Origin: Olivibacter jilunii
GTDB taxonomy: Bacteria > Bacteroidota > Bacteroidia > Sphingobacteriales > Sphingobacteriaceae
Length of the DNA stretch: 64,000 nucleotides
NCBI RefSeq assembly: GCF_900607235.1
Contig: NZ_LR027854.1
Span: forward strand, 186,001-250,000
Reading direction: 5' to 3'
Below the pieces are notes generated by a model that saw only the letters and a program-made list of their open reading frames with translations, was not told the DNA's origin and did no database searches. Numbering within the stretch: the stretch's first letter is position 1; the number at the start of each line of letters is the position of its first letter. This document shows positions 1 through 64,000 of this stretch, one piece after another. The translations under genes and the position numbers were made by a program.

Positions 1-328
1 CAAAAAAAAATTTCAATACCACAATGCCGTATTGTTTTAATGCTTTGGCGGCTCTATCAATACCGGATAGCGGAGCCTCCCAGAAATCCGTTTCTGTAGA
101 ACTAGGAATTAACACGGCATATTTTGAAACTTTCTTTGATGCTAATCGACTTGCAATAATATTTGGCTTATAATCGAACTCTTTAATGATATCGTTTATC
201 CGCTTCTTGGTTGCTTCCGATACACCCTTGCGATTGTGCAAAACACGATCAACAGTAGCGATTGAAACATTAGCCAAACGTGCAATCTGCTTGACACCAA
301 ATTCTTTATTTTCTAACGATTTGCTCAT
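1..328 (-). CDS. LacI-family transcriptional regulator, N-terminal part (gene runs off the left edge)
   Basis: The minus strand from the ATG at 328 encodes a LacI-type helix-turn-helix at about residues 11-35 (GVKQIARLANVSIATVDRVL), followed by the hinge helix (ASRLASKK, about residues 59-66) and the start of a periplasmic-binding-protein-like effector domain. About 109 codons are visible and the 3' part lies outside the window. LacI regulators bind operator dyads as dimers and respond to sugars. Its place near a SusC/SusD locus suggests control of carbohydrate genes, but its targets cannot be read from this fragment. Confidence 0.9.
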   Translation of the reverse strand, partial: MSKSLENKEFGVKQIARLANVSIATVDRVLHNRKGVSEATKKRINDIIKEFDYKPNIIASRLASKKVSKYAVLIPSSTETDFWEAPLSGIDRAAKALKQYGIVVLKFFF

Positions 329-452
329 AGTATCAACGAAAGTATCTTTTTATTAAAATTAAAACAAATTATCTGGCTGTATTTAATAAAGAAATGCCGG
401 CGCCACTTACGTTGTATCGTCTAAAAGCAACCTATCCCATACTAACTTTTAT

Positions 453-2834
453 TTAAAGTGTTTCAATCTCCTTCTCTGCCAGTTGCTGATAGATAGCCTC
501 ACTGATCGTACTCTTGGGAGCGTCTGTATTATTGAGATTACACCAAAAGAATATTTTGACTGTTGACCATTTTCCATTCAACGGATTAATAATAACGCTC
601 GGTGCTTTCCGCTTAAACACGTGTTCATTATCCAGAATGATGGTTTTGATCATCTCTACAATTTCCTCTTTATTAAATGGTTTGGCAATAGTTACCGTTA
701 GGCTAACGCGAATATTATTATTACTTAGGGTCCAGTTGATGATATTATTAGAAAGTATATCACCGTTTGGTATGATAATTTCGGCGCCATCATCGCTTAA
801 CAAAGTGCTTGAACGAATACCTATTTCTTTTACCTTTCCTTTTCGATTTCCTAATTCAACAACGTCGCCAATGCGGATCGTACGATCAAAAATCAAAATA
901 ATCCCGGAAACAAAATTGCTTACTATGCTCTGTAAGCCTAAGCCGATACCCACACCTAAAGCACCTAACACTACGGTGATTTTATCGACTGGCAAACCCG
1001 ATGCTGCAACTGCTAATAAAAAACCGGCAATAAGCAATACCAATCTGGTAATCAGCAACCTGGAGTGTTCTGCGTTGGCATTTTCGATGGTATCATCCCC
1101 TGTTTCGCCAAAAAAGTAGGCAACATATTTCTGCAAAAAGTTAGCCGTCCAAATAATTCCAAGAAATAGTAAAACACCGCCAAAGGTAAAAGAGAAGCTC
1201 CCTATTTTGCGTGGTGTGCTTAAAAACGAACCAATAACTTCGCTAAAGAATTCCAGAATATCTAAGTGAGCTGTCAGCAATACAAACCAAATGAAAACCG
1301 CAAGGTAAGATATAATGGTTGAAAACTCTTTGGCAATCCCCTCCCATTCGAAGTGATCGGCGTAACGTTTACGCATCCTACTGGCTTTAATTTGCAAAAG
1401 AAAGGCTTCGGTAATTAGACGTACGACTACAATGAGGGCAACCGTATGTAATAGCGCATATACACCGGTTGTATAAAAAATCTGCATAAGGGTGGTTCTT
1501 CCGAACATATTGGCTATAATAGCTAAGCCATTAAATAGCATATACAATGTTCCAGCTATAACCAATATGCGATAATTCCCCGCAATAGGCTTTAATTTAC
1601 GCAACGCTATCACACCAAAGGCAGTAGACATTAAGTTGATCAATAAAATCATCCATCGTTGTGCCTGAGAAGAAACACCCAATAACCTCACTAAAGACAG
1701 CGCAATGAACAAGATGACAAATATGCCCCATGATAGCAAAGTCTCTCGAGGTAATCTTTTTAAAAATACTGTTGTAAGTATAATCAGTAATAAAAATTGG
1801 GTAAATTCTAAATACAAGGCCGGTGCCTGTAAATCAAAAATAGGTGCAAGGGCAAATATTAAGGTAAAGGCAGACAATATAGGAATTGGGGTTAATAACC
1901 TTAAATTAAGATCTTCCAAAATATCCATTTTCCCATGATTCTTAACGCTTTTGAAGTTATAAAACACCCATACAAAGAATAATAAACCCGTAAAGAGTAG
2001 GAGCACCCGGTTACTTCTTGTGTTTTTGAAATAATACGTATTTATTTTCTTTTCACTATCAAACATTTGATTAAACTCCGGATACTTCGCATCCGTTGTA
2101 CTCGATCGCTTTTCCCACAAATAACGTTTCTCTTTGAGAAAGGCCTTTGGACCAATTGACTTTAGTTGCACATTGGTTTGGTATAAGAGCTCTTGGATTG
2201 CCAGTTCGTTGGTGGCTACATGCGCGCGCAGGCCGTTTAGCGTGTTTGTGGCCGCTCGAATGATGCTATCAGTTCCGACCCTTTTTAATCTTAGCGCCTT
2301 TATTTGAACACTAAAAGAATCGCGAAGCGCCTTCGTTCTAAAAATCTGTCGAATGACTGTATCTTTTCTAAGCGCCGCTATTTCTTTTTTAATGCCATCT
2401 AAATCTTTATCATACGAAAGGATAATGTCATTGTATCCATTTGCATTATCGGTCATCTCATCCAATAGCGTTCTGAACATCTGCAAATTTTGCAGATTGA
2501 ATGTTCGAACGTTTAAAGACAAACGTTGTTTCAATAAACTGATGGTGGAGTCATCCGCAGCCAGCTTACTTTTTATTTCCGGAATACGACCAAAAGAGGC
2601 GGTTACGGTAGGCACCTTGTTTAAGGTTTCATACACACGTTCCAAGCCCTCCAAATAATCGCCGGTAGAAAGCATATTAGTATCTGCTAACAACGACGAG
2701 TCGTTTCTGGAACGCTCGGTTCTCAAGCTGCTCTGCGCACTTACCGTAACCGCTAAGAAGATAAATAGTATAAAAAAACAAGCTTTAAAGGCCTCATGGA
2801 AACCATTAACAGCTAATTGATTAGCTTTGTTCAT
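453..2834 (-). CDS. Large MscS-family mechanosensitive ion channel
   Basis: The open frame continues to a TTG at 2849, but the ATG at 2834 starts a clean signal peptide (MNKANQLAVNG... ending in VSAQ), so I use it; the product is 793 residues. A periplasmic, coiled-coil-prone N-terminal domain (about residues 30-255) is followed by roughly ten hydrophobic segments. The last carries the glycine/alanine-rich pore helix GALGVGIGLGLQSIVSNF, followed by the MscS beta domain (FDRTIRIGDVVEL, IIPNGDILSNNIINW). Such multi-domain MscS proteins (MscK/MscM-like layout) open under membrane tension and release osmolytes. It sits alone, separated from the FAD oxidoreductase by about 90 bp. Family assignment is firm; the gating trigger is unknown. 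Confidence 0.93.
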   Translation of the reverse strand: MNKANQLAVNGFHEAFKACFFILFIFLAVTVSAQSSLRTERSRNDSSLLADTNMLSTGDYLEGLERVYETLNKVPTVTASFGRIPEIKSKLAADDSTISLLKQRLSLNVRTFNLQNLQMFRTLLDEMTDNANGYNDIILSYDKDLDGIKKEIAALRKDTVIRQIFRTKALRDSFSVQIKALRLKRVGTDSIIRAATNTLNGLRAHVATNELAIQELLYQTNVQLKSIGPKAFLKEKRYLWEKRSSTTDAKYPEFNQMFDSEKKINTYYFKNTRSNRVLLLFTGLLFFVWVFYNFKSVKNHGKMDILEDLNLRLLTPIPILSAFTLIFALAPIFDLQAPALYLEFTQFLLLIILTTVFLKRLPRETLLSWGIFVILFIALSLVRLLGVSSQAQRWMILLINLMSTAFGVIALRKLKPIAGNYRILVIAGTLYMLFNGLAIIANMFGRTTLMQIFYTTGVYALLHTVALIVVVRLITEAFLLQIKASRMRKRYADHFEWEGIAKEFSTIISYLAVFIWFVLLTAHLDILEFFSEVIGSFLSTPRKIGSFSFTFGGVLLFLGIIWTANFLQKYVAYFFGETGDDTIENANAEHSRLLITRLVLLIAGFLLAVAASGLPVDKITVVLGALGVGIGLGLQSIVSNFVSGIILIFDRTIRIGDVVELGNRKGKVKEIGIRSSTLLSDDGAEIIIPNGDILSNNIINWTLSNNNIRVSLTVTIAKPFNKEEIVEMIKTIILDNEHVFKRKAPSVIINPLNGKWSTVKIFFWCNLNNTDAPKSTISEAIYQQLAEKEIETL

Positions 2835-2925
2835 ATGGGAAATAGACAATCATATTTACTCAAGATAAAGATAGAACTTAAATAAATACAATCAAGCATA
2901 TCATACTGCCCGCCAAAGACTAAAT

Positions 2926-4923
2926 TTATTCCTTTGGAACAAACAGGACACTATTGGCTGCTATTTTTCCACTGGCTTTTTCATTGCTGATCTCCACGTA
3001 GCTGGCTTCGCTGTTTTTTATTGAATAATTACCCAGCCAAACCCACTCGCCGGAAGTCTGTCCTTCAATTTTGATATCCGCTAAATTCAGTGTTTTCGCT
3101 GTTTTTTGCTTACCATCAAACACGGTATACAAGAGCTGTGCACTGGAATTTTCGATTTTCGGAAAATAAGTATAAATGTCGTAGTTTCCGGGACTAAGGT
3201 CGGAAGACTTAAAGCGAGCCGTACTTCGTTGACTATTATCCGTCGAAATCAAATAGCTCGATCCAAAACCACCTCGCTTTTCCTCTTCCCATTTGCCGGT
3301 TAGCTGCACATCTTTCCGCTCCATGCTATTGATCCAGATGTCCGGTTTACGGCCATCACCCTTAGGATTATTCTTCCATAAGGCCTTTATTTCGTGAGCA
3401 GAAACGTCCTGTATAGCTTTTTTTCCGTCGATTGCCAAGCAGGCGGCAAAAGCGGCTGACTGACTTAGTACCATAAAAACAGGTTCCATTCGGATGGACC
3501 CGTAGGCGATATGGCTAGCAGAAAGGCAAACAGGTACCAGGAGGTTAGATACTTCTGTCTTTTTCGGAACAATTGAGCGATAGGAAATTGGGAAGGGGGG
3601 AAAACCACCTACTTCTACATTTCCCTCGTTTTTAACCATACCATTAACCACCAGTCGATCACAGTTATGAGAATCCATCGTGTAAGCCGCATAGCCGATA
3701 TCATCCTTTACCACCTCCCTCCCCTGGCAGTGATGTTGTGTCATCACTACTTCACCGATCATTCTTCTTGCTTCCCGTATATAAAGTTGCGGACTCCAGT
3801 TCCCGTGCTCCGTATACTCGTCTTTCGGATAGCCCCAAGCTAGCATTTCATTCCGAATGAATTCAGGAACCGATGGGTCATGCCCGACAAAATACAGAAG
3901 CCCTTTGGTATAATCTTCATGGGCCTGAATGATTTCCTGCCGTCTCGCGTAATCGGCTTCCGGATAATCCCAATTCATCCCGATCATGTCTGTAGAAAAA
4001 CCGTTCCGATTATTTATATCGGTTTTGTTATTAGGCATTCTACTCCAAATAAATACGTCATTTAAAGACTTCCAAGGATATTTCTCTTTCCACCTTTTCA
4101 ATAATTCATATCGTTTGGGATCATAATTACGTGGTTTTTCAATGGTTATCCGATTGGCAGGATTGTTAGTTAAACAAATTCGAAAATTATAGGCTTGTAC
4201 TTTTCTATCACCGGTTCCATTCGCTTTTAATACTTCGTCATTGATTCCCCACAGGAGTCCACTACTTTTATCACCGGGAATTTGATAAGGATCAATCCCA
4301 TCGGGAAACTGATGGCCGTCCATCAGCTGTACTCCATTAAGCGTTTCGCCATAAACCTGGTTATCTTCTCGACCTACATGATAAGAAACTCCGGATTTTG
4401 CCATTAAATCACCTTCGTAGGAACAATCAATAAACACATGGGCGCTTATAGCGCGCTCCTGGCCATCAGTGCCTTTTATTGGTGCTACCAAAATTTGCGC
4501 GATATGGGTTCCTTTCTTTTCGACCGCTGATAAAACGTGCTCGTAAACAATGTCAATTGAAGCCTTTCGCATGTAATCCCTAAAAATACTATCAGCTACT
4601 TTGGGTTCAAAAATCCACTGCTCGAATTTCCCATAGTGTTGTCCGATCTTGCGATAAAAATCGAGCGCTAAACCTTTTACAACATATTTATTACCGATAT
4701 CGGTATAACCTAAACCACCGGAACTCATTCCGCCCAGTCGCGTTCCCGGTTCAACGAGCACCACCGATTTCCCGGCTTTAGCTGCTGTGTAGGCTGCGAC
4801 GACACCGGCAGAAGTGCCGCCGTAAATGCAAATATCATAATCCTTAGCTTGCGCCTGCAATTGAATGCAAGCAATCAGTAATACCAAGAGGTAGTAAGAA
4901 CTTCTATTTCTTATCATTTTCAT
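2926..4923 (-). CDS. Secreted FAD-dependent oxidoreductase of a SusCD locus
   Basis: The frame extends to a TTG at 4941, but the ATG at 4923 (MKMIRNRSSYYLLVLLIACI) begins a good signal peptide cleaved near QAQA; the product is 665 residues. A Rossmann FAD motif (YGGTSAG, about residues 34-40, then VVLVEPGTRLGGMSSGG) and FIDCSYEGDLMA place it in the FAD_oxidored family (PF12831), often annotated xanthan-lyase-like. The last ~140 residues look like a beta-sandwich carbohydrate-binding domain. It lies 14 bp downstream of SusD and must be co-transcribed, so it probably oxidises or rearranges a glycan or glycan-linked substrate in the periplasm. The substrate is unknown, and no glycoside hydrolase accompanies it in this operon. 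Confidence 0.88.
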   Translation of the reverse strand: MKMIRNRSSYYLLVLLIACIQLQAQAKDYDICIYGGTSAGVVAAYTAAKAGKSVVLVEPGTRLGGMSSGGLGYTDIGNKYVVKGLALDFYRKIGQHYGKFEQWIFEPKVADSIFRDYMRKASIDIVYEHVLSAVEKKGTHIAQILVAPIKGTDGQERAISAHVFIDCSYEGDLMAKSGVSYHVGREDNQVYGETLNGVQLMDGHQFPDGIDPYQIPGDKSSGLLWGINDEVLKANGTGDRKVQAYNFRICLTNNPANRITIEKPRNYDPKRYELLKRWKEKYPWKSLNDVFIWSRMPNNKTDINNRNGFSTDMIGMNWDYPEADYARRQEIIQAHEDYTKGLLYFVGHDPSVPEFIRNEMLAWGYPKDEYTEHGNWSPQLYIREARRMIGEVVMTQHHCQGREVVKDDIGYAAYTMDSHNCDRLVVNGMVKNEGNVEVGGFPPFPISYRSIVPKKTEVSNLLVPVCLSASHIAYGSIRMEPVFMVLSQSAAFAACLAIDGKKAIQDVSAHEIKALWKNNPKGDGRKPDIWINSMERKDVQLTGKWEEEKRGGFGSSYLISTDNSQRSTARFKSSDLSPGNYDIYTYFPKIENSSAQLLYTVFDGKQKTAKTLNLADIKIEGQTSGEWVWLGNYSIKNSEASYVEISNEKASGKIAANSVLFVPKE

Positions 4924-4937
4924 ATAATTTATTACTA

Positions 4938-6407
4938 TCAATAACCGGGATTTTGGTCACTCGGATTTAGGGCATTATTATTATCCATTTCCACTTTAGG
5001 AATTGGCCATAAAAAGTGGCTGTCGCTAATCGCTTTTCCTTTTGCCGATTGGATTACTGCACGAACCTGGTCTCTACCCAAGCGTTTTAAGTCGTTCCAT
5101 CGCTTGCCTTCTACCATAAATTCATATGCCCTTTCCTGAAAAACAGCATCGCGGAAAGATTGTTGATTTAATCCTGCCCAATCAACCTGCGGATTGGGTG
5201 TATTGACGTCTACCCCATACGCACGTCTTTTAACTTTATTCAACGCTTCATAAGCTTCAGCAGAGGGACCTCCCTCCAATTGATTTGCGGCTTCGGCATA
5301 AATTAATAGTACATCGGCATAGCGTAGCACGGGCATATCGTTTGCACTAGCGTCAACGGCCACCGAAGCTAAGTCCTTAAACTTTCTAAACTGATAGGGC
5401 TCATTGCCAGGCAGCTGGACTAGTGCTCCTGTTGACCGGTGAATATACGAATCATACAGATTAAATTCTTTTCGCAAATCACGATCCGACCAATTGGCAA
5501 TCAGCGGAAAGGTTTCGCGCGCATAGATGGTGCGGAAACCAAATGGCGCGTAAAGTGTGTTCTCACCATGTATATACACGAGGTATTGGAAACCCAGGCC
5601 TCCGGAAGAAGAGTATTTGAAAGAAAAGATGTCTTCAGCACTCGTTACTACATCAGCACCGAAAACTTTTTCAAAGTCGTTGACTGTAGAAACCGGTACC
5701 AATTGGTATGTTCCCTCATCCATTACTTCCTTAGCAAGGTTACGTGCCTGTTCCCAATTCGCTAACGTTAAATAGACATAGGCCAACAGCGTTTTTGCCG
5801 CCCCTACGGTCGGTCTTCCAGGAATTGTTGCTACAGCAGGCAGATTCGCAATTCCTGTATTTAAATCTGCTATAATGAAGTCGTAGACTTCTTGTTCGGT
5901 ACTCCGAGGCAGATCTGTTGGGTCATTGGAAGATTGCCTTAACGGTACCCCGCCCCAATTCCTAACTAAATCAAAATAAGCCAAGGCCCGAAGGAATCGC
6001 GCTTCTGCCAGTATCTGATTTTTCTTGTTTTCATCCATATTAATAGCCGGCACTCTTTCCAATACAATATTTGCTCTTAAGATGGATTGATAAGCAAATC
6101 GCCAAATAGTCTCTGCACGACCGATATTGGCACCGTCCAAACCATTGTACTCACTGACAGGTCCAAAAGAACCTCTTCCGTTCGCGTAATCCGAGCAAGC
6201 TTCGGTTAGTAACATATAAAAGCCTCCATAATAGCCCAATTCTCGAAATGGCGCATAAATTGCATTAACGGCAGTTTCAGCATCTTGGGCCGTCTGATAA
6301 AAATTTTCTTCTGAAAGTCGATCTATCGGAACTTCTTCCAAAGTTTTACTGCAGGCAGCAAATAAAATGATCGAAAATATATATAAGAGCTTTTTCATTT
6401 TTTCCAT
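4938..6407 (-). CDS. susD: SusD/RagB-family outer-membrane nutrient-binding lipoprotein
   Basis: The N-terminus (IILFAACS, lipidated Cys about residue 19) is a signal-peptidase II site. It is followed by the SusD-like domain: EEVPIDRLSEENFYQTAQDA, the helical tetratricopeptide-like scaffold (AEARFLRALAYFDLVRNWGG) and the C-terminal SusD block (FQERAYEFMVEGKRWNDLKR). At 489 residues it is of usual length. SusD lipoproteins cap the SusC barrel and capture oligosaccharides at the cell surface. The gene starts 31 bp after susC and is followed directly by the oxidoreductase. ATG codons at 6407 and 6398 are both possible starts. The ligand cannot be predicted. Confidence 0.96.
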   Translation of the reverse strand: MEKMKKLLYIFSIILFAACSKTLEEVPIDRLSEENFYQTAQDAETAVNAIYAPFRELGYYGGFYMLLTEACSDYANGRGSFGPVSEYNGLDGANIGRAETIWRFAYQSILRANIVLERVPAINMDENKKNQILAEARFLRALAYFDLVRNWGGVPLRQSSNDPTDLPRSTEQEVYDFIIADLNTGIANLPAVATIPGRPTVGAAKTLLAYVYLTLANWEQARNLAKEVMDEGTYQLVPVSTVNDFEKVFGADVVTSAEDIFSFKYSSSGGLGFQYLVYIHGENTLYAPFGFRTIYARETFPLIANWSDRDLRKEFNLYDSYIHRSTGALVQLPGNEPYQFRKFKDLASVAVDASANDMPVLRYADVLLIYAEAANQLEGGPSAEAYEALNKVKRRAYGVDVNTPNPQVDWAGLNQQSFRDAVFQERAYEFMVEGKRWNDLKRLGRDQVRAVIQSAKGKAISDSHFLWPIPKVEMDNNNALNPSDQNPGY

Positions 6408-6438
6408 AATTTTTGTTGGAACCTTAATATTTTGTTAT

Positions 6439-9400
6439 TTAAAAACTTACTTTCAGCCCCATGGTATAGGTTTTTGCCACAGGGTAACTGGTTTGGTCTA
6501 TACCCAATGTAGTGGGCGAATTAGCTGTTCGGCTACTTACTTCGGGATCATACCAGGAATAGTCGGTGATGGTAATTAAGTTTTGTCCGCTTACATATAA
6601 TTGTAAAGATTTAATCTTGCTACTTTTCAACGGGACATCATAAGCCAACCGGATATTTTTAAACCGAATAAAGGAACCATCTTCTATAAAGCGGTTTGAC
6701 TCCCGGAAGCTGGAACCAACGCTGATAGCTGGATATGGTGCATTTGGATTTGGATTTTCAGGTGTCCAGCGATTTAATATATCCGCGATCTGGTTTTCTC
6801 CGAAATTGAAAGAATTGGCCTGGTTTGACAGATTAAAGTTGAACAAATCGGCTCCTTGCACTCCCTGAATAAAGATATTCAATGAAAAATTTTTATAGCT
6901 TAGGTTGTTATTGAAGCCAAAAATAAAATCGGGATTGGGATCGCCTAGGATTGTTCTATCCTCATTGTTAATTACACCATTGCCATCCAAGTCCTTATAT
7001 TGTATACGCCCCTGTTCATTCAAGCCATCTTCCAAGAACCCATAAAAAACACCCACCGGATAACCTTCCCGGATAAGATTGGGACTAATACTAAGTGGAA
7101 TAGATAAACCGGATCCAAATACATCCGCATGATTAGCTAGTTCGATTACCTTATTTCGATTAGCTGAAAAATTAACAGAGGCGTCCCATTTAAAGGTTCC
7201 TCGGGATATATCGCCTCCCAACTCGAATTCAAGACCCTTGTTTCGAATACGACCAATGTTTTGCATTTGATTTTGATAACCCGTGGAGGTTGCTTGTGGG
7301 ACGTTGGCTAACAAGTCTTTTGTGTTTTTTATATAGTAATCAACCGTTAGGCGCAAACGCTCGTCAAATAAGCCCAAATCAAAGCCAATATTACTTTGTG
7401 TGGTAGTTTCCCATTTTAAGTCCGGATTCGGCCGGGTATTTCCTGGTGCAAAGCCTGTGTTCAACGCATCTCCAAGAATAATATTAAAACCGGAAAGCAC
7501 ATTCAACGAGCCATAGGGAGAGATTGCGGTATTTCCCGACTGTCCCCAGCTGGCCCGTAGTTTTAAGTTGGAAATACTGTTGACATCGCTAAGAAATTCC
7601 TCTTCTTTCAATCGCCATCCAAAAGCCGCTGAAGGAAAATAACCCCATTGACTACCGGCCCCAAAACGAGAGGATCCGTCTGCCCTTATACTCGCAGTTA
7701 AAAGATACTTATTTTTATAAACATAATTTGCCCGAAATAAACCGGAAATCAACTTCCATTCGTCAATACCGGATGTTGGGGTAGCAATGACTGTTCCTGA
7801 TCCAAGGTTATTATTTTGCAATATATCGGAAATAAAGCCACTAGCTCCCGATGAGTTCGTACTTGCCACCTCTGATTGATAAGTAACACCCGCCATTAAA
7901 TCCAAGGAATGATCGTTAAATGTCTTTGCATAATTCAAAATATTCTCATTTAAGAAGTTTGTCCTTGTGAAATAATTGGTAGAAGCATTACCTGCCGGTG
8001 TTGACCTGATTAAGCGGGAAGAGTAATAGTCTCTTTTGGAATTGGCATAATCTACACCAGCAGAAACTTTTAGTGTCAACCCTTCTATAAAGGTATATTG
8101 TAGCCCGAGATTGGCTAACACGCCGCTTCCCGTTGTTCTGTCTACGCGTTCTTTGGCTAAAGCTACCGGATTCTCCGCCGCATTAGAGCTAAATGAATAA
8201 GGCACCACGTTGGAATAATTGCCATTTTCGTCATAAACAGGCACAGTAGGTGGTGCGACTAAAGCAGCGGAAACTACTCCGGACCCTCTTGATTGATTAT
8301 CATTTGTGATGGCATTGTTAATGGTACGACTCAATATGGTACTTAAGTTTACTTTAAATTTGTCAGACACCTCCTGCTCTAAATTGGAACGCAGCGACCC
8401 TCTTTTATATCCTGAGTTGATAACAATACCATCCTGACCGAAATAACTTCCCGATACTGAATAGCGGGTCCTATCATTTCCGCCCGCGATATTGAGACTG
8501 TGATTTTGAATTGGAGCCGTACGAAAGATGGCATCCTGCCAATCGGTCCCTTCACCAAAACTATTGATTTGCTCTTGTGTAAAATATGGAGCAGCATTAT
8601 CATTACGGGCCCGTTCGTTAGCGATTTCGGCAAACTGTCGGGCATTTAAAAGGTCTATTTTTTTTACCACATTTTGAAATCCGACATAACTGTTAAGTGT
8701 AACCTGATTAACATCTCTCTTTCCACTTTTAGTTGTAATAATAACCACCCCATTTGCTCCTCGAGAACCATAAATGGCCGTTGCAGACGCATCTTTCAAT
8801 ACTTCCATCGATTCAATATCCGATGGATCAAGAATAGTAGGACTACCTGAAAGTGCAAAACCGTCCACCACGTAAAGCGGTTCATTACTACCCAATAAGG
8901 AATTGCCTCCACGGATGCGTATATTCATACTGGCACCAGGTGCTCCTGAACTTTGCACTACTTGCACACCTGCACTTCTTCCCGTTAAGCTTTGCATGGC
9001 ATTGGTTGACGGTAAGGCGGTAATGTCTTCTGACTTTACCGATGAAACGGATCCGGTTAAATCGCCTTTACGAACAGTGCCATATCCGACTACCACTACC
9101 TCATCCAAAGCTGCCTCTCGCGGTGTCATGGTAACCCGTATAGTTGATTTACCGGCGACGTTGATTTCCTGTGTGGCGTAACCCGTATACGAAAAAATCA
9201 GGGTCGCGTTCGAAGCAGCGCTGATCACAAAGTTGCCATCACTATCCGTAGAAGTACCTGTCGACGGACTACCTTTTGTTCGGACAGAAACACCTGGTAA
9301 AGCTTGTCCTTTTTCATCAAGCACTTTTCCTTTTACGGTATTCTGTTCTTGTTTGGAAGTGGCCATAAGCCCATTTGCTGAACTTTGCTTTTCCAATACA

Positions 9401-9729
9401 ATCACCTTATTCCTTCTGATCTCATATTGAATTCCTCTGTCTTTAAACAGGTTCTCTAACACCGCATCTAATGGTAGATTGTTAAAATTAACCGATACTC
9501 GTTCTTTGTCGTTGAGTACTTCCTCACTGTAAAATACGGTTAAACCCGTCTGTTTTCTGATCGTGTTAAAGAGATCGGTTAGACTGATGCTCTCCTTTTT
9601 AATGCTTACCCTGTATTGAGCCAATAAAGGGGTCGCAAATAGTTCCATCTGAAATAGCAGGCCTGCAATCAACAAGCCTTTTGCTATAGATCGACAAAAT
9701 CGGTTAAATTGATTTTTCTTTTGATACAT
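6439..9729 (-). CDS. susC: SusC/RagA TonB-linked outer-membrane transporter with STN domain
   Basis: 1096 residues in the standard SusC order: signal peptide (cleaved near PLLAQ), an STN (secretin/TonB short N-terminal) domain at about residues 40-112, a carboxypeptidase-regulatory-like domain (KGKVLDEKGQALPGVSV, about 133-205), the TonB plug with DEVVVVGYGTVRKGDLTGS and MEVLKDASATAIYGSRGANG, then a long barrel ending in an aromatic residue (KTYTMGLKVSF). The STN domain is typical of SusC proteins that signal to an anti-sigma factor, which fits the FecR and ECF sigma genes immediately upstream. It imports the ligand captured by SusD, using TonB energy. Confidence 0.97.
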   Translation of the reverse strand: MYQKKNQFNRFCRSIAKGLLIAGLLFQMELFATPLLAQYRVSIKKESISLTDLFNTIRKQTGLTVFYSEEVLNDKERVSVNFNNLPLDAVLENLFKDRGIQYEIRRNKVIVLEKQSSANGLMATSKQEQNTVKGKVLDEKGQALPGVSVRTKGSPSTGTSTDSDGNFVISAASNATLIFSYTGYATQEINVAGKSTIRVTMTPREAALDEVVVVGYGTVRKGDLTGSVSSVKSEDITALPSTNAMQSLTGRSAGVQVVQSSGAPGASMNIRIRGGNSLLGSNEPLYVVDGFALSGSPTILDPSDIESMEVLKDASATAIYGSRGANGVVIITTKSGKRDVNQVTLNSYVGFQNVVKKIDLLNARQFAEIANERARNDNAAPYFTQEQINSFGEGTDWQDAIFRTAPIQNHSLNIAGGNDRTRYSVSGSYFGQDGIVINSGYKRGSLRSNLEQEVSDKFKVNLSTILSRTINNAITNDNQSRGSGVVSAALVAPPTVPVYDENGNYSNVVPYSFSSNAAENPVALAKERVDRTTGSGVLANLGLQYTFIEGLTLKVSAGVDYANSKRDYYSSRLIRSTPAGNASTNYFTRTNFLNENILNYAKTFNDHSLDLMAGVTYQSEVASTNSSGASGFISDILQNNNLGSGTVIATPTSGIDEWKLISGLFRANYVYKNKYLLTASIRADGSSRFGAGSQWGYFPSAAFGWRLKEEEFLSDVNSISNLKLRASWGQSGNTAISPYGSLNVLSGFNIILGDALNTGFAPGNTRPNPDLKWETTTQSNIGFDLGLFDERLRLTVDYYIKNTKDLLANVPQATSTGYQNQMQNIGRIRNKGLEFELGGDISRGTFKWDASVNFSANRNKVIELANHADVFGSGLSIPLSISPNLIREGYPVGVFYGFLEDGLNEQGRIQYKDLDGNGVINNEDRTILGDPNPDFIFGFNNNLSYKNFSLNIFIQGVQGADLFNFNLSNQANSFNFGENQIADILNRWTPENPNPNAPYPAISVGSSFRESNRFIEDGSFIRFKNIRLAYDVPLKSSKIKSLQLYVSGQNLITITDYSWYDPEVSSRTANSPTTLGIDQTSYPVAKTYTMGLKVSF

Positions 9730-9970
9730 GGTTTGATGTCTATAATGGTTTTTAGCTAATTCACTATAAACACACCAAGCATTTTAAAATGGGTGAAAGA
9801 AAATTAATTTTTTGTGTTAATGGGGAGTAGGTAGTTGGAAATAATGATCAGAAAATAAGAGCTATTCTCTATTAACAAACTCCCGTTTCACTTCGAAGAT
9901 CGTTAAGTAGCGAAGTAGTTGAATGTAATAAAGTAATCTATCCTACTGCTTATCGCGTAAAGCCTATTGT

Positions 9971-11122
9971 TTAAAGTCTAAAATGTAAGGTACCATCTAT
10001 TACCATAGCACGCACACCCGCTGTCGTATTCAAATCATGCAAAAAGCCCTTTAAATCTTTCTTATCAAGTAAACCACTAATACGAATATGTTTCAGTTCA
10101 CCATTCTCAAAATTTACCGGTAAATCAAACCAACGATTGATCATTTCACTGATTTCCAACAAGGTGGTTCCATGAAAATAATAAACACCTTCTTTCCAAC
10201 TCAGTACAGTAAGGGGATCAAATTTTTCCTGTGAAAAACCGCTCTTCTTACTATAGCGTCCGCTCAGTCCGGGAGAAAGTAATAAACTAGTACCATTTGG
10301 GCTTTCCATTTGCACCTTACCTTGGAGAAGAGCCGTTATGACATGATCTTCAGCATAGGCATTTAAATTGAATTTGGTGCCCAACACATTCACCTTTGCT
10401 TTATCTGTATGCACAATAAACGGCTGATCGGCCTTTTCGGCGATTTCGAAGTAAGCCTCACCTTTTAAATAGACTTCCCTGGAATTTCCGGAGAACGTCA
10501 TTGGAAACTTTAACTCGGATGAAGAATTTAGCCAAACTTTTGTACCATCAGCCAGTACAAGTTTATAGTCTTTTGTTGGTGGTACCACTAAAGTATTTGT
10601 TTTACTGCCTGCGATATCTTTATTGTAAATCAACATTTCGCCTTCTTTCCGCACTTGTTGCCCTGCTACATTCAAGATGGTGTGACCATCATCCAACGTT
10701 ACCACTTCTTCTTGGTCGCCCACCAATAACTGTACCTGATTCGTGTCCGCTTTCTGTTGTCCGCCATTTACTAACAAAGCGGCATCCATCTTGTCCTTAT
10801 TAACTAGATATAAAGAGAAAAAAATACCACCAGCCAGCAGTAAAATGGCAGTCGCGGCATACGACAACCTTCTTCTTTTTGAAATCGAGATTGATTGCTC
10901 ACTTAAATGAGTTCTCACCGTAGCTAAGTCTTTCGAAATATCTATTTTATCCGTAAATAGCCTCAGGCCATTCGTATCCAAATCATTTTCTAGCTTTTTC
11001 CATAATTCCAGGCTCTCCGGATGTTGCAATAGCTCCTCCTGTAACCAACGGTCGTCATCATCACTGATTACTCCCATTGTTTTCTCCACATAGAGCCTTC
11101 GTATATATTCTTCGCTTACCAT
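9971..11122 (-). CDS. FecR-family anti-sigma factor
   Basis: 383 residues. A cytoplasmic N-terminal part (1-85) binds the sigma factor. One transmembrane helix lies at about 86-106 (LSYAATAILLLAGGIFFSLY). The periplasmic FecR domain carries VVPPTKDYKLVLADGTKVWL and EAYFEIAEKADQPFIVHT, and the C-terminal DUF4974-type domain is FHGTTLLEISEMINRWFDL. In this family the periplasmic part senses the STN domain of the cognate SusC and releases the sigma factor. It lies 33 bp downstream of the sigma gene and 241 bp upstream of susC; that gap probably holds the sigma-dependent susC promoter. Confidence 0.95.
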   Translation of the reverse strand: MVSEEYIRRLYVEKTMGVISDDDDRWLQEELLQHPESLELWKKLENDLDTNGLRLFTDKIDISKDLATVRTHLSEQSISISKRRRLSYAATAILLLAGGIFFSLYLVNKDKMDAALLVNGGQQKADTNQVQLLVGDQEEVVTLDDGHTILNVAGQQVRKEGEMLIYNKDIAGSKTNTLVVPPTKDYKLVLADGTKVWLNSSSELKFPMTFSGNSREVYLKGEAYFEIAEKADQPFIVHTDKAKVNVLGTKFNLNAYAEDHVITALLQGKVQMESPNGTSLLLSPGLSGRYSKKSGFSQEKFDPLTVLSWKEGVYYFHGTTLLEISEMINRWFDLPVNFENGELKHIRISGLLDKKDLKGFLHDLNTTAGVRAMVIDGTLHFRL

Positions 11123-11155
11123 TTTTTACTAATACACGGATAAAACAAATTCAGG

Positions 11156-11743
11156 TTAATATTTAGTAGTTTTTTTTAGTTTTTCACGCAAATTTTTTAA
11201 GCCGATTTTTAAATGAGTTTTCAACGAATTAATACTTATTCCCATTGTTTCGGCAACATCTTGGTATTTCTTATCGTGCAAATAAACCAAGCTGATGGCC
11301 TCTTTTCTTTGCCTTGGTAAGTCGTTCAGATTAGCTTCCAATTTTTTATAAATCTGCTCGAACATTTCCTTATCTTGCATCTGGTAATTGTCTTCACTCA
11401 GTTTCTCATAGTCTGATTGTTTTCGAGCTCTTGTTTCTGTATTCCGTAAATAGTTCAAACACCTATTATGTACTGCACGATAGAGATAGCTTTTAACATC
11501 GCCATTAAGCTTATCAAAACGCTTCTTTTCCCATAGTTCTATAAATAAATTCTGTACAATATCCTTCGACTCCTCTTCTTCCTTCAGGTACAAATAAGCA
11601 TAGCCACAAAGTAGTTTGTAATACTTATGGAACAATTCGTCAAATGCCGTTGAATTCCGATTTCGAATCCCAACAAGCAGCTGCATGTCACTTTTTGCTT
11701 CCATCAAATTTGATTCGTTAGGCTTGGATTTAAGAAAGACCAT
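11156..11743 (-). CDS. ECF RNA polymerase sigma factor of the SusCD locus
   Basis: The best starts are ATG at 11743 or the internal ATG at 11704 (MEAKSDMQLLVG); the TTG at 11746 is unlikely. Sigma-70 region 2 (FDELFHKYYKLLCGYAYLYL, ESKDIVQNLFIELWEK) and region 4 (RQRKEAISLVYLHDKKYQDV, followed by the helix-turn-helix VAETMGISINSLKTHLK) are complete. There is no region 1 or 3, as in ECF factors. It heads the sigma-FecR-SusC-SusD cascade and by analogy with FecI-type systems should activate susC when substrate is present. It is lysine-rich at the C-terminus, which is usual for the Bacteroidota group. Confidence 0.95.
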   Translation of the reverse strand: MVFLKSKPNESNLMEAKSDMQLLVGIRNRNSTAFDELFHKYYKLLCGYAYLYLKEEEESKDIVQNLFIELWEKKRFDKLNGDVKSYLYRAVHNRCLNYLRNTETRARKQSDYEKLSEDNYQMQDKEMFEQIYKKLEANLNDLPRQRKEAISLVYLHDKKYQDVAETMGISINSLKTHLKIGLKNLREKLKKTTKY

Positions 11744-11903
11744 CAAAATGGTTTATAACCTTGGCTTTATCTAGGACGAAACTAATGTTTTTTTTCCAAT
11801 AAACAAACCGGAAATCGGTCGTTCGTTTATGGCTACACCCATCCGCTGTATTTACGTGTCAACTTATTTACCAAAAAAATAGCTGATTATTTTAGCGAAT
11901 AAT

Positions 11904-11911
11904 TACCTTTG
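11904..11911 (+). promoter_or_regulatory. Candidate Bacteroidota -7 box for the PfkB kinase
   Basis: TACCTTTG matches the TAnnTTTG consensus and lies 54 bp before the ATG at 11966. I see no clear TTG-type -33 element at the right distance, so this is only a moderate candidate. The computed frame of the kinase begins inside this box, which supports the downstream ATG start. Confidence 0.35.
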
Positions 11912-11965
11912 TCAGCATTTGGAATTTGTCGAATGCTATTCCATACGAATAATTTGAGTGTAAAC

Positions 11966-12868
11966 ATGTTTGATATTTGTTGTATAGGGCATATTACTTT
12001 AGACAAGGTTGTTACGAGCAATGCTGCCAAAAATATGCCAGGAGGAACTTCCTTTTACTTTTCAAATGCCATTAGGAACATGGATATTGCCTTTTCATTG
12101 GTTACTGCCGTGGCTGATTCAGAGAAGTATATCGTCGATGCGCTGCAAGACAAAGGTTTGTCGATAAAAACCGTTCCGACGAAAAAGACTGTTTACTTTG
12201 AAAATATATACAATGAAAATCAGGATCATCGTACGCAACGAGTCTTACAGGAGGCCGATCCATTCACGGTTGAGCACTTAGTAGATGTAGAGGCTAAGAT
12301 TTTCCACTTAGGCCCCTTACTAACGAATGATATCCCTGTAGAAGTCATCAAATTTCTTTCAAAAAAGGGAATGGTTTCCCTGGACGTTCAGGGTTATCTG
12401 CGCATCGTAAGAAATTACCAAGTTTACTATGCCGACTGGCGTGATAAGAAAGAGGCTCTTCCACACATAGATATTTTAAAAGCCAATGAATTTGAAATGG
12501 AAGCGCTTACAGGTACCTCAGATATCTATAGTGGCACAAAAATTTTGGCCGACCATGGTGTCAAAGAGGTGGTTATTACCTTAGGCAGTTTGGGATCGGT
12601 TCTTTACAAAGAAAATACATTTTATACCATTCCTGCATATGTTCCTTCTCAAGTAACGGATGCTACCGGATGTGGAGACACCTATATGGCCGGTTATTTA
12701 TCCAAGAAAATTAAGGGAGGCACGTTGGAAGAGTCCGGAAAATTTGCTGCGGCTATGTCGACAATCAAAATTCAAGGTTCAGGACCTTTTATGGGAACTA
12801 GCGAAGAAATACAGCACGTGTTGACAAATAACAGACAGGTTTTTTATGACAGGCTACAATTTAGCTAG
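11966..12868 (+). CDS. PfkB-family carbohydrate/nucleoside kinase
   Basis: Starting at the ATG at 11966 (MFDICCIGHITLDK), the product is 300 residues. The frame extends to a TTG at 11909, but that sits inside a likely promoter. The PfkB signature 2, DATGCGDTYMAGY (about 232-244), holds the catalytic Asp in GCGD, and VDGR-type sugar-binding positions are replaced by NMPGGTSFYFSNA near the N-terminus. These kinases phosphorylate sugars or nucleosides with ATP. The KTVYFENIY segment and the short length resemble the inositol/ribokinase-like branch, but the substrate cannot be named. It is followed after 5 bp by a peptidase gene and is probably co-transcribed with it. Confidence 0.85.
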   Translation: MFDICCIGHITLDKVVTSNAAKNMPGGTSFYFSNAIRNMDIAFSLVTAVADSEKYIVDALQDKGLSIKTVPTKKTVYFENIYNENQDHRTQRVLQEADPFTVEHLVDVEAKIFHLGPLLTNDIPVEVIKFLSKKGMVSLDVQGYLRIVRNYQVYYADWRDKKEALPHIDILKANEFEMEALTGTSDIYSGTKILADHGVKEVVITLGSLGSVLYKENTFYTIPAYVPSQVTDATGCGDTYMAGYLSKKIKGGTLEESGKFAAAMSTIKIQGSGPFMGTSEEIQHVLTNNRQVFYDRLQFS

Positions 12869-12873
12869 TTATT

Positions 12874-13386
12874 ATGAACAAGCCTCTTTGTCTAACCATA
12901 TTGCTAAGTTTCTCTTTGTGCCTTCCTTCTGAAGCAAGGCGAGGTGATAAAAAACAATCGGTCTACTCCTTTTACACCACACGCCAAGAAATAACACCCG
13001 CAGCTATCGTAGCTTTTGCCAAACAGTTTTTGGGCGTGCCTTATAGATTTGGCGGTAGCAGCCCACAAAAAGGTTTTGATTGTTCAGGTTTTGTCAATTA
13101 TGTTTTTAGTAATTTCCACTTTCTTGTTCCTCGTAGCTCAGCTGCTTTTAACAGCAAGGGAAGACAAGTACCACTCACTGAAGCGCAAGCCGGTGATGTC
13201 ATTTTATTTAGAGGTACTAATCCAAAGGTAAAGTCAATAGGTCACATAGGTATTGTCATATCCGATAAAGGGGAACCTCTACGTTTTATTCATGCCTCTT
13301 CAGGCAAGATACGTTGTGTAACGGAAACACTACTTGATAATCGCTATCAAAAACGATTTGTAAAAATTGTTCGTTTAATATTATAA
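12874..13386 (+). CDS. NlpC/P60 (C40) cell-wall endopeptidase
   Basis: 170 residues with a signal peptide (LTILLSFSLCLPSEA). The C40 catalytic Cys is C70 in GFDCSGFVNYVF, the His is H124 in IGHIGIVI and the third polar residue is H140 in FIHASSG. All three are present, so the enzyme should be active. The preceding VPYRFGGSSP motif is typical of the family. Members cleave D-gamma-Glu to diamino-acid bonds in peptidoglycan stem peptides. It has no SH3 or LysM cell-wall-binding domain. Confidence 0.93.
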   Translation: MNKPLCLTILLSFSLCLPSEARRGDKKQSVYSFYTTRQEITPAAIVAFAKQFLGVPYRFGGSSPQKGFDCSGFVNYVFSNFHFLVPRSSAAFNSKGRQVPLTEAQAGDVILFRGTNPKVKSIGHIGIVISDKGEPLRFIHASSGKIRCVTETLLDNRYQKRFVKIVRLIL

Positions 13387-13475
13387 AAATATGCTAAAAT
13401 ACTCTACAAATCAACACGTTATAATTAATGACAATTTCATGTCATTAAAATTCACAAATAATATCGAAGTTTGCC

Positions 13476-13486
13476 TAACACTGTTA
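13476..13486. promoter_or_regulatory. Operator half-match upstream of the TetR gene
   Basis: TAACACTGTTA is an 11-bp dyad. It recurs in longer perfect form (14143-14157) between the TetR gene and the pump operon. It lies between a TTTG (13470-13473) and a TAACTTTA (13489-13496), close to where -33 and -7 elements would be, although their spacing is shorter than the usual 19-21 bp. This suggests autoregulation of the TetR gene by steric block. Confidence 0.6.
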
Positions 13487-13508
13487 AATAACTTTAGGGG
13501 GTTAAGAC

Positions 13509-14108
13509 ATGGGAAGTAAAGAGCGTATTCAGCGGTTGAAAGATGAAAATAGAGTAAAAATTCTTGACGCATCGCTCCAAATAGTTAAAGAAGAAGGATG
13601 GCAAGCGTTGAGTATGCGTAAAATCGCTGATATAATAGAGTATACAGCCCCAATGATATATGAATATTTTGCTAATAAAGAAGCTATCTTAACAGAACTT
13701 GCCGGTAGAGGGTATTTTATGTTAGCAAAAAGGGTAAGAGAAGCAAGGGATCAAGAAGTTGACTTAGGGAAACAGATTGAAGCCATGTGGCTAACATACT
13801 GGGATTTTGCTTTTGAGGAGAAAGAGCTTTATCAGCTTATGTACGGGGTTGGAACCCAATGTTGCGAAATGGAAAAGACGTTTCGATGTTTCGACTCACA
13901 TGCGGTTCTCATCAGTGATGTTATCAAAGAGATCATGAAAGCGAAACAACCTGATGACGACATGGTTTGCAGAAAATATTTTACCTATTGGTCTATTATA
14001 CATGGTTTGATTTCTATTAATATGGTAAATAAAGGAAATGGAGAAGAAACAAATCAACAAGTTCTTAAAGATGCCATATATGGCATAACCCGATCGTTAG
14101 TCGATTAA
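13509..14108 (+). CDS. TetR/AcrR-family repressor of the adjacent RND pump
   Basis: 199 residues. The N-terminal helix-turn-helix is canonical (ILDASLQIVKEEGWQALSMR, then KIADIIEYTAPMIYEYFANK), followed by a ligand-binding helical domain with a TetR_C-like tail. It is transcribed in the same direction as, and 101 bp before, a complete AcrA-AcrB-OprM operon. Shared palindromes upstream of both units (13476-13486 and 14143-14157) support it as their repressor. The inducer is unknown; such regulators usually sense pump substrates such as lipophilic drugs. Confidence 0.93.
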   Translation: MGSKERIQRLKDENRVKILDASLQIVKEEGWQALSMRKIADIIEYTAPMIYEYFANKEAILTELAGRGYFMLAKRVREARDQEVDLGKQIEAMWLTYWDFAFEEKELYQLMYGVGTQCCEMEKTFRCFDSHAVLISDVIKEIMKAKQPDDDMVCRKYFTYWSIIHGLISINMVNKGNGEETNQQVLKDAIYGITRSLVD

Positions 14109-14142
14109 TTTTTTTTACTCATTAAATAACAATCGTAAATCA

Positions 14143-14157
14143 TTTAACACTGTTAAA
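14143..14157. promoter_or_regulatory. Perfect TetR-type operator before the RND pump operon
   Basis: TTTAACACTGTTAAA has perfect 7-bp arms around a central C. The core TAACACTGTTA is shared with the site at 13476-13486. A third, weaker relative (TTTAACGTTGTTAAG, 14258-14272) lies inside the start of the adaptor gene. Position and symmetry fit binding by the upstream TetR protein. Confidence 0.7.
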
Positions 14158-14209
14158 AAGGAGAAAGCACTCTCCGGACATTTGTAAATATTATACATAT
14201 ATAAATAAA

Positions 14210-15427
14210 ATGAAACATCTATTTTCCACCATGACGTTTGAAACTTTTAACCCGTTATTTAACGTTGTTAAGTTATTTAATAACGTAAATAGACTTGCCA
14301 TCATAGCATCATCTATTTTTTTATATAGTTGTTCTTCCGGACAGCAACAACAAGGGGCTCCGCCTCCTCCATCGTTGCCTGTAATTACTATTAATTCTGG
14401 TGAAGAGACCGTTTTTCAGGAATATCCTGCTTCTATTGAAGGAACCGTCAACGTAGAGGTACGGCCTCAAGTAGAAGGAACGCTTGACGCGATTTATGTA
14501 GATGAAGGTGCAAAAGTGAAAAAGGGGCAACCGCTATTTAAGATCAACGATCGCCCTTATCGTGAACAATTGAATCAGGCCATAGCTAATCTTCATGCCG
14601 CAGAAGCCGCTTTGGAAAATGCAGAACTCGAGGTTGAGAAAAAAACCAGATTAGTCAACAACAAAGTATTAGCAGATTTTCAATTGAAAACAGCCATTGC
14701 TGCCAGAAATGGTGCTAAAGCCAATTTACAGCAAGCAAAGGCCGGGGTAGAAAGCGCAAAAATTAATTTGGGATATACGCTTATTACCGCTCCTGTTGAA
14801 GGTTACATCGGACGTTTGTTAAAAAAACAAGGAAGCTTGGTAAGTCCGGCGGATGCACAGGCGCTTACTGAATTATCCGATATCCACGAGCTTCATGTAT
14901 ATTTCGCTTTAGGCGAGAACGATTTTGTAGACTTTAAAAACAATTTCGAAGGTGTTACATTGGAAGAAAAGATAAAGAACTTGCCTCCTGTAACCCTTGT
15001 ATTATCTGATCAGACAGCCTATGGGCAGCCAGGAAAAATCGATATGGTAGACGGCCAGTTCGATAAAAACACGGGAGCTATTACCTTAAGGGCGACCTTC
15101 CCAAATAAAGAAGGATTACTTCGTTCAGGAAATACCGGTAAAATTCGATTAGGTAAACAGCATTCCAAAGTATTGCTGGTGCCACAAATGGCGACCTTGG
15201 AAATGCAGGATAAAATTTTCGTCTACACCGTGAACGATAGTAACAAAGTGAACAAACAGGCCATTCAGGTGGTAGGTAAGAGCGGTGCCAACTATCTCGT
15301 AAAAAGCGGCCTTAAAAACGGCCAAAACATTGTATACAAAGGCATGGACTTATTACAGGAGGGACAAGTGATCGCCCCTCAGAAATTGAGTGCAGACAGT
15401 CTTAAGTTAACAGCATATAACAAATAA
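14210..15427 (+). CDS. RND efflux periplasmic adaptor (AcrA/MexA-type membrane fusion lipoprotein)
   Basis: 405 residues. A long N-terminal stretch precedes a lipobox (SIFLYSCSS, Cys 41). Biotinyl-lipoyl half-motifs (VEVRPQVEGTLDAIYVDEGA and ITAPVEGYIGRLLKKQGSLV) flank an alpha-helical hairpin (about residues 115-185), followed by the beta-barrel and membrane-proximal domains. The adaptor links the AcrB-type pump to the outer-membrane channel. The pump gene begins 2 bp after its stop. The N-terminal region before the lipobox is unusually long and overlaps an operator-like repeat. The ATG at 14231 is an alternative; the only nearer codon is TTG at 14294. Confidence 0.94.
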   Translation: MKHLFSTMTFETFNPLFNVVKLFNNVNRLAIIASSIFLYSCSSGQQQQGAPPPPSLPVITINSGEETVFQEYPASIEGTVNVEVRPQVEGTLDAIYVDEGAKVKKGQPLFKINDRPYREQLNQAIANLHAAEAALENAELEVEKKTRLVNNKVLADFQLKTAIAARNGAKANLQQAKAGVESAKINLGYTLITAPVEGYIGRLLKKQGSLVSPADAQALTELSDIHELHVYFALGENDFVDFKNNFEGVTLEEKIKNLPPVTLVLSDQTAYGQPGKIDMVDGQFDKNTGAITLRATFPNKEGLLRSGNTGKIRLGKQHSKVLLVPQMATLEMQDKIFVYTVNDSNKVNKQAIQVVGKSGANYLVKSGLKNGQNIVYKGMDLLQEGQVIAPQKLSADSLKLTAYNK

Positions 15428-15429
15428 TC

Positions 15430-18400
15430 ATGTTAAAGAGATTTATTGAAAGACCGGTATTAGCTACGGTTATATCCATACTACTCGTAATTCTTGGAAT
15501 AATCGGGATTGTGAAACTCCCTTTGCAACAGTTTCCCGATATTGCTCCACCTGCCGTACAGGTAACGGCCCTTTATCCCGGCGCCAATGCCGAAACAGTT
15601 CTTCGGGCAGTGGCCCCTTCGTTGGAAGAATCGATCAATGGTGTCGAAAATATGAGCTACATGAGCTCAACTGCCAGCAATGACGGATCGTTAATGATTA
15701 CCGTATATTTTAAACTAGGTACTGATCCGGATCAAGCAGCCGTCAATGTTCAAAACAGGGTTGCACAGGCCACCAGTCAATTACCGGCTGAAGTTGTTCA
15801 AGCAGGTATTACCACGGCGAAGCAGCAGAACAGTTTAATCATGGTGTTAGACCTTTATACAGAGGATGAAGGGACCTATGACCAAACGTTTATGACGAAC
15901 TATGCGCAGATCAATATTATCCCGGAATTAAAACGTATACCTGGCGTAGGTCAGGCCTTAGTATTCGGTGGTAGTAAAGATTATTCGATGCGTGTTTGGC
16001 TGAATCCAAATCAAATGGCCAGTTACAAGCTGACGCCCGCTGAAGTGATGGCTGCTATACAGGATAAGAACGTGGAAGCTGCACCGGGAAAATTTGGTGA
16101 AAGTAGCAGCGAAGCCTTTGAATTCGTTATAAAATATAAAGGTAAGCTCAATCAACCTAGCGATTATGAGAATATCATTATACGCGCTAATGCAGATGGT
16201 TCTGTGCTCAGACTTAAAGATGTAGCACGAATTGAACTAGGTGCATATACTTATGCCAGCCATACACGTATTAACGGAAAAGCAGGCCTCAATATCGGTG
16301 TGATGCAATTGGCAGGCTCTAATGCCAACGAAATACAGATCGCCATTCAAGAATTTATGGAGAAAGCGGCAAAAGATTTTCCTAAAGGCGTGAAGTATTT
16401 GGTACTGTACAACACAAAGGATTCATTGGATCAATCCATCGATCAGGTGAAACATACACTGATCGAAGCGTTTGTTTTGGTGTTCTTAGTGGTTTTTATC
16501 TTCTTACAGGATTTTAGATCGACGCTTATTCCTGCTATTGCAGTACCGGTAGCTATTATCGGAACGTTCTTCTTCATGCAGTTATTCGGCTTCTCCATTA
16601 ATCTACTGACACTCTTTGCGCTGGTGCTTGCAATCGGGATTGTGGTGGATGATGCGATTGTAGTGGTAGAAGCTGTCCATGCGAAAATGGAGCACCAGCA
16701 TTTACCACCCAAAATAGCCACCACCTCCGCGATGAGTGAGATTACGGGAGCCATCATATCGATTACATTAGTAATGTCTGCGGTATTTTTACCTATTGGT
16801 TTTATGGAGGGGTCAACCGGCGTATTCTATAGGCAATTTGCCTTCACATTAGCGATTGCTATCGTGCTATCCGCAATTAATGCCTTAACACTTAGCCCTG
16901 CTTTATGTGCGCTTTTCTTGAAGGATACAACTCATCACGGAGAGAAGAAACAACAACTAAGCTTCAAAGATAAATTCTTTGTAGGCTTCAATACTAGCTT
17001 TGACAGACTAACGAAAAATTACGTTGGTAGTTTACGTTTTTTGGTGCGTTATAAATGGTTTAGTATGGCGGGTTTAGCAGCGCTTTTGGTAGTAACCATT
17101 TTCATGATTAGAAGAACACCTACAGGATTTATACCTTCAGAAGATCAAGGATTTATAGCCATCTCCCTTTCTATGCCTGTAGGTGCTTCTTTAGAACGTA
17201 CTACAAATGCTTTGAAAGAAGCTGAGCAGCACTTGCAAAATACACCCTTTACAAAGACGCTTAATATCATTTCAGGATTTAATATCTTAACCCAAGCAAC
17301 AAGTCCGTCTTCAGGAGTTGCTTTTATTTTGTTAAAGCCCCATGAAGAGCGCGGACAAGTAAAGGATATCAATGACATTATGGGCGTAGTTAGTCAAAAA
17401 CTAGCTGCTATAAAAGGTGCTAACTTCTTCGTATTTACTTTTCCTACCGTTCCCGGTTTCAGTAATGTTGACGGTTTGGACATGGTACTACAAGACCGGA
17501 CAGGAGGCAAATTAGACAAATTCGGTCAAGTAGGACAAACCTTTATCGGAGAGTTGATGAAACGTCCGGAAATCATGGTTGCCTTTACTACTTTCCGCGC
17601 CGATTACCCACAATATGAACTGCAAGTGGACGATGTAAAGGCCGAACAATTAAGCGTGAGCACGAGAGATATCTTGCAAACCATGCAGGCCTATTTCGGA
17701 AGCTCACAGGCATCCGACTTCAATCGATTTGGAAAATATTACCGTGTTATGGTTCAGGCCGATAAAACTGAAAGAGCAGAACCTTCATCTATGGACGGAA
17801 TTTTTGTAAAGAACAGAATGGGTGAAATGGTGCCGATTAATACCTTGGTTAAATTGAACAGGGTATACGGACCGGAAACTGCTTCTCGTTACAACTTATT
17901 TAATTCCATCGGTATTAATGCTATGCCGAATCCCGGCTTCAGTTCCGGTGATGCTATTAGAGCAGTAGAAGAAGTGGCTAAACAGTATCTTCCTTCCGGT
18001 TTTTCCTATGAGTTTTCAGGGATGACCAAAGAGGAAATAACATCCGGAGGACAGTCTACCATTATTTTCCTTTTATGTTTGGTGTTTGTATATTTCTTAC
18101 TTGCCGCCCAATATGAAAGTTATATCCTTCCTCTAGCTGTTATTTTATCGATTCCTACAGGTATTTTTGGTGTATTTGCAGCGATTGGTATGACTGGTAT
18201 CGCTAACAATATTTATGTACAGGTAGCTTTGGTTATGCTTATCGGTTTATTGGCCAAAAACGCCATATTGATTGTGGAGTTCGCCGTACAAGGCCGTAAA
18301 ACAGGTAAACCAATCGGCCAGGCAGCTTTAGAAGCTGCTCAATTAAGGTTGAGGCCTATTATCATGACCTCACTAGCCTTCGTAGTCGGTATGATACCGA

Positions 18401-18627
18401 TGATGAGTGCGAATGGACCTTCAGCTCAGGGAAATCACTCAATCAGTATCGGCGCGGCCGGCGGGATGTTGTCAGGCGTTATCTTGGGACTCTTTATTAT
18501 TCCCGTCCTCTTCATTGTCTTCCAAGCTTTGCAAGAGCGAGTATCGGGCAAGCCAAGCGTCATACCACGTGACTCGAATGATCAGCAGAATAAGGAAGCA
18601 GTAGCCGATACCATTCCTTTAAGTTAA
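15430..18627 (+). CDS. RND multidrug efflux pump, HAE1 (AcrB) type
   Basis: 1065 residues, full length for AcrB. Twelve membrane helices are seen as two sets of TM1 (LATVISILLVILGIIGIVKL) plus TM2-6. The proton-relay pair lies in IGIVVDDAIVVVEAVHAKME (TM4), and the partner Lys in LLAKNAILIVEFA (TM10). The sequence GFIPSEDQGFIAISLSMPVG marks the second periplasmic domain. It should export hydrophobic compounds with proton influx, in a tripartite complex with the flanking gene products. Two adjacent aspartates in TM4 mark it as an HAE1 drug pump rather than a metal pump (compare the DN motif at 38507-39787). Confidence 0.97.
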   Translation: MLKRFIERPVLATVISILLVILGIIGIVKLPLQQFPDIAPPAVQVTALYPGANAETVLRAVAPSLEESINGVENMSYMSSTASNDGSLMITVYFKLGTDPDQAAVNVQNRVAQATSQLPAEVVQAGITTAKQQNSLIMVLDLYTEDEGTYDQTFMTNYAQINIIPELKRIPGVGQALVFGGSKDYSMRVWLNPNQMASYKLTPAEVMAAIQDKNVEAAPGKFGESSSEAFEFVIKYKGKLNQPSDYENIIIRANADGSVLRLKDVARIELGAYTYASHTRINGKAGLNIGVMQLAGSNANEIQIAIQEFMEKAAKDFPKGVKYLVLYNTKDSLDQSIDQVKHTLIEAFVLVFLVVFIFLQDFRSTLIPAIAVPVAIIGTFFFMQLFGFSINLLTLFALVLAIGIVVDDAIVVVEAVHAKMEHQHLPPKIATTSAMSEITGAIISITLVMSAVFLPIGFMEGSTGVFYRQFAFTLAIAIVLSAINALTLSPALCALFLKDTTHHGEKKQQLSFKDKFFVGFNTSFDRLTKNYVGSLRFLVRYKWFSMAGLAALLVVTIFMIRRTPTGFIPSEDQGFIAISLSMPVGASLERTTNALKEAEQHLQNTPFTKTLNIISGFNILTQATSPSSGVAFILLKPHEERGQVKDINDIMGVVSQKLAAIKGANFFVFTFPTVPGFSNVDGLDMVLQDRTGGKLDKFGQVGQTFIGELMKRPEIMVAFTTFRADYPQYELQVDDVKAEQLSVSTRDILQTMQAYFGSSQASDFNRFGKYYRVMVQADKTERAEPSSMDGIFVKNRMGEMVPINTLVKLNRVYGPETASRYNLFNSIGINAMPNPGFSSGDAIRAVEEVAKQYLPSGFSYEFSGMTKEEITSGGQSTIIFLLCLVFVYFLLAAQYESYILPLAVILSIPTGIFGVFAAIGMTGIANNIYVQVALVMLIGLLAKNAILIVEFAVQGRKTGKPIGQAALEAAQLRLRPIIMTSLAFVVGMIPMMSANGPSAQGNHSISIGAAGGMLSGVILGLFIIPVLFIVFQALQERVSGKPSVIPRDSNDQQNKEAVADTIPLS

Positions 18628-18657
18628 TAATCATAAAGGATAACAATATTCTAAACA

Positions 18658-20073
18658 ATGAACAGTAAATCAAATCTCCTTATAATTCTTGTTTTGCAGG
18701 CATTCTTCTTCGCCTGCAAAACAACGGACAAGGCCATTCAAACCGAAGCCCCCGTCCCTGCCAACTTCCGAAATGCTGAAGTGCCATCGGATGATTCAAC
18801 CAGTATAGCTTTCATTCCATGGCGTGATTTTTTTAATGATGTGACTTTGCAGACGTTAATTGATACGGCTATCGCCCACAATATGGACTTGCAGTTGGCC
18901 ATAAAAAATATCGATGCCGCGCAGGCTACGTTGAAGCAAGCAAAAGCTGGATATATACCGAATGTTAGTCTACAGGTGGGTGCCAACAGTACCAATCCAT
19001 CTAACAACAGCTTAAATGGCGTCAGCTTGAATCAGTTTCTGAAAACTAACCATATAGAGGATTATAATGCGACGCTAGCACTCTCATGGGAAGCTGATAT
19101 ATGGGGCAAAATAAAGAACCAAAAAGCGGAAGCCCTTGCATCTTATCTGCAAACAGAGGAGGCGAAAAAAGCGGTTCAAACACAAATTGTTTCTTATGTA
19201 GCACAGGGCTATTATAACTTGCTTATGTTGCAGGAACAATTAAAAATTGCACGGCAAAATCTTGCCTTGAACGATAGTACCTTAAATATTATCAAACAGC
19301 AATACGATGTAGGCGAGATTACGCTTTTAGGCTTAGAACAGGCAGAAGCACAGCGCTTAGCGGCAGCGTCATTGATTCCCGATTTTGAACAACAGATTAA
19401 TATACAGGAAAACGCGCTGAGCATTTTAAGTGGTAAACTACCGGAAGGTATAGCTACGCAAAGTACCTTGGACGATATCCAAATTCCGGAAAAAATCAAT
19501 ACCGGCGTCCCTTCCCTATTGCTAAGTAGACGGCCGGATGTGAAGCAAGCAGAATTGGCCGTTATGGCCGCACGTGCCAACCAACGGTATGCAAGAGCAA
19601 GTATGTATCCCTCGTTAACGATTAGTGCACAAGCGGGTGTTAACTCCTTTAAAGCGAGTAATTGGTTTAATATTCCAGCATCTGTTTTTGGAACAGTTGC
19701 CGGTGGAATTGCGCAACCAATCTTACAACGGCGACAGCTAAAAACAAATTACGAGTTGGCCGCTATTAATCATGAGAAAAGCGTTATCCAGTTTAGACAA
19801 TCAGTGATTACCGCAGTAGGAGAAGTTTCCGATGCACTGATTGCACTCAACAAGCTGCAAGAAAAGCAATCCATTGCCTTGAATCGTACTAATAAACTAC
19901 AAAGCGCCATTCACAATGCAGACTTATTATTCAATACAGGCATGGCAAACTATCTTGAGGTTATTACCGCTCAAAGTAATGTGCTACAAAGCGAACTTGA
20001 ACTAGCACAAATAAAAAAGGCTCAATTAGTTGCGATGGTAGAGCTATATCGATCTTTAGGTGGTGGGTGGTAA
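18658..20073 (+). CDS. Outer-membrane efflux lipoprotein (OprM/NodT family)
   Basis: 471 residues beginning with a lipobox (LVLQAFFFACKTT, Cys 20). Two OEP repeats follow: DTAIAHNMDLQLAIKNIDAA to SWEADIWGKIKNQKAEA, and then SRRPDVKQAELAVMAARANQ to NTGMANYLEVITAQSNVL. These are the hallmarks of the TolC/OprM channel of RND pumps. It lies 30 bp after the pump gene and completes the operon. The gene ends well before the pterin dehydratase start. Confidence 0.96.
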   Translation: MNSKSNLLIILVLQAFFFACKTTDKAIQTEAPVPANFRNAEVPSDDSTSIAFIPWRDFFNDVTLQTLIDTAIAHNMDLQLAIKNIDAAQATLKQAKAGYIPNVSLQVGANSTNPSNNSLNGVSLNQFLKTNHIEDYNATLALSWEADIWGKIKNQKAEALASYLQTEEAKKAVQTQIVSYVAQGYYNLLMLQEQLKIARQNLALNDSTLNIIKQQYDVGEITLLGLEQAEAQRLAAASLIPDFEQQINIQENALSILSGKLPEGIATQSTLDDIQIPEKINTGVPSLLLSRRPDVKQAELAVMAARANQRYARASMYPSLTISAQAGVNSFKASNWFNIPASVFGTVAGGIAQPILQRRQLKTNYELAAINHEKSVIQFRQSVITAVGEVSDALIALNKLQEKQSIALNRTNKLQSAIHNADLLFNTGMANYLEVITAQSNVLQSELELAQIKKAQLVAMVELYRSLGGGW

Positions 20074-20124
20074 TTAGCCAAACAAAACATCAATTCGGAT
20101 TGTTTATCAGCTAAAACGTTGATT

Positions 20125-20355
20125 ATGTGGAAAGAAGAAAACAATAGTTTATATAAACGGTTCGAGTTTAAAGACTTTTCGGATGCCTTTGCTTTTATGA
20201 CAAAGGTAGCTTTGCTTGCAGAATCGTCCAACCATCATCCGAAATGGACCAACGAATGGAATAAAGTTGAAATTTGGCTTTCAACACATGATCAAGGAAA
20301 TGTTATAACTGAAAAAGATCGGAAATTGGCCGCAGCAATTGATAAGGTTGTTTAG
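20125..20355 (+). CDS. phhB: 4a-hydroxytetrahydrobiopterin dehydratase (pterin carbinolamine dehydratase)
   Basis: The ATG at 20125 gives MWKEENNSLYKRFEFKDFSD, a normal family start; the TTG at 20119 is less likely. The 76-residue product has the family core FEFKDFSDAFAFMTKVALLA, then the active-site SSNHHPKW with the paired His, and VEIWLSTHDQGNVITEKD. The enzyme dehydrates 4a-hydroxy-tetrahydropterin, recycling the cofactor of aromatic amino acid hydroxylases. No hydroxylase gene is visible nearby. It ends at a strong bidirectional hairpin. Confidence 0.93.
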   Translation: MWKEENNSLYKRFEFKDFSDAFAFMTKVALLAESSNHHPKWTNEWNKVEIWLSTHDQGNVITEKDRKLAAAIDKVV

Positions 20356-20391
20356 ATAAAGGATGCCTACGCTATTGTAGGCATCCTTTAT
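20356..20391. terminator. Bidirectional hairpin between convergent genes
   Basis: Perfect 15-bp arms (20356-20370 and 20377-20391) around the 6-base loop GCTATT. It lies right after the pterin dehydratase stop and overlaps the last codons of the convergent GNAT gene. It lacks a long T run, but the position and perfect symmetry fit a terminator used by both genes. Confidence 0.8.
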
Positions 20392-20849
20392 AGCGTTAAA
20401 CGCAGTATTAACATATCCTTATGTTGTAGCCCATCTTCAAAAATTGGTTCACTATAGTTATCTAAGAAAAAGTTTGTTTTAATTTGGTCTACCCTAAAAC
20501 CAAATTTTTGATAGAATTTCAGTTGATATCCAAAAGACCCTGTCCCTACTTCCAATACATTGGCTTGCTTATTTTTTAAAATTTCTATAAGCGAGTTTAA
20601 AATTTGGCTCCCATATCCCCTATTTTGGTACGCAGGAAAAACTGCTATATTCATAAGTTCATAAACTTCCGAATCTTGTGATTTTATGACCGCTACACCT
20701 ATGACAACTTCATTACACCGGGCAATATAACAATCGCTGTCGTATAGATACTTTTCAATTGCTGACTTACTTGGATCTGCCAGCATTAGCAGGTCCCAAG
20801 GATAATTGCCATTTACAACAGTCAATTCTACAAACATATTGGTATCCAT
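20388..20849 (-). CDS. GNAT-family N-acetyltransferase
   Basis: 153 residues with the acetyl-CoA-binding motif A: VYELMNIAVFPAYQNRGYGS (the QNRGYG loop), then the partner helix ILNSLIEILKNKQANVLEVG and FYQKFGFRVDQIKTNFF. The protein transfers acetyl groups to an amine; the substrate is not predictable. It lies 9 bp downstream of the GT39-like gene on the same strand and may be the last gene of that unit. The 3' end overlaps a bidirectional hairpin. Confidence 0.88.
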   Translation of the reverse strand: MDTNMFVELTVVNGNYPWDLLMLADPSKSAIEKYLYDSDCYIARCNEVVIGVAVIKSQDSEVYELMNIAVFPAYQNRGYGSQILNSLIEILKNKQANVLEVGTGSFGYQLKFYQKFGFRVDQIKTNFFLDNYSEPIFEDGLQHKDMLILRLTL

Positions 20850-20858
20850 AAAGCAAAC

Positions 20859-22529
20859 TTACTGAATCTTGCGAAGTTCCACCAAGGAAAAGCTCGTTAA
20901 CGTCTTTTCCCTTGTTTTGTGATTGAGAAAACCCCATTTCAATTTCGTGATATGATAATCGCTGAAATTCTTGAGTATCTTAACCTGGTATTTTGATGTC
21001 AAATCGGGTACATTAGTAGTAGGAAGAAAAACGATTTGCTTATTGTCGCTTTTCGATTTAAGCTGGGAAATATCGTCTACATATTCCACTTTAGTAGGTG
21101 CATAAAAATCGAAGGAAAAGCGATGTCCAAGGTAACTTTTCACTGGCCCATTTGGATGATGATTTTGCAACCATCTACCAGCGACCATACCCGCTTGATA
21201 ACGCAATAAAGTCGGATAAAAAAAAGCATAAGCAAATAGCATAAAGATGACCGCTGACACGGCACTTAGACAAACTAAGTTCCGTACACTAACCCGAAAA
21301 AACAGGATATAGGCAATCGTTCCGGTAAGCAGAGCTAAAACAACAAATAAGAACTTAAATGGCACGTCGAACACGAATGCAATCATGATTAAAAGCACTA
21401 ATACTAAGACAAAAATGACCTGTTGTATGATAGAAATTGCTTTCAGTTTCTTGTGCTTCAAGGAAGATAAATAAGAAGCAGTAAAGAGTGCGAAATGAGG
21501 AAAAACAATAATGATATAATGCGGCAATTGAAACTCAGAAAAAGAAAAAAGAAGAAAAGCTACGAGCGCATTGCTGTTAATTATTAAAGTAGTCGCTTTC
21601 TTTTTTCCTATAATTGACCGCTTCTTCAGCTTGTTAAACACCGCTATATAAAAGATCACGCTCCAAGGTAAAAAGGCCCATAAAGTAGTATGGAGAAAAA
21701 AACTGACATCCCCCTTCCCTTTTATAGGCCCTGTATTAAAAAACCGTCCAAACTGACTATCCCAAAAGAAAAAGCGGATACCTGAAACATTTTGTTGATT
21801 AAAGATCACTTTCTCAGGATGCATGTCGAATTGAATGTACAGCGCGTATAGTTCGGGTAGGATGAAAATGCCAACTAAAAGAAGCGCGAGCCACCATTTT
21901 AGTTTGATGAATTCTCGATATTGTTTGGTAATTATCCAATAACATATAAAACCTGATAAAACAGGAATGATTACAAAAATGCCCTTTACCATAATACCGC
22001 AAGCCAAAAAGAACGAACCGGGAATGACATGATAAGATAACGAGCGATAAGCTATGTAATAATGAAAAACTGCCGCTAAGGTAAACGTAGTTAAGTAAAT
22101 CTCTGCTCTTACATCAAAATTTGATATGACAACGTGAAAGGCGGTCATGAACATAACGACTGCAATTAGGGCAATCCTTCTCTTATAAAGTTTTGACCCC
22201 AGTAAATATAGGTAATAAGAACCAAGCCACCCGAAGAGCAAAGAAGGAAGCTTATAAGCAAATCCACTTATTCCCAGCAGTTTAAAAGAGCTGGCAGCTA
22301 ACCAAAAAGTAAGATGTGGTTTATCGAGCCAATCCTGTCCCCTAACATATAAATTCAACCAATCATTATAAAGAAGCATATTTTTGGCAATGGATGCATA
22401 AAGCGCTCCATCCGGCTCCATCACACCTCCAAATAAACTAAAAATGCTTATAAATGCGATAATCCATATTACAATATAGTAGGCTTTTTCTTCCAGATTA
22501 GTCGATCCACGCTGATATATATGCATCAT
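20859..22529 (-). CDS. GT39/ArnT-like membrane glycosyltransferase
   Basis: Starting at the ATG at 22529 (a GTG at 22535 is also in frame), the product is 556 residues. It has about ten to twelve hydrophobic segments and the first-loop acidic motif GGVMEPDGALYASIAKNM, as in dolichyl/undecaprenyl-phosphate-dependent transferases (PMT_2/ArnT). The C-terminal ~100 residues form a soluble periplasmic domain. Such enzymes move a sugar from a lipid-phosphate carrier to lipid A, protein or polysaccharide in the periplasm. The GtrA gene 17 bp upstream supports a lipid-linked-sugar pathway. Acceptor unknown. Confidence 0.85.
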   Translation of the reverse strand: MMHIYQRGSTNLEEKAYYIVIWIIAFISIFSLFGGVMEPDGALYASIAKNMLLYNDWLNLYVRGQDWLDKPHLTFWLAASSFKLLGISGFAYKLPSLLFGWLGSYYLYLLGSKLYKRRIALIAVVMFMTAFHVVISNFDVRAEIYLTTFTLAAVFHYYIAYRSLSYHVIPGSFFLACGIMVKGIFVIIPVLSGFICYWIITKQYREFIKLKWWLALLLVGIFILPELYALYIQFDMHPEKVIFNQQNVSGIRFFFWDSQFGRFFNTGPIKGKGDVSFFLHTTLWAFLPWSVIFYIAVFNKLKKRSIIGKKKATTLIINSNALVAFLLFSFSEFQLPHYIIIVFPHFALFTASYLSSLKHKKLKAISIIQQVIFVLVLVLLIMIAFVFDVPFKFLFVVLALLTGTIAYILFFRVSVRNLVCLSAVSAVIFMLFAYAFFYPTLLRYQAGMVAGRWLQNHHPNGPVKSYLGHRFSFDFYAPTKVEYVDDISQLKSKSDNKQIVFLPTTNVPDLTSKYQVKILKNFSDYHITKLKWGFLNHKTREKTLTSFSLVELRKIQ

Positions 22530-22546
22530 TGACACTATTTAAAAGT

Positions 22547-22918
22547 CTATTGATCTTTGAATGTTATGAAATTATTTACCAAAAAATTCCATATAAATAC
22601 CAACCCGATAGCTAGGCACTTGCTGAGATAGAAGTTGAGCTTGCAGTAATGAACAAAACAGAATAGAAGAAACGTGTTTAAAGCTAATCCCACCAAGCTG
22701 AAAAAAATAAAATAGCCGAATTGCAAGCTCACACTGCTTTTATTATTAAATGTCCAAAATTTATTAAGGTAAAAATTATTCAGCACAGCCATCGAAAAAC
22801 CAATACCGTTGGCCGCATACTGATTCAATCCGATCTGTTCTCTAAAGAACCAAGTAAACAAAAAGTCTATAGTGAACCCAACACCACCTGCTATGGCAAA
22901 CTTTGTAACTTTCCACAT
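22547..22918 (-). CDS. GtrA-family membrane protein (putative polyprenyl-phosphate-sugar flippase)
   Basis: 123 residues and four hydrophobic segments. The family signature is present: KFAIAGGVGFTIDFLFTWFF at the N-terminus, NNFYLNKFWTF in the middle and FIWNFLVNNFITF at the end. GtrA proteins are thought to flip undecaprenyl-phosphate-linked glucose or similar across the inner membrane. It lies directly upstream of the GT39-like gene. No cytoplasmic GT2 (GtrB/DPM1-like) that would make the lipid-linked sugar is present here, so that step must be encoded elsewhere. Confidence 0.92.
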   Translation of the reverse strand: MWKVTKFAIAGGVGFTIDFLFTWFFREQIGLNQYAANGIGFSMAVLNNFYLNKFWTFNNKSSVSLQFGYFIFFSLVGLALNTFLLFCFVHYCKLNFYLSKCLAIGLVFIWNFLVNNFITFKDQ

Positions 22919-23099
22919 CTTATTATCTTATAAAAGAAAGAATTATGGATTAAAAAGTATTAAGAAAAACGGTTAAAGTACAAAACATAATGAAATGATA
23001 ACGTGCATTTAACATTCGGATTACTTTCGACCAGGTGTTTCTTTAAGATATGACTATTAACCGCATTTTACTTATTTTTGCGGGGCGAAAAAGACCCAC

Positions 23100-23618
23100 A
23101 TGTTACATATTACGAAAGCAAAAATCGACGATATCCATATAATTCAAGAGATCGCTCATAAAACTTGGCCGATAACCTTCGGTAGCATTCTTTCTTTTGA
23201 GCAAATAAGTTACATGCTCGAAATGATGTATAGTACAACATCGTTATTACGGCAAATGACTGAACTGAATCATCATTTTTTATTAGCAGCTGAAGAAAAC
23301 GAGTGTCTAGGTTTTATTTCTTATGAATCAGCTTACAAAAATGCGCTACAAACCAAAATCCATAAGATCTACATCTTACCGGAAGCACAAGGCAAAGGTG
23401 TTGGAAAAAAACTAATGAGGGCTGTAGAAGAAATAGCGCTAAACAAGGGCGATAAAAGATTATTACTTAATGTCAACAAGCACAATGAAGCGGAAAAATT
23501 TTATGCACGATTAGGTTTTGAACTAATTGGGACGGAAGACATAGACATCGGTTCCGGATATTTAATGGAAGACAAAATCATGAGCAAAAAATTAAAGGGG
23601 GATAACGAAACTTTTTAA
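23100..23618 (+). CDS. GNAT-family N-acetyltransferase
   Basis: 172 residues with a full GNAT fold: IHKIYILPEAQGKGVGKKLM is motif A with the acetyl-CoA pyrophosphate loop QGKGVG, followed by LLLNVNKHNEAEKFYARLGF. TATTTTTG at 23073-23080 is a possible -7 box 20 bp before the ATG. Its 3' end overlaps the convergent cupin gene by 4 bp. The substrate is unknown. Confidence 0.9.
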   Translation: MLHITKAKIDDIHIIQEIAHKTWPITFGSILSFEQISYMLEMMYSTTSLLRQMTELNHHFLLAAEENECLGFISYESAYKNALQTKIHKIYILPEAQGKGVGKKLMRAVEEIALNKGDKRLLLNVNKHNEAEKFYARLGFELIGTEDIDIGSGYLMEDKIMSKKLKGDNETF

Positions 23619-23935
23619 AGAAAATCTTCCCTCAATGGCGTAAAGACATCCAGTAACTCACCTTCTTCCAAACATTTGCAGCCGTGTAAAACATTTGATG
23701 GCATTAGACAAGTATCACCTGCTTCGATGACTTTCTTTTCATTTCCGATATTAAACTCAAATTTCCCGCTGATAACAAAAGTAGATTGTGTGTGGATATG
23801 CTGGTGAACGGTACCAATAGCTCCTTTTGCAAAACGTACGCGAACCATCATCATTTTGCTATTATAGGACAGAATTTTCCGGAAGATTCCGTCTCCTACC
23901 TCCTTCCAATCATTTTTTTTACTAAAATCGAACAT
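23615..23935 (-). CDS. Small cupin-domain protein
   Basis: The ATG at 23935 (MFDFSKKNDWKEV) is a better start than the TTG at 23947; the product is 106 residues. A single cupin_2 beta-barrel is seen: KGAIGTVHQHIHTQSTFVIS (metal-binding HQHxH), the glycine turn, and CLMPSNVLHGCKCLEEG (second motif). Such proteins bind a divalent metal and often act on or sense small carbohydrates or carboxylates, for example in pectin-degradation loci (KdgF-like). The function here is not predictable. Confidence 0.85.
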   Translation of the reverse strand: MFDFSKKNDWKEVGDGIFRKILSYNSKMMMVRVRFAKGAIGTVHQHIHTQSTFVISGKFEFNIGNEKKVIEAGDTCLMPSNVLHGCKCLEEGELLDVFTPLREDFL

Positions 23936-23981
23936 TACAGTTAACAATGGGATATGCCAAAATAAGTAATTTAATTGTATA

Positions 23982-24025
23982 CTAAAAATGTTTTAGTTGT
24001 TACAGAAACAACTAAAACATTTTAG
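23982..24025. repeat. Long inverted repeat upstream of the cupin gene
   Basis: The arms at 23982-24001 and 24007-24025 pair over 19 bp with a single bulged A around a 5-base loop. It lies between the GH125 stop (24052) and the cupin start on the minus strand. It could be a GH125 terminator (no good T run follows in that direction) or an operator/leader of the cupin gene. Confidence 0.65.
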
Positions 24026-24051
24026 TTACAACAAAAAAAGAGAGTTGAACC

Positions 24052-25470
24052 TTAGCTCAACAAGCTTTTTTTACGCTCAAAGGTTTCCCATAACAATTCG
24101 CCAAACAAAGTGTTTGTCCAAGCGAACCACGAGCGGGTGAATTTTTTAGGGTCATCTTTGTGGTATGACTCGTGCATGAAACCAGTGCCTCCATGGCACT
24201 TTTGTAGTGTTTGGATGCAGGCTTTAATCTCTTTGTCATCAGAGCTCGTCAACGCACGCATCACAATACTCATTGGCCAGATCATATCTTTACCGATGTG
24301 TGGTCCTCCCACTCCTTCTCCTGCACTTCCTTTATAAAAGAAAGGGTTATCAGAAGACAGAATAAACTTACGCGTATTCACATAACGTGGGTCATCCGCT
24401 TTCACCGCACCCAAATAAGGTAAGGACAAAAGGCTCGGAATATTAGAATCATCCATTAATAAATGTCCTCCGTAACCATCTGTTTCAAACACGAATATTT
24501 CGCCATATTTTGGATGCTTCGTAGTTGCATGTTTAGCTAAAGCGTCTTCTACTTCCTGTGCAAGTGTTGTCAGCTCTTTGGCTAAAATGTTATCGTTATG
24601 AATCGCCTTTAACATCTCTGCCGCCTGACGCAAAGAGACCACAGCGAAGAAATTAGACGGGATTAAAAAGGAAAGTACAGTTGCATCGTCACTCGGACGA
24701 AACGATGAACAGATTAGTCCAACAGGATTTACCGGATATCCATAGCCGTCCATAGGTAGGGTGTCTGTAGCACGGCCTGTTACCCTTTCAAAATGATAAG
24801 GACTTGTTCCATCTTTTCGTTGTTGTTCTTTAAAGGTTTTTAGAATATTCTGTATAGCCTGTTTCCACGTATCATTAAACGGTTTGGTGTCTTTTGTAGC
24901 TTTCCAGTAGTGATACGCTAAACGAATGGGATAGCAAAGCGAATCGATTTCCCACTTGCGTTCATGTACCCCTGGCTTCATATCAGTTTTATCCTTTGCC
25001 CACTCGCCAACTTTTTCGGGATCGTCGTAAAACGCATTAGCGTATGGATCTTTTAAAATGTAGTGACTTTGTCTGTTGATCACGCCGGCGATAAGATCAG
25101 CCAATGGCTTATCATCTTTCACCAGTGCTAAATATGGCCATACTTGGGCACTGCTATCCCTAAGCCACATCGCGTCGATATCCCCGGTTATAACGTATGT
25201 ATCAGGTATTCCGTCGATCGACTGAAAAAACACTGTGGTATCCAAGGTGTTAGGAAAACAATTTCCGAAAAGCCAAGCAAGCTCCTTGTTTTTCACTTTA
25301 TTCTGAAAAGTTTTTATCACCTTTTCAACAGCTTCACTGGTAAAATTGCGCATATTTTCTGCCACCCTTACTTCCGGAAAATTCTCGGACTGCGCAAAAG
25401 CAAGGTTATTACTTAAGTAGTAACCAGCACCAAGGGCCATGGTACTTTTGATAAAACTTCTTCTTTCCAT
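24052..25470 (-). CDS. Glycoside hydrolase family 125 exo-alpha-1,6-mannosidase
   Basis: 472 residues. The N-terminus MERRSFIKSTMALGAGYYL has a twin-arginine-type RR motif and a short hydrophobic stretch, suggesting Tat export. GH125 features are clear: AWLFGNCFPNTLDTTVFF, GDIDAMWLRDSSAQVWPYL (active-site acidic cluster), KWEIDSLCYPIRLAYHYW and MDDSNIPSLLSLPYLG. GH125 enzymes remove terminal alpha-1,6-mannose from N-glycans or fungal mannan without a metal ion. The gene stands alone, with no SusCD or GH92 partner nearby. Confidence 0.93.
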   Translation of the reverse strand: MERRSFIKSTMALGAGYYLSNNLAFAQSENFPEVRVAENMRNFTSEAVEKVIKTFQNKVKNKELAWLFGNCFPNTLDTTVFFQSIDGIPDTYVITGDIDAMWLRDSSAQVWPYLALVKDDKPLADLIAGVINRQSHYILKDPYANAFYDDPEKVGEWAKDKTDMKPGVHERKWEIDSLCYPIRLAYHYWKATKDTKPFNDTWKQAIQNILKTFKEQQRKDGTSPYHFERVTGRATDTLPMDGYGYPVNPVGLICSSFRPSDDATVLSFLIPSNFFAVVSLRQAAEMLKAIHNDNILAKELTTLAQEVEDALAKHATTKHPKYGEIFVFETDGYGGHLLMDDSNIPSLLSLPYLGAVKADDPRYVNTRKFILSSDNPFFYKGSAGEGVGGPHIGKDMIWPMSIVMRALTSSDDKEIKACIQTLQKCHGGTGFMHESYHKDDPKKFTRSWFAWTNTLFGELLWETFERKKSLLS

Positions 25471-25742
25471 TGTATATGATAGAATTTATAAATTATTTCG
25501 ATCCACACATTTGCTGAATATTACGCTTCTATTCAACCGTAAATCGGCTTCGAACCGATTCTGCCTTTGTTCTATATCGCTTAGCAGCCGTAAACATATT
25601 ATAAATTCCGCTATAAAGCAAACCCTCATGCCGCTGGGATTCGTTAAGACAGGAAAGTCGTACCGTTAACATTCACCGAGTCATTCAATGACTTGTTAGT
25701 GCTACTGTTACCACGTTTCTCGTCCAACAACTTCATGAACAG

Positions 25743-26615
25743 CTAAGTGACCGCTAAAAACTTACTGCACTCTTTAAAGCTCTCCAACGCGGGGTGTTCC
25801 GTTCGGCGATGATAAGCCATAACAATTTCTGTATACACAGCGATACCTTTTAACTCAATAAACTTTACATGAAGAAAAGGGTACTGACCTCTAATGGACG
25901 CAGGAACTAAAGCGATACCAAGTCCATGCTCCACCAGTCTCAGCATGGAGTGCATATTATTACATTCATGAACGACTTGCGGTTCGAAGCCCATCCGGTG
26001 GCAACAAGCTACAAACTGTTGATGATAGTGCGGAGCATAACGACTATTATAAGAGATGAAATCAATCTTTGCTAAATCTTCCGTTTGTGTACCAAAATGA
26101 TCATCAGCACATACAAGTACAAAGGGATCTTGCCACAATGATTTTACCGCTAGATGAATGGAGTCAATGGGTGCACGAAGAATTCCGACGTCCAGCTTCC
26201 CTTCTTTTAGTGCTTTTATCTGTTTTGCCGTAGAAAGTTCGTATAGACGCGTTTTTAACAATGGATATTCGACTCGTAATTGTTGCAGTATTTTAGCAAG
26301 GCCGCTTAATGGGGTTGAACTGATATAACCGATCTGAAACTCGCCGCTTACCGATTCGTGTATTTGTTTCACCAGCTGCTTACTTCGCTCAAGCCGCTGC
26401 ATAAGTTCTCCACATTCATTTAAAAAGTAACGTCCCGCTTCAGTTAAGGTAACTCGTTTATTATTTCGATGAAACAGTAGCACACCCAATTCTGTCTCTA
26501 GTTCTTTTATTTGCCTCGTTAGCGGTGGTTGAGAAATGTGTAAACGTTCCGCTGCTTTACTGAAATGTAAAAGTTCAGCGACTGTTTTAAAGTATACAAG
26601 ATGCCTTAGCTCCAT
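25743..26615 (-). CDS. LysR-family transcriptional regulator
   Basis: 290 residues. The N-terminal winged helix-turn-helix is textbook: MELRHLVYFKTVAELLHFSK, AAERLHISQPPLTRQIKELE and FHRNNKRVTLTEAGRYFL. A substrate-binding domain follows (about residues 90-290). It is divergent from the methyltransferase gene 88 bp away, and a T-N11-A box sits just before its start codon. The inducer is unknown; the DNA-binding half resembles the BenM/CatM-type group by eye. Confidence 0.95.
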   Translation of the reverse strand: MELRHLVYFKTVAELLHFSKAAERLHISQPPLTRQIKELETELGVLLFHRNNKRVTLTEAGRYFLNECGELMQRLERSKQLVKQIHESVSGEFQIGYISSTPLSGLAKILQQLRVEYPLLKTRLYELSTAKQIKALKEGKLDVGILRAPIDSIHLAVKSLWQDPFVLVCADDHFGTQTEDLAKIDFISYNSRYAPHYHQQFVACCHRMGFEPQVVHECNNMHSMLRLVEHGLGIALVPASIRGQYPFLHVKFIELKGIAVYTEIVMAYHRRTEHPALESFKECSKFLAVT

Positions 26616-26616
26616 A

Positions 26617-26631
26617 ATACCTCAAAGGTAT
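26617..26631. promoter_or_regulatory. LysR-type box (T-N11-A) before the LysR gene
   Basis: ATACCTCAAAGGTAT is a perfect palindrome with 6-bp arms and contains T-N11-A, the classic LysR-type recognition motif. It begins 2 bp upstream of the LysR start codon, in the gap shared with the divergent methyltransferase gene. It fits autorepression and possibly control of the divergent gene. Confidence 0.65.
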
Positions 26632-26676
26632 CAATAATTATAAAAAATAGTATTTTTAAAGCATAAAACAGATTGA

Positions 26677-26684
26677 TAGATTTG
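26677..26684 (+). promoter_or_regulatory. Candidate -7 box for the methyltransferase
   Basis: TAGATTTG matches TAnnTTTG, 20 bp before the ATG at 26704. A T-rich segment (26653-26657) lies near the -33 position but is not a clear TTG. Confidence 0.4.
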
Positions 26685-26703
26685 CCTTACTAAACAACAT
26701 TAT

Positions 26704-27426
26704 ATGAATAACTTCTCAGGCAAATCCACGGTACAAGAAATCAAAGCACGTTTCGACCAAGACGTTGAACGCTTTTCCAATTTAGAGACTGGTCAAGCCA
26801 CTACCATTGACGCTACCTTTAGCATGGAGCTTATTGTTGATAGCATAATCGCCCATTCTCCCAATTTAAAAACAGTTTTAGATATTGGTTGTGGTGCCGG
26901 AAACTACACCTTAAAGCTTTTATCTAAAAAGACGCCTCTCGATTGCACTTTGTTGGATTTAAGTCGTCCGATGCTAGACCGAGCATATGCGCGTGTTACA
27001 GCAATTAACACAGGAAATACAACGCTCGTTCAGGGTGATGTCCGCACTGTTGCACTAGAAGAGAACCATTATTGTACAATAATAGCTGCCGCTGTACTCC
27101 ATCATTTACGTGACGATAAAGATTGGGAAAAGGTATTTACAAAGTTATATCAACTATTGAAACCAAGTGGTAGCTTGTGGATTTCGGATCTTGTTGTTCA
27201 GGAAACAACCGCCATTCAACAACTTGTATACAATGAACGTTTTGGTAATTACTTGGTTAATATGGGCGGTGAAAACTATAGGGATAACGTACTCGACTAT
27301 ATTGAAAAAGAAGACAGCCCCCGTTCTCTCAATTTTCAACTTGATCTCTTGAAAAAAGTGGGATTTCGCCATGTTGAGGTTCTTCACAAAAACTTATGCT
27401 TTGCCGCCTATGGTGCAATTAAGTAG
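26704..27426 (+). CDS. Class I SAM-dependent methyltransferase
   Basis: 240 residues. The SAM-binding motif I is TVLDIGCGAGNYTLKLL (about residues 58-74), the acidic end of strand 2 is CTLLDLSRPMLDRA, and post-motif II is IIAAAVLHHLRDDKDWEKVF, all typical of Methyltransf_25-type small-molecule or tRNA methyltransferases. It is divergent from a LysR regulator and has a possible -7 box. The substrate cannot be inferred; by layout it may be a detoxification enzyme controlled by that LysR protein. Confidence 0.9.
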   Translation: MNNFSGKSTVQEIKARFDQDVERFSNLETGQATTIDATFSMELIVDSIIAHSPNLKTVLDIGCGAGNYTLKLLSKKTPLDCTLLDLSRPMLDRAYARVTAINTGNTTLVQGDVRTVALEENHYCTIIAAAVLHHLRDDKDWEKVFTKLYQLLKPSGSLWISDLVVQETTAIQQLVYNERFGNYLVNMGGENYRDNVLDYIEKEDSPRSLNFQLDLLKKVGFRHVEVLHKNLCFAAYGAIK

Positions 27427-27435
27427 GGTCAACTG

Positions 27436-27720
27436 TTAGTTCAATCGATAAAAAAGATCTTCCCATTCCTCATCTAAGCTTTTTTGGGGCATTACTTGTT
27501 TCGCACGATTGTACCAATACGCAGCGTTCCATAAGTCTCCCTCTTTTCGATGGAGATAAGCATGTACGTGGGCGGAGTTGGCGTCATTCAGATGGTCAAT
27601 TAAACCATGAGCTAAGTTCCATTCTCCTTTTGCATCGTACCATAATGCTTGAAGGTGAACAGAAAGCTCTTTTGGTGGATAATCCAAAATCAATGTATCT
27701 TTAAAAGCTTCCAGTGTCAA
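27436..27720 (-). CDS. Conserved small helical protein of unknown function
   Basis: 94 residues, apparently starting at the TTG at 27720, because the frame has no ATG before residue 76. The sequence (LSVHLQALWYDAKGEWNLAH, then HVHAYLHRKEGDLWNAAYWY) reads as a pair of helix hairpins rich in Trp and Tyr, like a short tetratricopeptide unit. It has no signal peptide or membrane helix. It resembles small hypothetical proteins seen in related bacteria, but I know of no function. Confidence 0.65.
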   Translation of the reverse strand: MTLEAFKDTLILDYPPKELSVHLQALWYDAKGEWNLAHGLIDHLNDANSAHVHAYLHRKEGDLWNAAYWYNRAKQVMPQKSLDEEWEDLFYRLN

Positions 27721-27948
27721 AACAATTCGGGTTTAGTGAGGGGTAAAGGTATAAAATTAAATTGGAAAACAAGTACCTCAAGATTTGCTTGTTAAACTAT
27801 ACAAACCGTATAAACACCTTCATTATCCTTATAAGATATACTATTGATTTAATGTTATTTAGCGTAAATTATTATGCTTACATAAAGTTTTGGCATAATT
27901 TTTTCTATGCTATTCATGTTATAAGAAACACTGAACAAATAAAGTATT

Positions 27949-28437
27949 ATGAATAAGATCATCGCTTTATGCTTAATGGCCAGTATCGGCTTTACAGCAT
28001 GTAACAATAATAGTGCGAAGGAAGAAGCCTTAGCGAAAGCGGCGGCTCTTAAACAAGTGAAAGACAGTTTGGCATTGGACAGCTTTCGAAGAGCAGAAAT
28101 CGCTGAAAAAGAACAACTAGAGCAAGAGAAATTGCAAGCACAAGAGATGGAGACCCAGGCAGCGAGGAATACAAGTTATAGCGAGCCGGAACAGGGGAGC
28201 CAGTATTACGAAGCTAGTGAATCAAATACGGCTCCTGTGGCAGCCAGTACCCAAAAGAAAGGGTGGAGTGACGCCGCCAAAGGGACTGCAATTGGCGCAG
28301 GAGCAGGAGCCGTTATGGGAGCGCTAATAGATAAGGATAAACGCCTACGAGGCGCGGCAATTGGCGCTGCTATCGGCGGGGCCGGTGGTTATGCCATAGG
28401 TCGAAAGAAAGACCGTCAAAGCGGTCGAGTTCAATAG
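27949..28437 (+). CDS. Glycine-zipper lipoprotein (YMGG-like)
   Basis: 162 residues. A lipobox (ASIGFTACNN, Cys 18) is followed by a charged helical stretch (about residues 25-70, rich in Lys, Glu, Gln and Ala), then a low-complexity linker and a glycine zipper (GTAIGAGAGAVMGALIDKDK, GAAIGAAIGGAGGYAIG). Glycine-zipper lipoproteins of this kind associate with the outer membrane, and their role is generally unclear. A strong intrinsic terminator (28470-28502) follows 32 bp after the stop. Confidence 0.85.
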   Translation: MNKIIALCLMASIGFTACNNNSAKEEALAKAAALKQVKDSLALDSFRRAEIAEKEQLEQEKLQAQEMETQAARNTSYSEPEQGSQYYEASESNTAPVAASTQKKGWSDAAKGTAIGAGAGAVMGALIDKDKRLRGAAIGAAIGGAGGYAIGRKKDRQSGRVQ

Positions 28438-28469
28438 AATATATATTAAACCATATATATTAAACTGAG

Positions 28470-28502
28470 ATCCTGCTAGGTTAACCGCTAGCAGGATTTT
28501 TT
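28470..28502 (+). terminator. Intrinsic terminator of the glycine-zipper gene
   Basis: Perfect 10-bp arms (28470-28479 and 28488-28497, ATCCTGCTAG/CTAGCAGGAT) around an 8-base loop, running into six T residues. Confidence 0.93.
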
Positions 28503-28559
28503 ATTTGCGTACTCCTTCCGATGGCCAGGCAAGCTTGCTCATAAACATTAGCTTCTGTA

Positions 28560-29237
28560 TCAAGACATCACCTTTCCTAACACTTCATCAATCATTCCAT
28601 ATCCTTTGGCCTCTTCCGCCGTCATCCAATAGTCGCGATTTGAAGAGGTATGTACCCATTCATAAGACTGGCCACTATGGTCGGCAATAATTTGATAAAG
28701 CTCTTTTTGAAGTTTGAGTATTTCGCGTGCATTAATTTCCAAATCAGCTGCCGTTCCTTGCATACCTCCCGAAGGTTGGTGAATCATTACCCGAGCATGC
28801 TTCAACGCCGCCCTCTTTTTATCGGTTCCGGCACATAAAAGAACAGCGCCAAACGAAAGGGCTATACCTGTACAGATTGTAGCGACATCCGGAGTTATAT
28901 ACTGCATGGTATCGTAAATCCCTAGCCCCGCATAGACAGAACCTCCCGGGCAGTTGATATACAGCTGAATATCTTTATGAGGGTCGGTTGATTGCAGAAA
29001 AAGCAATTGGGCCTGAATAATGTTAGCCACTCGATCATCTACGGCTTCACCTAAAAAGATAATACGGTCAATCATTAACCTGGAAAATACATCCATCTGT
29101 GCTACATTCAGCTGCCGTTCCTCCGTTATATACGGTGTCATGGAAGCATAGACATTCCGGTTAAACCACCTTTCATATTGGTCAAAGGTATTCCCACTCA
29201 TCCCATAGTGGGATACAGCAAATTTTCTAAAATCCAT
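28560..29237 (-). CDS. clpP: ClpP-family serine protease, divergent paralog
   Basis: 225 residues, against about 190-210 for most ClpP. The catalytic triad is kept: Ser 128 (GIALSFGAVLL), His 153 (VMIHQPSGG) and Asp 202 (SSNRDYWMTAEEA). The residues around the Ser (GIALSF instead of GQAASM) and the loop before Asp 202 (HTSSNRD instead of ERDTERD) differ from the E. coli enzyme. There is a longer N-terminus (about 40 residues before ITEERQL). No clpX, clpA or tig gene is adjacent. It is probably a second, specialised ClpP ring subunit that may pair with the housekeeping one. Confidence 0.9.
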   Translation of the reverse strand: MDFRKFAVSHYGMSGNTFDQYERWFNRNVYASMTPYITEERQLNVAQMDVFSRLMIDRIIFLGEAVDDRVANIIQAQLLFLQSTDPHKDIQLYINCPGGSVYAGLGIYDTMQYITPDVATICTGIALSFGAVLLCAGTDKKRAALKHARVMIHQPSGGMQGTAADLEINAREILKLQKELYQIIADHSGQSYEWVHTSSNRDYWMTAEEAKGYGMIDEVLGKVMS

Positions 29238-29346
29238 ATTTTATCTGTTATTAGTCTTTAGTTGTGTAATTAGCAATCGGCAGAACGTCCTCCATATGGG
29301 CTAATTCTTTCTCTCCTGTTTTTCAATCCGGCCAACCCCTATCAAC

Positions 29347-29613
29347 CTATTGGAAATAGCGTTTAATCCGCTGAATTAAGGTTTTATGTTTAGGATTATG
29401 AAAAAAATCGTGCTCTACCGTTTTTAGTTGTTTACGCAATTCCTGTTGCCCATATTTTTTTATAAGCTTATACGTTTTCTCTTGCCAAAAGAAATCATCT
29501 TTTAGCGCTGAATCTATTATTAGTCGCGCGTCCAATAGCAACCGTGCTTCTGTATCCAGCTCATTATGTGAATAAGCATCGAGTAAATACACATTATTCA
29601 AGGAAGTCTTCAT
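29347..29613 (-). CDS. Small protein coupled to an ECF sigma factor
   Basis: The ATG at 29613 (MKTSLNNVYLLDAYSHNELD) overlaps the end of the sigma gene by 20 bp, which suggests translational coupling. A frame open to 29703 exists, but its upstream part is only the shadow of the sigma gene. The 88-residue product is helical and charged; TEARLLLDARLIIDSALKDD resembles the N-terminal sigma-binding helices of anti-sigma factors, but no membrane segment or zinc motif follows. It may be a soluble anti-sigma factor. No family is assigned with certainty. Confidence 0.65.
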   Translation of the reverse strand: MKTSLNNVYLLDAYSHNELDTEARLLLDARLIIDSALKDDFFWQEKTYKLIKKYGQQELRKQLKTVEHDFFHNPKHKTLIQRIKRYFQ

Positions 29614-30139
29614 AGTGTAGCGATTTTTCTTTAATGAAAGCTCTAACTTTTTCCAGACATTTGAATTTCTGGACAGTTGCCGAACGTTCGCTGCTAAAGC
29701 CAAATTGTTTGGCTAATTTTCCCATGGAGATTTTATCATAGTAGAAAGTTTTTAGCAAATTTAGACAACGGTTTCCGACTTTTGTCAGCAAGGCCAGCAA
29801 ACGTTCATCAGACATTTGTCTATTTGTATCTTCATCCATCATTTCTACATCAGCCGATAGTGGTTCATGGTTAAGTCCAAGCTTATATTGATGGTTCCAA
29901 AGATGTTTAACAACACCGAAAATATAGGCTGGAGCGGTAGTTTTGATAAGGTGTCTATTACATACGATTTGCTCATAGTATATTACGAGCGCATCCTGAA
30001 ATATATCTTTTGCCTGCTCCAATGTTCCACCTTTTTTACTGATGTACTTAGCAACCGAGGGAAAAGTCTCACGGTAGAATGTTGTAAACAAATCCTTTGA
30101 AAAAATTACGTGCTCTTCACACGCCTCTGATATTTCCAT
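29594..30139 (-). CDS. ECF-type RNA polymerase sigma factor
   Basis: 181 residues. Region 2 (FYRETFPSVAKYISKKGGTL, EQAKDIFQDALVIYYEQI) and region 4 (LLKTFYYDKISMGKLAKQFG, then FSSERSATVQKFKCLEKVRA) are visible, although more divergent than the sigma factor at 11156-11743. No FecR or SusC gene is linked; instead a small protein overlaps its 3' end. Its regulon is unknown. Confidence 0.88.
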   Translation of the reverse strand: MEISEACEEHVIFSKDLFTTFYRETFPSVAKYISKKGGTLEQAKDIFQDALVIYYEQIVCNRHLIKTTAPAYIFGVVKHLWNHQYKLGLNHEPLSADVEMMDEDTNRQMSDERLLALLTKVGNRCLNLLKTFYYDKISMGKLAKQFGFSSERSATVQKFKCLEKVRAFIKEKSLHYEDFLE

Positions 30140-30513
30140 ATTCTTCGTTTTTATTGGGATGTGTATAAAAAAATCAATATATCACCCTCTAAATTAAAAA
30201 AATTTAATCTACTGTTTGTTATCAACAACCGGCGTCAATGGGCCCCTGTTTCTGCAAGCAAGATCTAGGCTATTTATTAGCATTAAGTTTTAAGTTATAG
30301 ATTTGAAGTATTACGTTGCTACTTAGACAATTGTTTTGATACTGGACACCCGTGTTTTGACACTAATGATAAGTAATAACGACCCAAATTAATAGCACCC
30401 CTGAAATCAGGGATTTTTGCTTTTTTTAAGTCAAAATAAACAATAAATCCAGTTTCCTTACGCTAATTATTAGCATATTCGCAACACCTATTTAAATTAA
30501 TTTCATTCATAAT
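30140..30513. other. Long non-coding gap between the ECF sigma gene and the Sel1 operon
   Basis: A+T-rich, 374 bp, with no convincing reading frame. It contains near-repeated segments TTTTGATACTG (about 30333-30343) and TTTTGACACTA (about 30355-30365) and the terminator-like hairpin at 30399-30427. It should hold two divergent promoters, which I cannot place confidently, and could encode a short RNA. Confidence 0.6.
30399..30427 (+). terminator. Intrinsic terminator or attenuator upstream of the Sel1 operon
   Basis: CCCTGA (30399-30404) and TCAGGG (30407-30412) form a short stem, followed by TTTTT and TTTTTTT tracts (30414-30427). It points towards the plus-strand operon, whose first ATG is 87 bp further on, and no gene upstream on the plus strand needs a terminator. 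It would therefore end a short leader RNA or small RNA. Confidence 0.65.
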
Positions 30514-32994
30514 ATGACATTAGAACAGCAATATTCAACTATTCTAAATAACATCAGCCAAAACTCGCTCAATCCAAAAGTTTATGATCGTTCGTCACTA
30601 CACCATCAAAAAACCTGGTTTGAAGGACTGGCCACCTTGGAAATAGCTGTCCATAATTTACCCCAACAAAAACAGGAAGTCGTTGACTTATATGAAGAGC
30701 TCTTTTCAGAAGGTTTGGACTTTAAAGCCTCATATGAGTTAGACGAGATGGACTACGCATTTTATTGGGATAAGATATTGGCGATTTTAAGTGCACTCGC
30801 TATCCATCATACAGAGGTTTATGCGCAAATTGCTTTCCAATACAATGAGACCCGTCGTATGTATCGTAACAATGCTAAATTCCATTATTATCTCAACTTA
30901 GCTATTGAAACAAATGTTCCCGTGGCCAAAGCGGTTGCAGCTTATTTTTATTACTATGGAATCAATACAGAAAAAGACAAAGAAAGAGCCAGTCAGCTCT
31001 TCCGTGAAGATAGTGGTGACTGGAGTGTACTTTATCAAGCCTATATCCAACTGAACGAGAAGCAGTTTGAATTTCTGCCTGCTGTTATTGAGCAATTAAA
31101 AAGCAGCAGTGACAAAAAGATAAAAAAGAATGCATTGATTTTAGAAGGTAGTTACTTAGAGGCGATTGGGAAGCCGGAAGAAGCGCTATCGGTTTTTGAA
31201 CAATCATATAAGAGCGATTATTCTGCGTTTTCATTAACTAGAGTCGCCTTTATAAAACACATGCTAGACAATACGCATAAAGAAGCATCCATGAAGCTCT
31301 GGAAAGAAGCAGCCAGCCTAGGTTCTATAGAAGCGATGAATTATCTTGGCGTCAACACCTTTCCGGAAGTTTATACCCAAGAAGCCTATACTGAAACCGT
31401 TCGTTGGTTTTCTCTTGGATATTTGTACAACAATGCTTACGCTGCTTACCGTTTAGCTCTTATCAGGCTTTATGTTGAAGGTTGGGAAGAGAAGGCTATT
31501 GGCTTTCGTCTGCTAGAAGAAGCCATAGAAGGAGGGTCGCTAGATGCACTTATTGAGAAAGCAGAGATTTATACAGAAGGTCGAATAATTGAGCGGGATG
31601 AAAAAATGGCCTTTGAGCTTTTTCAAAAAGCCGCTAAAGAAAAAGATGCTCCTTATGCTTACGTACGATTAGGCTATCTTTATGAAATCGGTGCCGGCCC
31701 GGACGGTGAAAAAGACGCTATAACAGCTTTAGATATGTATGAAAAGGCCGTCGAAAAAGACCATCCATACGGTTATAGTAACGCGGGACGCATGTATCGT
31801 TATGGTATAGCCGGAGAAATAAATATAGAAAAAGCAAAGGCTTACTTTGAAAAGGGAGTCGAGCAAAACATCCCCTTTTCAATAACAGAATTGGCGTTCA
31901 TGTATGAAGATGGTACCTTAGCTCAAGATTATAAAAAAGCTTTTGAACTATTTGGCAAAGCAGCCGAAGGGAATAGTGCTTACGCGATGTACTGTTACGG
32001 CCAATATCTACAAAATGGCTATAATGATGGAGAAAAAGCTCCCGAACAAGCCTTCTATTGGTTTCAAAAGGGGGCTGAGCTTCAGGAAGTCAATTGCATT
32101 TATGAAACCGGTCGCTGCTATCGTTATGGTCTCGGCGTAGAAGAAAACCCCGATCAAGCACTGTATTATTATCAACAGGCAGCCGATGCCGGTTATCCCC
32201 GTGGGTTGGTAGAATTAGCGCTTTGTTACGAATATGAATATGGTGTAAATTTCGATGCTGAGAAGGTCTTAAACCTTATGATAAAAGCTGCCGAACAAGG
32301 CTACGCTTTCGCGCAATATAAAGTGGGGGTATATTATATGCATGGCAGCTTGGGCGAACAGGTTCCTATCAATTCTGAACAAGCAATTATGTGGCTTAAC
32401 AAAGCGGCAGATGCGGGTTATCCATATGCCTATGTAGAACTCGGAGATTATTATTTATGGGATTATGATAATCTAAATGAAGCGGATAGAGCTTTTGCAT
32501 TCTATGAAAAAGCTTCCGAACAGGATGTAATAGCAGAAGGATTAGGCGTTTGTTATGAGTACGGTATAGGCATCGATTATAGTATGAGCGAAGCTTTCAA
32601 GTATTACGAGATGGCAGCGAACAAGAACGTCATTGGTGCCATGTACCGATTGGGAAATTGTTACTTAAATGGTAATGGAGTAAGTGAACAACCGGAAGAA
32701 GCATACAAATGGTTTTTTAATGCGGCACAACAGGGTAATGTTCCTTCTCAATATCTATTAGGAAAGCTTTTGCTGAAAGGGAAAGGTGTAGCCATGAATA
32801 AGGAAGAAGGTATTGAATGGTTACAAAAAGCAGCAGAGCAGCAGTATGCTGCTGCACAATATGAATTAGGCAATTGCTACTTGATGGGTGACGGCCTAGA
32901 AGAAAATGAAGATAATGCGATGTATTGGTTTGAGCAAGCAGCAGAAAAGGGACATGAACGCGCCATCAAAATTGTGGGTGGTAATAGAAGATGA
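30514..32994 (+). CDS. Giant Sel1-repeat protein (first gene of the Sel1/Hsp90-like/helical-repeat operon)
   Basis: 826 residues, cytoplasmic (no signal peptide or membrane helix). After an N-terminal helical region of about 260 residues come about 15-16 Sel1-like repeats with the pattern A-x-Y-x-LG-x-x-Y-x-x-G-x-G-V and an AA-x-x-G helix, for example AMYRLGNCYLNGNGV and AQYELGNCYLMGDGL. Sel1 repeats form curved solenoids that hold partner proteins. The gene ends 6 bp before the Hsp90-like gene, so the two products are likely partners. No enzymatic domain is visible. Upstream lies a terminator-like leader hairpin. Confidence 0.9.
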   Translation: MTLEQQYSTILNNISQNSLNPKVYDRSSLHHQKTWFEGLATLEIAVHNLPQQKQEVVDLYEELFSEGLDFKASYELDEMDYAFYWDKILAILSALAIHHTEVYAQIAFQYNETRRMYRNNAKFHYYLNLAIETNVPVAKAVAAYFYYYGINTEKDKERASQLFREDSGDWSVLYQAYIQLNEKQFEFLPAVIEQLKSSSDKKIKKNALILEGSYLEAIGKPEEALSVFEQSYKSDYSAFSLTRVAFIKHMLDNTHKEASMKLWKEAASLGSIEAMNYLGVNTFPEVYTQEAYTETVRWFSLGYLYNNAYAAYRLALIRLYVEGWEEKAIGFRLLEEAIEGGSLDALIEKAEIYTEGRIIERDEKMAFELFQKAAKEKDAPYAYVRLGYLYEIGAGPDGEKDAITALDMYEKAVEKDHPYGYSNAGRMYRYGIAGEINIEKAKAYFEKGVEQNIPFSITELAFMYEDGTLAQDYKKAFELFGKAAEGNSAYAMYCYGQYLQNGYNDGEKAPEQAFYWFQKGAELQEVNCIYETGRCYRYGLGVEENPDQALYYYQQAADAGYPRGLVELALCYEYEYGVNFDAEKVLNLMIKAAEQGYAFAQYKVGVYYMHGSLGEQVPINSEQAIMWLNKAADAGYPYAYVELGDYYLWDYDNLNEADRAFAFYEKASEQDVIAEGLGVCYEYGIGIDYSMSEAFKYYEMAANKNVIGAMYRLGNCYLNGNGVSEQPEEAYKWFFNAAQQGNVPSQYLLGKLLLKGKGVAMNKEEGIEWLQKAAEQQYAAAQYELGNCYLMGDGLEENEDNAMYWFEQAAEKGHERAIKIVGGNRR

Positions 32995-33000
32995 TGTCAA

Positions 33001-34788
33001 ATGAAGGATAAACAACAATCATATTTATTCCAAGTGAATTTAAAGGGAATGATTTCCCTATTGTCTGAACACCTATATAGCAACCCCAATACCTTTGTTC
33101 GCGAACTTTTACAGAATGGTGTAGACGCCATTACGGCGATCAAAACTTTGGACGAACAACATATTGGCAGTATACAGGTTCACCTGAACGAAAAGCGCAA
33201 TGAAGCAATATTTGAAGATAATGGCATTGGTCTGAAAGAGGATGAAATCCATAAATTCATTGCAGTTATCGGTGAAAGCTCCAAGCGAGAAGCATTTGAA
33301 GCGAATGATTTTATCGGTAAATTCGGTATAGGTCTGTTGTCCTGCTTTGTTGTCAGCAACGAAATTATATTAGAGACGCGGTCAGCGTTGGCAGACAAAG
33401 TGCTTCGATGGACAGGCAAAGCCGATGGAACCTATCAATTGGAAAGGATTACAGAAGAACGACCGATTGGTACGCGTATCATTCTACAGGCAAAAAAAGA
33501 ATGGGCACATCTATTTACAACTTCGGCCTTTGAAAAGAATCTTCGTTTTTATGGAGATCTACTCCCCATACCGATTACACTTAGGAATGGCCATGAGGCT
33601 ATTTTAATTAATGAGCATACAGGAAAGTGGTTAAACGATGATTACACGAAAGACGAGCTACTTGAGTTGGGTAAAAGCACTTTTCATACTAATTTTATCG
33701 ATGCCTTTCGCATAGATGCTCCAAGTGGAAAATTAAAGGCCGTCGCTTACGTGCTGCCATACAAAACACAATTCAGCGGTAAGCAGCAACACAAATTATA
33801 CCTAAAACGTATGTTTTTGAGCGAGGATGACTGTAGACTGCTTCCGAAATGGGCATTCTTCATCCGCTGTATTATTAATACCGATGGATTAAGTGCCACT
33901 GCATCACGAGAGTCTCTTATGGTGAACGGCGAACTGAAGGCGACACAGAAGGAAATTGCAGAAGGTATTAAATCCTATCTAAAAACGATCGGGGTGGTTG
34001 ATCCTGCTATCTATCATAAGCTGATCAGCACGCATTACCTTCACTTAAAAGCGATTGCGGCAGAAGACGTCGATTTACTGAAAGCATTCATGGATGATTT
34101 ACCTTTTGAAACCAGCAAAGGGATAAGAAGTTTTAAAAGCATTAGAACCTACCAGAAAAACATTTACTACACGGCCAATATTGACGATTTTAAGCAATTA
34201 AGACGAATTGCCGAGCCGCAGGGATTGATGGTCCTCAACGCGGCTTATACATTTGAAGAAGAATTATTAAAAAAAATGCAACGATTGGACAGCGCTTTGT
34301 CCATTGAAGAGATCTCTCCTGTTCATTTGTTGAAGAGTTTCCGGGATTTGGACGAGGTGTCAGCAAACGCCTATATGAACTTCACCGAAAAAGCGCGGAA
34401 AATTCTAGAGACTCTAAATTGTGAAGTCACCGTTAAACGTTTTCAACCAACCGATATTCCGGCAATCTACATCGCCTCGAATGTGAACCATACAGGAAAA
34501 AGCAGCCATATCAAAGCATCTGCAAACAATCCCCTGGCAGCCACATTAGGAGCATTTACACGGACGAATGAAACAAAACCACAATTATGTTTCAATGCCG
34601 ACAATAGCTTGATTCAGGCTGTGTTTCCGATTAAAGATTCGTATGTAGTTAATTCGATTGTTCATATTTTATATGTCCAATCACTTCTTTTAGGCAAATA
34701 TCCGGTAAGTGATAAAGAAATGAATCTTTTCAATGAAGGACTTCATAATATGCTGATTATGGGGATTGATAATTTTATAAACATTTAA
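33001..34788 (+). CDS. Diverged Hsp90-family (GHKL) ATPase
   Basis: 595 residues, a little shorter than HtpG. The Hsp90 nucleotide pocket is complete: FVRELLQNGVDAI (catalytic Glu 35, Mg-binding Asn 39), FEDNGIGL (Asp 73) and IGKFGIGLLSCFVV (lid glycines about 105-111). The middle domain keeps SATASRESLMVNG, equivalent to the LNVSRE segment with the ATP-contacting Arg. The C-terminal ~200 residues differ strongly from HtpG, and I cannot see the usual dimerisation helices. It is not the housekeeping htpG; its tight linkage to two solenoid proteins suggests a dedicated chaperone or ATPase switch. Confidence 0.88.
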   Translation: MKDKQQSYLFQVNLKGMISLLSEHLYSNPNTFVRELLQNGVDAITAIKTLDEQHIGSIQVHLNEKRNEAIFEDNGIGLKEDEIHKFIAVIGESSKREAFEANDFIGKFGIGLLSCFVVSNEIILETRSALADKVLRWTGKADGTYQLERITEERPIGTRIILQAKKEWAHLFTTSAFEKNLRFYGDLLPIPITLRNGHEAILINEHTGKWLNDDYTKDELLELGKSTFHTNFIDAFRIDAPSGKLKAVAYVLPYKTQFSGKQQHKLYLKRMFLSEDDCRLLPKWAFFIRCIINTDGLSATASRESLMVNGELKATQKEIAEGIKSYLKTIGVVDPAIYHKLISTHYLHLKAIAAEDVDLLKAFMDDLPFETSKGIRSFKSIRTYQKNIYYTANIDDFKQLRRIAEPQGLMVLNAAYTFEEELLKKMQRLDSALSIEEISPVHLLKSFRDLDEVSANAYMNFTEKARKILETLNCEVTVKRFQPTDIPAIYIASNVNHTGKSSHIKASANNPLAATLGAFTRTNETKPQLCFNADNSLIQAVFPIKDSYVVNSIVHILYVQSLLLGKYPVSDKEMNLFNEGLHNMLIMGIDNFINI

Positions 34789-35859
34789 TTGACAGAAATG
34801 CGTTACACGTTACAGATACAAAAGTTACTAAATTTAGCGGAGGAACTCCCTCCACATTCCAAAGATCGGATTAAACATTATTTACAGGCAATCCGTTTAG
34901 CCGATCAAAACGACGACGTGGAATGGGCTTTCGAACTGAGAATCGACTTGTTAGATGCAGAATGGGGACTAGCTGATCGGCAACACTTTATTCCCACTTT
35001 TACATGGCTGTTAGATGCTTATGATCATAATCCGGATTTATTCGATGCAGAAGAACTCCTTTGGAAATATAAATGGATTATTGACGAAGTGTATTCTAAC
35101 CCCGACGTCAGTCTCGAACAAACAGAGCAAATACTTGCTGATTTCAAAAGACGTATAGAAGCAGAAGGTTACGGGTTGAGAGCATATTATACTAAACAAT
35201 TGCACGAAGCTTTAGACCAGAAGGATGTAGAGCGAACACGTTACTACCTCGATTTAGTAAATAGCGTCCCGCGGGATAACTTAAGTGATTGTCAAGCCTG
35301 TGAAATGGATACCGAAGTGTTAGCACTGTTAAATGTAGGCGATTTTAGGGCAGCTTACGATAAGGCGCAACCTCTATTGGCAAAGCAGTATTCCTGCGCA
35401 CATGTGCCACTTGTCACCCATTGCAGTTTGGCTTATTACGGCATAAAATACGGTGCAAAAGAGATTGCCTTGGAACAATTTAAATTGGCGGAAGAATCTT
35501 TAGTATCAATCAGCGATACCAGTTTAGTACGACCTACCGGCCAACTTATTACCTACCTGTTCCATGTAGATGAATCGCTGGCATGGCAATATGTAGAAAA
35601 ATATCTACCATGGAGTTTAGAAAGCGACAGAAACCGTACTTTCTTTTTTGCAAAGTATATGACAGAAGGCTTAAAACAACTCTCCTCCGACCAAACCGCC
35701 CCCATCGAGCTTCCTGTTGAGCATCCTCTATACAACGAAAAACAACATTATTTAGTGAACGACTTGCTTCAGTATTACTATCAACAGGCTAGCGATTTAG
35801 CAGAGCAATTTGATAGCCGAAACAGAAATAAGAATTTCGCAAAACAGCTTACAGAATAA
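34789..35859 (+). CDS. Helical-repeat (TPR-like) protein, third gene of the Hsp90-like operon
   Basis: 356 residues if the TTG abutting the previous stop is used, or 353 from the ATG at 34798 (MRYTLQIQKLLNLAEELPPH). It is all helical and acidic, with TPR-like pairs such as KDRIKHYLQAIRLADQNDDV, DVERTRYYLDLVNSVPRDNL and GDFRAAYDKAQPLLAKQYSC. There is no signal peptide. The zero-gap junction with the Hsp90-like gene implies translational coupling and probably a complex. A terminator follows at 35871-35919. TPR-type proteins are known co-chaperones of eukaryotic Hsp90, so this may be an adaptor of the unusual ATPase; that is inference. Confidence 0.8.
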   Translation: MTEMRYTLQIQKLLNLAEELPPHSKDRIKHYLQAIRLADQNDDVEWAFELRIDLLDAEWGLADRQHFIPTFTWLLDAYDHNPDLFDAEELLWKYKWIIDEVYSNPDVSLEQTEQILADFKRRIEAEGYGLRAYYTKQLHEALDQKDVERTRYYLDLVNSVPRDNLSDCQACEMDTEVLALLNVGDFRAAYDKAQPLLAKQYSCAHVPLVTHCSLAYYGIKYGAKEIALEQFKLAEESLVSISDTSLVRPTGQLITYLFHVDESLAWQYVEKYLPWSLESDRNRTFFFAKYMTEGLKQLSSDQTAPIELPVEHPLYNEKQHYLVNDLLQYYYQQASDLAEQFDSRNRNKNFAKQLTE

Positions 35860-35870
35860 AAACTGAAGTA

Positions 35871-35919
35871 GGTGTCTCCTATATTTGTTTCAAGCAAATG
35901 GTAGGAGACCCTCTTTTTC
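35871..35919 (+). terminator. Terminator of the Sel1/Hsp90-like operon
   Basis: GTCTCCTA (35874-35881) pairs with TAGGAGAC (35902-35909), with further pairing of ATTTG and CAAAT inside and a T run at 35913-35917. The convergent peptidase gene stops at 35920, so the hairpin may also act from the other side. Confidence 0.8.
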
Positions 35920-37794
35920 TTATAATACACCGACTGTAATACTGGAAGGATGCTTTTCGTCATGATAAATCCGATGAGTGGCTTTCTGAAAATCCTTGTT
36001 CTCTGCCTCTTTATAAATATCTATAAATTTCTGCGGATTACGATCGACCAAAGGAAACCACGAGTTTTGGATTTGGATCATGATACGATGCCCTTTTTTA
36101 AATGTATGTGCCACATCAGGCAGCGTATAGTTGACCGCCGTAACCGCTCCCGGTATAAAAGGTTCGGGCTTCTCAAAACTATTACGGAATTTTCCTCTCA
36201 GAACTTCGCCCCTAACTAGCATTTGATAACCACCTAGTAAGGTTCCTTTCGGATTAGGTTCCAAATTTGGCGTATCATCCGGATAAACATCGATTAATTT
36301 CACCACGTAATCTGCATCGGTTCCGGAGGTAGAGACTTTTAATTTCGCCATTAAAGGGCCTACCAACGTGATGTCTTCGGTCAAAATATCGCTTTGATAA
36401 ACCATGACATCAGGCCTTTTGGAAGCAAAACGCTGGTCGTCGATCATGTATTCTCTACTCCTTGATTGGTTAACTCCGTCCTGATAAGGAACCGGAGCAT
36501 TGGGATCACTTACATACTCGTCAAAACTATGCTGCTCTGTTGGTTTATGGAAACTTAATTTACCGTTAGATTGCAGATAAAGTTCTCTATTGGTACTTTC
36601 TTTCGGAGGCCAAGTATTAAAATGTTTCCATTTATTAGTTCCTGTCACAAAAACAGTTGCTTCTGCTGCATCAAACGAACCTACTCCCTTCAAATAATAA
36701 GTAAAAAAGGGTAATTCCAAATTCTTTTGGTACCAAGTACTAGTTTCCTGTCCAAAATGGATATCGCCGAAAAAGTCACCTTTGGACCGCACCCAACCTC
36801 CATGAAACCAAGGCCCCATGACGAGCCGGTTATTTGCCTTCGGACTGCGTTTTTCGATCGCTTTATAGGTATGAAGGGCACCATATGTATCCTCCGCATC
36901 AAAAAAACCGCCTACAACCATAACCGCTGGCTTGATATTGTCTAAGTGGTTAACAATCTCGCGTGCTTGCCAAAATGTATCCAGCGTTCCATGTTCCATA
37001 AGATCATTCCAGAATCGAATGCTATCTCCAAAATAACGCTCTTTAACATGTTTCAGAGCACCTATTTGCATAAAAAAACCGTAGTTATCATTCATATTAA
37101 ATTTAACTCGCTGTGGAGCATTCGCCGGTGTAACCGGTTTTGGTCTTGGAACACCAAAACTACTGTAGAAATTAAAGGCGTCTGCCAGAAACAACGCGCC
37201 GTTATGATGAAAATCGTCTCCCCTAAACCAATCAGTTACCGGTGCTTGTGGAGAAACGGCCTTCAATGCCGGATGTGCACCAGGTAAGGCCGCAGTTGAA
37301 TAAAAACCAGGATAAGAAATTCCATAGAGGCCGGCTTTCCCGTTGTTATGGTCAATATTCTTCAATAGCCAGTCGATCGTATCAAAGGTATCACTGCTTT
37401 CATCTATTTGATGCTTTTGTTTCTTTTCTTTGATATGCGGTCGGATATCCTCATAAACGCCTTCGCTCATCCATTTTCCCCTTACATCTTGATAAACAAA
37501 TATAAAACCCTCTTTAATAAACAAGGGATCTGGCCCTAAGGTATTTTTGTAATTATCTTCCCCATAAGGCGCAACTGTATAGGGTGTACGATTAATCAAA
37601 AAAGGGTACTTTTTGGTTGTGTCTTTTGGAATATAGATTGATGTGAACAGCTTAACGCCATCTCTCATAGGAATATAACGCTCAATTTTAGTATAATGCG
37701 CCCGAATATAAAGCGAGTCCTCATGCTGCTGCGCAAAAACGCTATTGAACAGAAAAAAAACAATAAAAAAGAAAGGGAGTCCTAATTTTATCAT
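35920..37794 (-). CDS. Secreted CocE/NonD-type hydrolase (S15 X-Pro dipeptidyl-peptidase family)
   Basis: The ATG at 37794 starts a clear signal peptide (MIKLGLPFFFIVFFLFNSVF, cleaved at FAQ); the TTG at 37830 is rejected. The product is 624 residues. An alpha/beta-hydrolase domain holds the nucleophile Ser in GLYGISYPGFYSTAA. The N-terminal YIPMRDGVKLFTSIYIPKD is typical of CocE. A C-terminal jelly-roll domain (PEPFIPGAVTAVNYTLPDVA, HTFKKGHRIMIQIQNSWFPL) completes the fold. Such enzymes hydrolyse acyl or glutaryl amides and peptides in the periplasm. Substrate unknown. Confidence 0.92.
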   Translation of the reverse strand: MIKLGLPFFFIVFFLFNSVFAQQHEDSLYIRAHYTKIERYIPMRDGVKLFTSIYIPKDTTKKYPFLINRTPYTVAPYGEDNYKNTLGPDPLFIKEGFIFVYQDVRGKWMSEGVYEDIRPHIKEKKQKHQIDESSDTFDTIDWLLKNIDHNNGKAGLYGISYPGFYSTAALPGAHPALKAVSPQAPVTDWFRGDDFHHNGALFLADAFNFYSSFGVPRPKPVTPANAPQRVKFNMNDNYGFFMQIGALKHVKERYFGDSIRFWNDLMEHGTLDTFWQAREIVNHLDNIKPAVMVVGGFFDAEDTYGALHTYKAIEKRSPKANNRLVMGPWFHGGWVRSKGDFFGDIHFGQETSTWYQKNLELPFFTYYLKGVGSFDAAEATVFVTGTNKWKHFNTWPPKESTNRELYLQSNGKLSFHKPTEQHSFDEYVSDPNAPVPYQDGVNQSRSREYMIDDQRFASKRPDVMVYQSDILTEDITLVGPLMAKLKVSTSGTDADYVVKLIDVYPDDTPNLEPNPKGTLLGGYQMLVRGEVLRGKFRNSFEKPEPFIPGAVTAVNYTLPDVAHTFKKGHRIMIQIQNSWFPLVDRNPQKFIDIYKEAENKDFQKATHRIYHDEKHPSSITVGVL

Positions 37795-38011
37795 ACGAAA
37801 AGCTTTTAAAAAGGTAAATATAGACAGCAATATACTTTAAACAAAGCAAAAAAGCACACAATTACTCTTTTACAAGAATTGGTTGCCAAATCAATAGATC
37901 ATTTTAAGTACGCTGTTTCCAGCCTTCGTATCCAAGCGTTTTAAAAAATTATATAAATCCATTCTTTCGTAATATAAAACATCCAATATTTTTTTTCTTA
38001 GCTTTGCAGAA

Positions 38012-38416
38012 GTGAAAAAGTTATTTGCTTTCATATTAACCTTTGTGTACCTCGGCATTGCCACAGGTTTCAGCACATACAGCCATTATTGCATGGATCG
38101 TTATGTGGAAACTTCTTTATGGAAAAAGGATATGAGCAAATGCGGTGTTTGCGGCATGAATAAAAGCAAACAAGCTTCCGAGAAAAACTGCTGCAAAGAA
38201 GAACACAAGCAGGTTAAACTCGAGAAAAAACACCAAGCTTCTCAAGTTGTTTATAAACAATTTAAACTTTTTCAAGCGATTGTACCAGCGCCTGCTTATG
38301 ACGTCTCGATGCACAAACCTGTGATCAATGTAATCACAGGACATCCCGTTAGCCATGCCCCACCCAATAAGGCTTATACGAGGCTGTATAGGCTGAATTG
38401 CACATACCTAATTTAA
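38012..38416 (+). CDS. HYC_CC_PP family protein, first gene of the metal-efflux locus
   Basis: 134 residues from a GTG start; no ATG fits. A signal peptide (FAFILTFVYLGIATGFSTYS) is followed by the family signature HYC (THYC-type SHYCMDRYVETS), CGVCGM, KNCCKEEHKQ and the late proline pair near SHAPP. HYC_CC_PP proteins occur in Bacteroidota beside CusA/CzcA pumps and may bind copper or silver through these Cys and His residues. The gene precedes the split cusA by 90 bp. Confidence 0.88.
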   Translation: MKKLFAFILTFVYLGIATGFSTYSHYCMDRYVETSLWKKDMSKCGVCGMNKSKQASEKNCCKEEHKQVKLEKKHQASQVVYKQFKLFQAIVPAPAYDVSMHKPVINVITGHPVSHAPPNKAYTRLYRLNCTYLI

Positions 38417-38506
38417 ACCTTCCATTCGATAAGCTGTTGGCATTAGTTCTGCAAACGGCTATTTTTCCCTTATAACTCATCATTTATAATTCATAACTAT
38501 ATTGCC

Positions 38507-39787
38507 ATGGTCCATCGCATTATCGACTGGTCGTTACGCAACCGTTTTATTGTATTAATTCTAAGCTTGGGTCTATTTGTTTGGGGTGTTTTTGCCGTAA
38601 AGAAGAACCCCATCGATGCCATCCCTGATTTATCTGAAAATCAAGTAATAGTGTTCACCGAATGGATGGGGCGCTCACCTCAATTGATCGAGGATCAAAT
38701 TACCTATCCGTTAGTGACTAACCTTCAAGGCTTACCACAAATCAAATACGTTCGAGGAAGTTCGATGTTCGGCATGAGTTTTATCTATGTCATTTTTGAA
38801 GACGACGTGGATATATATTGGGCACGCGAGCGAGTACTGGAGCGGCTCAGCACAGTAGGCAATACCCTTCCTGACGGTGTTACGCCCGGTTTAGGCCCAG
38901 ATGGTACGGGGGTGGGACATGTGCTTTGGTACACCTTAGAGGCCCCCAATATCGACTTAGGGGAACAACGTGCAATTCAGGATTGGTATGTAAAATTTGC
39001 CTTGCAGAATGTTCCCGGTGTAAGTGAAATTGCATCTTTCGGAGGATTTCAAAAGCAGTATCAAGTAACAATCGACCCTAATAAGCTTCTGTATTATAAG
39101 CTCTCTGCTGCTCAAGTGATTAATGCGATCAGGGCAAATAATAACGAAAGCGGGGGACGAAAATTTGAAATGAGTGACGTCGGTTATATAATCAAGACCA
39201 ACGGATACCTTCAGTCTGTAAAAGATATTGAACGTATACCTATAGGTAACCAGCAAGGTAACGCCATTTACTTATCAGACGTCGGTGTCGTACAAATGAC
39301 CGGCGAAGCGCGTTTGGGCATATTTGATCAAGATGGAGAGGGTGAGCGCGTAGGTGGTATTGTAGTGATGCGCTATGGTGAAAACGCGGCTGTTGTGACC
39401 GAACGTGTAAAAGAAAAAATGAAAGAGGTAGCTAAGGGGTTACCCGAGGGTGTAAAATTTGATATTATATATGATCGTGGCGAATTAATTCAGGAATCGG
39501 TAGATTCAATCAAGCATACACTTATTGAAGAAATGGCGGTTGTTTCACTGGTTGTCATACTCTTTTTATTTCATTGGCGAAGTGCGTTGAGTATTATCAT
39601 TCAAATCCCCATTACTATAGCTATCAGCTTTATCCTGTTGAATGCTTTCGATATCTCCTCTAACATCATGTCTTTGACAGGCATTGCCTTAGCCATCGGT
39701 GTCATAGTCGACAATGGGATCATTATGAGTGAAAATGCTTACAAACACCTCGCAGAGGAATACGCTATGAAAAACAAGAAAAGATAA
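38507..39787 (+). CDS. cusA: CusA/CzcA-type heavy-metal RND pump, N-terminal half (TM1-TM4)
   Basis: 426 residues. It starts normally (VHRIIDWSLRNRFIVLILSL) with the HME-RND hallmarks NPIDAIPDLSENQVIVFTEW and YPLVTNLQGLP. It contains the first periplasmic domain, then TM2-TM4 ending in IGVIVDNGIIMSEN (Asp 402, Asn 403, the single-Asp relay of metal pumps). It stops at a double TAA at 39785-39790, in the cytoplasmic loop. The rest of the pump is encoded in the +1 frame from 39792. Either the gene is broken by a one-base indel in the AAAAA run at 39770-39774, or the two halves are made separately and assemble. Confidence 0.93.
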   Translation: MVHRIIDWSLRNRFIVLILSLGLFVWGVFAVKKNPIDAIPDLSENQVIVFTEWMGRSPQLIEDQITYPLVTNLQGLPQIKYVRGSSMFGMSFIYVIFEDDVDIYWARERVLERLSTVGNTLPDGVTPGLGPDGTGVGHVLWYTLEAPNIDLGEQRAIQDWYVKFALQNVPGVSEIASFGGFQKQYQVTIDPNKLLYYKLSAAQVINAIRANNNESGGRKFEMSDVGYIIKTNGYLQSVKDIERIPIGNQQGNAIYLSDVGVVQMTGEARLGIFDQDGEGERVGGIVVMRYGENAAVVTERVKEKMKEVAKGLPEGVKFDIIYDRGELIQESVDSIKHTLIEEMAVVSLVVILFLFHWRSALSIIIQIPITIAISFILLNAFDISSNIMSLTGIALAIGVIVDNGIIMSENAYKHLAEEYAMKNKKR

Positions 39788-39791
39788 TAAC

Positions 39792-41726
39792 ATGAGCTGG
39801 ATAAAAAATTTATTTAAACGTACGCCGCAATGGATATCGGAGCAGAAACGCATTGAAATTATCGCTAAAAGCAGCAAGCAAGTCAGTCGAGGTGTGTTCT
39901 TTGCAACTATCATCATCATTACCTCATTCCTGCCCGTCTTTATGCTTACGGGGCAAGAAGGCAAACTCTTCCATCCTTTAGCTTTCACCAAAACCTTCAT
40001 CATGTTGGTAGATGCTTTATTGGTTATCACGTTAGCGCCGGTTTTGATTTCCTTCTTTATGAAGGGAAAGTTCAAACCCGACCAGGCAAACCCTGTCAAC
40101 CGGTTTCTGGAGAAAATATACGAGCCGATCATAGAAAAAGTACTCACTTGGCGTAAGACCACCTTGGCCATTAATATGATAGCATTGCTAATTACCATTC
40201 CTCTTTTGAAGAAATTAGGTACCGAGTTTATGCCCCCGCTCGACGAGCAGAGTATTCTTTTCATGCCGGTTACACTTCCCGATGTCAGCAACAGCGAAGC
40301 AAAACGTCTCCTCCAAGTGCAAGATAAAATAATAAAAAGCATCCCCGAAGTTGACAAAGTACTCGGTAAGGCAGGGAGGGCTAATACAGCAACGGACAAT
40401 GCACCTATAAGTATGATTGAAACGATTATCATGCTAAAGCCAAAGGACCAATGGCGCGAAGGGATGACAAAAGATCGACTAATTCAGGAACTGGACAAGA
40501 AATTGCAGATTCCCGGCGTAGTAAATGGTTGGACTCAACCTATCATCAACCGCATCAATATGCTGTCCACCGGGATCCGCACGGATGTCGGCATCAAAGT
40601 TTTCGGACAAAACCTAGACACCATTGCAGCGGTTTCCGAGCGAGTTAAAGCCGCACTGGAAGGCACTTCGGGCATTCAGGATCTATATGTGGAACCGGTG
40701 ACGGGCGGCAAATACCTCACCATTGACATCAAACGTGATGCCTTAGCTCGTTACGGACTCACTGTTGACGATGTAAATCAAACGATAGAAAGTGTGATCG
40801 GCGGGGAAACTATTGGCCAAACCATCGAAGGGAGAAGGCGGTTCAGTATCAATATTCGATTGGCGCAAGATTATCGAAATAGTTTAGCCCAACTTAATAG
40901 AGTGCCTTTGCAAAGTAGTTCTTTCGGCAACGTACCGTTAGGTTCGGTGGCCAATCTTCGTTTCGAAAATGGCCCTCCGATGATTACTTCTGATAATGCT
41001 TTACTTCGTGGAGCTGTTATGTTTAATGTACGCGACCGCGACTTAGGAAGCACGGTTAAAGAAGCTGTTGAAAAACTAAATGCTTCCGGAGGTATTCTGC
41101 CAACGGGATACTTTTTGGAATGGAGTGGACAATACGAGAATTTGATACGCGGACAGCAAACATTATTATGGATTGCACCAATTGTACTCATTATTATCTT
41201 TTTCGCTCTGTATTTCGCTTTTCACTCTTTAAGAGAGGCTTTTCTAAGTCTAATAACTATACCTTTTGCCCTCATAGGTGGCGCCTATATGATTTATTTC
41301 TGGGGAGTTCATCTTTCTGTGGCCGTAGCTGTGGGGTTTATTGCTTTATTTGGTATTGCTGTAGAAACGGGAATTGTGATGGTCATTTATCTCAATGATG
41401 CTATGCAACAATTGGTAAAAGAAAAAGGCAATAGCCGTGATACTATCACAAACAAGGACTTAAGAACATATGTCATACAGGGTGCAGCAAAACGACTTCG
41501 TCCGAAAATCATGACAGTATGCGTTTCGCTTTTCGGACTTTTACCCGTGTTGTGGGCAACAGGGGTGGGCACGGACGTCATGCGACCGATTGTACTACCA
41601 ATGATTGGCGGCGTACTTACCTCTTCGACACATATTTTATTGGTTACACCACTCATATTTTTAATGACCAAAGAATACGAGTTACGCAAATATGGAAAAT
41701 TGGAAATTTATGATGCGAAGCATTAA
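39792..41726 (+). CDS. cusA: CusA/CzcA-type heavy-metal RND pump, C-terminal half (TM5-TM12)
   Basis: 644 residues from an ATG only 1 bp after the second stop of the N-terminal half. It opens with a short hydrophilic linker (MSWIKNLFKRTPQWISEQKR) and resumes exactly where CusA should: SRGVFFATIIIITSFLPVFM (TM5). It then carries the second periplasmic domain (FMPPLDEQSILFMPVTLPDV), TM8-TM12 and VCVSLFGLLPVLWATGVGTD. A purine-rich AAGAAAAG 8-15 bp upstream could serve as ribosome binding site. Together the halves equal one normal pump (about 1070 residues). The substrate is probably Cu(I)/Ag(I), or Zn/Co if CzcA-like. Confidence 0.93.
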   Translation: MSWIKNLFKRTPQWISEQKRIEIIAKSSKQVSRGVFFATIIIITSFLPVFMLTGQEGKLFHPLAFTKTFIMLVDALLVITLAPVLISFFMKGKFKPDQANPVNRFLEKIYEPIIEKVLTWRKTTLAINMIALLITIPLLKKLGTEFMPPLDEQSILFMPVTLPDVSNSEAKRLLQVQDKIIKSIPEVDKVLGKAGRANTATDNAPISMIETIIMLKPKDQWREGMTKDRLIQELDKKLQIPGVVNGWTQPIINRINMLSTGIRTDVGIKVFGQNLDTIAAVSERVKAALEGTSGIQDLYVEPVTGGKYLTIDIKRDALARYGLTVDDVNQTIESVIGGETIGQTIEGRRRFSINIRLAQDYRNSLAQLNRVPLQSSSFGNVPLGSVANLRFENGPPMITSDNALLRGAVMFNVRDRDLGSTVKEAVEKLNASGGILPTGYFLEWSGQYENLIRGQQTLLWIAPIVLIIIFFALYFAFHSLREAFLSLITIPFALIGGAYMIYFWGVHLSVAVAVGFIALFGIAVETGIVMVIYLNDAMQQLVKEKGNSRDTITNKDLRTYVIQGAAKRLRPKIMTVCVSLFGLLPVLWATGVGTDVMRPIVLPMIGGVLTSSTHILLVTPLIFLMTKEYELRKYGKLEIYDAKH

Positions 41727-42996
41727 AATATCGACATACCAAAAGCGAGTCATACTGTTAAGTATGATAATTTGCTTTCTCATTAATAAAACTCGTGGGC
41801 AAACGGCACAAGCTGAAATATTGTCTTTAGACACTATTTTAACACGTATCGAGCAACAGAACATCAAACTGAGAGCTTACGACTTAAGAAGTAAGGGCTT
41901 TTCCTATCGTGCCAAGGCATCAACTGGATGGATGGCACCTATGGTAGGCGCAGGAACCTTTATGACACCTTATCCCGGGCAGCAAATCATGGAAGATAGT
42001 GACAAAGGTTCGATTATGTTTAACATTGAACAGGAGATCCCTAATCCAAGCAAGCAAAAGGCAAATAGTAGATATATTGCCTCACAAGGCGCTTCAGAGA
42101 CAGCCAAACGGGCAGTCAATCTCAACGATTTGAGAGCGCAAGCAAAAAGCCTCTACTATACGTGGCTAATTGCCGAAAAACGCATACAGTTGCTCAACGA
42201 TAACGAGAAGATCATTCAAAGCATGAAACAACTGGAAGCGATACGCTATGAATATAACCAATCGCAATTGGGCAATGTATTTAAAACGGATGCGCAACTG
42301 GAAGAGAACCGGAATATGTTGCGCATGCAAGAAGCAGAAATTGCACGTTCTAGGGCTTGGCTTAATAGCTTGATGAACGTTCCAGGAGATATCAAATTCA
42401 AAATTGATACCAACTCGACTCCCACTTTTGAGCCTGTAGCTCTCCTCGACACCTTACTACTAGCGACACGTCGACAGGACATACAAAAGATGAATGCCGA
42501 TATGCAAACCATGCGGTATGGGATTGATGCGATGAAACAAGAAAGAAAACCTGATTTCAAAATCCGTTTTGATCACATGAGCCCTTTAGGAAAAATGATG
42601 CCCAACGCATATAGTGTAATGGGAATGATAAGCATACCGATTGCACCTTGGAGCAGTAAAATGTATAAGAACGAAACGAAGGCTATGCAATTTGAACTTG
42701 ACGCGATGCAAGCAGAGCGAAAAAGCATGTTGTTGGAGAGCCAAGGGATGTTATATGGCATGCAGGCAGAGATCAAAACAATGAAGGAACGAATTGATCG
42801 AATTGCGAAAAAGATAATCCCGGCACTTGAACGATCCATGGAAACTAACTTTCAGTCCTATCGCGAAAACAAACAAGATCTTCCGGTAGTACTGGCAGAC
42901 TGGGAAGCACTGAACATGATGAAAAACACCCTGTTAGATGAGCAACTAAAGCTGTATTTAATGATTGCAAACTATGAAAAGGAACTCTTTAATTAA
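41692..42996 (+). CDS. TolC-family outer-membrane channel of the metal pump (CusC/CzcC role)
   Basis: 434 residues from the ATG at 41692; ATGs at 41710 and 41713 give a shorter and more usual signal peptide (MRSIKISTYQKRVILLSMII). All starts overlap the 3' end of the pump gene. The OEP-type helices are seen in ILTRIEQQNIKLRAYDLRSK, AKSLYYTWLIAEKRIQLLND and SQLGNVFKTDAQLEENRNML. Methionine is strikingly frequent (for example HMSPLGKMMPNAYSVMGMIS), which fits a thioether route for Cu(I)/Ag(I). It ends inside the start of the first adaptor gene. Confidence 0.9.
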   Translation: MENWKFMMRSIKISTYQKRVILLSMIICFLINKTRGQTAQAEILSLDTILTRIEQQNIKLRAYDLRSKGFSYRAKASTGWMAPMVGAGTFMTPYPGQQIMEDSDKGSIMFNIEQEIPNPSKQKANSRYIASQGASETAKRAVNLNDLRAQAKSLYYTWLIAEKRIQLLNDNEKIIQSMKQLEAIRYEYNQSQLGNVFKTDAQLEENRNMLRMQEAEIARSRAWLNSLMNVPGDIKFKIDTNSTPTFEPVALLDTLLLATRRQDIQKMNADMQTMRYGIDAMKQERKPDFKIRFDHMSPLGKMMPNAYSVMGMISIPIAPWSSKMYKNETKAMQFELDAMQAERKSMLLESQGMLYGMQAEIKTMKERIDRIAKKIIPALERSMETNFQSYRENKQDLPVVLADWEALNMMKNTLLDEQLKLYLMIANYEKELFN

Positions 42997-44206
42997 CTTA
43001 TACAGTTTGGGCCTGTTTTTGCTTACTTTAGGTTGTTCGTCAGCACAACGAGAAACAGGTCACGCAGCTTCGCATGACCATTCACAAATAGACTCGGGTA
43101 TCCGTGAGCTGACAAGGCCTACTAATCAAGCAATAGTGACCCATGCAGCTACGGTGGAAGCAGAAGCGGGCATGAAAGTTTTCCCGGTACACATAACAGG
43201 GCGAGTGAACTATGACAGCAAAAATAATACTGCTGTCAGCAGCCGGGTAGCTGGTCGGCTGGAACATATATATGTGAAATATAACTTTCAGCCAGTTAAA
43301 AAAGGGCAGCTACTCTTTGAAATATATTCTCCTGAACTGGTAGCCGCGCAACGGGAGCTTTTGTTATTGCAGAAATCGGAAGAACAGAAACTACAATCTT
43401 CTGCTATTCAAAAGCTTCAGTATCTAGGAATGACTTTTGGGCAGATACAGCAGCTCATTAAAAGCAAACAGGTAGCCTATCGCGTGCCGATTTACAGTCC
43501 TGCCAGCGGTTATATTGTCGAAAAAAATGGAACGGTGCCCATTACGAATGCGGGCAGTCTGACTTCTGTAACGAAGGAGGAAAGCGCCATGGCCAATATG
43601 GGATCCACTCCTACTCCCAGCGCTCCTACCAATACAGGTCAGCAGCAGGCATCGAATTCCTTACTGATGCGCGAAGGGCAATATGTCACCGCCGGACAAG
43701 CTATTTTTACCATTTATAAAAACAATGAACTGCTAGCTGAATTTGCTATTCCGCCTTTTTGGGCGCTCAAAGTTAATAAAGGCAAAAAAATATTATTCAA
43801 AAGTGTAGACAACCCTGATCTATTATATCAAGCGACTATTGGTCTTATCCAGCCAACTTTCAATAATGGCGAAAATTTTACTGTGGCAAGAATATACTTA
43901 AAAAACAGCAAATTCCCGGTAGGTCAACTTCTAACGGGAACCATTGCCGTTACGGAAAACCATGGTTATTGGCTGCCTAAAACGGCCGTAGTATCCTTGG
44001 GAAACAAAAGTATTATTTTTAAACAAGAAGCAAACACATTCCTTCCTGTCCCGGTAGAAGTTGGAGTTCGTACGGAGGAAAAGGTGCAGATACTCACACA
44101 TATCGCGTCTTGGCAAATTGCCAAACACGGTGCTTATTTAGTAGACAGCGAAGATTTTATTATAGCAAATAAAACACCTGGCAATGAGTTATCCAACGGT
44201 GAATAA
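42974..44206 (+). CDS. CusB/CzcB-type efflux adaptor lipoprotein 1
   Basis: Using the ATG at 42974, the product is 410 residues and starts with a lipobox (LGLFLLTLGCSS, Cys 21), followed by a His-rich segment HAASHDHSQ. The adaptor core is present: GRVNYDSKNNTAVSSRVAGR, LEHIYVKYNFQPVKKGQLLF and the return lipoyl half VPIYSPASGYIVEKNGTVPI. A Ser/Thr/Pro/Gln-rich insertion (about residues 200-225) lies inside the lipoyl region. It overlaps the TolC gene by 23 bp. Together with the second adaptor it should join the pump to the outer-membrane channel. Confidence 0.9.
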   Translation: MKRNSLINLYSLGLFLLTLGCSSAQRETGHAASHDHSQIDSGIRELTRPTNQAIVTHAATVEAEAGMKVFPVHITGRVNYDSKNNTAVSSRVAGRLEHIYVKYNFQPVKKGQLLFEIYSPELVAAQRELLLLQKSEEQKLQSSAIQKLQYLGMTFGQIQQLIKSKQVAYRVPIYSPASGYIVEKNGTVPITNAGSLTSVTKEESAMANMGSTPTPSAPTNTGQQQASNSLLMREGQYVTAGQAIFTIYKNNELLAEFAIPPFWALKVNKGKKILFKSVDNPDLLYQATIGLIQPTFNNGENFTVARIYLKNSKFPVGQLLTGTIAVTENHGYWLPKTAVVSLGNKSIIFKQEANTFLPVPVEVGVRTEEKVQILTHIASWQIAKHGAYLVDSEDFIIANKTPGNELSNGE

Positions 44207-44277
44207 ATACATTAAGACGAAAGGAGTAGTATTCATGGATATCTATGCGGCCATTAACAAGGACTAATCATTCACAT

Positions 44278-45474
44278 ATGAATAGAAAAAAATTTATACA
44301 GGTCTTATTGTTGACATCAGCAATGCCTTCACTCTTATGGGTGGCATGCAACAAGCAAAAGGGGCAACAGACAACAGCAGTCGAAGCTACTTTTACATGC
44401 CCCATGCACCCGCAGATTGTACAGGACCATCCTGGCACCTGCCCCGTTTGCGGAATGGATTTAGTACCATTTGATAAAAACAATAAAGATAAATTTCTCA
44501 CTTTAAGTGCTGATCAACAAGCACTAGCGAATATAACCTCCATGGCTGTTGGTATCGGTAGTTTAAATAATTACACGGCTATAAGTGGAAGGCTTACCGT
44601 TAATCCAGAACAAACAAACTATATCAGCAGCCGAAACGCAGGCAGGATTGAGGATTTATACATTAAAGAAACCGGTATTCCCGTTAAACGAGGTCAGGCA
44701 ATTTTCCGATTATATAGTGAGCAACTGCTAGCTTTACAAGAAGAATTCCTAATGACCCATAAGCAAACAATCGAGTTTTCCAACGATCAACGATTCGCCG
44801 ATATCTTTAAAGCTGCAAAACAAAAGCTGCTATTATATGGACAAACTGAATCACAATTAGCCTCCCTGCTTAAGGATGGGAAATCATCGCCTTATATAAC
44901 GTTCTATGCGCCAAGCAGTGGCATTGTAGCGGAGCTCTTCGTTACCGAAGGCCAATACCTAGACGAAGGCAGCTCTATACTCCGCTTAGAGGGCTACGAC
45001 ACGATGTGGGTGGAAGCTGATATTTATCCAAGAGAAGCAGCATATATTAAGGAAGGAGAGGAATTGAAAGTGCTTGCAAACGGTGACCCAAATAATTTAC
45101 TGACAACGAAAGTGCAGTTTATTACCCCAAATTATCAGAGCAACACCCAAATTATGCAACTACGAGGCTCAATATCAAACAAAGGTCATCTATTGCAAGT
45201 TGGTATGCCGGCCACCATCTTGTTACCAAAGGGGGAACAAAACAAAGTTCTAATGGTGCCCAGCAAGGCAATCATCCGCGAAGAGAATCAAAGCCATGTG
45301 TGGATAGCTAGTGGTGGCGGGAAATTCGAACCACGATTTGTCGAAACGGGCACTGAATCTTTTGACGACACTGAAATTATTGCCGGTCTTACCCCTGGAG
45401 AAAAGGTTGTAGTGAGTGGAGCTTACCTTTTGTATAGCGAGTACGTATTAAAGAAAGGAGCGCTTGTTAATTAG
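44278..45474 (+). CDS. CusB-type efflux adaptor 2 with heavy-metal-binding domain
   Basis: From the ATG at 44278 (MNRKKFIQVLLLTSAMPSLL, a lipoprotein-like WVACNKQ) the product is 398 residues. Residues 41-65 form the heavy-metal-binding domain TFTCPMHPQIVQDHPGTCPV then CGMDLVPF, with two Cys, two Met and His ligands. The adaptor core follows: AGRIEDLYIKETGIPVKRGQ and ITFYAPSSGIVAELFVTEGQ. Two CusB-like proteins in one locus recall heteromeric adaptors. The metal-binding domain may hand Cu(I)/Ag(I) to the pump. Confidence 0.92.
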   Translation: MNRKKFIQVLLLTSAMPSLLWVACNKQKGQQTTAVEATFTCPMHPQIVQDHPGTCPVCGMDLVPFDKNNKDKFLTLSADQQALANITSMAVGIGSLNNYTAISGRLTVNPEQTNYISSRNAGRIEDLYIKETGIPVKRGQAIFRLYSEQLLALQEEFLMTHKQTIEFSNDQRFADIFKAAKQKLLLYGQTESQLASLLKDGKSSPYITFYAPSSGIVAELFVTEGQYLDEGSSILRLEGYDTMWVEADIYPREAAYIKEGEELKVLANGDPNNLLTTKVQFITPNYQSNTQIMQLRGSISNKGHLLQVGMPATILLPKGEQNKVLMVPSKAIIREENQSHVWIASGGGKFEPRFVETGTESFDDTEIIAGLTPGEKVVVSGAYLLYSEYVLKKGALVN

Positions 45475-45600
45475 TCAGTAAAAACGAATTTTATTAACTT
45501 CACTTCAATGGTATTTATGCGCTCACTATGTTCGATTATCCATGTTTTTCTGCATTAAAAAACGGATCTATTTTAATAACTAATAAAATAACAAAACAAT

Positions 45601-46158
45601 ATGAAAACAACAGATTTTAAAATTGGTATAGCGGCGCTAGCTGCTTTATTTATACTGGCTTCCTGCAACGGGGAAAGTCAGTCATCAAAAACCGAGAATG
45701 ATCATAGTCAGCATCAAACAGTAGCAGAAAGAGACAATCCCCAAGCTCCTAAAACAAAAAATGAGGCATTGGATGCGCTTTATCCTCATTATCTTGCTTT
45801 ACAGGAGGCACTCGTTGCCGGCGACATAAGTAAAGCAAAGGAAGCTGGCTTATTAGTAGAAGAAGCTGGTAAACATGTCGACGGCGCTAAGGATCTTCAA
45901 GAAGCTGCCTCACAAGTTTTATCAGCAGAAAATATTAACAGCCAGCGAGACGCTTTCTCTTCACTAAGTAATGCACTTATAGAACTTATTAAAACACATG
46001 GTGTAGCAACAGGCGAGTTTTATGTAGCACATTGTCCCATGGCCTTCAATGACAAAGGTGCCAACTGGTTAAGTCCGACAAAAAGTATTAAAAACCCATA
46101 CTTTGGAGACAAAATGCTTAACTGCGGAAGCGTAGAAGAGACATTGAGAAAGCTCTAA
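45601..46158 (+). CDS. DUF3347-containing lipoprotein of the metal-efflux locus
   Basis: 185 residues with a lipobox (ALFILASCNG, Cys 22) and a short His-rich linker (ENDHSQHQTV). The rest is a DUF3347 domain: ALDALYPHYLALQEALVAGD, and the metal-ligand-like YVAHCPMAFNDKGANWLSPT and CGSVEETLRKL. In other bacteria this domain is fused to or sits beside CusB-like adaptors, with the HCPM segment resembling a Cu site. The gene lies 126 bp after the second adaptor, so it may have its own promoter. Confidence 0.88.
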   Translation: MKTTDFKIGIAALAALFILASCNGESQSSKTENDHSQHQTVAERDNPQAPKTKNEALDALYPHYLALQEALVAGDISKAKEAGLLVEEAGKHVDGAKDLQEAASQVLSAENINSQRDAFSSLSNALIELIKTHGVATGEFYVAHCPMAFNDKGANWLSPTKSIKNPYFGDKMLNCGSVEETLRKL

Positions 46159-46231
46159 GAAGTTTTTAAGAATTAGCATATTTCAGGGGCAATTGAAGAG
46201 TATGCTACTTTCTTTTAGTCAGAAATTTGGC

Positions 46232-46239
46232 TAGTTTTG
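46232..46239 (+). promoter_or_regulatory. Candidate -7 box for the class D beta-lactamase
   Basis: TAGTTTTG matches TAnnTTTG, 78 bp before the ATG at 46318. The frame's upstream TTG (46237) lies inside it, which supports the downstream ATG. No good -33 element was seen. Confidence 0.4.
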
Positions 46240-46317
46240 TCATCATCAAAACAGTGTGTCAACTATCGGGCAGAACGTTTCTCGCTTTATCCGATAGTTG
46301 TTAACCAATTTCGTTTT

Positions 46318-47130
46318 ATGATTAAAAAAAAGCTACTATCGTTATCCATATTGATTTTTTGTTTCTACATTTCATATGGCCAGTCATCCCTGCAAAAACC
46401 ATTTCAAGATTGCCATATTACCGGCAGTATCACCATATACGACTATAATCAAAAAAAGTGGATAAGTAGCGACATTGAAGATAGTCATCAACCTTCATTA
46501 CCGGCATCGACCTTTAAAATCTTGAATACACTTATTTTACTGGAATCCGGTGTTGTAAAAAGCGAAAAAGAAATCGTCGCATGGCCCGGTTCAACTGACA
46601 CGGTTAAATATGGTTATAGGCCAGATATTTATCATAACATGGATATGGAAGAAGCTTTCAAAGTATCTGCAGGCTGGGTATATCGGGAATTAGCGAAAAA
46701 AGTAGGAAAAGCGACATACAAAGATTACCTCATCAAATGCCATTACGGAAATGCTGACGTGTCGATCAATGATCCTGACTTTTGGAATTATGGGACTTTT
46801 GCCATTTCTCCGGCGAATCAGGTTGAGATGTTAATCAATCTTTACGAGGAGAAACTACCATTCTCACGACGATCTTACCGGATTCTGAAAAAAATGATGG
46901 TGGAAGAAGAGACAGCAAATTATCTATTAAGAGCAAAGACAGGTTGGACAATAGACGGTGGTAAGGATACCGGTTGGTGGATTGGTTATGTAGAGCAAAA
47001 ACGGCAAAAAAATGTCTATTTTTTCGCTACTCGTCTCATCAAAGACCGAAAAACCATAAATAAGCAGTTTGCTAAATGCCGGAAAGAGATAACCAAGAGA
47101 ATTTTGAAAGAACTGGAAATGCTTCAATAA
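46318..47130 (+). CDS. Class D (OXA-like) beta-lactamase
   Basis: From the ATG at 46318 the product is 270 residues with a signal peptide (MIKKKLLSLSILIFCFYISY). The class D motifs are in order: STFK (Ser 64 nucleophile, Lys 67), SAG (117-119, where most enzymes have S-x-V), YGN (143-145), Trp 156 in DPDFWNYG, and KTG (207-209). WWIGYVEQ and VYFFATRL complete the core strands. It should hydrolyse penicillins, though the Val-to-Gly change next to the carboxylated lysine pocket could alter activity or make it a penicillin sensor. The gene follows the metal-efflux genes but looks like an independent unit. Confidence 0.92.
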   Translation: MIKKKLLSLSILIFCFYISYGQSSLQKPFQDCHITGSITIYDYNQKKWISSDIEDSHQPSLPASTFKILNTLILLESGVVKSEKEIVAWPGSTDTVKYGYRPDIYHNMDMEEAFKVSAGWVYRELAKKVGKATYKDYLIKCHYGNADVSINDPDFWNYGTFAISPANQVEMLINLYEEKLPFSRRSYRILKKMMVEEETANYLLRAKTGWTIDGGKDTGWWIGYVEQKRQKNVYFFATRLIKDRKTINKQFAKCRKEITKRILKELEMLQ

Positions 47131-47135
47131 AAAAT

Positions 47136-47161
47136 CCACCTACTGACGAATCAGCAGGTGG
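47136..47161. terminator. Hairpin after the beta-lactamase gene
   Basis: CCACCTACTGA pairs with TCAGCAGGTGG (one mismatch) around CGAA, starting 6 bp after the beta-lactamase stop. There is no T run on the plus side, while an A run lies before it, so it terminates weakly forward and better in reverse. Confidence 0.55.
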
Positions 47162-47445
47162 TTCTCTACACTTAAAAGTATCCAACCGTAACTGTAGAAG
47201 ATCTTATGTCGTGGTATCGCAGCGCGATACAGAACGTCCAATTACTTTTCTACGAATCCATCCGGATCTTTGGGATGGAGTGTACAAAAGTATATAATAG
47301 TTTCTACTTTTTTATGTTATAATTATATAAATGATAATTTAATGATGATTCTATGCGGTTTTTGTGTGAAAAATTGTGAAAAAAAACAATAAAGCCCTAT
47401 ATGTATTAAGTTTTGGATCTATATATTTTTTGTTTTAAAGAGAAG

Positions 47446-47467
47446 CGCCCGTTATATATAACGGGCG
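47446..47467. repeat. Perfect 22-bp palindrome
   Basis: The arms CGCCCGTTATA/TATAACGGGCG abut directly. They are flanked by AGAGAAG (47439-47445) and CTTCTCT (47472-47478), which can extend the stem past a 4-base bulge. It is the longest exact palindrome I noticed in the window. Confidence 0.85.
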
Positions 47468-47807
47468 TACACTTCTCTAAAATAGGCATTTAAATACCTA
47501 CTTTGGGCTACGGTTGGATTAAAATCTCTCCGACAATGGTATTGACAATACTAAAAAATCAGTATTACAGTTATTTACAGCAAAAAGTTTTTTCATCACA
47601 AAGATAGAGATACACCTCCTATCATTTGAAAGCTAAAGTACAATTGTATATCGCCTACTTCCAAAACGAGAAAAAGTGAGAAAAATATTCACACCTCATA
47701 AATTATTCTTTCAATCTTACTGCCCTTTTTATTATTTCATAGTTATGCTATCCGTCATCAATGCCGCAGCTGAAATATGTACCTGCTTTTATAATTCGGC
47801 CGAATCA

Positions 47808-47837
47808 TTGTCGTTTAACGCGCTTTAACTACATTTG
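47808..47837 (+). promoter_or_regulatory. Bacteroidota-type promoter of the DUF922 gene
   Basis: TTG at 47808-47810, 19 bp spacer, then TACATTTG at 47830-47837 (consensus TAnnTTTG). The ATG at 47865 lies 27 bp further on. Both elements and the spacing fit the sigma-ABfr pattern. Confidence 0.55.
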
Positions 47838-47864
47838 CTTAATACGCAAATTGATCTCTTTTTT

Positions 47865-48425
47865 ATGTTGAAGAATCTCGTATATATCTGCTCACTTTCA
47901 CTCTTATTATTTGCAACCGTTTTATCCAGTTGCAATAAAGCAAACGCCCAAGGATATCGTCAATTGACGATTTCTGATTTTAAAGGCAAAGCGGATCCAA
48001 AAAGTCCCTTTATATCGCATGTGAAATTACGTATCGGCTATCAATCAACCACACTTAAACGCGTAGATTCTTATCAAGTCACGTTTCACGTTTTCTTAGA
48101 TATAAACCCAAGAGAGTCTTGGATAAAATTCGACAAAATCAAAACACCTGAAATACTCGCCGAAGTATTAAACCATGAACAGGGTCATTTTAAAATAGGT
48201 TTACTCATGCAGCATGAATTAATTAGCCGGCTCAATGCACGAAAATACACCTCACATTATAAGCAGGAGGCCGCTACTCTTTTTAATAAAGTCTCCAATA
48301 AATACCAGGCAATGCAGCTCCGGTATGACGCGGAGACTGAGCATATGATGAATAGAGCGCAACAGGCCATTTGGGATAAAAAACTGAACCGATCTATAGA
48401 AGGCCTGAATTTGCTAATGGATTGA
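47865..48425 (+). CDS. DUF922 family lipoprotein, predicted zinc metalloprotease
   Basis: Starting at the ATG at 47865 (the TTG at 47835 lies inside the promoter), the product is 186 residues. A lipobox-like segment (LLLFATVLSSCNK, Cys 23) suggests membrane anchoring. NHEQGHFKIG contains HEQGH, an HExxH zinc site (His 104, His 108), with further His and Glu residues downstream (LLMQHELISRL). DUF922 proteins are predicted secreted Zn-dependent proteases; no substrate is known. Its 3' end overlaps the convergent phosphoesterase gene by 12 bp. Confidence 0.85.
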   Translation: MLKNLVYICSLSLLLFATVLSSCNKANAQGYRQLTISDFKGKADPKSPFISHVKLRIGYQSTTLKRVDSYQVTFHVFLDINPRESWIKFDKIKTPEILAEVLNHEQGHFKIGLLMQHELISRLNARKYTSHYKQEAATLFNKVSNKYQAMQLRYDAETEHMMNRAQQAIWDKKLNRSIEGLNLLMD

Positions 48426-49553
48426 CACTTGATATTCGGGATAGCTAACAGGCACATAGAAACGTTCAAATAATGTGGCTTCATCCCCATGTGCGTCCTG
48501 CCGGAAGGTAAAATATTCGCATGAAATCAGTATACCTACTTCTTGCTTGCTAAGTGTAATCTTTAAAAAACCGTGATGGGTATCACAATAATTTTCAAGT
48601 TGCACCTGTCTCATAATAGGTAAATTATCTACTACTAAAGGATTACCCGGTTCAGCTATGCGGTGCAGATCAGCGTATCCCCCTGCCCCAGATACTACAT
48701 AAGGAATCACAGAACCATCGGCGTATCGTTTACTAAATCGCTGATAATTATGCACATGACCACTAAGCACCAGATCCGGTTTGACTCCCGCTGCATGAAA
48801 TGCGCGTTCTAAAAAAGTTATCATATTTAAACTGGAGCCATGATTCGTATCAGCCGAGTAGGGAGCTTGATGAATACAAACAATGATGGCTTTTTTAGGA
48901 CGCTCTGTGTGTGCCGACAATAATTCTTGGATAAACCATGCTTCTTGCTGCTCTGTGATAAAGCCGTATTTGGTAGCATTCCCATATAAACAAATGATAT
49001 TAGCCAGCGGCGTAACCAAAGTCCAATAGACATTAGGTTGTATCATACTGAAACGATTACTTCCACCGGAGAAAGCAATTTTGTCACTTGTCTTCGCGCA
49101 GAAAACCTGTGTAAAAGCTTCTAAACTATCGTATCCCTCCGAAGATTCCGGATTGATATCCGCGTCATGATTACCCGCCAAGGCAAATATGGGTGCCGGG
49201 TACTGTTCGTATGGTCTAAAAAACTGCGCCGGATACTCGCTTGCCTCACCGTAATTGTATACGACGTCACCCATGTGCAACATAAAAACGGGTGTACACG
49301 AGTTATTTTTTGCAAGAAGCTGCTTAGTCATTTCTCGGGCCACTTTATGCTGAAATGTCCTTTCTTTCATACTTCCGGTATCTCCAACCACATGAAAGCT
49401 CATGGTGGCTGTCTGTTCATCGATTTCCGGGAGAATTTGTTTTAACTTCAATCTATATGGCCATTTCCCACTTGGAGCAGGTAAAGGTTTAATTTTAAAA
49501 GCATCATCTATCAAACTTCCCAGTAGTACTGGCTGCCTCCTAACATTTGTCAT
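48414..49553 (-). CDS. Calcineurin-like metallophosphoesterase
   Basis: 379 residues without a signal peptide. All the metal-binding blocks are present in order: HVVGDTGS, MLHMGDVVYNYGE, ALAGNHDAD, VCIHQAPYSAD and LSGHVHNYQRF. This is the purple-acid-phosphatase-like branch of PF00149. The C-terminal ~80 residues form a beta extension (YCDTHHGFLKITLSKQEVGI). It hydrolyses a phosphoester; the substrate is not predictable. Monocistronic. Confidence 0.93.
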   Translation of the reverse strand: MTNVRRQPVLLGSLIDDAFKIKPLPAPSGKWPYRLKLKQILPEIDEQTATMSFHVVGDTGSMKERTFQHKVAREMTKQLLAKNNSCTPVFMLHMGDVVYNYGEASEYPAQFFRPYEQYPAPIFALAGNHDADINPESSEGYDSLEAFTQVFCAKTSDKIAFSGGSNRFSMIQPNVYWTLVTPLANIICLYGNATKYGFITEQQEAWFIQELLSAHTERPKKAIIVCIHQAPYSADTNHGSSLNMITFLERAFHAAGVKPDLVLSGHVHNYQRFSKRYADGSVIPYVVSGAGGYADLHRIAEPGNPLVVDNLPIMRQVQLENYCDTHHGFLKITLSKQEVGILISCEYFTFRQDAHGDEATLFERFYVPVSYPEYQVSIH

Positions 49554-49717
49554 AACACATCAACTTATAAATTCCATTCCGACTAATGCAAATGTACACA
49601 GCAAGTATTATACCTTTATTAAGATATCGCGTTGTTAATATTAAGAAAAGCATGCATGTTTAGTTGCGTATACCATGTATTTTTTCTAAGTTTAGAATAA
49701 ATTAAAGCTAATCCAAA

Positions 49718-50458
49718 ATGATTAAATATATCTTTTTTATATGCATCTGCTTCTCAGCACTCAGATCGGTCAAAGCCCAAGATAAAATTGACGATATTAC
49801 CATTTACCCTATCGAACACGCAACTTTTGCAATAACTTGGAAGGAAAAAACGCTTCTATTTGATCCAAGCACAGAAAAAGAAAAGTTAAATAAAGTAAAG
49901 AGCCCTGATCTTATTTTTATAACAGATATACATGGTGATCATTTCAATATTTCCAGTCTAAAAAATCTTGATCTTTCGAGATCAATACTCATTGTTCCCC
50001 CTGTTGTTGCCGAGCAATTGCCGGACGAGTTAAGAAAACAATCGCATCTGATCAAGAACGGTGAAACTGTCGACCTAAATGATATAAAAATCGAGGCCGT
50101 ACCTATGTATAATCTCCCTGAATCCGCTGACGCATTTCATACAAAAGGTAGGGGAAATGGTTATATTATTACGTTGGGCAACAAACGTATTTATATAAGC
50201 GGAGATACTGAAGATATTCCGGAAATGCGTGAGTTAAAGGATATCGACATTGCTTTCCTCTGCATGAACTTACCTTACACCATGACCGTTAAGCAAGCTG
50301 CCGAAGCCACCCTTGCATTTAAACCGAAAATGGTCTATCCTTATCACTATAGAGGTCAAAATGGAAAAAGCGACATATTCAGTTATAAGCAGCTCGTAAA
50401 CGAAAAAGATTCATCTATTAAAGTGATTATACGTGACTGGTATCTTCGTAATCCGTAA
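49718..50458 (+). CDS. Secreted MBL-fold metallo-hydrolase (UlaG-like)
   Basis: 246 residues with a signal peptide (MIKYIFFICICFSALRSVKA). The metal motif is FITDIHGDHFN, that is DxHxDH with the first His replaced by Asp, as in UlaG-like relatives. Later metal ligands are YISGDTEDIPEM and VYPYHYRGQ. It is predicted to be a periplasmic metal-dependent hydrolase; the substrate is unknown. A terminator follows 7 bp after the stop. Confidence 0.88.
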   Translation: MIKYIFFICICFSALRSVKAQDKIDDITIYPIEHATFAITWKEKTLLFDPSTEKEKLNKVKSPDLIFITDIHGDHFNISSLKNLDLSRSILIVPPVVAEQLPDELRKQSHLIKNGETVDLNDIKIEAVPMYNLPESADAFHTKGRGNGYIITLGNKRIYISGDTEDIPEMRELKDIDIAFLCMNLPYTMTVKQAAEATLAFKPKMVYPYHYRGQNGKSDIFSYKQLVNEKDSSIKVIIRDWYLRNP

Positions 50459-50465
50459 TTTCATT

Positions 50466-50504
50466 GCGCTAACCTATCGCTAATGAATAGCTTAGCGCCT
50501 TTTT
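50466..50504 (+). terminator. Terminator of the MBL-fold gene
   Basis: GCGCTAA (50466-50472) and TTAGCGC (50492-50498), with a secondary GCTA/TAGC stem in the loop, followed by TTTTT. It ends just before the stop of the convergent DinB gene. Confidence 0.8.
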
Positions 50505-50505
50505 G

Positions 50506-51006
50506 TCAAAGGCCCTTAAATATTTGCATCAATTGATGGTTATGTCGCTGGGTATGGAACTGTATAAACATCAACCATTCGTAACGTGTAAGAAAGCCAT
50601 AAGTTGGAAATTCAAAATCTAAACATACGACCCTCAGGTCTTCATTCTGAATAATATCAACGTATCGCTGCTTGTTAAGTTCAAGATCGGTTATCAATTC
50701 ATCTCTATTAAAAGGTCCATTTTCCGGGTAAATAAAATCCGGCGACTCCATTTTTATCTCAAAGTTTAGGAAAATATCTTGTAAGGATTTCACATATAAG
50801 TCCACTTCGCGTACTGGCTTCTCTACATGGCTATCAGGTAAACCGCCAGTAGCCTTAATGACATGATCGGCCACTTGTCCCGCTGTCCATTCACCCATAT
50901 TCCGTTGGTGATTGATTTCCTGACGATCGAACTTTGAGATCGATTCTATAAACGTGTCGAACGTTTTCTTTAATGAATTCGACAACTTCTTTTTGTCAAC
51001 TAACAT
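50506..51006 (-). CDS. DinB-like four-helix metalloprotein
   Basis: 166 residues. The DinB_2 pattern with a His triad is visible: WTAGQVADHVIKATGG (first His), then the C-terminal WLMFIQFHTQRHNHQLMQIF with the paired His. These proteins bind a divalent metal and act as thiol-dependent S-transferases (bacillithiol or mycothiol S-transferase-like) or have unknown roles. It is divergent from the ArsR gene, with 213 bp between. Confidence 0.87.
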   Translation of the reverse strand: MLVDKKKLSNSLKKTFDTFIESISKFDRQEINHQRNMGEWTAGQVADHVIKATGGLPDSHVEKPVREVDLYVKSLQDIFLNFEIKMESPDFIYPENGPFNRDELITDLELNKQRYVDIIQNEDLRVVCLDFEFPTYGFLTRYEWLMFIQFHTQRHNHQLMQIFKGL

Positions 51007-51162
51007 AATCCAATGTGTTTATTACAAAGGTAGGAGGTAATCGGATAGCTAACCGGGTAGAAAAGCGACATTCTAAGGGTAAAAAACGAATATATAGATC
51101 GTCTGTTATTACATTGCATCCGTCAAAACAAAAATAATCAGTAAAAAAGTAAAAAACATTTG

Positions 51163-51205
51163 GTAACCATTTGGTTTCTTTTTAAATTTGAAACCAAATG
51201 GTTAC
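51163..51205. promoter_or_regulatory. Duplicated inverted operator of the ArsR regulator
   Basis: GTAACCATTTGGTTTC (51163-51178) and GAAACCAAATGGTTAC (51190-51205) are perfect 16-bp inverted repeats 11 bp apart. Each arm is itself a dyad, AACCA-NN-TGGTT. The pair ends 14 bp before the ArsR start codon, so it most likely holds two repressor dimers over the promoter or ribosome binding site. Confidence 0.8.
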
Positions 51206-51219
51206 ATATAAATAAACAC

Positions 51220-51531
51220 ATGGAAACTAGACGAGATGTATTTCAGGCAATAGCCGATCCTACTAGACGTGCAATTATTCAATTGATAGCTAAACAGCCA
51301 CTTAATTTGAATACGGTGGCTGACCGTTTTGACATTAGCCGGCCGGCCGTCTCAAAGCATATCCGCATTCTTACTGAATGTGGCTTGATAACAATTCATC
51401 AGAAAGGCAGGGAGCGCTTTTGTAACGCAAATTTGCGTTCATTAAAAGAGGTATCGGAGTGGGTAGAAAAGTATCGTACGTTCTGGAATGATCGCTTGGA
51501 TACATTAGAGGATCTTTTAAACAACGAATAG
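51220..51531 (+). CDS. ArsR-type winged-helix regulator
   Basis: From the ATG at 51220 (METRRDVFQAIADPTRRAII) the product is 103 residues. The earlier in-frame start would lie inside the operator. The winged helix-turn-helix is complete (NLNTVADRFDISRPAVSKHI, RILTECGLITIHQKGRERFC). No metal-binding CxC box is present, so it is of the SdpR/YczG kind that often accompanies SRPBCC (AHSA1) proteins, as here with two such genes downstream. Likely autoregulated through 51163-51205. Confidence 0.92.
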   Translation: METRRDVFQAIADPTRRAIIQLIAKQPLNLNTVADRFDISRPAVSKHIRILTECGLITIHQKGRERFCNANLRSLKEVSEWVEKYRTFWNDRLDTLEDLLNNE

Positions 51532-51670
51532 ATCTCTAAAAAAATGAACACGAGCAGCGCTCATTAGTCTATGATTTGGATCTAGCTGTCTTCTTATCTA
51601 GAACCTATGATATCAAGTTAGGCAGGATGCTCAATTGGTAAAAAAGAATTAAAACAAAAATGATACGAAT

Positions 51671-52198
51671 ATGGAAAATTATGGAAAAATCATTGCGCCA
51701 GGCACTATTCGCTTTGAGCGTTTACTGCCAGGCCCCATTGAACGTGTATGGGCTTACATTACTGAATCTGATAAAAGAGAAAAGTGGCTGGCCAGCGGCG
51801 AAATGGACTTAAAAGTTGGCGGTAAGGTCAATTTACATTTTGTTCACGCCAATCTATCATCCTATCAAGAGACACCTCCCGACAAATATAAGTGTTATGA
51901 ACACGGCAATAGCTTCAGTGGCACGGTAATTCAGTGTACACCACCCTATCTATTGACTTTTACATGGGGAGATGGTTCGGAAGTGACGTTCGAACTTCAC
52001 AAACAAGAAAAAAAGATATTATTAGTATTAACCCATCGTCACTTAGAAGCTGTCGAAGCACGCATCAGCGTAGCTAGCGGTTGGCATACCCATCTTGGCA
52101 TTCTTGTTGCTCGATTGGAAAGACGCGAACCGGCAGGTTTTTGGGGTGTACATAACCAAATGGAAAAGGAGTATACTGAAATATTAACCGAATTATAG
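51671..52198 (+). CDS. SRPBCC (AHSA1-like) protein 1
   Basis: 175 residues. A helix-grip fold begins with GTIRFERLLPGPIERVWAYI, then ESDKREKWLASGEMDLKVGG and PYLLTFTWGDGSEVTFELHK, with the C-terminal helix ASGWHTHLGILVARLERREP. This is the Aha1-like branch of START-type domains, which bind hydrophobic ligands. It follows the ArsR gene by 139 bp and the next SRPBCC gene starts 11 bp after its stop, suggesting one operon. Ligand unknown. Confidence 0.9.
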   Translation: MENYGKIIAPGTIRFERLLPGPIERVWAYITESDKREKWLASGEMDLKVGGKVNLHFVHANLSSYQETPPDKYKCYEHGNSFSGTVIQCTPPYLLTFTWGDGSEVTFELHKQEKKILLVLTHRHLEAVEARISVASGWHTHLGILVARLERREPAGFWGVHNQMEKEYTEILTEL

Positions 52199-52209
52199 AT
52201 AAAAACGTT

Positions 52210-52674
52210 ATGGAAAATCAAAGAGCGCAAGTTGAAGTCCAGATGCTTATAAGAAGACCTGTTTCAGCAGTTTACCAAGCTTTCATTGATCCGGCTATCA
52301 CTAAGAACTTTTGGTTTACGAAAGCGAGCGGACCGTTAGAAGTGGGAAAGACTGTTACTTGGGAATGGGAAATGTACAACGTTTCAAGCGATGTTACGGT
52401 AAAAGAATTAATTAAAAACGAGAAAATATCCATTGTATGGAACGAGCCCGCAACAACCGTAGATTTTCTTTTTACGGCGATCGATGAAAACAGGACTTAC
52501 GTTGTTATTAAAAACTACGGATTCCCGCAGACAGGGAACGAATTGGTACAGGCGGTGAATGACAATACAGGCGGTTTCACCACCGTTTTAGATGGATTAA
52601 AAGCTTACTTAGAGCACAATATTAATCTAAATTTAATTGCCGATAAATTTCCGAAAGAAATAAGCTTGCATTAA
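52210..52674 (+). CDS. SRPBCC (AHSA1-like) protein 2
   Basis: 154 residues with the same fold as its neighbour but little obvious similarity: VQMLIRRPVSAVYQAFIDPA, then ITKNFWFTKASGPLEVGKTV, TWEWEMYNVSSDVTVKELIK, and a C-terminal helix (NDNTGGFTTVLDGLKAYLEH). It is probably the last gene of the ArsR unit. A large hairpin without a T run follows at 52684-52718. Confidence 0.9.
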   Translation: MENQRAQVEVQMLIRRPVSAVYQAFIDPAITKNFWFTKASGPLEVGKTVTWEWEMYNVSSDVTVKELIKNEKISIVWNEPATTVDFLFTAIDENRTYVVIKNYGFPQTGNELVQAVNDNTGGFTTVLDGLKAYLEHNINLNLIADKFPKEISLH

Positions 52675-52683
52675 GAAGATACG

Positions 52684-52718
52684 TATATTGGCGTAAGTGA
52701 ATTTCTTGCGCCAATATA
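52684..52718. terminator. Hairpin after the ArsR-SRPBCC unit
   Basis: 14-bp arms (52684-52697 and 52705-52718) with one G-T wobble around a 7-base loop. There is no T run, so termination is likely but not certain. Confidence 0.65.
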
Positions 52719-52799
52719 AATCCGATTGCGGCATCATGCCGATCAACGGTTCTTACATCATCCCCTACCTTCCTTGAAATTTCTTTTTATTTTTACTAC

Positions 52800-54404
52800 A
52801 TGATTCATGAGAAACTGCTTTTAGTATTGGCTTTATTTTTCGCCATGGCCATGTTGTACTTGTTAAGTCAACGCCTAAAAATTTCCTATCCTATCTTATT
52901 AGTTATCGGTGGCTTGGGAATTTGTTTTATTCCCGGCGTACGGGCGATAAGCATCAACCCGGATTTGGTATTTCTGATTTTCTTACCACCTTTGCTTTTC
53001 GAAGCAGCGTGGTATACCTCTTGGAATGAGTTTTGGAAGTGGAGACGTTCCATTGGTTTACTTGGCTTTGGTTTAGTACTATTCACCTCTCTGGCTGTCG
53101 CCTATATTTCTGTTATGACTATCCCTGGCTTCACACTTGCCATGGGTTTTTTATTAGGGGGCATCATTTCACCTCCTGATGCCGTAGCTGCTACCTCCGT
53201 GTTAAAAGGAGTTACCATGCCTAAAAGAGGTCTTGCTATTCTTGAAGGAGAAAGCCTTGTAAATGATGCAGCATCATTAACGGTATTTCGCTTTGCCTTA
53301 GCGGCTGTTCTAACCGGACATTTTATATTGCAGGAAGCCCTTCTGGAATTTGCTACGTTATCGATAATGGGTGTTGTTGTTGGTTTAGTCATTGCTCATA
53401 TCTTGTACTTCGTGCTTCGCTACTTAGCAAAATCGTCCAATATAACTACACCAATCACATTAATAGCTCCTTACCTCATGTACCTTGTGGCCGAATCCTT
53501 TGAGTGGTCGGGCGTCCTAGCCGTGGTAAGTGGCGGTCTGTTCTTGTCTTTTCGATCCAAAGACTTCCTAAACTATCATACGCGGATACAAGCCACCGAA
53601 GTATGGGCTACTGTCGGATTTCTCTTAAATGGGTTTGTTTTTATTCTAATTGGCTTAGAACTTCCCGTGATCGTAAATGGATTAGAGGGTTATTCTAAGA
53701 AAGAGGCGATTCAATATGCGCTAATTATTAGTGCCGTCGTAATTTTACTCCGTCTTACACTCGTTTATTTAGCTGCTTTTATACCCCGCCTTGTCAGCAA
53801 AAGAATACGCGATAAAGAAACAAGCCCCGGCTTTAAATTGCCCTTTGCCATCGGATGGGCAGGCATGCGTGGCGTAGTATCGTTGGCTTCTGCATTAGCT
53901 ATACCACTTACACTTGAAAATGGTGAAGCTTTTCCTCATCGCAACCTCATTTTATTCATTACTTTTGTAGTCATCCTTATCACCTTGGTTTTCCAAGGAC
54001 TTACTTTGCCCTTTTTTCTAAAACTTTTAAAGATTGAAGAGATAGATGAATATGTTCCAACGGAAGATCAGTTGGAAGCCATTCGTCTTCAATTGGCCAA
54101 ATCAAGTATCAAATATCTTGACAGGAAGTATGATCGTGAGATGGAAGAACATCCCACCATCGCACGAATCAAGGAACAGCTACAGCGTAGTATCGACGCC
54201 ACCGAAAGCTCGTTGCAAGAACAGGAGAAGAAAGAAAAACTGATTTCTGTTCGGATGTTATACAGACGGATCATGTTGGAACTAATCACCCATCGAAGAG
54301 AAGGACTTAATAAATTACGTAAAGAGAAAAAGTATGATGATCATGTCATTAGGCAATTGGAACACAATCTAGATTTAGAGGAGTCAAGGCTTATAAAACA
54401 ATAA
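52800..54404 (+). CDS. CPA1-family Na+/H+ antiporter
   Basis: 534 residues with about twelve membrane helices. The family signatures are FLPPLLFEAAWYTSW (amiloride-region-like), GGIISPPDAVAATSVLKGV (conserved Pro-Asp pair), LEGESLVNDAASLTVFRFAL (the ND exchange site) and WAGMRGVVSLASALAIPL. The ~130-residue charged C-terminal tail (SSIKYLDRKYDREMEEHPTI onward) is cytoplasmic and probably regulatory. It exchanges Na+ (or K+) for protons. The DUF2721 gene follows after 35 bp. Confidence 0.95.
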   Translation: MIHEKLLLVLALFFAMAMLYLLSQRLKISYPILLVIGGLGICFIPGVRAISINPDLVFLIFLPPLLFEAAWYTSWNEFWKWRRSIGLLGFGLVLFTSLAVAYISVMTIPGFTLAMGFLLGGIISPPDAVAATSVLKGVTMPKRGLAILEGESLVNDAASLTVFRFALAAVLTGHFILQEALLEFATLSIMGVVVGLVIAHILYFVLRYLAKSSNITTPITLIAPYLMYLVAESFEWSGVLAVVSGGLFLSFRSKDFLNYHTRIQATEVWATVGFLLNGFVFILIGLELPVIVNGLEGYSKKEAIQYALIISAVVILLRLTLVYLAAFIPRLVSKRIRDKETSPGFKLPFAIGWAGMRGVVSLASALAIPLTLENGEAFPHRNLILFITFVVILITLVFQGLTLPFFLKLLKIEEIDEYVPTEDQLEAIRLQLAKSSIKYLDRKYDREMEEHPTIARIKEQLQRSIDATESSLQEQEKKEKLISVRMLYRRIMLELITHRREGLNKLRKEKKYDDHVIRQLEHNLDLEESRLIKQ

Positions 54405-54439
54405 GCCTGCAATTTAGTATAGAAAAAAACACAATAATA

Positions 54440-54895
54440 ATGATTACGATCACCACACCCGCCCTGCTGTTTCCAGCTATCAGCCTGATTATGTTAGCGT
54501 ACACAAATCGCTTTTTAGCGCTTGCCAGCTTAGTGAGAAGTTTACATGCCAAATATCTCGAAAACAATCGAAGTGGTGTCATTCATGGTCAAATAAAAAA
54601 TCTACGCTACCGATTACGCTTGATTAAATATATGCAGGCCTATGGTGTTTTAAGCTTTGTAGCCTGTGTTGTATGTATGCTATTCATATTTTTGAAATGG
54701 TTGTTTTGGGCCGAACTGCTTTTCGGACTCAGTTTAATTTTCTTTACTATATCACTTATTATTTCATTGATTGAAATACAGAAAAGTACAACAGCCCTTG
54801 AGCTGGAGTTAAGTAATATGGAAGAAGATAAAGTAAGCCCTTCCTTTGTTGACTATTTGAAGAAAAAATTAGACACAAAAACTAAAGATGTCTGA
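54440..54895 (+). CDS. DUF2721-type membrane protein
   Basis: 151 residues: one membrane helix at the N-terminus (TTPALLFPAISLIMLAYTNR), an amphipathic LARRLVRSLH-like segment (ALASLVRSLHAKYLENNRSG), then two close helices (ACVVCMLFIFLKWLFWAELL, FGLSLIFFTISLIISLIEIQ). This matches the DUF2721 layout; function unknown. It probably shares a transcript with the antiporter and ends immediately against the convergent Lrp gene (no gap). Confidence 0.85.
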   Translation: MITITTPALLFPAISLIMLAYTNRFLALASLVRSLHAKYLENNRSGVIHGQIKNLRYRLRLIKYMQAYGVLSFVACVVCMLFIFLKWLFWAELLFGLSLIFFTISLIISLIEIQKSTTALELELSNMEEDKVSPSFVDYLKKKLDTKTKDV

Positions 54896-55396
54896 TTACA
54901 TGAAGCTGTTTACGAGTAGGCGTTCCCGTTCTACAATAACGTCCATCACAAACACTGTTTGAATATTACCAACTCCCGGTATTTCGCTTAATGCATCAAC
55001 ATGAAAACGGTGATAGTCCGCCATATTTGATGCAATGACTTTCAGCATAAAATCGAACTCGCCTGAGATATTATAACACTCGATGACCCTTTCTAAGCCA
55101 GCAATGGCCTGAACGAAAAGAGCGCCAGCCTTTTTGGTGTGCTCTTTTAACGAAACGTAGCAAATGGCTGTTAAACTTTCTCCCAGAGCACGATGATTTA
55201 ACAAAGCAGTATACCGTTTAATAACCCCGTTCTGTTCCAGGCGTTTTATCCGCTCATGAACGGGCGTAGCACTCAAATGAATCTTATGTGCTATCTCTCG
55301 AATTGTCAACTTTGCATTTTCCTGCAAAAGTTTCAATATCTCATAATCCTTTGCATCCAAATTTACCGATGCTTTCGCGCCTTGTTCTTTTTCCAT
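54896..55396 (-). CDS. Lrp/AsnC-family regulator
   Basis: 166 residues: a helix-turn-helix (YEILKLLQENAKLTIREIAH, KIHLSATPVHERIKRLEQNG) and a RAM effector domain (ECYNISGEFDFMLKVIASNM, ADYHRFHVDALSEIPGVGNI). Such proteins form octamers and respond to amino acids. It is divergent from the MFS gene, 126 bp apart, and most likely controls it, since many Lrp-type proteins regulate an adjacent exporter. Confidence 0.93.
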   Translation of the reverse strand: MEKEQGAKASVNLDAKDYEILKLLQENAKLTIREIAHKIHLSATPVHERIKRLEQNGVIKRYTALLNHRALGESLTAICYVSLKEHTKKAGALFVQAIAGLERVIECYNISGEFDFMLKVIASNMADYHRFHVDALSEIPGVGNIQTVFVMDVIVERERLLVNSFM

Positions 55397-55498
55397 TAAG
55401 TAAACGACATATTAAAAGATCAATATTCTATATATAGCAAATAAAACAGAAAATTTACCCAAAAGTAACAATTAAAACAACTTAAAATTTAAAACACA

Positions 55499-55506
55499 TA
55501 CTTTTG
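55499..55506 (+). promoter_or_regulatory. Candidate -7 box for the MFS exporter
   Basis: TACTTTTG matches TAnnTTTG, 16 bp before the ATG at 55523. The -33 side is A-rich with no clear TTG. Confidence 0.42.
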
Positions 55507-55522
55507 CATCAGAACACTGCTT

Positions 55523-56914
55523 ATGAAAAACAAAAATTCGATTATATTATTTATTGCCTGTTCAGCAGTTTTTCTAGAAGCTTTGGACCTTGCCATCATG
55601 AATCTTGCGCTCCCTCTAATACAAAAACACTTTCATCTAAAAGAAGAGCAATCACAATGGCTGCAAACCATTTATGTTCTTCTATACGGCGGATTTCTAA
55701 TTATAGGCGGTAAGCTCGCGGATATTTGGGGAAGAAAGAAAGTTTTTATGTCCGGTGCTTTGTTATTTCTAATAACCTCTATTGGCGCGGGCAAAGCAAA
55801 CTCCTTCGAATTCTTGTTTTTTTTTCGGGCCATCCAAGGCTTAGGTGCGGCCCTTCTCATGCCGTCCGCCATGGCAATCATTACAAATACATTTGTAACT
55901 GAGGCTGCTAGAAGCAAAGCGCTGGGTATATTCAGTTCGTTCGCTGCCATTGGATCGGGCTGTGGGTTGTCGTTAGGCGGCATCATTGCTTCTTCCTTAG
56001 GGTGGCAATGGATCTTTTTTATAAACGTTCCCATTATAAGTATGAGCTTGATCCTAGCCTTTATCATATTGGAATCGGACACCCAAACAACCGATACGAT
56101 CCCACCGGATTTTTTATCGGGTATCATACTATCTTTTTGCATTGTTCTTCTTTCGTATTTTATACACGCGATTCCAACGCTTATCTACAAACCAATTCAG
56201 GTTATTGTATTGCTAAGCTTAATAACTTTAAGCCTAGTGTATTTTATAAAAAGATCCCGACATCACAAAAATCCCTTAATAAACTTTGCACTACTTAAGG
56301 GCCGCAATGTACAAATAGGCAATAAAGCAATTTTTCTACTGGGATCTTTTTTTCTCAGCTATTTACTTGTTCTTTCCTTTTATCTACAGGAAATTTTGGG
56401 ATTTTCAGCTGCCAAGGCGGGCTTACTACTCTTTCCTTTTAGCGTCGGTTCCGCTTTGATATCCAGGTTTCTATTGCCCTGTTTAATCAAACGTTTTAAA
56501 ATTATTCGTATCGCCAGATTAGGAATGTCATTGATGTTTTTTGGAGCATTACTGTTAATCGTCAGCATGCATTATCATTTATTTGTTTATTTGGTATTTT
56601 CGATTGCCTGCGTAACAGGTGCGGGCATGGCCATATCAATCCCCAGCTTAACCGTTATGGCATTAAATCAAATCCCTGTTGACCACCAGGGCGTGGCCTC
56701 AGGCGTCAACACTACGTCTTATTTTTTTGGGTCGGGCATTGGTTTATCACTGATATCGTTGATTATGCAATTAAATACGATATTTCCAAGTACAAAGAAG
56801 CAGTTGATTGCCTCAATGACACTCCTCTTGCTGCTAGCAGCCCTTGCGGTATTATATCTGCTGAAAAAAGACTTCGCGCAAGATAGAGAGACGGATAGGC
56901 TGCGAAAGGTTTAA
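55523..56914 (+). CDS. MFS drug exporter, DHA2 (EmrB/QacA-like) group
   Basis: 463 residues and about 14 hydrophobic segments. TM1 carries ACSAVFLEALDLAIMNLALP (motif D1 with the proton-linked Asp) and motif A is GGKLADIWGRKKVFM. Motif C is present as SFAAIGSGCGLSLGGII in TM5. DHA2 transporters export drugs or small metabolites against protons. There is no EmrA adaptor beside it. Its regulator is probably the divergent Lrp protein. Confidence 0.93.
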   Translation: MKNKNSIILFIACSAVFLEALDLAIMNLALPLIQKHFHLKEEQSQWLQTIYVLLYGGFLIIGGKLADIWGRKKVFMSGALLFLITSIGAGKANSFEFLFFFRAIQGLGAALLMPSAMAIITNTFVTEAARSKALGIFSSFAAIGSGCGLSLGGIIASSLGWQWIFFINVPIISMSLILAFIILESDTQTTDTIPPDFLSGIILSFCIVLLSYFIHAIPTLIYKPIQVIVLLSLITLSLVYFIKRSRHHKNPLINFALLKGRNVQIGNKAIFLLGSFFLSYLLVLSFYLQEILGFSAAKAGLLLFPFSVGSALISRFLLPCLIKRFKIIRIARLGMSLMFFGALLLIVSMHYHLFVYLVFSIACVTGAGMAISIPSLTVMALNQIPVDHQGVASGVNTTSYFFGSGIGLSLISLIMQLNTIFPSTKKQLIASMTLLLLLAALAVLYLLKKDFAQDRETDRLRKV

Positions 56915-56915
56915 T

Positions 56916-58220
56916 TTAATTACCCCGAAGCAATTGTACCAGGCCATTGACTGAGCTATTTTCAAAATGCAATTTTCCGTCTAGATGAATATGCTCATCA
57001 GCCAACTTTTGAGCGCTAAATTCCATTTTTTCAAGACGCTTAAAAGATGGGGGTAACAACGGATAGTTTCCTTGATTCCTCAAACCTTTACTGTCTATAT
57101 ATAAATAAAAAAAATCATTGGAAAGATGATCACGATTACTTTGTTGGTATTTTCTGCCCGTGCCAAAGAACAAACGATCAGCTCGGCTTTCGTGCTGAAA
57201 CTTATAAAAAAGTTGTTTCGGGAGATAATTTGCTAAATGGGGTGATGCTTGAAACGAAAGATAGATTTCGGGGACACGTTCTTTGCGAACTACTCGCTGC
57301 TCTACCCTTTCGAAATTGTCATTATAGTCGTAAGTAATAATCGTATCCTGCTGAAGAGTAAGATTCTTTTTCCATTCCAGATCCATATAAGTTCCGTAAT
57401 AGCGTAATAAGGTATCGACAGGGATGTGATGTTTTTCAAAAAATTTTCGTTGCCGCGCCAATAGCGGCGTAATGTCTGCTGCTAGCCAGAATTTGATTAA
57501 GCTATTCGATTCAAATTGCTTTGGATATAAGCGCTTTACACCTTTAACCAAAGCCGTTTTGATATCTCCACTAAGTGATAAGGATCCCCGTCCAAAATCC
57601 GCATCTATAATCGAAGCGCCGTCTGTATAGACCAGCTCATGTTGTGTTTTAATTGCTTCGTAAAAAGGCGACTGCTCAACAGTTGTCATGCTCCCCTCCT
57701 GCCGGATAAGGCTCCGAAGCAGGTTGAATTTCTCTACCTTGGAAGCCGAGACACAAAGTGCTAACCGGTCTTTTGTGAACATCAAGCATAATTTTCCGTT
57801 AAATGCAGTTCCTTGGAAAACAAGTGAATCCACAGTCTGAAGTTTCGAAATACCTAATATGTTTTTCGTATAACATTGAAGTTCATCGAAGTCATCGATA
57901 CTGAATACCGAGAAAAATGTGGCGTCATCAGGCTCTATCGTAAAGAAAAAGATATTAGCCGGAATATGGAGTCCCGAATCTCCTAAATCAAAAGATTTCT
58001 TGTGCTTTTTCTTATCTGAGTCAAAATAATATCCGGGATTTAAAACCGCATTCCAAGCTATTGACCGTAATAATGCATCCACATTTACACGAAACAAAGT
58101 GGACGCATTTTTTGGGATGTACTGTTGGTAAGATTGCTTTTGACGATATACCAAATAACCGCAACATGTTAATCCCACGCCAAGAATAGCCAACACACCG
58201 ATCAGTACTTTTTTCTTCAT
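56916..58220 (-). CDS. Membrane-anchored envelope protein of unknown function (third of operon)
   Basis: From the ATG at 58220 (MKKKVLIGVLAILGVGLTCC) the product is 434 residues. One N-terminal membrane anchor is followed by a soluble extracytoplasmic domain that opens QQYIPKNASTLFRVNVDALL, similar in layout to the opening of the upstream gene product (LAPRIPKDAFVVATINGRNF). I take the two as distant relatives. No catalytic motif is seen. It is the last gene of a tight three-gene unit (gap 19 bp). Confidence 0.75.
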   Translation of the reverse strand: MKKKVLIGVLAILGVGLTCCGYLVYRQKQSYQQYIPKNASTLFRVNVDALLRSIAWNAVLNPGYYFDSDKKKHKKSFDLGDSGLHIPANIFFFTIEPDDATFFSVFSIDDFDELQCYTKNILGISKLQTVDSLVFQGTAFNGKLCLMFTKDRLALCVSASKVEKFNLLRSLIRQEGSMTTVEQSPFYEAIKTQHELVYTDGASIIDADFGRGSLSLSGDIKTALVKGVKRLYPKQFESNSLIKFWLAADITPLLARQRKFFEKHHIPVDTLLRYYGTYMDLEWKKNLTLQQDTIITYDYNDNFERVEQRVVRKERVPEIYLSFQASPHLANYLPKQLFYKFQHESRADRLFFGTGRKYQQSNRDHLSNDFFYLYIDSKGLRNQGNYPLLPPSFKRLEKMEFSAQKLADEHIHLDGKLHFENSSVNGLVQLLRGN

Positions 58221-58239
58221 ACCCAAACTTACTAATAAA

Positions 58240-60165
58240 TTAAGGTCTAAAAGCCGTACTTTCGACTACATCCAATATATATTGTAAGGCATTTCTCTTC
58301 GAGCCTGGAAGTTCGGCCCGGAAGCTGCCAACCATTTTTTTACCTTTAACACCCTTTGAAGTAAAATAAAAGTCGCCTAAGCCCTGAATTTTGTCTTGTA
58401 GCGCCAAGGCTTGTTTGGTGGCGGGTATCTCCAACGAATTAATTGCCTTCACCATTTTTTTACTATTGAAAATAAGAGTAAACTTATTATCGTTCAGCAA
58501 TTTTTTGTGTTTGGAAGATAAGTCACTTTCATATCGATTGTATTGAATGTTCCGTAAATCATCTAGTGCCGTACCAAAGAATATGATACCGTCCTTTAAT
58601 AAAACATGAACTTCCAGCGGCCCTTTTAGTCCGCTAATTGTATAAATACCCTCATTCTCCGTCAGTTTGGCCCTAGCAACCCCAAGGGCAAGTGCTTTTT
58701 TGAACAGGTTCATATCAGTAGAAGAAAACATAGCCAAAAATGCGGGTATACTCTCTTTTTTAGTCTTTTCAACCTCAACGGAATTATAATCCTCGTCATA
58801 CTCGTAGGTCGTATATTTCACTTCCTGTTCTTTTATAGCAGTTAAAGCGAAGATACCATCACCCTTAATTGCTTTGCCAATCGCTTTTTCGTCTAGTAAA
58901 AGTGAAAATATAGAAGACCCTAGATCTATTTCCTTTTCATATCGGCCAAGCAAATTACCGTAATATTGTTGCATTAATATTGGCAGCTCTTTTAAGTAAT
59001 TCTCTGTATTAATTGCTACTGATGTATAGGCAATGGCATCTTTGCTCAAATATTTAAAGAACCTTTTATTCAGTTTCCGATTATATATCCTACGGTAGGC
59101 TTCGGCAAGGTTATTCGAAAGCCCTATGGAGCCATCAAGTGTTGCAGTGTTCTTATCAAAGGTTAAATAAACATTAGCGCTTTCAAAGCCAGTGCCAACT
59201 TTTTCAGTCTTTACCCCCAGAAGAGAAGCATAAGCGCTATGCACACCAGGCAGCAAATCTTGATAGAGTTCATTGATATCCCTAAGCCAAAGACTTGCCA
59301 TTGCATTTTTCCGATACGATTTTTTAAAAGACGGATTACCGAATGCTTCTTGCGATTCGACCAATCGTACAGCCTCCTGATACAGCCATTCTTTCAACAA
59401 TCTGCTTTTTATCGAATCATCTGCCGCAATACTTGCATAGTAAGCATCGTACATTGAGTCGCGAGCCGCATCAGCTATTTCATGTTCTGCCACAGGTGGG
59501 GCCAAATTATAACTGTCTACAGCAGTTGAATCCAAGGGGAAGTCATCTTTATTCAAAGAATCAACAGCGTCCCACTCGACATCCACTGAGTCCATTAAGG
59601 GTGCCGGATCAAGCGCAGCTTCATCATATTCATCACTTAATTTTTTATTTACTATTCCGTATTTTTCAGCAGTCTTTTCATCTTCAAAAAAACTGTTTCG
59701 CAACTCTCCGCTAAGTAAATAAAGAGTTTGCTCATTCCAGATCAACAATTGTTTTTTTTCGTTAAGATCTAAAATCCAATGACCATTCTGAAGCTTTTGG
59801 GGCTGACCAAGAGTTTTCAGGAAGTCTCCCACCTTAGTACTACTCCTAAGGGGGATTGACATACCGTAGTAACGTATACTATCTGTTTTGGTGCTATAAA
59901 TATATACCTGCGCATTTAGGTTAAAACCTAAATCTTCCAATCCCTGTAGATTGCCATTATTTGTTTTATTCAATTTGGCAATCAGTGCCTGTCCTATTTT
60001 CGACCGATTAAATTGATCGATACCTATCAAATCAAAAAAATTGCGCCCATTAATAGTCGCCACTACGAAAGCGTCTTTCGGAATCCTCGGAGCAAGCCGT
60101 TGTGCTATTATATTATGTGAAAAGAATAGGCTTAGAAAGCTCAATAAAAGTTTAGTTCTCTGCAT
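58240..60165 (-). CDS. Secreted DUF4836-like protein (second of operon)
   Basis: 641 residues with a signal peptide (LLSFLSLFFSHNIIAQ). The layout IPKDAFVVATINGRNFFDLI ... SRYEKEIDLGSSIFSLL-type segments ... LEVHVLLKDGIIFFGTALDD recalls DUF4836 proteins of Bacteroidota. A strongly acidic, Asp-rich stretch (about residues 190-245, with DSVDVEWDAVDSLNKDDFPL) interrupts the two halves. No enzyme motif is evident. It is 10 bp from the lipoprotein gene upstream. The DUF4836 call is by resemblance only. Confidence 0.72.
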   Translation of the reverse strand: MQRTKLLLSFLSLFFSHNIIAQRLAPRIPKDAFVVATINGRNFFDLIGIDQFNRSKIGQALIAKLNKTNNGNLQGLEDLGFNLNAQVYIYSTKTDSIRYYGMSIPLRSSTKVGDFLKTLGQPQKLQNGHWILDLNEKKQLLIWNEQTLYLLSGELRNSFFEDEKTAEKYGIVNKKLSDEYDEAALDPAPLMDSVDVEWDAVDSLNKDDFPLDSTAVDSYNLAPPVAEHEIADAARDSMYDAYYASIAADDSIKSRLLKEWLYQEAVRLVESQEAFGNPSFKKSYRKNAMASLWLRDINELYQDLLPGVHSAYASLLGVKTEKVGTGFESANVYLTFDKNTATLDGSIGLSNNLAEAYRRIYNRKLNKRFFKYLSKDAIAYTSVAINTENYLKELPILMQQYYGNLLGRYEKEIDLGSSIFSLLLDEKAIGKAIKGDGIFALTAIKEQEVKYTTYEYDEDYNSVEVEKTKKESIPAFLAMFSSTDMNLFKKALALGVARAKLTENEGIYTISGLKGPLEVHVLLKDGIIFFGTALDDLRNIQYNRYESDLSSKHKKLLNDNKFTLIFNSKKMVKAINSLEIPATKQALALQDKIQGLGDFYFTSKGVKGKKMVGSFRAELPGSKRNALQYILDVVESTAFRP

Positions 60166-60175
60166 ATTTTTGTTC

Positions 60176-60859
60176 TCAATTATTAACTAATTGTATTTGA
60201 TTGGTAATATTGGCCCTGCCGTTGATCAAGTCCAATATAGAAGTGTGAAGCATAACCGCTTTCTTTGTACCTGATAGTTTTGCTTGTTTGTTGGTTGATT
60301 GCTTAACAACGCTATCAAAACGATAAATACAGGTATATAAAGCATTCTTAAACACCTGCTTATCAGCTTCTTTAAGCTTCATATAAGCACTTTTGGCCTC
60401 CTGTGCATAAGTATAGTTGCGGGAAAACAATTGTGTTCTCGTATCGAAATTGTATAAAGACTTTCCAGTGGGTTTTATCTTTAATTTCTCATAAATGATT
60501 TTACTGAGATGATTCAGATTATCTACTTTTTCAAAAGAAAAACTGACAAAGGCAATAAAATTCTCAAAATCTACCCGATGCTTAACACTACTTATTCCCG
60601 GCGTTTTTTTCAGTATCGCAACGGCTTCGTTTAGATTTCGTTGGATTTGAACCTTATCCGGAACTTTATAACCGTTTATGCTATCCAATAGCATCACAGA
60701 CGAAAGCTTTGTCTTGCTTTGACTCAAATTTAATGTGACCGTCATATTTCCCGAACCATTTTTATGAACGTTGATCTCTTCAATCACTTCAAAACAAGCA
60801 CTCAAACTAATTGTGCTAAAAAAAAGCAGCACATATAGGCATCGATTTTTTAAGGTCAT
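60176..60859 (-). CDS. Lipoprotein of unknown function (first of operon)
   Basis: From the ATG at 60859 the product is 227 residues with a lipobox (LLFFSTISLSACFE, Cys 22). It continues VIEEINVHKNGSGNMTVTLN, a pattern common to small envelope lipoproteins with a 'GSG' turn, then mixed alpha/beta sequence to the end. It has no known domain that I recognise. It leads the three-gene unit with the DUF4836-like and membrane-anchored proteins, so all three probably act together at the envelope. Confidence 0.75.
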   Translation of the reverse strand: MTLKNRCLYVLLFFSTISLSACFEVIEEINVHKNGSGNMTVTLNLSQSKTKLSSVMLLDSINGYKVPDKVQIQRNLNEAVAILKKTPGISSVKHRVDFENFIAFVSFSFEKVDNLNHLSKIIYEKLKIKPTGKSLYNFDTRTQLFSRNYTYAQEAKSAYMKLKEADKQVFKNALYTCIYRFDSVVKQSTNKQAKLSGTKKAVMLHTSILDLINGRANITNQIQLVNN

Positions 60860-61047
60860 TTCTCTTTTTACTATGCAGAACAAAAGTAGAGAAAGGATAT
60901 GGTTAATAACTAACTGATTTCAGGGATTTCTAAGGTAATTAGGCGTAAAGCGACCTAATTCTCTTGCCTAACTTTATTCACCACACCTCAACGCCTACCC
61001 GCTTTAATCACAATTTTCGTAACTTTATAGGATTAAAAGGGGGGCTC

Positions 61048-61908
61048 ATGGCAAAAGTGAAAAATATAATGATCAGAGGTAGTAATAATAGGCCTATTGT
61101 TCTTGATATTTTTTTCAACGAATCAAGGCCTTATCAACCCGCCATTATATATGCACATGGTTTCAACGGCTTCAAAGACTGGGGCAACTTCGATCTGATC
61201 GCTGAACAATTCCTTGCTTCCGGCTTTACCTTTATAAAGTTTAATTTTTCTCACAATGGCACCTCGCCGGATCAACCGGAGAATTTTGTTGATTTAACTG
61301 CTTTTAGTGAAAACAACTACACCAAGCAATTGCATGATCTTGAACAGGTAATAGATTGGGTCCAAAATAACTGCAATCCATATGGACGTTGCATCGACAA
61401 AAAAAGCATCGGCTTAATCGGCCATAGTATGGGCGGTGGCATCAGTGTGATCAAGGCGGCAGAAGACGCTCGGATCAAAGCACTCGTAACCTGGTCGGCA
61501 ATTGCCTTCTGTAAAACACCCTGGGGCGATTGGCCAAAAGAAAAAATAAGCGATTGGAAACAAACGGGTGTTGCTTATTATGTAAATGGTCGTACAAGAC
61601 AAAAAATGCCACTAAATTACCAATTGTATGAGGATTATTTAAATAATGGCACACGATTGGATATTATAAAAGCTGCCTCCTCTATCAATATCCCCTGGAT
61701 GATTTGTCATGGTACCGAAGATATAAACGTACCTTTAAATCATGCATACAACTTAAAAGAAGCCAATGGCAGAGCGGTTATGGTAACCGTTTCATCCGAT
61801 CATGTTTTTGGACGAAAACACCCTTGGTATGAAACTATTCAACCAACCCCCATGCAGGACGTGTTGAACCGAAATATTTTATTCTTCAAGCAACACCTTG
61901 ATAAATAA
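61048..61908 (+). CDS. Alpha/beta hydrolase
   Basis: The ATG at 61048 is preceded by a strong AGGGGGG ribosome binding site and gives a 286-residue product; the upstream frame to 60964 is not needed. The nucleophile elbow is GLIGHSMGGGIS, the oxyanion turn follows YAHGFNGFKDWG, the catalytic Asp is in CHGTEDINVPL and the His in SSDHVFGRKHP. The fold is that of dienelactone-hydrolase or BAAT-like serine hydrolases. Cytoplasmic; substrate unknown. Confidence 0.92.
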   Translation: MAKVKNIMIRGSNNRPIVLDIFFNESRPYQPAIIYAHGFNGFKDWGNFDLIAEQFLASGFTFIKFNFSHNGTSPDQPENFVDLTAFSENNYTKQLHDLEQVIDWVQNNCNPYGRCIDKKSIGLIGHSMGGGISVIKAAEDARIKALVTWSAIAFCKTPWGDWPKEKISDWKQTGVAYYVNGRTRQKMPLNYQLYEDYLNNGTRLDIIKAASSINIPWMICHGTEDINVPLNHAYNLKEANGRAVMVTVSSDHVFGRKHPWYETIQPTPMQDVLNRNILFFKQHLDK

Positions 61909-61954
61909 CATCGCATTATGCGCTGAATTTTCTGATTTTCTAGTCTTGAATTTC

Positions 61955-62020
61955 TACTTTTGAATTTTATTAAACGCGCAAGATTCGGGTTTCGTCACCG
62001 GTTGGCTTTGACTACTTTTG
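61955..62020 (+). promoter_or_regulatory. Two candidate -7 boxes for the alkylation-repair genes
   Basis: TACTTTTG occurs at 61955-61962 and again at 62013-62020, 75 and 17 bp before the ATG at 62038. The second has TTTCG at about 61990-61994 near the -33 position (18-bp spacer). Either or both could start the Ada-like/AlkB transcript. Confidence 0.4.
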
Positions 62021-62037
62021 AAGAAAATAGATTGTTT

Positions 62038-62895
62038 ATGGAAACGCAACAGCAAATAGATTTTAATAGGATCGCAGCATCCATTGCATTTATCAAGGAA
62101 CACTTCAAAAGCCAACCGAGTTTGGAACAAATCGCCGAACATGTCCACTTGAGTCCATTCCATTTTCAGCGAATGTTTCAGGATTGGGCAGGAGTTTCGC
62201 CTAAAAAATTCATACAATATCTTACGATTGAGCATGCCAAAAATATGCTTAAGGAAAATTGCTCGACGCTATTCGACACTGCATACGAAAGCGGACTTTC
62301 AGGTACTGGCCGATTACATGATCTTTTTATAAACATCGAAGGGATGACACCTGGCGAGTATAAAAATGGTGGTGCTTCGCTAACGATCAATTATAGTTTT
62401 GCCGAGAGTCCATTTGGTAATATCATCGTGGCTTCTACGCATAAAGGAATCTGTTATATGGCATTTGCAGATGAAGGAAGGGGTATCGGATTTGATACCT
62501 TGAGATCTACCTTTCCAAATGCACGCTATCAGCAGCTGGTTGACAATTTCCAGCAGCATGCACTCTTTATTTTTGATCAAGATTGGAGCAAAATAAAAGA
62601 GATTAAATTACATTTAAAAGGCACCCCATTCCAGATTAAAGTTTGGGAAACACTTTTGCAAGTTCCCACAGGCACGCTTACTACTTATGCCCAATTGGCT
62701 GAACGAACTGGCAACAAGCTAGCTTCACGAGCAGTAGGAAGTGCCGTTGGGGCGAATCCGGTAGCCTTGTTGATACCTTGTCATCGTGTAATTAAATCAA
62801 CCGGAGACACAGGCAATTATCATTGGGGGAGTTCGAGAAAGCAAGCGATTATTGGCTGGGAAGCTGTTCGGGCGGAACTTCAGGTAGAGAAATAA
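62038..62895 (+). CDS. Ada-like fusion: AraC DNA-binding domain plus O6-methylguanine-DNA methyltransferase
   Basis: The ATG at 62038 (METQQQIDFNRIAASIAFIK) gives 285 residues. The AraC-type double helix-turn-helix covers about 14-110 (LEQIAEHVHLSPFHFQRMFQ, GTGRLHDLFINIEGMTPGEY). The methyltransferase half covers about 115-285, with the acceptor Cys 248 in VALLIPCHRVIKSTG. The zinc-binding N-terminal methyl-phosphotriester sensor domain of Ada is absent. It should repair O6-methylguanine and may still bind DNA as a regulator. The alkB gene starts 10 bp after its stop. Confidence 0.92.
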   Translation: METQQQIDFNRIAASIAFIKEHFKSQPSLEQIAEHVHLSPFHFQRMFQDWAGVSPKKFIQYLTIEHAKNMLKENCSTLFDTAYESGLSGTGRLHDLFINIEGMTPGEYKNGGASLTINYSFAESPFGNIIVASTHKGICYMAFADEGRGIGFDTLRSTFPNARYQQLVDNFQQHALFIFDQDWSKIKEIKLHLKGTPFQIKVWETLLQVPTGTLTTYAQLAERTGNKLASRAVGSAVGANPVALLIPCHRVIKSTGDTGNYHWGSSRKQAIIGWEAVRAELQVEK

Positions 62896-62905
62896 ACCAT
62901 AGACT

Positions 62906-63493
62906 ATGCATGGAAATTTATTGCCAAAGGATGGAGAAGTTTATTTCTATGAAAATTTCTTCACGCGATCAGAAGAGCATCATCTATTTGATGTACTTAA
63001 ACAAAAAACAACTTGGCGTCAGGAGCCTGTTAAAATTATGGGTAAAGAGATCTTGCAACCGCGTCTGACGGCTCTTTACGGCGATACCTACAAACCGTAT
63101 AGTTATTCGGGCATAACGATGAAACCGCAGCAATGGTTTCCTGAACTATTACTTGTGAAAGAGAAGGTGGAAACCTTTTTGAATATTAAATTTAGCACGG
63201 TATTGCTTAATTATTATCGAAATGGAACCGATAGCATGGGCTGGCATCGAGATAACGAAAAGTCATTGGGCAAGAATCCAACCATTGCATCCTTAAGCTT
63301 TGGAGCATCGCGACCTTTTCTGTTCCGGCATTATCGAGATCGAAAACTACGTGTTAAAATCCATTTATTGCCGGGAAGTCTTCTGGTCATGAAAGGTACC
63401 ATACAAGATCATTGGCAACATAGCTTACCCAAGGTGCCAAAATTAGTTGAAGCAAGGATTAACCTAACTTTTAGGGCAATTGTAGACAAATGA
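62906..63493 (+). CDS. alkB: AlkB-type Fe(II)/2-oxoglutarate DNA dealkylase
   Basis: 195 residues. The iron triad is His 114 and Asp 116 (MGWHRDNEKS) and His 172 (DHWQHSLPKV); the 2-oxoglutarate arginines are in EARINLTFR (Arg 184 and Arg 190). The substrate-side FRHYRDRKLRVKIHLLPGSL block is typical of the AlkB/ALKBH2 group. It removes methyl groups from N1-methyladenine and N3-methylcytosine. Its coupling to the MGMT fusion makes a compact alkylation-repair operon. Confidence 0.93.
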   Translation: MHGNLLPKDGEVYFYENFFTRSEEHHLFDVLKQKTTWRQEPVKIMGKEILQPRLTALYGDTYKPYSYSGITMKPQQWFPELLLVKEKVETFLNIKFSTVLLNYYRNGTDSMGWHRDNEKSLGKNPTIASLSFGASRPFLFRHYRDRKLRVKIHLLPGSLLVMKGTIQDHWQHSLPKVPKLVEARINLTFRAIVDK

Positions 63494-63511
63494 CTTTCGC
63501 GTTAACAAGCT

Positions 63512-63535
63512 AAGGGGAGGGATTTTCCTCCCCTT
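63512..63535. terminator. Hairpin between convergent genes
   Basis: AAGGGGAGG and CCTCCCCTT (9-bp perfect arms) around GATTTT, placed between the alkB stop and the stop of the GH88-like gene. It has no T run on either side. Confidence 0.65.
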
Positions 63536-63539
63536 CGTC

Positions 63540-64000
63540 TTAATTCCTTAACAAATTTCGGTATCTAAGCAAGGCCTCTACATAATAGTAATCTGCGTAG
63601 GTTAAGGGCACATCGATCTCACTCTTATGAGGTATAGAGCCGACACTGTGCATCAAAATAAAACCGCCGTTGCTTCCAATAGGAGCTTTATAGGAATCCG
63701 ATGAAAGACTGACGAGCATCTTCTCAGCTGCATTTACATACTCCTTCGCCTTGGTATTCTTGACATAAGTGCTCAGCTCCAGTAAGGCTGAAGCGATAAT
63801 AGCTGCGGCAGAAGCATCACGATACTGCTTATATTGACTGGCATATGGGCTGCTTGCCGGCAAATCAGGCGCATTAAAATCCCAAAAAGGTACGCCATCA
63901 TCCGGCATATTTGGATGATTTAGGATATATGTTGCGATTTTCTCCGCAAATTGCAAGTATTCCTTCCGTTTGGTTTCCCGATACATCATTGTATAACCAT
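63540..64000 (-). CDS. GH88/GH105-like glycoside hydrolase, C-terminal part (runs off the right edge)
   Basis: The C-terminal ~153 codons are in the window and the frame is open to base 64000 (G-Y-T before MMYRETKRKEYLQFAEKIAT). GH88 features are visible: WDFNAPDLPASSPYASQYKQ, YRDASAAAIIASALLELSTY (an active-site Asp of the family), GGFILMHSVGSIPHKSEIDV and TYADYYYVEALLRYRNLLRN. Family members remove unsaturated uronic acids from oligosaccharides made by polysaccharide lyases. The apparent ATG at 63989 is internal, not the start. Confidence 0.88.
   Translation of the reverse strand, partial: GYTMMYRETKRKEYLQFAEKIATYILNHPNMPDDGVPFWDFNAPDLPASSPYASQYKQYRDASAAAIIASALLELSTYVKNTKAKEYVNAAEKMLVSLSSDSYKAPIGSNGGFILMHSVGSIPHKSEIDVPLTYADYYYVEALLRYRNLLRN

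Follow-up and report, generated by a model that had tools for sequence, protein, structure and literature searches.

A second Hsp90 of Olivibacter jilunii is encoded in a three-gene operon and is genetically linked to a helical partner protein

The 64,000-nt stretch of the Olivibacter jilunii genome analyzed here (contig NZ_LR027854.1, positions 186,001 to 250,000 of the forward strand; referred to below as the window) harbors a compact cluster of three genes followed by a hairpin. In window coordinates, the cluster comprises:

30514..32994, plus strand: gene 1, ORF for a Sel1-repeat protein of 826 aa
33001..34788, plus strand: gene 2, ORF for a second Hsp90 of 595 aa (NCBIfam NF010683 / PRK14083)
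34789..35859, plus strand: gene 3, ORF of 356 aa for a helical partner protein (353 aa if translation starts at ATG 34798, as is likely)
35866..35922, plus strand: intrinsic-terminator-like hairpin and T-run closing the operon (–22.7 kcal/mol, z –5.97)

The initial annotation described three plus-strand genes separated by gaps of 6 and 0 bp and closed by a terminator. All three ORFs are present, and the gap between the Sel1 and Hsp90 genes is indeed 6 bp. The 0-bp gap between the Hsp90 gene and gene 3 requires a TTG start; homologues start at codon 4 of the window ORF, so gene 3 probably starts at ATG 34798, which leaves a gap of 9 bp. The terminator is borne out by the strong hairpin and T-run at 35866-35922, a site absent from the output of a consensus terminator scan of 29200-36100 (5 sites versus 5.3 expected). 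Because the presence of the three genes coincides across genomes, their grouping is far beyond chance, and the three-gene operon is real.

The gene 2 product is a full-length member of NF010683 (645.6 bits, cut-off 455, residues 5-591) and scores below the cut-off of the canonical HtpG model NF003555 (200.2 versus 371 bits). A canonical htpG is also present in the genome, as a 628-aa ORF on another contig (G000:C8). The ATPase activity of Hsp90 proteins involves conserved Glu, Asn and Asp residues and an Arg of the middle domain. The catalytic residues named in the initial annotation (Glu 35, Asn 39 and Asp 73) and the middle-domain R303-E304 are kept in 31/31 aligned family members and, judged from this alignment, the ATPase residues of the second Hsp90 are intact. 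The proposal that the C-terminal part differs from that of HtpG is correct to the extent that BLASTP against the genome's own HtpG covers residues 15-329 only, but the HtpG profile alignment spans residues 9-571 and Pfam HSP90 spans 260-589. Because both profiles align across it, the C-terminus has diverged, and the profiles do not support a substituted C-terminal domain. None of the 31 Hsp90 C-termini carries a MEEVD-like tail. The structure model of this protein is poor (pLDDT 43).

Gene 1 encodes a Sel1 solenoid, as originally described. The Pfam Sel1 model (PF08238) matches ten stretches of the protein with a score of 263.6 bits against a cut-off of 30.7, and the architecture consists of an N-terminal part of ~260 aa followed by at least 10 Sel1 repeats.

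The protein encoded by gene 3 is a member of an unnamed helical family. The window copy has no Pfam match above cut-off, TPR included, none of 19 family members matches NCBIfam, and a profile search of the PDB yields no convincing relative (the best hit, a designed protein, has an E of 0.0081). TPR models are matched by 3/19 family members at E <= 0.05, and one Listeria copy barely reaches the TPR_8 cut-off (26.1 versus 25.7). A structure model built from three sequences is predicted to be nearly all-helical (pLDDT 76.5, pTM 0.62); TPR proteins are among the best Foldseek matches listed for it, all of which are weak, with none at E <= 0.001. The alignment reveals a distinctive signature, composed of WxxKW, DCxxC (DCxAC), a third cysteine (Cys203) and DxR (FDxRNxN). 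W92, K95, W96, D167, C168, C171, C203, P207, D342 and R344 are kept in 35/35 homologues, and A170 and N345 in 34/35. The three invariant cysteines, including the CxxC, suggest a putative zinc site or thiol switch.

The family varies in architecture and copy number. Longer proteins of 1011-1055 aa begin with the gene 3 domain in four records, three from Streptomyces and one from Actinomyces. A profile comparison relates the S. globosus and Actinomyces proteins with an E of 8.8e-29; both of them, the two scanned among the four long proteins, have C-terminal TPR matches, above the Pfam cut-off in S. globosus and just below it in Actinomyces. In Listeria, one record contains two gene 3 copies and another contains one, beside one Hsp90. 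The gene 3 profile finds no relative among viral contigs.

The second Hsp90 is patchily distributed. In a sample of 399 genomes from the window's family it exceeds its cut-off in 21, and gene 3 is found in the same 21 genomes and, as a truncated remnant, in one more, near which no piece of Hsp90 or Sel1 is found. In all 20 family loci fetched besides the window, Hsp90 and gene 3 lie side by side. The phylum sample contains two genomes above the Hsp90 cut-off (2/395, the window's and G289) and the class sample five (5/395, the window's and four others); gene 3 is adjacent in 5/5 of the further Bacteroidota loci from these two samples. A plasmid collection contributes six further records (two from Listeria, one from Paenibacillus and three from Streptomyces), five of which pass the family cut-off, the second Listeria record being taken by tblastn similarity only. 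By tblastn, the plasmid collection gave 225 records in all and seven at 1e-36; of the records between 1e-36 and 1e-20, those named here were opened. From a phage collection (a list of 34 records, two of which were opened) comes one readable 6.6-kb faecal contig above the Hsp90 cut-off. Gene 3 lies downstream of Hsp90 in all seven loci from the plasmid collection and the faecal contig.

Taken together, gene 3 stands next to Hsp90 in 33/33 readable loci, namely 26 from Bacteroidota, three from Bacillota, three from Actinomycetota and the faecal contig. In one of these loci (L122) the order is swapped, with gene 3 upstream of Hsp90, and the two genes are still adjacent. Loci L033 and L034 are the same as L091 and L092 and are counted once, and the evidence from Bacillota and Actinomycetota amounts to six records, two of them from one Listeria species. 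Outside this count are two phage-labelled Listeria contigs too short to be read (1607 and 1488 bases) and the loci of two control genomes above the Hsp90 cut-off, Deinobacterium chartae and Corynebacterium glutamicum. When gene 3 alone is searched against 72,556 plasmid records, seven records are found, six of which carry it beside the second Hsp90; the seventh, a 415-kb record from Actinomyces oris, lacks Hsp90, the chromosome lying outside the search.

The Sel1 gene has a narrower distribution. A profile of the Sel1 N-terminal part, counted among the preliminary candidates scored per genome, is found in 20/399 genomes of the window's family, all 20 of which are Hsp90-positive. The Sel1 gene lies directly upstream in 19 of the 20 family loci fetched besides the window, the exception being L081. 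No Sel1 match is found in the stretches fetched for the five Bacteroidota loci outside the window's family (0/5) or in the seven loci from the plasmid and phage collections (0/7), the latter result being weaker for the GC-rich Streptomyces loci because ORF calling missed genes there. A three-gene core is thus rejected, with Sel1 missing from 5/5 Bacteroidota loci outside the family and from one inside it, and because no Sel1 gene is found outside the family, the core of the system is a two-gene module of Hsp90 and gene 3. The initial annotation asked whether both neighbors stay linked to Hsp90 across Bacteroidota and Actinobacteria, and held that freely varying neighbors would speak against a system. 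Gene 3 does not vary freely in any of the 33 loci, whereas the linkage of Sel1 holds in 20/21 positive genomes of the family, with no Sel1 match in the loci fetched beyond it.

The association of Hsp90 and gene 3 persists across genomic surroundings. Joining the 26 Bacteroidota loci by two shared flanking families gives 13 contexts, and a looser rule of one shared family gives 11. The Hsp90 and gene 3 trees, built from 31 loci, are strongly correlated (patristic r = 0.976, with 0/2000 permutations as high); the gene 3 tree recovers 22 of the 23 Hsp90 splits with support of at least 0.9, and the supported splits do not conflict. The congruence of the trees indicates that the two genes travel together and is not a proof of contact, because adjacent genes are co-inherited anyway. 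Hsp90 and gene 3 are co-inherited, and on the co-occurrence, adjacency, context and tree tests we reject incidental neighbors.

In the loci examined, Hsp90 always lies beside gene 3, which suggests that some bacteria have an Hsp90 served by a helper of its own. As a genetic unit of these two genes, a dedicated Hsp90 assembly of the kind proposed in the initial annotation is well supported, with Sel1 falling outside its core. Our preferred reading, to which we assign a probability of about 55%, is that the locus encodes a dedicated Hsp90 machine, in which the second Hsp90 works with gene 3 as an obligate helical adaptor or co-chaperone and to which Sel1 was added in the window's family. Hsp90 is an ATP-driven clamp, and the PRK14083-type protein would act as such a clamp with gene 3 as its obligate partner. 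Gene 3 would bind Hsp90, and probably the client as well, via a conserved surface with the CxxC and one more cysteine, which may serve as a zinc site or a thiol switch. In the window's family, the large Sel1 solenoid would have joined the operon as a further adaptor. Eukaryotic TPR co-chaperones bind the MEEVD tail of Hsp90 (the TPR-clamp rule); since the second Hsp90 has no MEEVD-like tail, the binding envisaged here could not follow that rule. The all-helical gene 3 model, with TPR proteins among its weak best matches, is consistent with an adaptor.

The chief rival to the adaptor reading holds that gene 3 is the single dedicated client of the second Hsp90, an enzyme or sensor that is matured by Hsp90 and has an active or metal site at the conserved D-C-C-C-P and D-R residues. 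An Hsp90-client pair would account for the adjacency and co-inheritance just as well, and the invariant polar and cysteine residues of gene 3 resemble a functional site more than a scaffold. A client would also accommodate the actinomycete records, in which the gene 3 part forms the start of a longer protein, the Actinomyces oris homologue without Hsp90 on its own record, and the differing Listeria copy numbers beside one Hsp90. However, no enzyme family is recognized for gene 3, and its predicted structure is all-helical, with repeat and scaffold proteins as the best matches listed; we consider a client role unlikely, while taking it seriously. Scarcely credible is an ordinary duplicated htpG with incidental neighbors: the canonical htpG elsewhere in the genome could make a second copy redundant, but co-occurrence and adjacency of the pair recur across phyla and contexts.

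The initial annotation also suggested a stress or defence switch; as a stress or anti-phage switch, an Hsp90-partner complex would sense damage or infection and release an effector. The patchy distribution fits such a switch, as does a Pseudanabaena (cyanobacterial) plasmid encoding an Hsp90-like relative that scores 382.9 bits, short of the cut-off, and whose C-terminal stretch is TIR-like (PF10137 at a sub-cut-off E of 0.001), with a TPR-annotated gene two genes downstream. However, the window trio has no effector domain detectable with Pfam and gives only partial, generic matches to PADLOC models, such as that of its ATPase domain to TmtA; nine related proteins likewise give only partial, generic matches. 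The TmtA models, which we take to represent the Tiamat defence system, resemble the window Hsp90 in the N-terminal ATPase domain, but the match covers a small part of the model, Hsp90 residues 13-122 aligning with only 25-123 of its 1302 positions. The 74 flanking proteins from the 13 contexts match 27 PADLOC families at E <= 1e-10, including SNF2/DEAD-type helicases and viperin-like proteins among the matches listed (25 of the 27 families). Because every family is matched by one protein, there is no recurring defence neighbor. Neither similarity nor neighborhood thus identifies a known defence system, no consistent defence context was found for the window trio or the 74 flanking proteins, and we regard the switch as improbable, more so than the client role.

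Eukaryotic Hsp90 depends on many co-chaperones, and to our knowledge bacterial HtpG is generally described without dedicated ones. If the adaptor reading is true, the genetic lock between an Hsp90 and a single helical partner, seen in three phyla, would offer a minimal two-component system in which to study the mechanism and origin of Hsp90 co-chaperones, and the unnamed gene 3 family would gain a testable function.

Comparable gene pairs are found in enterobacteria. In E. coli and Salmonella, an Hsp90-like gene abuts a partner gene of 768/769 aa. The pair is flanked by fdhD and yiiG in both E. coli genomes that were opened and lies downstream of fdhD in the Salmonella contig, where the surrounding genes appear lipoprotein-like by eye. 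Among 5426 E. coli genomes, the Hsp90-like gene and the partner, counted separately, are each present in 245. A CxxC is seen by eye in the partner. The enterobacterial pair resembles that of the window in the alignment of Hsp90-type ATPase residues and in the abutting large partner gene. Unlike the window pair, the Salmonella Hsp90-like protein falls below the NF010683 cut-off (285.8 bits), and the partner, whose TPR matches in Salmonella are weak and all sub-cut-off, shows no homology to gene 3 by profile comparison and is not assigned to its family. A broader proposal, which we advance tentatively and place slightly below even odds, is that bacteria do have Hsp90 co-chaperones: a second-Hsp90 subfamily would work only with an unnamed helical partner bearing an invariant cysteine triad (a zinc site or thiol switch), a separate enterobacterial Hsp90-like/partner pair would have arisen or diverged, and sphingobacterial lineages would have added Sel1 as a third subunit.

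Published accounts touch on parts of this picture. A survey divides HtpG into groups A, B and C and places the copies of two-copy bacteria, such as Streptomyces coelicolor and Bacteroides fragilis, in different groups; the words "operon" and "TPR" are absent from its text (PMC1525184). Bacteria are stated to have no Hop orthologue in the abstract of another paper (PMC7688965), and M. tuberculosis HtpG is reported to associate with DnaJ2 (PMC10269695). Listeria lmo0942 or lmo0941 is mentioned in excerpts of three papers that give no function for the pair (PMC3534079, PMC6901971, PMC10393277); because fri adjoins both the Hsp90 gene and, in these excerpts, lmo0942, we infer that lmo0942/lmo0941 are the homologues. 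PMC titles and abstract openings, which leave most subscription papers and all preprints outside, yielded no description of the operon or of such an Hsp90-partner pair. The designation of the locus as an undescribed system is too strong for the Hsp90, for which an NCBIfam model already exists.

With respect to known systems, the window Hsp90 is a full-length, above-cut-off member of the "HSP90 family protein" model NF010683 / PRK14083, whose listing is without any partner, and the gene 3 neighbor is the new part. The pair differs from eukaryotic Hop/Sti1-type TPR co-chaperones in that its Hsp90 has no MEEVD-like tail and its partner carries the Cys/FDxRNxN signature, the window protein having no TPR match above cut-off. 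What the two may share is a helical-repeat partner of an Hsp90 ATPase, a partnership indicated in the bacterial pair by gene linkage only.

Side observations concern gene 3, the helical partner of the second Hsp90, in other genomes and plasmids, Hsp90-like genes in other settings and the opposite-strand neighbours of the window operon:

Window 28560-30139 (-), ClpP-like protease and sigma-factor-like protein, recognised by eye
L117 8175-8570, C-terminal gene-3 remnant in genome G759
L036 8806-10774, two tandem gene-3 copies adjoining one Hsp90, Listeria
L047 5917-8952, gene-3 homologue forming the N-terminus of a 1011-aa protein, Actinomyces oris plasmid
L093 8001-12144 (E. coli SE15) and L049 5974-10121 (Salmonella), uncharacterised Hsp90-like gene and large abutting partner gene, near fdhD
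L050 5944-8577, Hsp90-like protein of 877 aa, Pseudanabaena plasmid NZ_AP017561.1

The ClpP-like and sigma-factor-like genes lie upstream of the window operon. They are outside the conserved unit, and a Pfam search with the sigma-factor-like protein gave no match.

The G759 remnant looks like a deletion scar; no Hsp90 or Sel1 fragment was found in the 16 kb fetched around it, and it fits the module having been lost as one block. Gene-3 copy number varies between Listeria records, with two copies in L036 and one in L051. One of the Listeria copies is probably lmo0941, which appears among loci showing signs of selection in one study (PMC6901971). The whole 415-kb Actinomyces oris plasmid record lacks an Hsp90 gene, and upstream of its gene-3 homologue stand two genes, one annotated with a YbjN domain and the other matching YbjN weakly.

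Among complete E. coli genomes, the Hsp90-like gene and its partner, counted separately, each occur in 245 of 5426. The Pseudanabaena protein ends in a weakly matching TIR-like stretch, adjoins an annotated TIR-domain gene and has a TPR gene two genes downstream; it may be an Hsp90-TIR immune protein.
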